From Methanomassiliicoccales archaeon (lineage in GTDB: Archaea > Thermoplasmatota > Thermoplasmata > Methanomassiliicoccales > UBA472), in assembly GCA_016926075.1 (NCBI GenBank), contig JAFGPG010000016.1:1-37238 (forward strand): a DNA stretch of 37,238 nucleotides, given 5' to 3'. The notes below the pieces were generated by a model. The model had not been told where the DNA came from. It searched no databases and was given only the letters and a program-made list of their open reading frames with translations. Each line of letters starts with the position of its first letter. Within the stretch, counting starts at the first letter, position 1. Positions 1 through 37,238 of the stretch are shown here, in pieces. The translations under genes were made by a program, and so were the position numbers.

Positions 1-130
1 CGGAGGAAACGTTTATGGACCGGCACAAGGTAACCGCCACGGTCACTGGACCGTCGATGAAGAGAAGAGGGTCAGCTGATCCCCCGGGAGATGATGAGCC
101 CTATGAGTGCAGAGATACTGGTCCAGGACC

Positions 131-640
131 TCACTCCATTTTCTTAACGGAGATGTGCAGCCCGGGCAATCGATCGCTTCCCCCGTAGCACTTGCCGGCG
201 CTGATGCGGACCACCTGCGCGTCGTCCGGGATGAGCACGCTCGTTATCCCGTCCAAAGCGGCCCGCACCAGCTTGTCCAGGTCGGGGCGCTTGGTGTTCA
301 TCCGCCATTTCTTGGGCACGCTCTTGGGACGGTTGAAGACGAAGTCCAGGGTGACCTCGTACCCCAGGTGCCGATCGTCCGAGTAGAAGGGGGTCGAGCG
401 CATCTCGTTGGCCCGCTGGGCCTCGGTGGCGATGCGGTTCCTCCAGGCGTCGGTATTGGCGTTGGTGTGCGTGGTCACCACCCGCTCCTGCTTCTTGATA
501 TAGAAGGCCCTGGTGGAGCCCTGGGGCACCGGGTCCCCGGCCACGAAGAACTCGATGGTCCCGTCATCGCCATAACCGACGTACTCCATGGGGGCCGGTT
601 CATTCTCCCCGATCTCTGCATACTCGTCGCTCACGTGCAT
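131..640 (-). CDS. RusA-family Holliday junction resolvase-like endonuclease
   Basis: Protein contains FFVAGDPVPQGSTRAF and RPDLDKLVRAALDGI...LIPDDAQVV, matching the RusA fold and its conserved acidic residues (DxD..K...D). Confidence 0.8.
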   Translation of the reverse strand: MHVSDEYAEIGENEPAPMEYVGYGDDGTIEFFVAGDPVPQGSTRAFYIKKQERVVTTHTNANTDAWRNRIATEAQRANEMRSTPFYSDDRHLGYEVTLDFVFNRPKSVPKKWRMNTKRPDLDKLVRAALDGITSVLIPDDAQVVRISAGKCYGGSDRLPGLHISVKKME

Positions 641-702
641 CCCAGGAGGGATATGAATCCCATCGCTAATATAATTTTAGGGCCTGGTGTCGACAGGCTC
701 CC

Positions 703-2013
703 TCACGGCACCAGCCGGTTGCGGTCCCGGGGAAAGAGTATGGTCTCGCGGATGTTGCCCAGCCCCAGCATCTTCTGCACCATGCGCTCCACCCCCAATC
801 CCCAGCCCCCGTGCGGCGGCATGCCGTACGCGAACGGGTTCAGGTAGAACCCGAAGTCCTTGGGGTCCAGCCCTTTCCTCTCCATCCTCTGTACCAGGCG
901 GTCATAGCGATGCTCCCTCTGTCCTCCCGAGGAGATCTCCTGACCCCGATAGTCGAGGTCGAAGGAGTGGGAGTAGGTGGTGCCGTCCTTCTCCATGATG
1001 TAGAAGGGCTTGGCCTCCTCAGGATACTCGATGATCCAGTACATCTCGTGGCCCTCCTGGGCCATGAGGTCGCCCAGGAGCTTCTCCCCCTCGGTGCCCA
1101 GGTCCTCTCCCAGCTCCAGGCGGAGACCGGCGTCCCGCACCATTCCCACCGCCCTCTCGTATGTGAGCACAGGGTAGGGGGCCTTGGGCACGGCCACCTC
1201 GCTCCCCAGCACCTCCAGGGAACGCGCGCCGCGCTCCTTCACCTCGGAGATGACGTACTGCATGCAGCCCTCGATGACCTCCATCACGTCCCTCTGGGAA
1301 TCGATGTGGGCCATCTCCCCGTCGAAGCTGATGAACTCCGAGACGTGCCTCACGGTGTCCGAGGGTTCCGCGCGGAAGGCCGGACTGATCTCGAAGACAC
1401 GGTCCAGGCCGGTGGACATGAGCATCTGCTTGTAGAGCTGCGGGGACTGCGCAAGGTAGGCGACCTTCCCGAAGTAATCGATCCTGAACAGGGTGGCCCC
1501 TCCCTCCGCCCCGGAGGCCACCAGCTTGGGGGTGAAGACCTCCACGAACCCGTTGTCCACCAGGTACTCGTCGATGAGGCGCAGGGTCAGGGACTTGATC
1601 TCGAACACCGCCCTCGCTTCCGGCCTGCGCAGGTCCATGAAGCGGTGGTTGAAACGGGTCTCCACCTCCACATCGACCTTGTCCACCACCCCCATGGGCA
1701 GGGGGGTCATGGCGGCGCTCTGCACCAGGACGGAGGAGGGGATGATCTCGTACCCGCTCTTGACCTGGGCACTCGGCTTTACCGTACCCGTCACCCGGAC
1801 CACCGATTCCCGGGACAGGGAGTTGATGGTCTGCATGACCTCCGGCGCGGTCCTCTTCTTGGGGGCGGTGACCTGCAGCACCCCGTAGCGGTCGCGAAGG
1901 ATGAGGAAGGTAATCCCCCCCAGGTTGCGCACCTCCTGGGCCCATCCCTCCACGGTGACCTCCTTGTCGAACTCCTCAGCGCCTATGGACCTGGAATCGT
2001 AGAGCATGTGCAC
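703..2013 (-). CDS. aspS: Aspartyl-tRNA synthetase (archaeal/nondiscriminating type)
   Basis: 436 aa; N-terminal OB fold (VTVEGWAQEVRNLGGITFLILRDRYGVLQV) and class II motifs (FRAEPSDTVRHVSEFISFDGEMA, GWGLGVERMVQ). Confidence 0.95.
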   Translation of the reverse strand: MHMLYDSRSIGAEEFDKEVTVEGWAQEVRNLGGITFLILRDRYGVLQVTAPKKRTAPEVMQTINSLSRESVVRVTGTVKPSAQVKSGYEIIPSSVLVQSAAMTPLPMGVVDKVDVEVETRFNHRFMDLRRPEARAVFEIKSLTLRLIDEYLVDNGFVEVFTPKLVASGAEGGATLFRIDYFGKVAYLAQSPQLYKQMLMSTGLDRVFEISPAFRAEPSDTVRHVSEFISFDGEMAHIDSQRDVMEVIEGCMQYVISEVKERGARSLEVLGSEVAVPKAPYPVLTYERAVGMVRDAGLRLELGEDLGTEGEKLLGDLMAQEGHEMYWIIEYPEEAKPFYIMEKDGTTYSHSFDLDYRGQEISSGGQREHRYDRLVQRMERKGLDPKDFGFYLNPFAYGMPPHGGWGLGVERMVQKMLGLGNIRETILFPRDRNRLVP

Positions 2014-2139
2014 GCCTCAGAAATGAACGGTCGATAATGCCCCCTTTTTTATATAATAGTTGGCGGGCCAATGTACCCATCGTCGACCTCGCTGCAGGAA
2101 CCGAAAGGTTAATGGTCGGTGGGGAAAAATGCCCCCCTC

Positions 2140-2364
2140 ATGCCAGCCAAAGTCACTATCGATCAGGACGAGTGCACGGGATGTGGAATTTGCTACGAGG
2201 ACGAGTGCCCGGACGTCTTCATGGAGGCGGACGACGGAAACTCCATCCTCAAGGAGATGTACCAGAAGGGGGACAAGTCCGTCGGTGAGATCCCGGACAA
2301 TCTCGTGGAATGTGCCAAGAAGGCCGAGGACGCCTGCCCGGCATCGGCCATCAAGGTGGAGTGA
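2140..2364 (+). CDS. 4Fe-4S ferredoxin
   Basis: MPAKVTIDQDECTGCGICYEDECPDVF...CAKKAEDACPASAIKVE; CxxCxxC and a distal C-P. Start placed at the MPAKV Met inside ORF 2119..2364. Confidence 0.85.
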   Translation: MPAKVTIDQDECTGCGICYEDECPDVFMEADDGNSILKEMYQKGDKSVGEIPDNLVECAKKAEDACPASAIKVE

Positions 2365-2471
2365 GACCCACTCCCACCATCCTTTTCCTCCGCGGTCAGC
2401 ACGGACCAGGCCGTCTCATCAAACATTATATATCGTGGCGATAATTGTCAAAACCAAGGTATGGGAATCAT

Positions 2472-3614
2472 ATGTCTCAGAAGGTCACCGTCTCTGTCAT
2501 AAAGGCCGACGTAGGCTCGGTCGCCGGGCACGCCAAACCGCACCCCAAGATGATGCGCAAGTGTGAGGAGGTCCTCTCGGAGGGCGTGGGGTCCGGGACC
2601 ATCAACGACTTCTTCGTCACCCGGGTAGGGGACGACATCAACCTGTTCATGACCCATCACAAGGGCGAGAACGACAAGGAGGTGCACGCCCTGGCCTGGA
2701 GCGCCTTCCAGGCCGCGGCCAAGCTGGCCAAGGAGATGAAGATGTACGCCGCCGGACAGGACATCCTCTCCGACGCCTTCAGCGGCAACATCCGGGGCAT
2801 GGGTCCCGGGGCGGCGGAGATCGAGTTCACCGAGCGCGGCGCCGAGCCCCTGATCTTCTTCATGGCCGACAAGACCGAGCCCTCCGCCTATTCCAACCCC
2901 CTGTGCCGCATCTTCATGGACCCCTTCACCACCACCGGGCTGGTCATAGACCCCCGGGCGCATCAGGGCTACCGGTTCGAGATCGTGGACGTCATGGACT
3001 CCAAGAGGATCATCATGTCCGCCCCCGAGGAGATGTACGACATACTGAGCCTGGTGGGGGATACCTCCCGCTACGCCATCAAGCGTGTCCTGAGCAAGGA
3101 CAAGGACCTGGGCACGGCATGCGTGGTCAGCACCGAGAAGCTCAACATCTGCGCTGGCAAGTACGTGGGCAAGGACGACCCGGTGGCCGTGGTGCGCTGC
3201 CAGAGCGGCTTCCCCGCGGTAGGGGAGGTCCTGCAGCCCTTCATGTTCCCCCAGCTGGTGGCCGGCTGGATGCGCGGCTCCCATTACGGCGCCTGGTATC
3301 CCTGCTCGGTGGAGGACTCCGATCCCACATACTTTGACGGGCCACCGCGCATCTGCGCCCTGGGCTTCCAGATCAGCAACGGCCGGCTGCAGGGCTGCGA
3401 GGACCCCGACGCCCCCCTGGGCCAGAAGATGCCCGTGGACTACTTCGCGGGAAGCGTATGGGACGAGGCGCGCCGGATGGCCGTGCGGGCCAGCATATAC
3501 ATGCGTCGGCACGGCCCCTTCATGCCCTCCATCCTCGGCCCCGAGGAGATGGAGTACACCACCCGTCCAGCCGTATTGGGCAAATTGAAGGACAGGATGG
3601 AGAAGATTGACTGA
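2472..3614 (+). CDS. fbp: Fructose-1,6-bisphosphate aldolase/phosphatase (archaeal bifunctional type)
   Basis: MSQKVTVSVIKADVGSVAGHAKPHPKM... and FSGNIRGMGPGAAEIEFTERGAEPLIFFMADKTEP are characteristic of archaeal FBPA/P. Start at internal Met 2472. Confidence 0.93.
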   Translation: MSQKVTVSVIKADVGSVAGHAKPHPKMMRKCEEVLSEGVGSGTINDFFVTRVGDDINLFMTHHKGENDKEVHALAWSAFQAAAKLAKEMKMYAAGQDILSDAFSGNIRGMGPGAAEIEFTERGAEPLIFFMADKTEPSAYSNPLCRIFMDPFTTTGLVIDPRAHQGYRFEIVDVMDSKRIIMSAPEEMYDILSLVGDTSRYAIKRVLSKDKDLGTACVVSTEKLNICAGKYVGKDDPVAVVRCQSGFPAVGEVLQPFMFPQLVAGWMRGSHYGAWYPCSVEDSDPTYFDGPPRICALGFQISNGRLQGCEDPDAPLGQKMPVDYFAGSVWDEARRMAVRASIYMRRHGPFMPSILGPEEMEYTTRPAVLGKLKDRMEKID

Positions 3615-4290
3615 GCTCGAGCTGCCGGTCATCGTGGTCAACTTCAAGGTCTATGCCGAGGTGGAGGGAGAGGGGGCGCTGCGCCTGGCCCAGGAATGCC
3701 AGGCCGTGGCCGATGCCTCCGGCGCCAGCCTGGTGGCCTGCCCTCCCATGGTAGAGCTCTCAACCATCGCCCGTGCGGTGCGCATCCCGGTGTTCTCGCA
3801 GCACGTGGACGCCCTCTCCTCGGGGTCCATCACCGGTCACGTGTCCCCGCAGAGCGTGCGGGCGGCCGGGGCCCGGGGAACCCTGATCAACCATTCCGAG
3901 CATCGCATGGTGCTGGCGGACATCGCCTCGACGGTCCGAGCATGCCGTGAGCTGGGACTGGTCAGCATCGTGTGCTCGGAGTCCGCGGAATCCTCTGTGG
4001 CCGTTGCCGCATACGGACCGGACTTCGTGGCCGTGGAGCCCCCCGAGCTCATCGGCGGGGACGTCTCGGTGACCACCGCCGACCCGGCCATCGTGAGCAG
4101 GACCGTGGAGCTTGTGCGGGCAACGGACCCCCAGGTCAAGGTGCTGTGCGGGGCGGGGGTCAAGAACGGGAAGGACGTGAGGACCGCGCTGGGGCTGGGC
4201 GCCTCCGGGGTCCTGCTCGCCTCAGGCGTGGTCAAGGCCAAGGACGTGCGGGCGGTGCTCGAGGACCTGGTCTCCGGCCTGAAAGACTGA
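3607..4290 (+). CDS. tpiA: Triosephosphate isomerase (archaeal)
   Basis: PVIVVNFKVYAE..., LINHSEHRM, VAVEPPELIG, LCGAGVKNGKDV; TTG start overlaps the 3' end of fbp. Confidence 0.92.
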   Translation: MTELELPVIVVNFKVYAEVEGEGALRLAQECQAVADASGASLVACPPMVELSTIARAVRIPVFSQHVDALSSGSITGHVSPQSVRAAGARGTLINHSEHRMVLADIASTVRACRELGLVSIVCSESAESSVAVAAYGPDFVAVEPPELIGGDVSVTTADPAIVSRTVELVRATDPQVKVLCGAGVKNGKDVRTALGLGASGVLLASGVVKAKDVRAVLEDLVSGLKD

Positions 4291-4334
4291 TTGCATAACC
4301 TCCCTCCTTATCCCTTCTCCATCATCTATCGCAG

Positions 4335-6284
4335 GTGCGCCCCCGTGACCTCCTTCCTTGCCTCGTTCTCTCCCTTCTTCTCCTCTCCCCTTCCCTGTCA
4401 CCCCTCCCAGCGGAAGCGGCCGTCACCGGTCCGCAGATACTGATCACCAGGGTCTGTCCCGCCTATCCCGGCGAGTTCGTAACCATGTGCAATCTAGGCC
4501 CGTCCATCGATCTGCAGGGCTGGCGGCTGAGCGATGGGGAGGGCAGCGTGACGTTCGAGGAGAACACGATCCTGGGCACCGGTCGCGCGCTCACCTGGTG
4601 CGATTCCCCGGAGCGCTTCAACGCCCTCTATCCCGGGGAGCCCTGCTTCCTGCGCAACTCCACCGGGGTGTCGTCCAAGGGCTCCATGAGGCTGGCGGAC
4701 CAGGGGGACGAGGTCCTCCTCCACGACGCCAGCGGCGGCCTGGCGGACGCCCTCTACTACGGCTCCGCCGAACCCGAGGCCCCCTGGAACGGCCCTCCCG
4801 TCCCCTGTAGGAAAGGGGAGATGATGGAACGGGTTAGGCCGGAGGTAGGCCAGGGATCCTGGGGAAAGGGGACTCCGGGGACGCACTCCATCCTCATCGA
4901 CGCGGAGGTGGAGGCCTTCCCCATCCTCTACCCGGAGATGGGACTGAGCCGCTTGGTGCGCGAGATCGACCTCTGCCAGAGCAGCCTGAGCCTTTCCACC
5001 TACCTACTGGAGAACTGGACCGTGGCCAGGCACCTGGCCATGGCCGCCGCCCGCGGGGTTCAGGTCCGCCTGCTACTGGAAGGCCAACCGGTAGGCGGCA
5101 TCAGTGAGAAGGGGGCGGCCCTGGCCTATTACCTACGGGAGAAGGGGGTGCAGGTGATGGTCATGCGCTCCTGCGATTCCTTCCGGCGCTATGACTACCT
5201 GCACGCCAAGTACATGGTCCTTGACGAGAGGAGGCTGCTGGTCAGCTCGGAGAACATGGCCGACTCCAGCTTCGGGACCAACCGCGGGTGGGCCGTGCTC
5301 ATGATCTCGGAGGAGATGGCCGCCGGGGCCCTTTCCCTCTTCCAGCGGGACTGGGCCGGACAAGGGGTGGACGTCTTTCCATTGGAGCTCAGCGTGGCCT
5401 ATAAGGAAGGAGCACCGGGAAGGCTGCCCAACGCCCTTCCGGACCCCCCTCTTCTCCAGGTCCGGGCCTCCGCCTCCCTGGCCTCCTCCCCCGGGGGTAT
5501 AGAGGACCTCATCGTCGAGGCGTTGGACGGGGCGTGCCACAGGGTGCTGGTGCAGCAGATGAGCATCGAGGAGGACTGGCTGGATGGTAACCGTATCATG
5601 GACGCCCTCCTGGGGGCGGCGGAGAGGGGGGTGCGTGTGCGGGTGCTGCTGGACGCCGGAACGGGCACCGAGGCCTCCAACCGCAGGGTGGCCGACGCCC
5701 TCAGCTCCCTGGCCGCCAGCAACGGTCTCGACCTGGAGGCCCGGCTGGCGCAGGGGCCGTTCGATCGCCTGCACAACAAGGGGCTCATCGTGGACGGGAC
5801 GGTGCTGGTGGGCAGCGCCAACTGGGTGGACGGCTCCATGCGCCACAACCGGGAGCTGGCCGTGCTGCTGAGGTCCCCTGACCTGGCCGAGACCTTCGCC
5901 CAGTGGTTCATGGACGACTGGAACGGTGATCACCTCCCCCCGGTCATCGTCCTGCCCTGGCATTATCTCCAGGTAGGGGAAGGGGACCCCGTGGTCCTGG
6001 ACGCCACGGGCTCTCACGACGACACGGGCATCGCGGACTTCAGATGGTACCTCGACGGGCAGGGAGACACTTTCCTTCAAGGCCCCGTTCAAACCATAAC
6101 CCTGCCCGCTGGCACCCACCAACTGACCCTGCAGATCACCGACCTCCAAGGGCATCGGTCCAACGCCACCCTGGTGGTCGAGGTGAGGGAAAGGACCGGT
6201 CCTGCTCCCTGGATCATCTACGCTCCGTTACCGGTGCTGGTGATCCTTTTATTAGTGAAGAGGAGGGGTGCAAGGGTTAAGTAA
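4335..6284 (+). CDS. Surface-anchored phospholipase D-like protein with N-terminal lamin-tail-like and C-terminal Ig/PKD-like domains
   Basis: Signal peptide; LTD-like ILITRVCPAYPGEFVTMCNLGPSIDLQGWRLSDGEG; two HxK motifs (HAKYMVLDERRLLVSSENM, HNKGLIVDGTVLVGSANW); PKD-like VVLDATGSHDDTGIADFRW; C-terminal TM plus KRRG. Confidence 0.8.
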   Translation: MRPRDLLPCLVLSLLLLSPSLSPLPAEAAVTGPQILITRVCPAYPGEFVTMCNLGPSIDLQGWRLSDGEGSVTFEENTILGTGRALTWCDSPERFNALYPGEPCFLRNSTGVSSKGSMRLADQGDEVLLHDASGGLADALYYGSAEPEAPWNGPPVPCRKGEMMERVRPEVGQGSWGKGTPGTHSILIDAEVEAFPILYPEMGLSRLVREIDLCQSSLSLSTYLLENWTVARHLAMAAARGVQVRLLLEGQPVGGISEKGAALAYYLREKGVQVMVMRSCDSFRRYDYLHAKYMVLDERRLLVSSENMADSSFGTNRGWAVLMISEEMAAGALSLFQRDWAGQGVDVFPLELSVAYKEGAPGRLPNALPDPPLLQVRASASLASSPGGIEDLIVEALDGACHRVLVQQMSIEEDWLDGNRIMDALLGAAERGVRVRVLLDAGTGTEASNRRVADALSSLAASNGLDLEARLAQGPFDRLHNKGLIVDGTVLVGSANWVDGSMRHNRELAVLLRSPDLAETFAQWFMDDWNGDHLPPVIVLPWHYLQVGEGDPVVLDATGSHDDTGIADFRWYLDGQGDTFLQGPVQTITLPAGTHQLTLQITDLQGHRSNATLVVEVRERTGPAPWIIYAPLPVLVILLLVKRRGARVK

Positions 6285-6302
6285 TGTCCAGGGCATTGGC
6301 GC

Positions 6303-6740
6303 ATGTTGCAGCTGCGTCATTATCACAATGCAGACCTGGCCGACGTGTGCCAGTTGGCCTCCGATTCCCTGAGGGAACGTTACGATCCCAGCCTCTTCTA
6401 CCAGCTGGTTCCCTACTGGCCGGAAGGGCTCATCGTCGTGGAGGACATGGGCCGGATCATCGGCTTCGTCTTCGGGGTCATGAGCGGCCCGCAGGAGGCC
6501 CGCATCCTCATGCTGGCCATAGACCGTATCTACCGAGGAAGGGGTCTGGGCACCCTGCTCGCCCGGGAGTTCTTCCGGGAGTGCGGTAAGAGGGGGGTGA
6601 GACGGGTGACCCTGGAGGTCAGGGTCAGCAACGTGGGGGCCATGCGCTTCTATCAGCGGCTGGGCTTCCTGAACATCCGTCGCGCCTCCCACTACTACTC
6701 GGACGGGGAGGACGGCCTTTTCATGATGCGCTACCTCTAG
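6303..6740 (+). CDS. GNAT acetyltransferase, RimI-like
   Basis: GRGLGTLLAREFF...VRVSNVGAMRFYQRLGFLNIRRASHYYSDGEDGLFM, typical of RimI/Ard1-type GNAT. Confidence 0.85.
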   Translation: MLQLRHYHNADLADVCQLASDSLRERYDPSLFYQLVPYWPEGLIVVEDMGRIIGFVFGVMSGPQEARILMLAIDRIYRGRGLGTLLAREFFRECGKRGVRRVTLEVRVSNVGAMRFYQRLGFLNIRRASHYYSDGEDGLFMMRYL

Positions 6741-8248
6741 TGGAACATGGAATCCTTGGTCTCGTTCCAGAAGTAATAGGGGGAGCGCTCCTTCTGCGCC
6801 GGGGAGATGTCCGTCCCCAATCCCTTGGTGTAGGAACCGTAGCGCTCCTTGATCTGCTCCTCGGCACTGCGGCTGCGCTGCACGGCCTTGGCGATGTGCT
6901 TGGCGGTGATGAGGTCCGCACCCTCCACCACCGCCAGGTCGCCGGCCGCCCTTATGAGGCCGCCCAGCTCCCTCAGCCGCAGGGTGAGGGCATTGCTGAT
7001 GCCGTCCACCTTGCTTGCTCGCGCACGCGCCTCCTTGACGATGGCCTCGATGGCCGAACGGTCGGCATGCGGTATGCGCCCGTCGGAGACGATCTCCTGG
7101 GCGATGAACTGCACCAGCCTCCCCCGGTTCTCCGGGGTGTCGGGCATGGCCGTGTTCACCAGCACCTCGTAGCCGTTACCGCATATGCGGGAGCGCAGGG
7201 GGGAGAGCACCTGCTCCAGGTCCTGGATGTTGCACGCCCCGACGAAAATGAAGTTGCAGGGCACGTTGTCCACCTTGACGCTGGCCCCCGCGCTCTGCGG
7301 GTTCCGGCCGGAGATGGGGAAGCGGCGCTCCTGCATGGCGGTCAGTATGAAGCGCTGCAGATGCCCCAGGTGGGGCAGCTCGTCTACGAAGAGCACACCC
7401 TCATGCGCCTCGTGTATGGCTCCCGGCACAACACGGTCATAGGGCTGCGTCCCCAGCTGGGCGTGTCCCCCGTATGGGTCGTGGCGCACATCCCCCAGGA
7501 GCTCGGTCTCCGATGAGCCGGTGGCCAGCACGAAGGGGTTGCGGTCCAGGGGTACCAGCACCTTGCGCGGGGACTGCCTTTCCCATTCCCTGCGCTTCTC
7601 CAGGGCCTCCTGGTCCAGAACCCTTATCATCTCCCCGCAGCGTTCGAAGACCACCACCTCCTCCTTGCCGAAGCGGGTGCGGGTGGTGGTCACCCTCTCC
7701 TTCCCCACGGGACCGGCAAGGCCGGCCACGTTCATCTGTTCGAAGAGCCCGCTCATCAGGTCCCCGAAGGGATTGTTGTTGGCCACCTCGCTGGACTTCA
7801 GCTTCTGGCACTTGATGCACTGCCTCTCCTTCGGGGATGAATAGGCCCCGCAGTTGCGGCAACGGTAGCCCAGGCGCTCGGCCACGTTGACCGGGGCGTT
7901 CTTGGGATCGATGAGCTCGCCCTCGGCGAACTCCTTGGACTGGGACTCGCGGCCCACCTCCTCCGCGCCCTTGATCTCCACAAACGGTCTCTCTGGATTC
8001 TCGGGGTTATGCACCACCCTGATCTCCTGGGTGGGACGGAGGAGGTGCAGCGACAGGGCCTGAGCGATCATGGACTTCCCGGTGCCCGGGGGCCCGACCA
8101 GCAACAGGTGCCGGCGCTGCTGGGCGGCGATGCGGGCCAGGGTCACCGCCTCCTCCTGACCGATCACCCTCTGCAGGGGATCGGAGGGGATGGTCGCCCC
8201 GGCCGTGCTCTCCACGCCGCACCAGTCCGCCCTGTCCTCGCCGCTCAT
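6737..8248 (-). CDS. LonB-like AAA+ ATPase with zinc-ribbon insert and no Lon protease domain
   Basis: Walker A LLLVGPPGTGKSMIAQAL; Walker B GVLFVDELPHL; LonB-like MPDTPENRGRLVQFIAQEI and LRLRELGGLIRAAGDLA; CRNC...CIKC insert; ends about 50 aa after the ATPase domain. Confidence 0.8.
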   Translation of the reverse strand: MSGEDRADWCGVESTAGATIPSDPLQRVIGQEEAVTLARIAAQQRRHLLLVGPPGTGKSMIAQALSLHLLRPTQEIRVVHNPENPERPFVEIKGAEEVGRESQSKEFAEGELIDPKNAPVNVAERLGYRCRNCGAYSSPKERQCIKCQKLKSSEVANNNPFGDLMSGLFEQMNVAGLAGPVGKERVTTTRTRFGKEEVVVFERCGEMIRVLDQEALEKRREWERQSPRKVLVPLDRNPFVLATGSSETELLGDVRHDPYGGHAQLGTQPYDRVVPGAIHEAHEGVLFVDELPHLGHLQRFILTAMQERRFPISGRNPQSAGASVKVDNVPCNFIFVGACNIQDLEQVLSPLRSRICGNGYEVLVNTAMPDTPENRGRLVQFIAQEIVSDGRIPHADRSAIEAIVKEARARASKVDGISNALTLRLRELGGLIRAAGDLAVVEGADLITAKHIAKAVQRSRSAEEQIKERYGSYTKGLGTDISPAQKERSPYYFWNETKDSMFH

Positions 8249-8249
8249 A

Positions 8250-9686
8250 TCAGTTCAGGTCGTCCTTGGACCAGATATCGATCCCCGCCGGTTGCTTGGT
8301 GATGTTGCCCATCTTCGTGCCGACGATGGTACCGATCTTCAGGTCGGAGGCCAGGTCCAGTATCCTCTGTGTGATGATGCCGTCGAAGACCACGGCGGAC
8401 ACCGGCTCCTTCTCCTCCTTCAAGGTGTTGACCAGCTCCTTGACCACCACTTCCTTCAGGATCCCACCCTTGGCGTCGATGATGCGGGCCTTGGAGGTGG
8501 AGGACATCTCGTTGATCATGCCCTTGTACTTCTCCTGCGCGGCGGAGAGCTGCTTGCGGGAGGCAGGCTTGCGCTCCTCCAGCTCCTTCTCCTCCATGGG
8601 AGGCCTTTCGCGCTCGCCCCGGGGCTCCCGCTCCTGGCGGCCCTCATCCCGTTCCCGGCGCTCCCTCCTCTCATGGCGCTCGCCCCGGGGCTCCCGCTCC
8701 TGGCGGGGCTCCCTTTCCTTGGGCTCGCGCTGTTCCTCCTTCTCCTCGCGCTCACGATCGTCCTTCTCGGCCTTCTCGAAGCGCTCCAGACGCTCCACCT
8801 TGTCCGCGCGCTGCTCGGACCTCTTCTCCTTGTCCTTGCCGTTGCCTTCCAGCTCCAGACCGTACATCTCCATGAACTGGTCACCGGGGATCTTGTTCCG
8901 CAGGCATTTCATGATCTGCTTCTGCGTGAGCTCCTCCACCTCGTGGGCGCGAGGAGCTCTGGCAACGAAGTCCACCTCGGCCACCTGGAACAGCTCGCGC
9001 AGGATAAGCTCCCCGCCCCGGTCACCGTCCACGAAGGCGGTGATGACCCTTTCCTTGCTGAGGTCCATGATGGTCTTGGGGACGTTGGTGCCCTCCACGG
9101 CGATGGCGTTCTTGATGCCCGACTTGAGCAGGTTGAGCACATCGGAGCGCCCCTCCACCACGATGATGGCGTCGGACTCGGCCACGTTGGGGCCGGCCGG
9201 CAGGCGGTCCTTGCCGTAGTAGGTGATCTCCTCCACCTGCACCGAGCGGCGTACGCTCTCGGTGAGGTCGATCCCGCTGGTCTTGGACTGCTTGATCAGA
9301 TCGGTCAGCAGCTCCCTGGCCCTCTCGATGATCTTCTCCCTCTTGACCACGCGAACGTCCTCGATGGACTCCACGTTGATCTTGGCCTTGCACGGTCCCA
9401 CCCTGTCGATGGTCTCCAGTGCCGAGGCCAGGATGACGGTCTCCACTTGATCTAAGCTTGATGGTATCAGTATCTGTCCTTCGGACTTCCCCTGTCGGGA
9501 GTGGACGTCCACCTCGATCCTGCCGATCCTGCCGCTCTTCTGCAGGTCCCTCAGGTCCAGTTCATCGCCCAGCAATCCCTCGGTCTGTCCGAATATCGCT
9601 CCCACCACGTCCGGCTTCTCCACGATGCCATCGGCGCTCAGCTTGGCCTTTACCAGATACTTGGTGGTGCTTGGGTCTATGTTCAT
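8250..9686 (-). CDS. dnaG: Archaeal DnaG primase-like protein (TOPRIM) with a long charged low-complexity insert
   Basis: [59 protein letters not shown] and TOPRIM [58 protein letters not shown]. Start at internal Met 9686. Confidence 0.93.
   Translation of the reverse strand: [478 protein letters not shown]
8610..8706. repeat. 31-bp perfect direct repeat (8610-8640 and 8676-8706) in the dnaG insert
   Basis: GCGCTCGCCCCGGGGCTCCCGCTCCTGGCGG occurs twice, 66 nt apart and in frame; encodes the [10 protein letters not shown] repeat. Confidence 0.9.
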
Positions 9687-9922
9687 TGTCTCACCTCTTG
9701 GAACTGGAGAAGAGGCCTGGCTCTCGTATACCAAATGCGACTACGCTCTCCGAGACCGTTCACATGGAGGTCCCGCAAGTAGCTTCCATCCATACTTCGG
9801 CCGTTGATGGCCACGTGAGGAAAGGGTGATAGTGATCATGATATAGGAAAGCCCAGGTACTTCCCCAGGCTCTATTATGGACAACAGAGGAGATTTATCA
9901 AACGTTAATAAACCTTTGGTCC

Positions 9923-10888
9923 CTACATCCGTCCCTCGGAAGCACCTGTGGTGCCCTGCCCCCCCACCCCCGGGAACTTGATTATCTCGATGGTGGTGGA
10001 GCCCACGGAGGCCCCCTCCCGCTCCATCTCCTCCAATATGAGACGGCTCAGCCTGCTCCTCAGCTCCCTCCTCTGCCTGGTGAGGCATATGAAACGGACA
10101 TGCAGTTCCAGATAGTTGCTGGTCAGGGCCAGGTAGATGCGGGGCTGCACCTCCCGCTCGGTGAGATAGTACTTGCCCATCATGGAGGACAGCTCCGACC
10201 TGGCCTGTGTGGTGACCTCCTCGGTCTCCCTCTCCACAAGTCCCTGCACCGTTCCCACCAGCCGCCGCCAGTCGCTCTCGTAGGACACGGGCACCACCAG
10301 CTCGTCCCACAGGAAGTTGTTGTCCTTGGTGTAGTTGTGAACGTTCCCGGAGAGGATGTAGCCGTTGGGCACCATCACCAGGCGTCCGGTGGCCTGGTCC
10401 CCGTCCACCCATTCCTGTAGCTCCAGCAGGGTGGTGTACATGAGGCTGAGGTCGATCACGTCCCCCACAACCTCCTTGATGCGCACCCTATCGCCGACGC
10501 GGTAGGGGGACTGGACGAATATGATGAAGCCCCCGGTGATATTGCGGAAGAGGTCCTGAAGGGCTATGGCCACCCCGGCGGCCAGGATACCGTAGGACAC
10601 CACCAGGGCCTGAGGGTCGGTGACCCATATGGTGACGATGGCCCCCAGGGAGAAGATCAGGTTGAGCACCGAGAGGACCTTCCGCAGCTGATACCTGGTC
10701 TTGGCCTCCGCCACCCGGGTGGAGAATATAATGGTCAGGAAGATGGTGAACACCAGATAGAACCCCGCCAGCACTGCCATTGTCAAGGCGCCCCTCTGCA
10801 GGTACTGATCGGGATAGCTATGGTCGATGATCAACAGTAAAAGGGCTCCAGCTACCAACAGTGACAGGTTGACGGCCCTCTTCCACAC
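9923..10888 (-). CDS. MscS-family mechanosensitive ion channel
   Basis: Three N-terminal TMs, then ALQDLFRNITGGFIIFVQSPYRVGDRVRIKEVVGDVIDLSLMYTTLL...VMVPNGYILSGNVHNYT, typical of the MscS pore and beta domain. Confidence 0.93.
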   Translation of the reverse strand: MWKRAVNLSLLVAGALLLLIIDHSYPDQYLQRGALTMAVLAGFYLVFTIFLTIIFSTRVAEAKTRYQLRKVLSVLNLIFSLGAIVTIWVTDPQALVVSYGILAAGVAIALQDLFRNITGGFIIFVQSPYRVGDRVRIKEVVGDVIDLSLMYTTLLELQEWVDGDQATGRLVMVPNGYILSGNVHNYTKDNNFLWDELVVPVSYESDWRRLVGTVQGLVERETEEVTTQARSELSSMMGKYYLTEREVQPRIYLALTSNYLELHVRFICLTRQRRELRSRLSRLILEEMEREGASVGSTTIEIIKFPGVGGQGTTGASEGRM

Positions 10889-10926
10889 GTCATTGAGAAC
10901 AGGTCAGGAAGATATATAGATGAGGT

Positions 10927-11208
10927 TCAACCGCCGGAGGCCACCTTGATGACCCGCAGCCTGTCCCCCTGCACCACCGGCTCATCCAGGGGCACAGGGG
11001 TCTTCCCCCGCACCACGATATGCGCGTCGGGGAACAGGCCCAGGCTGTCGAGCACGGATCCCACCGTTGCCTCCTCCGGGAACTGCAGCATCCTTTCCTG
11101 TCGGTCGACCTCCACGGTCAGCTCGATGACGGTCATCGAGCGGTTCAGGCCTTCCAGGGAATTAATCCTTTCCGCTGGGGCGCTGGGTCTCACCGTTCGC
11201 TGAGCCAT
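10927..11208 (-). CDS. ThiS/MoaD-like ubiquitin-fold (SAMP-like) small protein
   Basis: LTVEVDRQERMLQFPEEATVGSVLDSLGLFPDAHIVVRGKTPVPLDEPVVQGDRLRVIKVASGG; beta-grasp pattern with C-terminal GG. Start taken as MAQRTV (11208), because the listed upstream start lies inside the tRNA gene. Confidence 0.75.
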   Translation of the reverse strand: MAQRTVRPSAPAERINSLEGLNRSMTVIELTVEVDRQERMLQFPEEATVGSVLDSLGLFPDAHIVVRGKTPVPLDEPVVQGDRLRVIKVASGG

Positions 11209-11244
11209 CAAAATTGAAATAGGAGTACAGAAATGCCCAAGCGG

Positions 11245-11350
11245 GCCAAGGTAGCCTAGCCCGGAAAGGCGGTAGCCTCGAATCGGCCCCTGGGCCGTAG
11301 GGACAGCTACTGACTTCACAGTCTCGGGAGTTCAAATCTCCTCCTTGGCG
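11245..11350 (+). tRNA. tRNA-Ser(CGA) with a 22-nt intron (11283-11304) at 37/38; CCA follows at 11351-11353
   Basis: Acceptor GCCAAGG/CCTTGGC, discriminator G; D arm GCC-TAGCCCGGAAA-GGC; anticodon stem GTAGC/GCTAC; loop CT-CGA-A|intron|A; class II variable arm GACT-TCAC-AGTC; T arm GGGAG-TTCAAAT-CTCCT. Confidence 0.85.
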
Positions 11351-11362
11351 CCATCCTTTTCC

Positions 11363-11917
11363 TCAGCATATTCCCGTGAAGTACCCGGGACCCATCAGGC
11401 GGTCCTGCAGGTCATTGGCGAACTCCTCCGACACCTCGTAGTAGCTCTTACCGAAATTCTCGACCATGAACCTCTCGTACTGGGCGTGCAACCTGGCGTC
11501 AGTCTCCAGGAACAGTGCGTTCTCCACCACCGGGAAGACCTGGTTCTCCTCCTCGCTGATATGCACGGTCATGTGGTCCACCAGGGCCCGGGCCTCCTGT
11601 TCCATCCTCTCCACGTCCCCGGCCTCGATGGCCTTCAAGGCCGCCCGCAGCAGACGCCGGGCGGTGACATGCTCCTCCTTCAATCGCTCCAGTAGGTCGG
11701 CCACCTTGGGGCACTCCTCGGCCGCCGCAGGGAAGAGGAACATCTCCTCCTTGGCATGGTGGAAACGGTCCATGAACTGGTCCAGGAAGACCATGGCCTC
11801 CTTCAGCTCGCTCACGTGCTTGGGCACCTGGTGGGTCCTCACCACGCAACCCACGACGTCCAGCACCTGCCGTATGATCCCATGGTCGTATTGCAGCAGG
11901 GTGATCGAGATCCTCAT
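11363..11917 (-). CDS. Hemerythrin HHE-domain protein
   Basis: LLQYDHGIIRQVLD...RFHHAKEEMFLFP...LKEEHVTARRLL...DHMTVHISEEENQVFPVVE; the expected His/Glu iron ligands are present. Confidence 0.88.
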   Translation of the reverse strand: MRISITLLQYDHGIIRQVLDVVGCVVRTHQVPKHVSELKEAMVFLDQFMDRFHHAKEEMFLFPAAAEECPKVADLLERLKEEHVTARRLLRAALKAIEAGDVERMEQEARALVDHMTVHISEEENQVFPVVENALFLETDARLHAQYERFMVENFGKSYYEVSEEFANDLQDRLMGPGYFTGIC

Positions 11918-12004
11918 AATGGGAACTAGGTGCCCACTACCTATTATTGATTTTCACCCGGACCATTTATCTAAGCTCGCGTCGATAGGGCCGGGAGTGG
12001 AAAC

Positions 12005-13441
12005 ATGGAGGACCTTCTGGAGCACGCGGTGCAGCGAGCAGGTTCCCTCGGCGCCTCATACGCCGAGGCGAGGTACCAGGCGGACCGTAACGAATCGATG
12101 ATACTGAAGAACGGCACGGCCGAGGCCACCTCCCGGAGGACGATAAGGGGTATATCGGTAAGGGTGCTGGTGAAGGGGGCCCTGAGCTTCGGGGCGACCA
12201 ACGTGCTCGGGAAACGTTCCCTGACCGATCTGGTGGGTAAGGTGGTGAAAGGGGCCGCGGCCGCCGCCGAGCACGTCAGGGACCCCATCCGCATGGCCCC
12301 CGCGGAGATGATGGTGGCCGAGCATCGGATCAGACCACGGGTGTCCTTCGACAACGTCACCCTGGAATCCCGGTTGGAACTGCTGCAGGAGGCCGACTCC
12401 ACGGCCGTGGGGACGGCCGAGGCCGCGGGGATCAGCATGCCCGGACGCTACATGAGCCTGGACGCCCTGACCACCGAGCGCCTGGTCATCAACTCCGACG
12501 GTGCGCGCGTACGCAGCCTGGTCCCCCGCGTGTCCGTGAACATCTTCCTCACCGTGGCGCATCCCGAGAGGGGTGCCATGCAGCGCATCGTCTCCCGCGG
12601 CGAGGTCGGTGGATGGGAGGCGGCGGAGAGATGGGACCTGCCCAATACCCTGGCCCAGGAGACCAAGGTCCTGGCCAGGATCCTGCACCAGGCCCAGGCC
12701 TTCCGCGGGGGGAAGATGGACGTGGTGCTGGGCCCGGAGGTGGTGGGACTGGTCAGCCACGAGTCCAGCGGACATCCCGGCGAGGGGGACCGCATCCTGG
12801 GCCGGGAGGCGGCCCAGGCCGGCGAGACCTACCTGTCCCGGGACTCCCTGGGCCTCAGGGTGGGAAGTGAGCTGGTGAACGTGGTGGACGACCCCACCCT
12901 GCCAAGGTCCTTCGGCCACTACCTACATGACGAGGAAGGGGTCAAGGCCAGGCGCCGGTACCTTATTAAGGGAGGGGTCATCAACGAGTTCCTGCACAAC
13001 CGGGAGACCGCCGCGGAGTTCGGCGTGGAGAGCAACGCCTCCTCCCGCTCCGTGGCCTTCGACCGGGAGCCCATCGTGCGCATGGCCAACACCTTCGTGG
13101 AGGCGGGCGATCATTCCCTGGAGGAGATGTTGGAAGGGGTACGCTCCGGCCTGTACATCAAGAACTTCATGGAATGGAACATCGACGACCGCCGCTACAA
13201 CCAGAAGTACGTGGGACTGGAGGCCTATATCATCCAGGACGGGGAGCTAGGCCCCATGGTGCGCAACCCGGTGCTGGAGATCACCACCCCCGGGCTGTGG
13301 GGGGCGGTGGACGCGGTGGGGGATGAACTGGAGCTCCATTCCGCCTACTGCGGCAAGGGGGACCCCATGCAAGGGATACCGGTGAGCGTGGGGGGCCCGC
13401 ACCTGCGATTGCGCGGAGTACGCATGGAGGGGTCACCATGA
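12005..13441 (+). CDS. tldD: TldD-family metalloprotease
   Basis: HESSGHPGEGDRILGREAAQAGETYLS (HExxxH), FDREPIVRMANTFVEAGD, GLYIKNFMEWNIDDRRYNQKYVG. Confidence 0.9.
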   Translation: MEDLLEHAVQRAGSLGASYAEARYQADRNESMILKNGTAEATSRRTIRGISVRVLVKGALSFGATNVLGKRSLTDLVGKVVKGAAAAAEHVRDPIRMAPAEMMVAEHRIRPRVSFDNVTLESRLELLQEADSTAVGTAEAAGISMPGRYMSLDALTTERLVINSDGARVRSLVPRVSVNIFLTVAHPERGAMQRIVSRGEVGGWEAAERWDLPNTLAQETKVLARILHQAQAFRGGKMDVVLGPEVVGLVSHESSGHPGEGDRILGREAAQAGETYLSRDSLGLRVGSELVNVVDDPTLPRSFGHYLHDEEGVKARRRYLIKGGVINEFLHNRETAAEFGVESNASSRSVAFDREPIVRMANTFVEAGDHSLEEMLEGVRSGLYIKNFMEWNIDDRRYNQKYVGLEAYIIQDGELGPMVRNPVLEITTPGLWGAVDAVGDELELHSAYCGKGDPMQGIPVSVGGPHLRLRGVRMEGSP

Positions 13442-14769
13442 GGCCCTGGGAGATCGGCGAGGAGGCCATCTCCGTGGCCAGGCGCCTGGGGGCCGACGAC
13501 GTGGCGGTGACGGTGACGGAAAGGCAGGAGAACATGGTGCGCTTCGCCAACGACCAGATCACGGTGGTCAACACCCTGCGGGAGCTCTCCGCCAACGTGT
13601 ACCTGTGCCTGGGAAGGAGGAAGGCGACCATCAACGTGCTGGACCTGAGCAGGAAGGGGATAGAGAAGGCCTGCCGGGAGGCGGTGGGAATGGCCTCCAC
13701 CATGCCCGAGGCCTCCCTTTACGCGCCCCTGCCCACCGGTCCCTTCGTCTACGACGAGGTCCTGACCCGCCGCAGGGAGGTCCCTGGGGGACCGGAGCGG
13801 ACGGTGCACTGGGTGCAGGAGGCCATCGAGGAGGCCAAGCGCTGCGGGGCGACACGGACCGCCGGCTCCCTCACCGCCAAGAACGTGGTCATCCACCTGG
13901 CCACCAGCGGCGATGCCCGAGGTGTGGCCTACAGACCTTCCCTGGAGCTCTCCATACGGGCCTTCGGCGAAGGGCTGGCCTCCGGCCATTCCCTCTCCGT
14001 GTCCCCCGACGAGGAGGGCTTCGATCCCCGTAACGCAGGAAGGGAGGCCGGCGAGCTGGCCAAGGCCGCCCGGGACCCGGTGAAGGGCTCTCCGGGCACC
14101 ATGGACGCCCTGCTGGGCCCCATGGTCTTCGCCGATGTCGTCGGCCAGGTGGGGCGCTTCGCCTCCGCCTTCTACGTGGACGCCGGGCTGTCCTTCCTCG
14201 CCGGCAAGATAGGGGAACAGGTGGCCGCGGGGTCCCTGGACCTCTTCGACGATCCCACCGATCCCTCCGCCCTGGGACATTCACCCTTTGACGCCGAGGG
14301 AACGCCCAGCAAACGCAAGGCGCTGCTGGAGGGAGGCGTGTTCAGGACCTATCTGCACAACAGCTCCACCGCCGCCAAGTTCGAGGTGGAGAGCACTGGT
14401 AACGCGGGGCTCATCACCCCCATGCCCTACTCGCTGCAGGTAGGGGCGGGCAGGGGCTCCCTGGAGGACCTTCTCTCCCAGATGGAGCAGGGGATCTATG
14501 TCACCAACGACTGGTACCTGAGATACCAGAACTACTCGTCGGGGGACCTCTCCTTCATCCCACGGGACGCCATGTTCCTGGTGCGGGAGGGGAAGGTCGT
14601 CTCCTCCCTGAAGGAGCTACGCATCAGCGACAACGTGCTGGGCATATTGAAAAGGATCAAGGCGCTGGGGGGTCAGCGCAGGTGGGTGAGATGGTGGGAG
14701 GTGGAGACCCCCACCCTGACCCCGGCAGCGCTCATCGGGGGAGTGCGCTTCACCGCCTCCTCTCAGTGA
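13438..14769 (+). CDS. tldE: TldE/PmbA-family metallopeptidase partner
   Basis: ARRLGADDVAVTVTERQENMVRFANDQITVV..., HSPFDAEGTPSKRKALLEGGVFRTYLHNSSTAAKF; overlaps the tldD stop by 4 nt. Confidence 0.88.
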   Translation: MRPWEIGEEAISVARRLGADDVAVTVTERQENMVRFANDQITVVNTLRELSANVYLCLGRRKATINVLDLSRKGIEKACREAVGMASTMPEASLYAPLPTGPFVYDEVLTRRREVPGGPERTVHWVQEAIEEAKRCGATRTAGSLTAKNVVIHLATSGDARGVAYRPSLELSIRAFGEGLASGHSLSVSPDEEGFDPRNAGREAGELAKAARDPVKGSPGTMDALLGPMVFADVVGQVGRFASAFYVDAGLSFLAGKIGEQVAAGSLDLFDDPTDPSALGHSPFDAEGTPSKRKALLEGGVFRTYLHNSSTAAKFEVESTGNAGLITPMPYSLQVGAGRGSLEDLLSQMEQGIYVTNDWYLRYQNYSSGDLSFIPRDAMFLVREGKVVSSLKELRISDNVLGILKRIKALGGQRRWVRWWEVETPTLTPAALIGGVRFTASSQ

Positions 14770-15539
14770 GAGTAGCCGTCCAGGTCCAGGGAGACCCGGG
14801 CATAGCCCAGGGGGCGCAGCAGCTCCAGCACCTGGGCACGCAGCTCGAAGAGGCGCGGAATGTCCTGCGGGGCCACCTCGATGCGCACCCAGTTCCCGTG
14901 GTCCCGCACCCGCAGGCGTTCGAAGTGGAAGGGGGAGAGGAGCCTCTCGGCCCACTCCACCCTGGCCAGTATCTTGGGGGTGATGCGCACGTCGTAGGGA
15001 ACCCTGGTGGCCAGGCAGGTGTTGCTGGGCGTGTCCCAGTTGGGGATCCCCTTCTCCTGGAGCAGTTCCCTGACCTCCCCCTTGCCCAGGCGCGCCTCCT
15101 GAAGAGGGGAGCGGACCCTGAGGTCCACGAGGGCCGTGCGTCCCGGCCGCATTCTTTTCAGATCGTCCAAATTGCTACCTTCAAGAATGTGCTCGATGCC
15201 CCTCCTCTCGCACTCCTTCCTGATCCTCTGGAACATGACGGTCTTGCAGATGTAGCATCGGTCCTCCCAGTTGCGCAGGAAACGCTCATCGTTGAGCAGG
15301 TCCAGTCGGACCATGAGCACCTCCACCCCCAGTCCTTGCGCCAGGGCCAGGGCGCTCTTCTGCTCCTCGGCGAAGAAGATGTCCCCCACGGCCATGAAGG
15401 CGGTGACCTCCGCCCCGGAGTCCAGGGCGGCCTTCAACAACAATGTGCTGTCCGCCCCCCCGGAAAAGGCCACCGCCACCTTGCCCAGCGCGGCGATGCT
15501 CTCCACCAGGCGCTGGTACTTCTCGTCGGCCTCGCTCAT
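14763..15539 (-). CDS. larE: LarE-family ATP-dependent sacrificial sulfur transferase
   Basis: PP-loop VAVAFSGGADSTLLLKAAL; ILEGSNLDDLKRMRPGRTAL; RSPLQEARLGKGEVRELL; CLATRVPYDVRIT. Confidence 0.88.
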   Translation of the reverse strand: MSEADEKYQRLVESIAALGKVAVAFSGGADSTLLLKAALDSGAEVTAFMAVGDIFFAEEQKSALALAQGLGVEVLMVRLDLLNDERFLRNWEDRCYICKTVMFQRIRKECERRGIEHILEGSNLDDLKRMRPGRTALVDLRVRSPLQEARLGKGEVRELLQEKGIPNWDTPSNTCLATRVPYDVRITPKILARVEWAERLLSPFHFERLRVRDHGNWVRIEVAPQDIPRLFELRAQVLELLRPLGYARVSLDLDGYSH

Positions 15540-15594
15540 GGCATCCGAAAGCGCGTGCCACCTTATTTATTTCCCTAGGGACAATTGTGTTCAT

Positions 15595-15927
15595 ATGACC
15601 AAAAATATGCCCCGTCGGGGAAGGATGCGACCGGGACGCCCCATGAAACCGCGCACCATCCAGTACGAGAGGGAGTTCAGCCACTTCTCGCCCGAGGGTG
15701 ATCGGGGGGGCAAGCCCGTCATCATGGAGGAGGACGAGGCGGAGGCGGTGCGCCTGGTGGACTACCTGGGGATGAACCAGCAGGAGGCCGCGGACAGCAT
15801 GGGGATCTCCCGGGGCACGGTATGGAGGTGCGTGGACGGCGGCCGTCGGAAGTTGGCCACCATGGTGGTGGAGGGCCGCCCCCTGGTCATAGGCAGGGCC
15901 GCCCCTCCTTCCGAGGGTGACGATTAG
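15595..15927 (+). CDS. DUF134-family HTH protein
   Basis: MPRRGRMRPGRPMKPRTI...DEAEAVRLVDYLGMNQQEAADSMGISRGTVWRCVDGGRRKLA; matches the DUF134 sigma-like HTH pattern. Confidence 0.82.
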   Translation: MTKNMPRRGRMRPGRPMKPRTIQYEREFSHFSPEGDRGGKPVIMEEDEAEAVRLVDYLGMNQQEAADSMGISRGTVWRCVDGGRRKLATMVVEGRPLVIGRAAPPSEGDD

Positions 15928-16005
15928 GAAAACCTAAATTACTTATAATATTGTGCTTATGCACATTATATGCGCCGTGAAGAGCGGCGATAGGAGAGCA
16001 TGAAC

Positions 16006-16197
16006 ATGCCAAATCAGGATGGAACGGGACCGACAGGCTCGGGACCCCGGGGCAGGCGCTTGGGCCCCTGTAGCGCGGGGACCAGGTCAACGGACAAGGA
16101 CCAGGATACGAGACAGGGAAGGGGAGGTGGACGGCGGGCCCGTCCCTACTCCAGACGAGCAGGTTCCAAGGGAACGGCAGGGGAAAGGGAGGTCTGA
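16006..16197 (+). CDS. Small DUF5320-like protein
   Basis: MPNQDGTGPTGSGPRGRRLGPCSAG resembles the MPxxDGTGPxGxGPxTGRGxGxC opening seen next to NifX/Mrp genes. Confidence 0.65.
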   Translation: MPNQDGTGPTGSGPRGRRLGPCSAGTRSTDKDQDTRQGRGGGRRARPYSRRAGSKGTAGEREV

Positions 16198-16203
16198 TCC
16201 CCC

Positions 16204-16527
16204 ATGAAGATCGCCGTGACCTCCACCGGACCGGGTACGGACTCGATGATGGACGACCGTCTGGGACGCTGCCCTTACTATATCATCATGGACACCGATA
16301 CCGGAAATGTGGAGTCCATGGTCAACCAGGCGGCCAGATCCTCTAGCGGCGCGGGGACCAGGGCCGTGCAGTCCCTGGTGGACAAGGGCGTGACCGTGGT
16401 CATCACCGGGCGCATCGGACCCCACGCCTCGGCCATGGTCACCGAGTCCGATATGGAGGTGGTGACCGGTGCCAGTGGCCGGGTCGGTGATGTGCTGGAG
16501 GAGTTCAGGAAAAGAAGGGGCCTCTGA
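16204..16527 (+). CDS. Dinitrogenase iron-molybdenum cofactor (NifX/NifB-C-terminal-like) protein
   Basis: MKIAVTSTGPGTDSMMDDRLGRCPYYIIMDTDTGNVESMVNQA...AVQSLVDKGVTVVITGRIGPHA. Confidence 0.88.
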   Translation: MKIAVTSTGPGTDSMMDDRLGRCPYYIIMDTDTGNVESMVNQAARSSSGAGTRAVQSLVDKGVTVVITGRIGPHASAMVTESDMEVVTGASGRVGDVLEEFRKRRGL

Positions 16528-16550
16528 GCCCCGATCATCTTCTCATCCTT

Positions 16551-17447
16551 TCAATCCAGCTTCAGCAACACCCCGCTGCCCTTCCTGGCCACCGCCCTCT
16601 TGCTCACTTCCCTCCAGATGCGGTTGAAGGCTATGGCGGCCGGGGAGCGGGGGAAGAGGGAAGGCAATGGCCGCATGGCCTTGATGGCCTTGAGCACCGC
16701 GGGGTCGTAGGGCACCATGCCCACCACCAGTACCCCCTTGCGATGGCAGCTCTCCTCGATCTGCTTGGCCGATTCGGGGTGCAGGTCCCACTTGTTGATG
16801 GCCACGCATAGGGGTATGGAGAAGTGCTGCGCCAGGTCGATGAGGCGCATCAGGTCGTGCTCGCCGGAGAGGCTGGGCTCGGTGACGGCGAGGATGAGGT
16901 CCGCCCCGGTCACGCTGGCTATGGCCGGGCATCCGGTGCCCGGAGGGCCGTCGATGAGCACGACATCGAAGTCCTCCGATTCCGCCAGGTCGTCGGCCAA
17001 TCGCCGCACCTCGCTGACCAGCTTCCCGCTGTTGGACTCCCCCGGGAACAGCTCCGCGTAGACCATGGGGCCCTTCTCGGTGTCCAGGACGTAGATATCC
17101 CCGGACTTGAGATATTGTAGCGTCACGGCGTCCTCCGGGCACACCACCTTGCAGGCGCCGCATCCCTCGCAATGGATCTCGTTGACCTTGAAATCGGAGA
17201 TGGCCCCGAAGATGCAGGCGTCCTCGCATTTGCCGCACTGTATGCAGGCATCAGGGTCGATGTGCGCCTTGAGCGCGCCCACGTAATCGTCCTTGGTGCG
17301 CAGACTGCCGTTCATGGTCAGGGCCAGGTTGGCCGCGTCCACGTCGCAGTCCGCCAGCACCAGCCCCTTTGAGTACCAGGCCATGGAGGCCACCGCCGTG
17401 GTCTTGCCCGTGCCTCCCTTCCCGCTCAGTACCGCTATGCGGGTCAT
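16551..17447 (-). CDS. MinD/Mrp-like P-loop ATPase with 2x[4Fe-4S] ferredoxin insert
   Basis: MTRIAVLSGKGGTGKTTAVASMAW; CIQCGKCEDACIFGAI, CEGCGACKVVCPEDAV; VVLIDGPPGTGCPAIASVTGAD. Start at internal Met 17447. Confidence 0.9.
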   Translation of the reverse strand: MTRIAVLSGKGGTGKTTAVASMAWYSKGLVLADCDVDAANLALTMNGSLRTKDDYVGALKAHIDPDACIQCGKCEDACIFGAISDFKVNEIHCEGCGACKVVCPEDAVTLQYLKSGDIYVLDTEKGPMVYAELFPGESNSGKLVSEVRRLADDLAESEDFDVVLIDGPPGTGCPAIASVTGADLILAVTEPSLSGEHDLMRLIDLAQHFSIPLCVAINKWDLHPESAKQIEESCHRKGVLVVGMVPYDPAVLKAIKAMRPLPSLFPRSPAAIAFNRIWREVSKRAVARKGSGVLLKLD

Positions 17448-18274
17448 TTGCGCATCCCCCTGATCTCGATGAACAGGTCCAGCAATCCTTCCCGCATGTC
17501 CGGGAAGACCTCCAGCAGGGTCCTGCCGCGGGCGTAGCACTCCGCCACGCGACGCTTGAAGGGTATCCTCATCAGAACGGGCACCTCCAGCTCCCGGCAG
17601 AGGGAATCGATGATATCGTCATCCCCCTCCGAACGGTTGACCACCACACCGCAGGGCACCTCGAGGCGGCGGCACACGGTGATCATGCTGCGTAGGTCGT
17701 GCTCCCCGTAGGGAGTGGGCTCGGTGACCAGCAGGGCGAAGTCCGTACCGTCGATGCACTCCACCGCCGGACAGCTGGTCCCCGGCGGGCTGTCGATGAT
17801 GACCAGATCGTCCTTCTCCTCCTTGATCCTCTTGATGATGGGCACGGACAGCGCCTCCCCGGTGTTCAGCTCGCCGCAGGCGAAGCGCATGACGCCGGCG
17901 GTGCCCAGGTGCACCACGCCCACCGGCCTTCCGGCCATGGTGATGGCGTCCTCCGGGCACACCATCCTGCACACCCCGCAACCGTGGCACAGGTTGCCCA
18001 TGAGCTTGACCTTCTTTCCCAGGCGGATCATGGCCCCGAACTGGCAGTTCTCCACGCATCTGCCGCAGGCGTTGCAACGCACGGGGTCGATGACGGGATA
18101 GGGGACCAGCACCTCCTCCCGGGAGGTGAATTCCGGATGCAGGAACAGATAGGCGTTGGCCCCCTCCACGTCGCAGTCCAGGAACGTAAGGGGACGGTCC
18201 AGGGCCAGTGCCAAGGCGCAGGCCACCGAGGTCTTGCCCGTCCCCCCCTTGCCGCTTGCCACCGCTAGGATCAT
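17444..18274 (-). CDS. Second MinD/Mrp-like P-loop ATPase with 2x[4Fe-4S] ferredoxin insert
   Basis: MILAVASGKGGTGKTSVACALALAL; CNACGRCVENCQFGAM, CHGCGVCRMVCPEDAI; LVIIDSPPGTSCPAVECIDGTD. Start at internal Met 18274. Confidence 0.9.
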   Translation of the reverse strand: MILAVASGKGGTGKTSVACALALALDRPLTFLDCDVEGANAYLFLHPEFTSREEVLVPYPVIDPVRCNACGRCVENCQFGAMIRLGKKVKLMGNLCHGCGVCRMVCPEDAITMAGRPVGVVHLGTAGVMRFACGELNTGEALSVPIIKRIKEEKDDLVIIDSPPGTSCPAVECIDGTDFALLVTEPTPYGEHDLRSMITVCRRLEVPCGVVVNRSEGDDDIIDSLCRELEVPVLMRIPFKRRVAECYARGRTLLEVFPDMREGLLDLFIEIRGMRK

Positions 18275-18281
18275 GTACGCC

Positions 18282-18641
18282 TCAATGGCCGTGCTCTTGG
18301 CAGGCGTTCTGATGATCGGCCCTGGTAAGCTTACCGGCGCTGAAGGCGTCCAGGGTCTCCTGTACGGTGCCCTCGGCACCCACAAACACTTGGATCCCCA
18401 GGGATGCGAACATGTTCACCGCCTTGACCCCCAGCCCGGCGCAGAGCATGACGTCCACGCCCGCCTTGGCCATCAGCTCTGGGGGCAGCCCCACGCCTCC
18501 CAGGTGCTCGCTGGTGTTGTCCAGGAAACTCAATTCTCCGCTGTCCGTGTCCACGATGGCATAGGCCGGCACCCTGCCGAAGTGAGCACCTACGGTCGAG
18601 GACATACCGAACCTGTTCATGACTGGCACTGACACCTTCAT
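18282..18641 (-). CDS. Second NifX-like dinitrogenase iron-molybdenum cofactor family protein
   Basis: MKVSVPVMNRFGMSSTVGAHFGRVPAYAIVDTDSGELSFLDNTSEH...ELMAKAGVDVMLCAGLGVKAVNMFASLGIQVFVGAEGTVQETLDAF. Confidence 0.85.
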   Translation of the reverse strand: MKVSVPVMNRFGMSSTVGAHFGRVPAYAIVDTDSGELSFLDNTSEHLGGVGLPPELMAKAGVDVMLCAGLGVKAVNMFASLGIQVFVGAEGTVQETLDAFSAGKLTRADHQNACQEHGH

Positions 18642-18747
18642 CAATATCACGCTCTTATTAACGGCGTTCATCGAGTGCCTTTACATAAATGTATCCCCTG
18701 ACATCATCGCATAACCGTAAAATATCCCCCCGGTGCTCCTTGATAGG

Positions 18748-19515
18748 ATGAACGTCCGGGATGTCTTGGAGGCCTATCGTCAAGGTCACATCGACCTGCA
18801 GAGGGCGGAACAGTTGCTGCGCATGGATTACCTGGAAAGGGTGGGGAAACACACGCTCTTCGACCACGCCCGCGAGTCGCGCCGCGGCATACCGGAGATC
18901 ATCTGGGGGGAGAACAAGACGCCGGCCATGGTCTCGGAGATCGTGAGCACCGTCCTCAAGGACCGCGACGCGGTGCTGGTCTCCAGGGCCACTCCCGAGC
19001 ACTACAGGGCCCTGCAGGAGGTGGTGGACAGAGAGCACCTACGTTACCTGGAGGGGTCCCGGCTGCTGGTGATCGACAGGAGGGCGCGGCCTCCCAGAAG
19101 GGGAAGGATCGGGGTGCTCACCGCTGGCAGCTCGGACATCGCGGTGGCCGAGGAGGCCAAGGCCGTGGCCGAGGTCATGGGCTGCGAGGTGCTGACCGAG
19201 TACGATGTGGGCGTGGCGGCCTTCCACCGGTTCATGGAACCTCTCTCCAGGATGTTGGGCCAAGGGGTCGACGCCCTGGTGGTGGTGGCAGGTATGGAGG
19301 GGGCGCTGCCCACGGTGATCTCCGGACTGACGGACATCCCGGTCATCGGGGTCCCCACCTCCGTGGGATACGGCTACGGGGGGAAAGGGGAGGCCGCGCT
19401 CATGGGCATGCTGCAGACCTGCTCGCCTGGACTGGTAGTGGTGAACATAGACAACGGGATCGCCGCAGGGGCCACCGCCGCGCTCATCAGCCTGCGCTGC
19501 GGTCGTTACAGGTGA
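18748..19515 (+). CDS. larB: LarB-like (NCAIR mutase/PurE-related) nickel-pincer cofactor biosynthesis protein
   Basis: VLTAGSSDIAVAEEAKAVAEVMGCEV...GMEGALPTVISGLTDIPVIGVPTSVGYGYGGKGEAALMGMLQTCSPGLVVVNIDNGIAAG. Confidence 0.88.
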   Translation: MNVRDVLEAYRQGHIDLQRAEQLLRMDYLERVGKHTLFDHARESRRGIPEIIWGENKTPAMVSEIVSTVLKDRDAVLVSRATPEHYRALQEVVDREHLRYLEGSRLLVIDRRARPPRRGRIGVLTAGSSDIAVAEEAKAVAEVMGCEVLTEYDVGVAAFHRFMEPLSRMLGQGVDALVVVAGMEGALPTVISGLTDIPVIGVPTSVGYGYGGKGEAALMGMLQTCSPGLVVVNIDNGIAAGATAALISLRCGRYR

Positions 19516-19520
19516 TAAAC

Positions 19521-20411
19521 ATGGCCACCGTTCGCCTCCTGCGCCCTTCGGACGTCCCCGCCGCGCAAGCGCTGATGGCGAACACGTGGTCCCATCTGCT
19601 CAAAAGACAGACCGGGATGGAGATCAGCTATCCAGTACGTCCGGCCAGTTGGTACCTGGGACGCATGGTCCACGAGCCGGGCGGATGCCTATGCGTGGAG
19701 GAGGGGGGGCGTATAGTGGGCACCGCCTTCGGCCTGAGCTGCGGTTCTGTGGGCTGGATAGGTCCCATGGAGGTGAGCCCTCCCCTTCAGGGCATAGGGC
19801 TGGGAGGGACGCTCCTGGAATCCCTGGAGGTATACCTTTCCAGGAAGGGATGCCGTGCGGTGGGCCTGGAGACCATGAGGGACGTGGCCCGGAACATGGA
19901 CTTCTATGCCAAGGCCGGCTACGAGGAGGAGGAGAACATGCTCTACCTGGAGAAACCCTGGCTGGAGGGGCAGGACAGCGGCCGCCCGGAAAAGGAGAAG
20001 GTGGATGTCAAGGAGATAAGGCGATTGGGAGGGACCATAACCAAGGGTTTCGACCCTTCCAAGGAGTTCCTGATGAGCGAGGAGACGGGGACAGGGAAGA
20101 CCCTTTACGCCGAGGGCGCCGCGGCCCTTCTGCTCAATGACCCCATCCCTGGTTCCGGGAAGGCCTACCTGCGCACCGTCCTCTCGGAAGGGTATCACCG
20201 CCTGAGCGAGGTCCTCGGGCTGGTGCAGAGGGCGGAGAGGGAGGCCCTGTGGTCCGGGGCGCGCACCATGTTCACCATCCTACCCGCGGGAAGCGAGGTG
20301 CTGCCGTACCTGCTTCGGGGCGGGTACCAGACCAGGGGAGTGGACGTGCGCCTCATGAAGGGGAGCTTCCCCCGGAAGCACGAGTGCCACATCATCTCCT
20401 GGTCCGGTTAG
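19521..20411 (+). CDS. GNAT-family N-acetyltransferase with C-terminal extension
   Basis: ATVRLLRPSDVPAAQALM...MEVSPPLQGIGLGGTLLESLEVYLSRKGCRAVGLETM...MDFYAKAGYEEEENMLYLEK. Confidence 0.75.
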   Translation: MATVRLLRPSDVPAAQALMANTWSHLLKRQTGMEISYPVRPASWYLGRMVHEPGGCLCVEEGGRIVGTAFGLSCGSVGWIGPMEVSPPLQGIGLGGTLLESLEVYLSRKGCRAVGLETMRDVARNMDFYAKAGYEEEENMLYLEKPWLEGQDSGRPEKEKVDVKEIRRLGGTITKGFDPSKEFLMSEETGTGKTLYAEGAAALLLNDPIPGSGKAYLRTVLSEGYHRLSEVLGLVQRAEREALWSGARTMFTILPAGSEVLPYLLRGGYQTRGVDVRLMKGSFPRKHECHIISWSG

Positions 20412-21232
20412 GGGCCCTTGGGCAACAGGATGGCCATTATAAGGTAGGCCAGAACGAACGCTCCGAAGGAGACCAGGGCTCCAACGACCCATAGCACCCG
20501 GATGAGGAAGGGATCGATGTCGAAGTAATCGGCCATGCCCCCGCAGACCCCGAAGAGGATCCTGTTCCGGTCGGAACGTACCAGGCGCCTCGGACCGGGG
20601 ACAGGTTGGGAAGGCGCGGGAGCGCCGGTGGGCCGGGGGAGATCGGGAACAGGATAGGATGGAACCATGCGCGGCGGTTCCGGGCGGTTGGCACGCATGA
20701 CCACCCCGATATATCCGATGAGCAGCACCAGCAGGAAGATGATGTAGAGGATGGAGAAGAGCAGGTCGCCCATGGTCTCCAGCTCGTCAACGTCGTGGGA
20801 GGAGCCCAGGGTCCCCAGCATGTTGGCCACCAACCATATCACGAAGGTGATGATGATGGCCGCTACCAGGGGGGAGATGTAGGGATAATACCGATAGTAG
20901 CGACGCGAGGAATATCCGGAGTAGGCGGTCAGGAGCAGGATGAGGAAGATGAGCAGCAGATTGCTATCCAGGAATTCCCCGAACCGCTCGGCGAAGGTCG
21001 AAGAGCCCGAAAGGGCCTGCAGTACCTCCACGATAAGGAGCACCAGGATGAACCCGATGAGCGCTTTCAGCAGCGGTCCAGCCCCCCGGAAGGAGCGGTC
21101 GAAAGGGGTCTGCGGGTAGTACACCGGAGCAGGGGCGGTGAGGGTCGACAGCGGTCCGCCGCAGTTCTGGCATTGGGTCGCCCCTTCCACATTGGCCGCT
21201 CCACAGTTCGGACATTGGACCATCCATCTCAC
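20408..21232 (-). CDS. Zinc-ribbon multi-TM protein with C-terminal PspC domain
   Basis: N-terminal CPNCGAANVEGATQCQNCG; several TMs; C-terminal RRLVRSDRNRILFGVCGGMADYFDIDPFLIRVLWVVGALVSFGAFVLAYLIMAILLP. Confidence 0.85.
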   Translation of the reverse strand: MRWMVQCPNCGAANVEGATQCQNCGGPLSTLTAPAPVYYPQTPFDRSFRGAGPLLKALIGFILVLLIVEVLQALSGSSTFAERFGEFLDSNLLLIFLILLLTAYSGYSSRRYYRYYPYISPLVAAIIITFVIWLVANMLGTLGSSHDVDELETMGDLLFSILYIIFLLVLLIGYIGVVMRANRPEPPRMVPSYPVPDLPRPTGAPAPSQPVPGPRRLVRSDRNRILFGVCGGMADYFDIDPFLIRVLWVVGALVSFGAFVLAYLIMAILLPKGP

Positions 21233-21340
21233 GCTCCGGCCTCCATCTATGCCTCCGCGGCCTTATGTCCTTTTTGCATCGTTCGTCCAGTGCCGAGGTC
21301 AAATCTATATCCTTAATGAAGGCCATATGACGTCGATCAG

Positions 21341-22450
21341 ATGGCCCTGCGCATAGTCGAGGTAGTCCTTGACCCTGGGAACGAGGACAACGTCAAGGAC
21401 GCCATCAAGGACCTGGACGTGCTGGACGTGTGGTGGAGCAAGCCCAGCAACGACACGCTCAGCGTCAGGATACTGGTGAGGGCGGACCTCTCCGAGGAGC
21501 TGGTGGACACTCTCTATGACAAGTTCTCCTTCCTAGCCAACTTCCGCCTGGTCATCATACCGGTGGAGGCCACCCTCCCCCGGGTGGAAGAGAAGCCCAA
21601 GGAGGAGCCGCCGGAGGAACCGCCACCGGAGGCACGACCGTCCGAGGGAACTGCATCGGAGGTGATCTCCCCCCAGGCACCTCCACCGGAGGAACCACCG
21701 CAGGAGGCACCGCCGGAGGAGAACAAGAACAGCAAGAAGGGCCGTTGGATCAAGCGCATCAGCCGTGAGGAGCTGCACGACGACGTGGCGGACTCCAGCG
21801 AGCTCACCGCTGTGTACACCATCACGGTGGCATTATCGGTACTGGTGGCGGCCATCGGCCTGTTGAAGGACAACGTGGCGGTGGTCATCGGGGCCATGGT
21901 CATCGCGCCTCTGCTGGGTCCCAACATGGCCATGTCATTGGCCACCACCCTGGGCGACGATAAGCTCATCAAGAGGTCCGCGGTCACCCTGGCCTTCGGC
22001 ATATTCCTGGCCCTAGGCCTGTCACTGGTCATCGGCAACATCTTCGAGGTGGACCCTACCATTCGGGAGATCGCATTGCGTACCGACATCGGGCTATACG
22101 ATATCGTCCTGGCCCTGTCCTCCGGAGCCGCCGGTGCCCTGTTCTTCACCATCGGCACATCCACCGCCCTGGTGGGGGTCATGGTGGCCGTGGCCCTGCT
22201 CCCGCCCCTGGTCACCCTAGGTCTGCTCATCGGCTCCGGACAGTTGGAGCTGGCATTCCAGACCCTTCTCCTGTTCATGACCAACTTCATCTGCGTCAAC
22301 CTGGCCGCGGTGGGGATATTCGTCATGCAGGGCATCAAGCCCACGCACTGGTGGCTGTCGATATTGGCCAAGAAATCCTCCTCCTATTCATTGCTCATAT
22401 GGATCAGCCTCCTGGTGTTCATGGTGTTCCTCATCCTCTTCTATTCCTGA
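21341..22450 (+). CDS. DUF389/TIGR00341-family membrane protein with Pro/Glu-rich linker
   Basis: LRIVEVVLDPGNEDNVKDAIKDLDVLDVWW; ELTAVYTITVALSVLVAAIGLLKDNVAVVIGAMVIAPLLGPNMAMSLATTLGD; FFTIGTSTALVGVMVAVALLPPLVTLGLLIGSG. Confidence 0.85.
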   Translation: MALRIVEVVLDPGNEDNVKDAIKDLDVLDVWWSKPSNDTLSVRILVRADLSEELVDTLYDKFSFLANFRLVIIPVEATLPRVEEKPKEEPPEEPPPEARPSEGTASEVISPQAPPPEEPPQEAPPEENKNSKKGRWIKRISREELHDDVADSSELTAVYTITVALSVLVAAIGLLKDNVAVVIGAMVIAPLLGPNMAMSLATTLGDDKLIKRSAVTLAFGIFLALGLSLVIGNIFEVDPTIREIALRTDIGLYDIVLALSSGAAGALFFTIGTSTALVGVMVAVALLPPLVTLGLLIGSGQLELAFQTLLLFMTNFICVNLAAVGIFVMQGIKPTHWWLSILAKKSSSYSLLIWISLLVFMVFLILFYS

Positions 22451-22498
22451 GGGCGCAAAGGTTGAACTAGCCTCGCTCGATTAGGGAACGGCGATAGG

Positions 22499-22891
22499 AT
22501 GGACGAGGTTGAGCAGAGGGAGAGGGTACGCAAGGTCCTGGAGCGGGTGAAGGAGGAGTACGGCTTCGTACCCCTGGTCTCGGAGGTGATGTCGGACCGC
22601 CCGGACGTCTATCTTCCCTACTCCGAGATGTCGAGCAGGCTCTTCTTCAGGCCCAAGCACCTGGACCGGCAGACCGTGGAGCTGGCCGCCATCGCGGCCA
22701 GTACCGCCTTGGGCAGCAAGAACTGCCTGGACGTGCACATCCTGCAGGCGATCAAGCTGGGGTTGAGCGAGGAGGCCATCATGGAGGCCATGATGGTCGG
22801 CTCCTTCATGAGCATGAACGGGAGCAACGCCATCGCCTTCCGTTGCCTCTTGGCGGCACAGGAGAACTGCGATGAAGGTGGCCCAAGGTAG
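22499..22891 (+). CDS. Carboxymuconolactone decarboxylase/AhpD-like protein
   Basis: YLPYSEMSSRLFFRPKHLDRQTVELAAIAASTALGSKNCLDVHILQAIKLGLSEEAIMEAMMVG, an AhpD-like pattern. Confidence 0.72.
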   Translation: MDEVEQRERVRKVLERVKEEYGFVPLVSEVMSDRPDVYLPYSEMSSRLFFRPKHLDRQTVELAAIAASTALGSKNCLDVHILQAIKLGLSEEAIMEAMMVGSFMSMNGSNAIAFRCLLAAQENCDEGGPR

Positions 22892-23315
22892 CCTGGGCAG
22901 GGTACTGGTGCTCCGTCTGGAGGATGGGGACGTGCTGCACGAGTGCGTGGAGTACGCGGCCAAGGAGCACGGTATCGACAGGGCGGCCGTACTGGCCCTG
23001 GGAGGGGCGGACCGCGGCAGCCGTCTGGTGGTGGGGCCGCGGGACGGGCGAGAAAAGGAGATCGAACCGACCCTGACGGAACTGGACGGGGAATCAGAGC
23101 TCGCCGGGGTGGGCACCCTCTTCCCGGATGAGCACGGGGAACCGTGCCTTCACATGCACGCCTCCTGCGGCAGGGGGGAGCGCAGCGTCACCGGATGCGT
23201 GCGGGCGGGTGTCGCCACCTGGTTGGTGCAGGAGGTCGTTATCATCGAGCTGCTCGATCTGGACTCACGGAGGATCACCGACCCTCGCAGTGGTTTTCAA
23301 CTGCTAGAGCCCTGA
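22872..23315 (+). CDS. PPC/DUF296 domain protein
   Basis: GRVLVLRLEDGDVLHECVEYAAKEHGIDRAAVLALGGADRGSRLVVGP...GVGTLFPDEHGEPCLHMHASCGRGERSVTGCVRAG. Confidence 0.8.
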   Translation: MKVAQGSLGRVLVLRLEDGDVLHECVEYAAKEHGIDRAAVLALGGADRGSRLVVGPRDGREKEIEPTLTELDGESELAGVGTLFPDEHGEPCLHMHASCGRGERSVTGCVRAGVATWLVQEVVIIELLDLDSRRITDPRSGFQLLEP

Positions 23316-24152
23316 TCAAAAGGCGTCCACGCAGCGCACCCCCCTCTCTGCGCACCGCCGACGTATGTACGCCTCCAGCGCCCGGTAGTCGCAGTGAAGA
23401 TGGGCTTTCTCCAAGTGGTCCGCGCTCCCCTCCCCACCGGGACGGGTGCGCATGTCCTGGAACATGCCCGCTCGGGGACGGAAGCGGTCCAACATGATCC
23501 ATTCGATCCCAGTGCCGGCCAGGGCGTCCACGAGCTCCTCGGCGTCCCTCTGGTCCAGCAACGGCAGGAGTGGACCCACCAGGCCGTAGGCGTTGATCCC
23601 TCCCTCGACCAATTGCTCAAGGGCCCTCAGCCTCCTTTCCGGCAGAGGTGCGCCAGGCTCGTACTCCCTGCTGAGGTCCCTGCGCACCGAGGTGACCGTC
23701 AGTCCGACCTCCCCCTTCAGTTCACGATAGAGCTCCAGGTCGCGTAAGACCAGGTCCGATTTGGTGAGCACGCTCACCGGCTGGTCATGAGGGATGATCT
23801 GCATCAGGCAGCGGCGGGTGATGAGCAGATGCCTCTCCGCCTCCTGGTAGGGGTCGGTAACCGTGCCCAGCCCGATAACCCCCTTCTTCCCCCTCAGCTC
23901 CTTGGCCAGCACCTGGGGCAGGTCCGTTCGCGCCCTCACCTCGGTCCACCGGGCGCGAGGCCTCTTGGTCACGTAGGGGGCGTAGCAATATAGGCAATCG
24001 TGCTGGCAGCCCTGGTAGGGGTTGAGGGCGAAGTCCAGGCCAGGGAGGCGGGAGGGTGGGAGGGCCACCCTGGTGCCTATCTCGGCAATGCGCGGGACCG
24101 CAGGGAGCTGTGCACCCTGCTCCATCTCCAGGAACAGGTCCAGGTTAGACAT
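23316..24152 (-). CDS. Radical SAM protein, SplB-like
   Basis: FALNPYQGCQHDCLYCYAPYVTKR (CxxxCxxC), VIGLGTVTDPYQEAERHLLITRRCL, VSVLTKSDLVLRDLELY. Confidence 0.85.
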   Translation of the reverse strand: MSNLDLFLEMEQGAQLPAVPRIAEIGTRVALPPSRLPGLDFALNPYQGCQHDCLYCYAPYVTKRPRARWTEVRARTDLPQVLAKELRGKKGVIGLGTVTDPYQEAERHLLITRRCLMQIIPHDQPVSVLTKSDLVLRDLELYRELKGEVGLTVTSVRRDLSREYEPGAPLPERRLRALEQLVEGGINAYGLVGPLLPLLDQRDAEELVDALAGTGIEWIMLDRFRPRAGMFQDMRTRPGGEGSADHLEKAHLHCDYRALEAYIRRRCAERGVRCVDAF

Positions 24153-25419
24153 AGTCGTCCAGCCTCCTCTGGTGCCTCATGTCCTTGAGAACCTCACTGT
24201 GGTTGATCCAGGTGGAGGTCGGTATGTCCATACGCGTCTGCACGTGGGCAAGGGCCTGGTCCAAGGTGTTGAACCGGCGGGGGCTCTGGGTGAGGGCCAT
24301 GCGCACGTTCTCCCTGACGTTCCACACGCCCACCGGCAGAAGGTATCCGGGATGGGCCTCCCGGAATATGACCGCTCCGGCCTGCCTGCGCTCCCTCTGT
24401 AGCAGCTCGTTGACCGCCAACCGGGCAGCGTAGTAGCATCCCCCTATCTCCGCGTAGTCCTTCCTTCCGTTGAAGAACTCGTGCGAGGAGATGATCTCCA
24501 CCTGCTTGCCCAGGGGGTTCCATACCGTGTTGGGGTACCAGGCCTCGATGAGCTCGTAGCGCCAGGAGGTGGGGGTGAGCAGTACGCTCCATCGATTGTC
24601 CAGTTGGTCCCAGTCATAGACCCGGAACTCGTTGATGAGAGGGAAGCCCTTGGTGCTTCGCAGCAGGTCCTTACCCAGTATGTCGTCCACCGCGGTGATG
24701 CTCCATCTGGTGGGCACCAGACGGCGGTTGCGCTCCACCCCGAAGGCGCCCACGCTGAAGGCCTTCTGGATGCGGGAGATGAGCACCTCGTCCTTGTAAA
24801 GACCCTTGACCGCCTCCGCCGCCCGGAGGTCGATGTCGTAATAGGCCTTCTCCACCTTATGGTCGTACTTGGGGGTGGTGATGTGCAACCTCTCCAGCCT
24901 GGCCGACGGTCCGAAGGGCTGTATGTTGTCGTCAAGAACGATGCGACCGGAGGGCTTCTTGGAGAAGTTGGCCTCCACGTCCACGGAGTTTATGGCCAGG
25001 GCCAGCTCCCGGGTGTAGTCCACGATCCGTCCCGCGCTCTGGAAGTTCTTGACATCCACCAGATGCTTGCCCCGTACCAGACGGAAGCGGAAATCAACGA
25101 TCTCCTCTATGGACCTTCCCATCCATCGCTCCGGGGTGTCCATGAGGGTGGTGTCCCCCAGATCGGGAGGGACCAGGGGGCCGATGTCCACCTTCGGGTA
25201 GCCATAGCGGCCTACGAAGACCCCGGGAGGAGAGCTGCCGTGCAGGTCCTGTGTATCGATGAGCCTCTTGGTACGGGCGTGGGAGTAGAACTTGATCATC
25301 AGGGGGCAGCGGTCCTTGCCGCACAGGTTCTTGCTTCCCTTGCAGATATGGCATGGGCTGGGACCGCTGATCCCCGAGAAGGGGTACGTCCGAATAGACG
25401 ATGGTTCGAAGGCCCTCAT
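24145..25419 (-). CDS. Archaeal Nre-family DNA repair protein
   Basis: N-terminal zinc motif CHICKGSKNLCGKDRCPL; PPGVFVGRYGYPKVDIGPLVPP; terminal QRRLDDYV resembles a PCNA-interacting peptide. Confidence 0.85.
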   Translation of the reverse strand: MRAFEPSSIRTYPFSGISGPSPCHICKGSKNLCGKDRCPLMIKFYSHARTKRLIDTQDLHGSSPPGVFVGRYGYPKVDIGPLVPPDLGDTTLMDTPERWMGRSIEEIVDFRFRLVRGKHLVDVKNFQSAGRIVDYTRELALAINSVDVEANFSKKPSGRIVLDDNIQPFGPSARLERLHITTPKYDHKVEKAYYDIDLRAAEAVKGLYKDEVLISRIQKAFSVGAFGVERNRRLVPTRWSITAVDDILGKDLLRSTKGFPLINEFRVYDWDQLDNRWSVLLTPTSWRYELIEAWYPNTVWNPLGKQVEIISSHEFFNGRKDYAEIGGCYYAARLAVNELLQRERRQAGAVIFREAHPGYLLPVGVWNVRENVRMALTQSPRRFNTLDQALAHVQTRMDIPTSTWINHSEVLKDMRHQRRLDDYV

Positions 25420-25673
25420 TCCCTTCAGTTCCTACCGAGAACGGCCTATATGACCGTTTTCCAGGGGACCTCGAAAGTAAGGACCTTCCATTTTCCCCAG
25501 GACCGCCCTTCGCCCCGTACAAGAAGGAGAGGGAGGTGATGGGCGCTGCAGCGGAAAGGTCCCTTCGGTCCTTGACCCGGACCGCCTCTGACCCCTCCAC
25601 CACCGCTTCCTCACCCCTGATCAATGATGACGGATGACCGCATGTGCCATTGGTACCTTAGCTAGCGCCAATG

Positions 25674-25750
25674 GTTTTATATGGTCACACCCTTCCCGGA
25701 AATGTCAGCAACCGTTCTGTGAACCGTTGAACACGACAGTTTTATATAGA
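25674..25750 (+). promoter_or_regulatory. Candidate thermosome promoter region: two GTTTTATAT TATA-like boxes and an AACCGTT direct repeat
   Basis: GTTTTATAT at 25674-25682 and 25739-25747; AACCGTT at 25710-25716 and 25722-25728; second box lies 37 nt upstream of the ATG at 25784. Confidence 0.6.
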
Positions 25751-25783
25751 AGCGATAAAATACCGACCGTAAGGAGGCTCATT

Positions 25784-27466
25784 ATGGCTTACGGAATGGG
25801 ACAAGGTAATCAGCCTATCATAGTTCTTCGCGAAGGTACTGAGAGATCAAGAGACAAAGAGGCGCAGGCCAACAACATAGCCGCCGCCCGAGCGGTGGCC
25901 GACTCGGTCAAATCGACCCTGGGGCCTAAGGGCATGGATAAGATGCTGGTCGACTCCATGGGCGACGTGGTCATCACCAACGACGGCGTCACCATACTGA
26001 AGGAGATCGACGTGCAACACCCTGCCGCCAAGATGGTCGTGGAGATCGCCAAGACCCAGGACACCGAGTGCGGTGACGGGACCACCTCCTCGGTCATCAT
26101 CGCCGGGGAACTGTTGAAGAAGGCCGAGGCCTTGACCGAGCAGAACATTCACCCCACCATCATCGCCAACGGTTACAAGATGGCCGCCAGCGAGGCCATC
26201 AAGATATTGGACGCCATAGCGGTCGACGTCACCTCTGACGACACAGAGATGCTTAAGAGGGTGGCAATGACCGCAATGACCGGCAAGAGCGTCGGCGGAC
26301 AGAGCGAGTTCCTGGCCGATATCGCTGTAAAGGCGGTCAAGGCCGTGGCCGAGAAGTCTGGAAAGGGCTACAAGGTGGATGTGGACAACATCAAGATAGA
26401 GAAGAGGACCGGAGGGTCCATCTCCGAGACGGAGATCATCCAGGGCATCGTGATCGACAAGGAGAGGGTGCATCCCCGCATGGCCCTGGAGGTCAAGAAG
26501 GCCAAGATAGCCCTGCTCACCGTCCCCATGGAAGTGAAAAAGACCGAGGTGGACGCCAAGATACAGATCCGCGACCCGACCCAGATGCAGCGCTTCCTGG
26601 AAGAGGAAGAGCTGACCCTGAAGAAGATGGTGGACCAGGTTGCCGCCGCCGGCGCCAACGTGGTCTTCTGCCAGAAGGGCGTCGACGACCTCGTACAGCA
26701 CTACCTGGCCAAGGCCAACATATTCGCGGCCCGCCGTTTGAAGGAATCCGACATGGAGAAACTGTCCAAGGCCACCGGAGGGAGATTGGTCGGAAAGATA
26801 GACAACCTCTCCAAGGAGGACCTGGGCTCGGCGGACGTCGTCGAACAGAAGAAGGTCGGCGAGAACGACATGATATTCATCACCGGGTGCAAGAACCCCA
26901 AGGCCATCAGCATCATCGTTCGCGGCGGTACCGAGCATGTGGTGGACGAGGTGGAGAGGTCCCTGCACGACGCCCTGCGCGTGGTCGGTGTGGCCCTGGA
27001 GGACGGCAAGATCGTCCCCGGTGCCGGCGCTCCCGAGATCGAGCTCTCCCTGCGCCTGGCAAATTTCGCGTCCACCGTCGGCGGACGTGAGCAGCTGGCC
27101 ATCGAGGCCTTCGCCGCGGCCATGGAGATCATCCCCTGGGCATTGGCCGAGAACGCCGGTCTGGACGCCATAGACATGGTCATTCAGCTGAAGTCCGCGC
27201 ACGAGAAGAAGGGCGCTGCGGCCAAGAACATGGGCCTGGACCTGAACACCGGTAAGGCCTCGGACATGCTCAAGGCCAACGTCATCGAGCCCCTGAGGGT
27301 CAAGACACAGGCCGTGAAGTCCGCGGCCGAGGTGGCCAACATGATCCTGAGGATCGACGACGTCATCGCTTCCAAGAAGGCCCCACCGATGCCGCCAGGA
27401 GCCGGGGGACCGGACATGGGCGGCATGAGCGGCATGGGCGGTATGCCCCCCGGCATGATGATGTAA
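25784..27466 (+). CDS. Thermosome subunit (group II chaperonin)
   Basis: [66 protein letters not shown]-terminal GGM-rich tail. Start at internal Met 25784. Confidence 0.97.
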
Positions 27467-27602
27467 AGTTCCCAAGGACAGGGATCACCTCAAACCCCTT
27501 CCATTATCTTTCATCATCTTTCATTTTGATAATAATATGCGCCATAATTTTAACTATGGAACAGACAATTTGATTCCAAACCCTTTACAAGAAGGGATGA
27601 AA

Positions 27603-28940
27603 ATGAAGAGGTTGTCTAGTACATTGATATGCACCTTCACCTTGGTCGCCCTGCTCTGCTCGGTGGCCGTCCCGGCTTTGGCGATAAAGGCGGACCTCGC
27701 CGAGGCGCCGGAGTGGGAGGAAGGGTCAAAATGGGCCTACGGCATGGAATATGACGTGGGGGCGGAGCTGGGAACGCAGCTCCAGGAACTGAGAGACATG
27801 CTGGAGGATGAGGTCGAGGGCACGGTTAACGACCTGAGCGTCGATGGCGAGATGGGCCTATGGATCGTCTTCGAGGTCACCGAGGCCAGTGACGAGGTCT
27901 ACGTCCTCAGCATGAGAACGGCGGCCATGATGTCCCTCGAGGCGGGCATCTCGGTCACCGCGGAGATGCCCAAGGCCGGAACATATGACTTCACCGAGAT
28001 CTTCGAAATGGAGACCGAGGAGATCACCATGTCCGTGGATGCCAGCTTCGAGGCCGCCCTGGTCATCGATGTCGATATCACCTTCGAAAGGGACACCATG
28101 GCCCTGGAGTCGATCGACATGAGCGTTGCGGCCTCGGCCTCAATGGACCTCAACGCGGACAACATACCAACTTTCCTCCTGGGGGACATGTTCGACGATG
28201 ATTATGATGACGACATGAACACCTCCTACGAGGTCTCCTACGAGGACTTCGACATCAGCGGGGAGATGGAGCTCGATCTGGCCTTGGAGATGGTCTTCGA
28301 CCCGGCCCTGAACCTCTGGGACTTCCCGATCAATGTAGGCGAAGAGTGGTACGTGGATTCCGAGGGGACCCTTAGCGGGACCATATCCGGCTTCATTGAC
28401 GTACAGGGACTGCCAGAGGAATGGGAGGACGAGCTGTTCGATGATAGCGGATTCACCGGCTTCCCCATCGTGTTCGAGGAGCTGAGCGCCGATGACGACT
28501 TCCCCTTCGAGAACGGTGTGCTGGAGGAGACCACCGAGGACATAGAGTTCGGTCTGAAATGCCTGAACGTCTCCACGGTCAACACGGAGAAGAGGGGGGA
28601 CATCACGGTCTATAAGATCAACATAATGGAGACCCCGATTATGCTGTTCTACTCCCCCGATGTGAGCTTCCTCTCCCAGTTCTCCATGGACACCACCGAC
28701 CTGGATGACATGATACCCATACCCGGTATGACAGGTCAGGAGATAGCAATGGAAGAGGTGGAGCCCGAGGTCGCCGAGGAGAAGATCAACGAGATCTCCG
28801 ATTATCAGGGCGGTATCAGTGATGGCGGTTCGAGCGATATCGCAGGGTTCTTCACCGAATCTCCCTACCTCGGTGTGATACTGATCGTGGTCATCGTCAT
28901 CGTGGTAGTGGCCGCGGTCCTGCTGGTACGCAAGAAGTGA
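27603..28940 (+). CDS. Secreted acidic protein with C-terminal TM anchor
   Basis: N-terminal signal MKRLSSTLICTFTLVALLCSVAVPALA; long acidic ectodomain; C-terminal YLGVILIVVIVIVVVAAVLLVRKK. Confidence 0.75.
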   Translation: MKRLSSTLICTFTLVALLCSVAVPALAIKADLAEAPEWEEGSKWAYGMEYDVGAELGTQLQELRDMLEDEVEGTVNDLSVDGEMGLWIVFEVTEASDEVYVLSMRTAAMMSLEAGISVTAEMPKAGTYDFTEIFEMETEEITMSVDASFEAALVIDVDITFERDTMALESIDMSVAASASMDLNADNIPTFLLGDMFDDDYDDDMNTSYEVSYEDFDISGEMELDLALEMVFDPALNLWDFPINVGEEWYVDSEGTLSGTISGFIDVQGLPEEWEDELFDDSGFTGFPIVFEELSADDDFPFENGVLEETTEDIEFGLKCLNVSTVNTEKRGDITVYKINIMETPIMLFYSPDVSFLSQFSMDTTDLDDMIPIPGMTGQEIAMEEVEPEVAEEKINEISDYQGGISDGGSSDIAGFFTESPYLGVILIVVIVIVVVAAVLLVRKK

Positions 28941-29053
28941 GACCGGCTCAAACCCTTTACTTTTCCTTTTCCAAATCAGAGCTCTCTTCTCTCGATAGGA
29001 ACGTTTATCCCCTCCCGGGCGGAATCAGGTCATTGGTCCCGAAGGGGGATATC

Positions 29054-29530
29054 ATGCAGGTTCTCATCGCCTATGACTCCGTCTCATCCGCAAAGCTCAC
29101 AGCCAAGGTGGCCGAGGCCATCGCACAAACCCTTAGGGAAGAGGGGCTGGAGGTCATCTCGGCCCCGGTAGGGGACGCCAGGCAGCTCCATGTGGAGGAG
29201 TTCGACTGCCTTCTTATTGGCTCTCCCACCATGGCCTGGGCCCCTACTAAACCCACCAAGGAGTTCCTGGACGGGCTGAAGGGCAGAAATTTCGCCGGGA
29301 AATTTGCCGCCAGCTTCGACACGCAGATCCGGTCCATCATCAGCGGCAACGCCAACAGGGCCTTGGAGAGCAAGTTGAAAGGACTTGGTTACACCATAGC
29401 CCATCCCCACCTCCAAGTATATGTAAGGAGCGAGAACAAGGTCTACGGCATGGTCGAGGGGGAGATGGAGAAGGTCACGGCATGGGCCAGGGCGCTGGCC
29501 AAGGACCTCATAAAGGCATCCGTTCCTTGA
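29054..29530 (+). CDS. Flavodoxin-domain protein
   Basis: MQVLIAYDSVSSAKLTAKVAEAIAQTLREEGLEV...DCLLIGSPTMAWAPTKPTKEFLDGL. Start at internal Met 29054. Confidence 0.82.
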   Translation: MQVLIAYDSVSSAKLTAKVAEAIAQTLREEGLEVISAPVGDARQLHVEEFDCLLIGSPTMAWAPTKPTKEFLDGLKGRNFAGKFAASFDTQIRSIISGNANRALESKLKGLGYTIAHPHLQVYVRSENKVYGMVEGEMEKVTAWARALAKDLIKASVP

Positions 29531-29584
29531 GACGCCATGGACGACGTCAACAACCATTAATCCCGGAACGCCTTTCGAGGGTGT

Positions 29585-30967
29585 ATGACCGTCCGTTCCA
29601 TCAACCCCCGCACCGGGGAGGTCATCAAGGAGTTCGTCGCCAGCAGCCCGGACGAGGTGAGGGCCAGCGTGGCCAAGGGCAGGGATGCTCAGCGCAGATG
29701 GATGACCGACTGGTCCAAGGAGGAGAGGATCGAGGCGGTGTTCGAGCTCCGTGCGGCGCTGCAGGCCATGAAGGACGAGCTCATGGCCACCGAGATGCTG
29801 GAGGGAGGATTCCCCCAGAAGGACGTCGTGGGCACCTACAACGGGGTCATCAAGGGATTCGACCACTATGCGGCGGAGATCAGGGCGGTGGACGATTACG
29901 ACTTTCCCCTGGACCCCGCGGGATGGCCGGAGACCAAGGCCACCATCAACCTCGTCCCCCACGGAGTGGTGGGACACATCGGCATATGGAACTATCCCTT
30001 CTGGCAGACCATGATCACCATGATACCGGCACTGATGGCCGGTAATGCCGTGGTGTTCAAGCCCTCCGAGCTCACCACCATGACAGGTCTGAGGATCAAG
30101 GAGGCCTTCGCCAACACCAGCATGCCCGCGGACCTCTTCCAGGTGCTCGTCGGAGGCCCGGATGTAGGGAAGGCCATGGTCACCGCCCCCTACGACGCCC
30201 TGGTCTTCACCGGGGGGAGAGGGACCGGCCTGGACATCATGAGGAACGTGGGTGTCAAGCCCCTCGTCCTGGAGCTCTCAGGTAACGACCCGGGCATCGT
30301 CTGCGGGGACGTCGACATCGTGGCGGCCGCCCGTGGGGTGGCCAGCGGGGCCTTCTCCCACGGGGGGCAGGTGTGCATACGGATCAAGCGCCTCTACGTG
30401 GTCAGGGACGTGGCCGACAGGTTCATATCCGAACTGCTGGGGATCGTCTCCCGCATCGACGTCGAGCAGCAGTTGGGGCCGCTCATCAGGGAGGAGGCCA
30501 GGGCAAGGGTGCATGAGAAGGTCCGCCGGGCCGTGCATGAGGGGTGCGAGCTGCTCATGGGAGGAGACAAGGTCCCCAGTAAGGGATACTTCTTTCAACC
30601 CACCGTCCTCAAGGTCACCGACGATTCACTGGAGATAATTAAGGAGGAGACCTTCGGCCCGGTACTTCCCATACGGGTGGTCGAGAACGAGGAGGAGGCC
30701 GTCCGACTGGCCAACGACAGCGATTACGGTCTGGGGGCCACCATCTGGACCTGCGACCCGGTCAAGGGTGAGGCGCTCGCCCGCCGTCTGGAGGCGGGCA
30801 ACGTCTGGATCAATGATCACGGGAGGACCATCAACTGCGGGGAACTGTTCCAGGGATGGAAGTGCAGCGGGATACCGAGCACCAACCGTCGCATCACTCT
30901 GTTCATGAGGAAGCGCACCATCATCGACCATGTGTCCTGCCGGCCTCGGCCCCACTGGTATTCCTGA
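29585..30967 (+). CDS. Aldehyde dehydrogenase family protein
   Basis: IWNYPFWQTMITMIPALMAGNAVVFKPSE; LVLELSGNDPGIV (catalytic Glu); FSHGGQVCIRIKRLYV (catalytic Cys); EETFGPVLPI. Confidence 0.93.
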   Translation: MTVRSINPRTGEVIKEFVASSPDEVRASVAKGRDAQRRWMTDWSKEERIEAVFELRAALQAMKDELMATEMLEGGFPQKDVVGTYNGVIKGFDHYAAEIRAVDDYDFPLDPAGWPETKATINLVPHGVVGHIGIWNYPFWQTMITMIPALMAGNAVVFKPSELTTMTGLRIKEAFANTSMPADLFQVLVGGPDVGKAMVTAPYDALVFTGGRGTGLDIMRNVGVKPLVLELSGNDPGIVCGDVDIVAAARGVASGAFSHGGQVCIRIKRLYVVRDVADRFISELLGIVSRIDVEQQLGPLIREEARARVHEKVRRAVHEGCELLMGGDKVPSKGYFFQPTVLKVTDDSLEIIKEETFGPVLPIRVVENEEEAVRLANDSDYGLGATIWTCDPVKGEALARRLEAGNVWINDHGRTINCGELFQGWKCSGIPSTNRRITLFMRKRTIIDHVSCRPRPHWYS

Positions 30968-31024
30968 ACATTTCCATCAATATGCCCGGTTCTTTATATA
31001 TCCGTTCACAAATCATTATAAAGT

Positions 31025-32002
31025 ATGTCCATGCCCACATCCATGGTGCAGGATGACGGTTCCATGGTCTCCGTCAGGGGTTTGTATAAGAGGTTCAAGG
31101 ACCTACCGGTGCTTCTCAATCTCAGCTTCGACATCCCCCGGGGCAAGATATTCGGCTACATCGGACCCAACGGCGCGGGGAAGACCACCACCATCAAGAT
31201 CATGACCGGTCTCATCCACGATTTCCAGGGGGACGTGATCATCGAGGGTCGTTCCATTCGGCAAAGGGACGCCAGCCTGAGCTCCCTGATAGGTTATTTG
31301 CCTCAGCAGACCGCACTGCAGGAATGGCGCACCGTGGACCAGACCCTACGGACCTTCGGACGGTTGTCCGGACTGGAGGCGACGGAGGTGAGCTCACGGA
31401 TCGATGAGGTCACGCAGATGCTGGGCATCACCGAATATCGCGGGAGGAAGGTGAGCAAGCTCTCTGGCGGTACCCTGCAGAAGGTCGGCATGGCCCAGGC
31501 CATGCTCCATAGGCCCAAGCTCATGGTCCTGGACGAGCCGGTGGCCGGTCTGGACCCGGAGAGCCGTGTGCTGTTCAAGCAGCTCTTCCGCCGGCTCTCC
31601 CGCGAGGGCACCACCGTCTTCTTCTCCTCGCACATACTGAGCGATATCGAGGACATCGCGGACACCATAGGCATACTTGGACGCGGAAGAATGAGGTACA
31701 TCGGTTCCATGGAGGAGCTGAGAGGCCGGGTGGGCAGGAACACCGAGGTGCTCCTGGAGACGGTGGAGCCAATGCCAGACAATATCATGTTCCAAGGCAT
31801 ACCGCACATCGACCATGTGGAACGTATCACCGACAACAGGTTCCAAATGACCCTGCAGGATCAAAAGTACGTCGACCTGGTCGTCGATCGGACCATAAAG
31901 GCCGTTCTTGCCAATGGTAGGCACGTCCGAGGTATCTATCCGACGAAGCAGTCCCTTGAATCGCTCTATCTCAGCTATATTGGGTCGGAGGATGAGGCAT
32001 GA
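31025..32002 (+). CDS. ABC transporter ATP-binding protein
   Basis: Walker A GYIGPNGAGKTTTIKI; signature KLSGGTLQKVGMAQAM; Walker B LMVLDEPVAGLDP; H-loop FFSSHILSD. Confidence 0.95.
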   Translation: MSMPTSMVQDDGSMVSVRGLYKRFKDLPVLLNLSFDIPRGKIFGYIGPNGAGKTTTIKIMTGLIHDFQGDVIIEGRSIRQRDASLSSLIGYLPQQTALQEWRTVDQTLRTFGRLSGLEATEVSSRIDEVTQMLGITEYRGRKVSKLSGGTLQKVGMAQAMLHRPKLMVLDEPVAGLDPESRVLFKQLFRRLSREGTTVFFSSHILSDIEDIADTIGILGRGRMRYIGSMEELRGRVGRNTEVLLETVEPMPDNIMFQGIPHIDHVERITDNRFQMTLQDQKYVDLVVDRTIKAVLANGRHVRGIYPTKQSLESLYLSYIGSEDEA

Positions 32003-32655
32003 GCCTTCGCCTGCTTTTCTTGGACGAGCTGAACGGTTTCTACCGTTCCAAGGTCATGGTGGCCCTGTGGATAGGCCTGCCGGTCATGGCCCTGCTCCTG
32101 TACCTCATAGTGCCGGACATCGAGGGCATGCCCATCACCACCTTCACCGCGCTGCTGGTGTCCAGCATAGGCGGCCTGCTGACATCGGTGCTCATTGTCG
32201 TGAACATCTTGAACGAGAAGGAGAAGAAGGTCTATGACCTGTTCATGGTCCGGCCAATAAACCGGGGGAACCTTCTTCTGGCCAAGTTCAGCGCTGTATA
32301 CCTATGTGTGATGATCGCCTCCCTGGTGGCCATTTTCCTGGCGGCGTTCCTGGACGCCGCGACCAAGGGCCATGACATCGGGAGCATGCTCGGCTCCCTG
32401 GACGAATCCCTCATCTTGACGGCATCGTTGATGGCCATCAACTGCTCGGCGGGGGTTCTCATTGGCGTCTTCGCGGGCAGCGTGCTGGTGGGAGTGCTCC
32501 TGGTCATATTCGGCTCCAACCAACTGTCGTCCCTCGTGGTCCTTCCCATGATCACCGACGTGGGGGAGATGTGGATGACGGGGCTGGCCTCCATCGCGAT
32601 ATCGGTGGTCCTGTTGGCAGGGGCGGTCCTCGTGTTCAACCGCAAGGAGTTCTGA
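31999..32655 (+). CDS. ABC transporter permease
   Basis: Six hydrophobic segments; overlaps the ATPase gene by 4 nt; NEKEKKVYDLFMVRPINRGNLLLAKFSAVYLCV is typical of ABC-2-type permeases. Confidence 0.82.
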   Translation: MSLRLLFLDELNGFYRSKVMVALWIGLPVMALLLYLIVPDIEGMPITTFTALLVSSIGGLLTSVLIVVNILNEKEKKVYDLFMVRPINRGNLLLAKFSAVYLCVMIASLVAIFLAAFLDAATKGHDIGSMLGSLDESLILTASLMAINCSAGVLIGVFAGSVLVGVLLVIFGSNQLSSLVVLPMITDVGEMWMTGLASIAISVVLLAGAVLVFNRKEF

Positions 32656-33123
32656 TCAAAGGGCCTCGGCGGACATGTAGGCGTTTATCAGGACGTCCAT
32701 GCGCACCTGCTTGTCCCAACCGGACCGTCGGAAGATGTCCATGAAACCCAGGGCTACCACCTTCGGTCGCCCGGGGACTCGGGCAAGGAAAGTGTTAACA
32801 TCCTGAACGGGGCAACCGAACTTGGGCATGGCCAACCCGCCGAGCAGGACGATGGCGTTGGCGTTCCGTGGGTCGAACCCCTCATTTCCGATCTGGAAGC
32901 CAGCGCCCTCCACCCAGGCCATCTTCCTGCAGCGTTCCCAGACCGCTTTCGGGCCGAAGGCAAAGAGCATCTTGCGGTCACGTACAGCATAGGCCAGCAG
33001 CTGGGCGAAGGGTGAACATACCGCCTCGGAGCCGAGGAAGAGTATCGTGCTCCCATCCTGCACATCGGTCAAGGATTCCCTGAAGAGCCTGGTCAGGCCG
33101 GAGATCCCTTCCATTTTGGTCAT
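32656..33123 (-). CDS. DUF2124-like conserved archaeal protein
   Basis: STILFLGSEAVCSPFAQLLAYAVRDRKMLFAFGPKAVWERCRKM...NAIVLLGGLAMPKFGCPVQDVNTFL. Family assignment is from memory of the pattern. Confidence 0.5.
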   Translation of the reverse strand: MTKMEGISGLTRLFRESLTDVQDGSTILFLGSEAVCSPFAQLLAYAVRDRKMLFAFGPKAVWERCRKMAWVEGAGFQIGNEGFDPRNANAIVLLGGLAMPKFGCPVQDVNTFLARVPGRPKVVALGFMDIFRRSGWDKQVRMDVLINAYMSAEAL

Positions 33124-33504
33124 GGGTGAAACAAATCGGTTTTGAATATTATAATTTGGTCATGAACGCCTGTCTTCCTGTCAACCCCCGTCCTTGTAAT
33201 CATATTTTACCGATTTTTTGCTGGCATATGATATTATCATCTATATATTATAATATATATACATAATAAATTGATATGTGTATAAACTAATATATGTGGT
33301 AACGTAAAATGCTTAAAATATAATTTATTTCTTAAATCAATATTCAAGCATCGCGTATTTTTCAATATTTTTATTATTAATTTATAAGAGTAGCGAAATC
33401 AGCTAAAAAAGATAAGTTTACAGATATACTTGATAATCTTGTGTCGGACAAATGTCTGCTTATTTATATGAAATAAACTAATTATCTAATGGTTCCGCGG
33501 TCAT

Positions 33505-34362
33505 ATGTCAGACAAGGAAGGAATGAGAGCGGCAATTTACGCGAGGGTCTCAACGGAGGACCAGGCCAGGGAGGGTTTCAGCATAGGGGCCCAGCTCAAA
33601 AGGTTGCGCTCCTATTGCCTGGCCAGAGGATGGACGGTGACCGGTGAGTACGTGGACGAAGGGTTCAGCGGAAGGAGCGCTGAACGTCCGGAGTACAAAC
33701 GCATGATGCACGAGAAGGACCTATGGGACGTCCTGGTGGTCCTGAAGATGGACCGGATACATAGGAACGGTCACAACTTCACCCTCATGATGGACTTCCT
33801 CCGCTCCTGGAACAAGGAGTTCAACTCCATGCAGGAGAACTTCGATACAACGACGGCCATCGGCCGTTTCGTCATGGACACCATTCAGCGCATAGCCCAG
33901 CTGGAGAGCGAGCAGATCGGGGAAAGGGTCAAGATGGGCATGACCCAGAAGGCGATTGAAGGTAAGGGCAACCTCGGTCATCCAGCCCCCTACGGTTATC
34001 GATACCAGGAGGGTGAGCTGCTGTTGGACGAGGGGGAGTCTTTGGTCGTGGAACGCATCTTTCGCATGGCATCTAGCCTGTCCTCTCTTTCCCAGATATG
34101 CGAGCAATTGAACACCTCCAACATTCTGGCCAAGAACGGGGGACTGTGGCAGAGGGCCACAGTACATGGGATGCTCATGAACCGCATCTATATCGGGAAA
34201 TATGCATGGAACGGGATCGAGCGTGATGCTCCAGACCTCAGGATAGTGAGCGACGCGCTCTTCGAGGATGTCCAGGAGGTCATGACACTGCGTATCAGGT
34301 CCAGACGCAAGCCCAAGCGCATCTCACCCAAGAGCCTCTTCAAGAGGGAGGCCCATGCCTAG
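33505..34362 (+). CDS. Serine recombinase (resolvase plus recombinase domains), copy 1
   Basis: AAIYARVSTEDQAREGFSIGAQLKRLRSYC (catalytic Ser); KMDRIHRN; AIGRFVMDTIQRIAQLESEQIGERVKMGM; GHPAPYGYRYQEGELLLDEGESLVVERIF. Confidence 0.93.
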   Translation: MSDKEGMRAAIYARVSTEDQAREGFSIGAQLKRLRSYCLARGWTVTGEYVDEGFSGRSAERPEYKRMMHEKDLWDVLVVLKMDRIHRNGHNFTLMMDFLRSWNKEFNSMQENFDTTTAIGRFVMDTIQRIAQLESEQIGERVKMGMTQKAIEGKGNLGHPAPYGYRYQEGELLLDEGESLVVERIFRMASSLSSLSQICEQLNTSNILAKNGGLWQRATVHGMLMNRIYIGKYAWNGIERDAPDLRIVSDALFEDVQEVMTLRIRSRRKPKRISPKSLFKREAHA

Positions 34363-35221
34363 GGTGGCCATCTATACCAGGGTCTCCACCGAGGAACAGG
34401 CCAAGGAGGGATACTCCCTTGCCGCCCAGAAGGAAAGACTGGAGGCCTATTGCGAGGCCCAGGGCTGGGAGGTCGTCGCCCATTACGTGGACGAGGGTCA
34501 TTCCGGCCGCAATACGAGAAGGCCGGCGTACCAGCGTATGATGGAGGAGCGTCAGAACTGGGATATGGTCCTGGTCATGAAGATGGACCGCATACACCGC
34601 AACTCCAAGAACTTCATGATCATGATGGAGAACCTAGAGAAGTGGGGGAAGAAGTTCAGCAGCATGAGCGAATCCCTGGACACCTCCAACGCCGTGGGTC
34701 GTTTCGTGGTCGACATCATCCAGCGCATCGCCCAGCTGGAGAGCGAGCAGATCGGCGAACGCACATATATGGGCATGAGACAGAAGGCGGAATCCGGGAA
34801 TGGACTTTTAGGTTTCAGGGTCCCCTACGGATATCGTCTCAAGGACGGAACGCTGATGAAGGACGAGGAAGAGGCCCAAGTGGTCCGTTACATCTTTGAA
34901 ATGTACAGGTCCGGCCATACGATGGACATGATCGCCTGGAACTTGAACCGCGAGGACGTGACCACCAGGGCCAACGGACACTGGACGGTATGGTCCATCA
35001 GTCGGATCTTACATAACCCGATCTACGCGGGACACCTTAGATGGGACGGCCTGATGGTTCCGTCGAACCACGAACCCATCATCCCTGTGCAAGCGTTCAA
35101 CGAGGTACAGAGGCTCATCTCCCTCCGGGTAAGGAATCCCCAGCACCGGGCTCCGATCACATTACCCGAAAAGGGGGTGGTGGTGACCACAGAGTTACCA
35201 AGCATCCCGATCGATCAGTGA
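34355..35221 (+). CDS. Serine recombinase (resolvase plus recombinase domains), copy 2
   Basis: VAIYTRVSTEEQAKEGYSLAAQKERLEAYC; KMDRIHRN; AVGRFVVDIIQRIAQLESEQIGERTYMGM; FRVPYGYRLKDGTLMKDEEEAQVVRYIF; overlaps copy 1 by 8 nt. Confidence 0.93.
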   Translation: MPRVAIYTRVSTEEQAKEGYSLAAQKERLEAYCEAQGWEVVAHYVDEGHSGRNTRRPAYQRMMEERQNWDMVLVMKMDRIHRNSKNFMIMMENLEKWGKKFSSMSESLDTSNAVGRFVVDIIQRIAQLESEQIGERTYMGMRQKAESGNGLLGFRVPYGYRLKDGTLMKDEEEAQVVRYIFEMYRSGHTMDMIAWNLNREDVTTRANGHWTVWSISRILHNPIYAGHLRWDGLMVPSNHEPIIPVQAFNEVQRLISLRVRNPQHRAPITLPEKGVVVTTELPSIPIDQ

Positions 35222-35453
35222 CCTTCTATACCAAGTACGCCTTTTTACATCTGGCCAGTATCTAACAAGATCGATTCATAGGATATTCAACTAAAAATTG
35301 ATAACTTATAGTCATTCTAATAAGTCAGGCAATATAAAAGTGAATATGGCTATTAATACTTTGTGAATTATTATCGAATCTAAATCGACAAATAACGAAT
35401 ATCAATTTTACACTGTTAATAAAGTGTTATTCAAGATAGCCAACCAACAAAGT

Positions 35454-35462
35454 ATTTATTAT
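35454..35462 (+). promoter_or_regulatory. Candidate TATA box for the structured leader / AceTr-like gene
   Basis: TTTATTATA; typical archaeal spacing would place the start of transcription near 35485. Confidence 0.4.
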
Positions 35463-35485
35463 ACTCACATGAGAATGATAATTTA

Positions 35486-35624
35486 GGATTGTAATAACAA
35501 TCCATGAGACAGCACAGAAGGGAGAAGGGACAAAAATGGGAGAGATTAGGCAGAGCATTAGCCATGTCCGCAATTTTCTGCGGTCGCCACGGCTAATGAT
35601 CAATCTCATCCTTTCTTTTTGTCC
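35486..35624 (+). promoter_or_regulatory. Candidate structured 5' leader RNA (possible riboswitch or attenuator-like element)
   Basis: Hairpin GGATTGT-AATA-ACAATCC (35486-35503), then nested helices: GGACAAAAA/TTTTTGTCC (35528-35536/35616-35624), GGGAGAGATT/AATCTCATCC (35538-35547/35602-35611), CATTAGCC/GGCTAATG (35556-35563/35591-35598), CCGCA/TGCGG (35568-35572/35579-35583). A GGAG ribosome-binding site follows at 35633. Confidence 0.7.
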
Positions 35625-35644
35625 GTAAAAAAGGAGTGATAAAA

Positions 35645-36199
35645 ATGGCAGAAGAAAGCAATGTCCACATCAAGCTAGCAGGAGCTGAGGTACTGGGATT
35701 ATTCCTCGTTAGCTTGATAACCATCGTGGTCGGGATGTATGGTTTGGAAGCGACCGATGATCTAAGCGTGATCTTGGCCGTGGCATGGTACGTGGGTGTA
35801 GGGTTGTTCCTAACAACCATCATCGCGTTCCTGAACGAGAATGTACTGGTAGCGGCGGCCTTAGGCCTGTTCGCCATATTCTTGATGGGATTCTGCGACA
35901 TGGCCTGTGCAGGAGATGCTACAAGCTCTGAGGTCTACTGCATCTTCGTTGGGCTAGGCGTGCTCTTGGTAGGAGTGGTGTCCTTCGCCCAGCCGGTCAA
36001 GCTGTTGCCGATATTCCTCATCGTCGCTGCCCTGGCCTTCATATTCCTGGGGCTTTGGTTCGATATGGGAGAGGATGTCAGGATCATCGTGGGCATACTG
36101 TGGACCATCGTAAGCCTGATGGCGCTGTACATGGCAACCGCGATAGCCTTCCTGATGGTGAAGGGCAAAGAGGTCCTGCCTCTCATGATCAAGTCCTGA
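35645..36199 (+). CDS. Six-TM membrane protein, divergent AceTr (GPR1/FUN34/YaaH, SatP-like) candidate
   Basis: About 6 TMs in 184 aa; N-terminal KLAGAEVLGL and C-terminal ALYMATAIAFLMVKGKEVLPL follow the SatP layout. Start ATG 35645 after a GGAGTGAT ribosome-binding site. Confidence 0.55.
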   Translation: MAEESNVHIKLAGAEVLGLFLVSLITIVVGMYGLEATDDLSVILAVAWYVGVGLFLTTIIAFLNENVLVAAALGLFAIFLMGFCDMACAGDATSSEVYCIFVGLGVLLVGVVSFAQPVKLLPIFLIVAALAFIFLGLWFDMGEDVRIIVGILWTIVSLMALYMATAIAFLMVKGKEVLPLMIKS

Positions 36200-36574
36200 T
36201 CGGGATGAGCGGCTGCGATCGCAAACCTTTTCCCTATTTTCTATTTCTAGTAAATATGTTCAAGGAACATCGTTGAAACGGTTACTTCTTCGGTCGACCT
36301 TCCGTCCTCTTTTTTCACGCCCATCGTTTTTTAAAAAGGAGCAATTTTCATACGAAGGTGGGGGGTGGAAAGCGTGTTCCGTCTCCATTTCAAGTTGATG
36401 TTAGGGAGTCCGTCGCTTACAAATTTGAACGGAATTGTACAATAAACTATCGTTCTAAATAAAAATATATTTACTTATGAAACCTATAATAACATTAGAA
36501 AATACAATCGCAATATAAACCATCAAACTAGTGAAATAGATATAATACATATAATTATCATAAACAATAGTTCT

Positions 36575-36751
36575 ATGGTGAAGATCATGAGCGAAGGAAA
36601 GACCACGATACAAATCACCGAAGCGACGAGGGACCGCCTATACAAATTGAAATTCCGCCGCACCTACGATCAATTCCTCAACGAATTATGCGACATGTTC
36701 GAGGAGAGCGATCAAGTAGACACCACATCAGTTCAGAAAATCGAATTATAG
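36575..36751 (+). CDS. Small ribbon-helix-helix-like protein (58 aa), not in the ORF track
   Basis: Manual translation: MVKIMSEGKTTIQITEATRDRLYKLKFRRTYDQFLNELCDMFEESDQVDTTSVQKIEL*; a beta strand followed by two helices, as in archaeal RHH/antitoxin-like proteins. Confidence 0.65.
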   Translation: MVKIMSEGKTTIQITEATRDRLYKLKFRRTYDQFLNELCDMFEESDQVDTTSVQKIEL

Positions 36752-36891
36752 ATTAGTACTTGTAAATTATAATCAGTAAAGCAACGTACATAATTAAATT
36801 AGTGTATATTATTATGATGCACTTCACGTTTGAAATCGATAGTCGCGCATTTGACTGCGCGGCCGGCTCAAGGATGGTCACAACGGTCAGT

Positions 36892-37122
36892 TCATAATTT
36901 TTTCTCATTCACCCTTTCGGCGGCATCCTCGTCATCAAAAAGGAACAGCTCATCTATGGTGATCTCCAAAACCTTGGCCACCTTGTGCGCCAATCGCAAG
37001 GAAGGATTGTACTTCCCCTTCTCCATGAACACGATGGTCTCCCTTCTCACTCCCACGCGATCGGCGAGCAGTTCCTGGGTCATGTCCTTGCGCGCCCGGA
37101 ACTCTTTGATCCGTGTATGCAT
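36892..37122 (-). CDS. XRE-family HTH transcriptional regulator
   Basis: [66 protein letters not shown], a compact HTH_3 regulator. Confidence 0.9.
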
Positions 37123-37125
37123 CGC

Positions 37126-37238
37126 CTATCGCTCCCCAATTCCGCTCCTATGCAAATACAAGTTGCTAACGAAGACCGATATCATCATGACCATAAGGGT
37201 CAGGCCCAATATTCGATAACCACCGATCTCGATACCGA
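37126..37238 (-). CDS. C-terminal part of a membrane protein (truncated by window edge), co-oriented with the XRE regulator
   Basis: Reverse-strand translation GIEIGGYRILGLTLMVMMISVFVSNLYLHRSGIGER*; a TM helix ending 3 nt before the HTH start codon. Confidence 0.6.
   Translation of the reverse strand, partial: GIEIGGYRILGLTLMVMMISVFVSNLYLHRSGIGER

Follow-up and report, generated by a model that had tools for sequence, protein, structure and literature searches.

Genes and features at the locus

The window analysed here, a stretch of 37,238 nucleotides, belongs to an archaeal assembly (G000) of 1.25 Mb in 124 contigs. At positions 35645–36199 of its forward strand lies a gene encoding a membrane protein of 184 amino acids, with six helices and a predicted SatP fold, that falls into no Pfam or NCBIfam family. 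An initial reading made from the sequence alone (hereafter the sequence-only reading) had described the product as AceTr-like, which holds for the predicted fold and not for the sequence family. Indeed, no sequence family was reached at its curated cutoff (AceTr_1 scored 8.3 bits vs a cutoff of 50), whereas an AlphaFold2 model built from an alignment of 20 homologues (pLDDT 86.7), used instead of a single-sequence prediction with a pLDDT of 58, matched SatP acetate channels with a TM of 0.81 and an E-value of 1.6e-4. The top six PDB matches were all SatP, and the next structural match was UreI, the urea channel of H. pylori (TM 0.60). Of 148 genomes from the order, 48 encode a homologue of the protein (E ≤ 0.001). 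In locus L027 (genome G015), a second channel gene follows the first in tandem, from position 2287 onward, and has no obvious leader of the kind described below.

Upstream of the channel gene the window carries two overlapping tandem serine recombinase genes (33505–34362 and 34355–35221; PF00239 and PF07508). Recombinase paralogues, mostly as a tandem pair, precede the channel gene in 18 of the 21 loci compared, which come from two families; this suggests that the pair has been vertically kept and is perhaps domesticated. A proline-dehydrogenase-like gene (PF01619) adjoins the channel gene in 14 loci, including L052 and L062, either before or after it depending on the family; none was seen in the window. 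Downstream, at approximately 36588–36750, there is a small DUF7557-like open reading frame (TTIQITEATRDRLYKLKFRRTYDQFLNELC), which has relatives close to the channel gene in six further loci.

Two predicted hairpins precede the ribosome-binding site

The DNA between the recombinases and the channel gene contains a TATA-like element, AAAGTATTTATTATA (35449–35463, forward strand, as are all features below), a putative promoter element whose 3' end lies 23 nt ahead of the first hairpin and in whose place relatives carry AAAGTATATATTATC at an equal distance. A 13-nt inverted repeat with 92% complementarity (35352–35364 and 35447–35459) lies around this AT-rich promoter region and is not obvious in the relatives. 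The first hairpin, HP1 (GGATTGT-AATA-ACAATCC), comprises 7 bp between 35486–35492 and 35497–35503. It is followed by the long hairpin HP2 (35528–35624), which is composed of P1 (GGACAAAAA with TTTTTGTCC, 35528–35536 and 35616–35624, 9 bp), P2 (GGGAGAGATT with AATCTCATCC, 35538–35547 and 35602–35611, including one A.A and one G.U), P3 (CATTAGCC with GGCTAATG, 35556–35563 and 35591–35598, 8 bp) and P4 (CCGCA with TGCGG, 35568–35572 and 35579–35583, closing a 6-nt loop). The Shine-Dalgarno (SD) sequence of the transporter gene, AGGAGTGAT (35632–35640), begins about 8 nt past P1 and is followed by the ATG at 35645.

Direct inspection confirmed every element proposed in the sequence-only reading, from the TATA-like box and the 7-bp hairpin through P1–P4 to the ribosome site, at the position given there. 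The helices were also recovered upon folding of positions 35480–35645 with RNAfold, as both the minimum free energy and the centroid structures included HP1 and P1–P4. The predicted energy was -50.6 kcal/mol, compared with -34.4 ± 3.9 for shuffled sequences (z -4.12; 0 of 200 shuffles were as stable).

The leader is conserved ahead of a single gene

The homologous loci named in this work originate from Methanomassiliicoccales and related MAGs; RumEn M1 (locus L066) is one of the members that carry the leader. For 29 homologous genes, the mean folding z of the leaders was -3.0, compared with -0.5 for DNA approximately 330–480 nt upstream and -1.7 at the start of the coding sequence. Some distant or paralogous homologues (L049 of family f2; L033) had no such leader. 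Four elements are common to seven congeners: HP1 (GGATTG...CAATCC), P1a (GGACA/UGUCC) as the outer helix, P2a (GAAGGGAGAGG/CCUCAUCCUUUC) with a single bulged A, and an inner hairpin that varies.

The 148 genomes were scanned with a covariance model (R1) that was built from the seven congeners and left out the window. The leader of the window was the sole match in its genome (E 4e-23). Overall, 13 matches with E ≤ 0.05 were obtained, each in a different genome; they span five genera, the window's and four further ones, and all of them lay directly before the same gene. An additional match in G017 (E 0.14), likewise directly ahead of this gene, brought the number of Methanomassiliicoccales genomes to 14. 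In the 14-member alignment, which is fitted by the model and thus leans towards structure, 93.4% of the cells pair and 9 of the 22 pairs are altered on both sides; none of 500 shuffles reached the observed covariation values, and sliding the pairing partners reduced every measure. HP1 showed compensatory change at all six model pairs among the relatives; the HP1 counts are slightly off because HP1 of the two g6 members was aligned to an extra hairpin. These two members of genus g6, L031 and L059, carry this additional hairpin (AAGCCGTTATGGCTT) between HP1 and HP2, and R1 aligned it as HP1.

Model-free alignments of closer subsets likewise contained compensatory pairs, namely five in L026/L028/L029, three in genus g17 and 12 in genus g14. 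Two further clade models, R2 and R3 (built on g14 and g17), extended the element into a second family and, at E < 1e-3, recovered only the leader of this channel gene, including that of the non-seed genome G050. When the region of HP1 was searched for perfect hairpins of any kind, which in several leaders selects a hairpin other than HP1, 22 distinct stem sequences were returned in 27 leaders, 11 of which were individually significant (p < 0.05). The shape of the leader is retained while its inner sequence drifts. Among the observations that the sequence-only reading had named as speaking against it were a lack of homologous leaders and a lack of compensatory changes, and the R1 matches in 14 genomes and the nine two-sided pairs run counter to both. 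Based on the folding z of the leaders, the matches of R1–R3, the covariation and the model-free subsets, we consider it highly probable that this RNA is a genuine cis-acting leader, conserved ahead of one gene.

Could the palindromic DNA rather be a recombination site for the adjacent serine recombinases, and not act as RNA at all? The recombinase paralogues upstream in 18 loci would fit such a role. However, there is a single copy of the element per genome, a proline-dehydrogenase-like gene separates the recombinases from the leader in family f6, and at L038/L058 the leader is present while recombinases are absent within 5 kb. A search for repeats gave only weak matches and no flanking invertible repeats. 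The leader tracks the channel gene and not the recombinases, and we rejected this explanation, which we deem extremely unlikely, on the grounds of copy number and synteny.

One pyrimidine strand has competing purine partners

HP2 contains a pyrimidine strand, CUCAUCCUUUC (35605–35615), for which the leaders offer more than one partner. Purine block A (GAAGGGA, 35517–35523) pairs with UCCUUUC in most relatives, forming P2a, and is displaced in the window, where purine block B (GGGAGAGATT, 35538–35547) provides the 5' side of P2. The main partner was block A in nine of the 15 leaders of the window's family (f1) that were examined, block B, with an upstream AUG there, in five including the window, and the SD sequence in one (L044). 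Since most relatives pair the pyrimidine strand with the earlier purine block, this one strand has competing partners. In the window both sides have changed in favour of block B: GGGATCACAA of the relatives reads GGGACAAAAA and TTTATGTCC reads TTTTTGTCC, which creates the 9-bp P1, while CCTCATCC has become AATCTCATCC, which lengthens P2 to GGGAGAGATT. Given these register counts and changes, the P1/P2 arrangement of the sequence-only reading is present in the window and in a minority of relatives and represents one version of the family element, the commonest version being a different one. The register alternation was seen between species.

Within the genus, GGGGAUCACAAUG and the purine blocks keep their sequence. 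The segment GGGGAUYRCAAU, which is predicted to be unpaired, is retained in genera g1, g4 and g5, in part of f1 only. The asymmetric internal loop AGGCAGAG/ATC, which had been put forward as a ligand or protein site, is not kept by the relatives, and we dismissed it as a ligand site.

These observations bear on the idea of a metabolite riboswitch, in which the substrate of the channel (e.g., acetate) or a related metabolite would bind HP1/HP2 and alter access to the ribosome site. A structured, gene-specific leader with alternative helix registers on a SatP-fold channel would suit this idea, as would the conserved and predicted unpaired GGGGAUYRCAAU. Yet no invariant pocket extends across f1 and f6, the AGGCAGAG/ATC loop is not conserved, and there is no relative in Rfam. 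Moreover, the scans with R1–R3 located the element once per genome and gave no convincing second site that would point to a wider regulon, and because no second gene carries the element no ligand can be inferred. We regard a riboswitch as unlikely. A leader bound by a protein, either through autoregulation or by an L7Ae-like RNA-binding protein controlling translation, has an archaeal precedent, as L7Ae binds a k-turn in the leader of its own mRNA (PMC6298567). Nevertheless, inspection of P2, by eye only, revealed no k-turn-like element, and the product of the gene, a membrane protein, is an improbable RNA binder, which makes this option very unlikely.

A candidate upstream open reading frame and predicted access to the ribosome site

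Block B overlaps the start of a candidate upstream open reading frame (MGEIRQSISHVRNFLRSPRLMINLILSFCP, stop; 35536–35628), which is predicted to cover HP2 and to stop just ahead of the SD. An ATG lies 105–114 nt ahead of the gene in 13 f1 leaders. The SD-like sequence of this upstream AUG had a median energy of -11.7 kcal/mol against the anti-SD, compared with -7.4 for the main SD, -5.7 for the genes of the window and a median of -5.4 (10th percentile -10.4) for random ATGs of the window; these strengths are calibrated on the window's genes only and use a 16S rRNA 3' end taken from general knowledge. The upstream frame was open to position -16 in eight of the 13 f1 leaders, or in nine if the window is counted, in which the stop codon ends at that position; for the other two frames the count was 5 of 26 (p 0.012 and 0.003 for the counts of eight and nine, respectively). 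This test was devised after the frames had been seen and ignores relatedness. An open frame that ends close to the start of the downstream gene was found in the window's family only; the upstream frame is missing from most f6 leaders and from L032, L037 and L038. Altogether, an upstream frame reaching the ribosome site of the transporter suggests translational coupling in the window's family. A conserved leader peptide was discarded as a candidate, as no peptide conservation was found beyond MGE. Between L028 and L029 the differences fall mostly on codon positions 1 and 2 with the base pairs retained, so that selection acts on the RNA structure rather than on the peptide; if the frame matters, it would be the act of translation that matters.

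We also compared the predicted accessibility of the SD with native and shuffled leader halves. Shuffling the 5' half left the SD less open than in the native leader (f1, p 0.039; f6, p 0.014), while in the window, taken individually, the 5' half opened it little beyond the shuffles. A designed anti-SD switch was rejected, as the 3' half hides the SD no more than shuffles do (p 0.98). In view of the 5'-half effect and the 3'-half null result, these predictions are consistent with a default-open leader rather than with a proven anti-SD switch.

A constitutive structural leader, in which HP1 and HP2 slow the decay of the mRNA and leave the ribosome site accessible with no regulated switching, would account for the position of HP1 at the predicted 5' end, for an SD that is predicted to be open by default and for a shape that is retained despite the drift of the inner sequence. 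The sequence conservation of GGGGAUCACAAUG and the purine blocks within the genus, however, goes beyond what a plain stabiliser needs, and the bias of the upstream frame is left unexplained. We consider this explanation rather unlikely.

Proposed mechanism

We favour upstream-ORF coupling over both the constitutive stabiliser and the ligand riboswitch. The best explanation, plausible though held tentatively, is a cis-acting leader that would control the gene at the level of translation, with coupling to the upstream frame in the window's family. HP1 at the 5' terminus and HP2 directly ahead of the ribosome site are, judging from the comparison of relatives, maintained by compensatory change. 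When HP2 is formed, an upstream purine block would sequester its pyrimidine-rich 3' strand, and the SD is predicted to be left fairly open, so that the default state would permit translation. The same purine region would, in the window's family, also start a short upstream frame running through HP2 and usually ending near the ribosome site; ribosomes on this frame would melt HP2 and pass on to the transporter. A shift of the pyrimidine strand from one purine block to the other could expose or hide the upstream start, and a ligand, a protein, temperature or the rate of translation might drive it.

In favour of this mechanism we count the gene-specific matches of R1, the covariation, the mean z of -3.0, the opening of the SD by the 5' half, and the strength and frame of the upstream AUG. 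Against it weigh the absence of the frame from most f6 leaders and from L032, L037 and L038, the post-hoc nature of the frame test, the unconserved peptide, the p of 0.98 for the 3' half, the small effect of the window's own 5' half and a register alternation seen between species. A bolder version, which we judge quite unlikely, would be a new class of translational switch in archaea: a single pyrimidine strand would alternate among purine strands that compete for it (block A, the upstream start site and possibly the ribosome site of the transporter), such that structure and upstream translation would jointly gate this small-molecule channel, perhaps according to the supply of its substrate.

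Significance and comparison with known systems

To our knowledge, few structured regulatory leaders have been described in archaea, and we know of little work on carbon uptake in Methanomassiliicoccales methanogens. The present leader accompanies a single channel gene of Methanomassiliicoccales and has no match in Rfam. If coupling or switching proved true, it would represent archaeal control through competing helices around an upstream open reading frame and might help to identify the substrate of the channel.

The sequence-only reading did not recognise a known riboswitch class, and the searches agree. The window had no match at the gathering threshold in Rfam 15 (4227 families), the relaxed threshold gave one irrelevant weak match (REN-SRE, 14 bits vs a cutoff of 41), and the loci of 16 relatives returned nothing up to an E-value of 1; a known riboswitch or RNA class was rejected on the gathering and relaxed thresholds. 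A literature search on Methanomassiliicoccales and riboswitches returned no paper on a leader of this kind, judged by title or abstract.

With regard to its product, the gene resembles the SatP/AceTr acetate channels (PDB 5zug and 5ys3), with which the predicted protein shares the six-helix fold (TM about 0.81), whereas sequence identity is only 16–18%. Short open reading frames in 5' UTRs have been detected by Ribo-seq in Methanosarcina mazei (PMC11456600). As in such leader-ORF coupling, the window's frame is short, has a good SD-like sequence and ends near the next start; unlike in those systems, it is predicted only, occurs in part of the family and encodes a peptide that is not conserved. 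Similar to the structured cis-regulatory 5' leaders and translational riboswitches of Rfam (Cis-reg), the element places covarying helices before the ribosome site of one gene and offers alternative pairings by the Shine-Dalgarno site, but it differs from them in matching no Rfam family and in its single-gene distribution. The leader is very probably a new, gene-specific family of structured mRNA leader absent from Rfam, the unusual feature of which is its competing purine strands, one of them bearing a candidate upstream start site.
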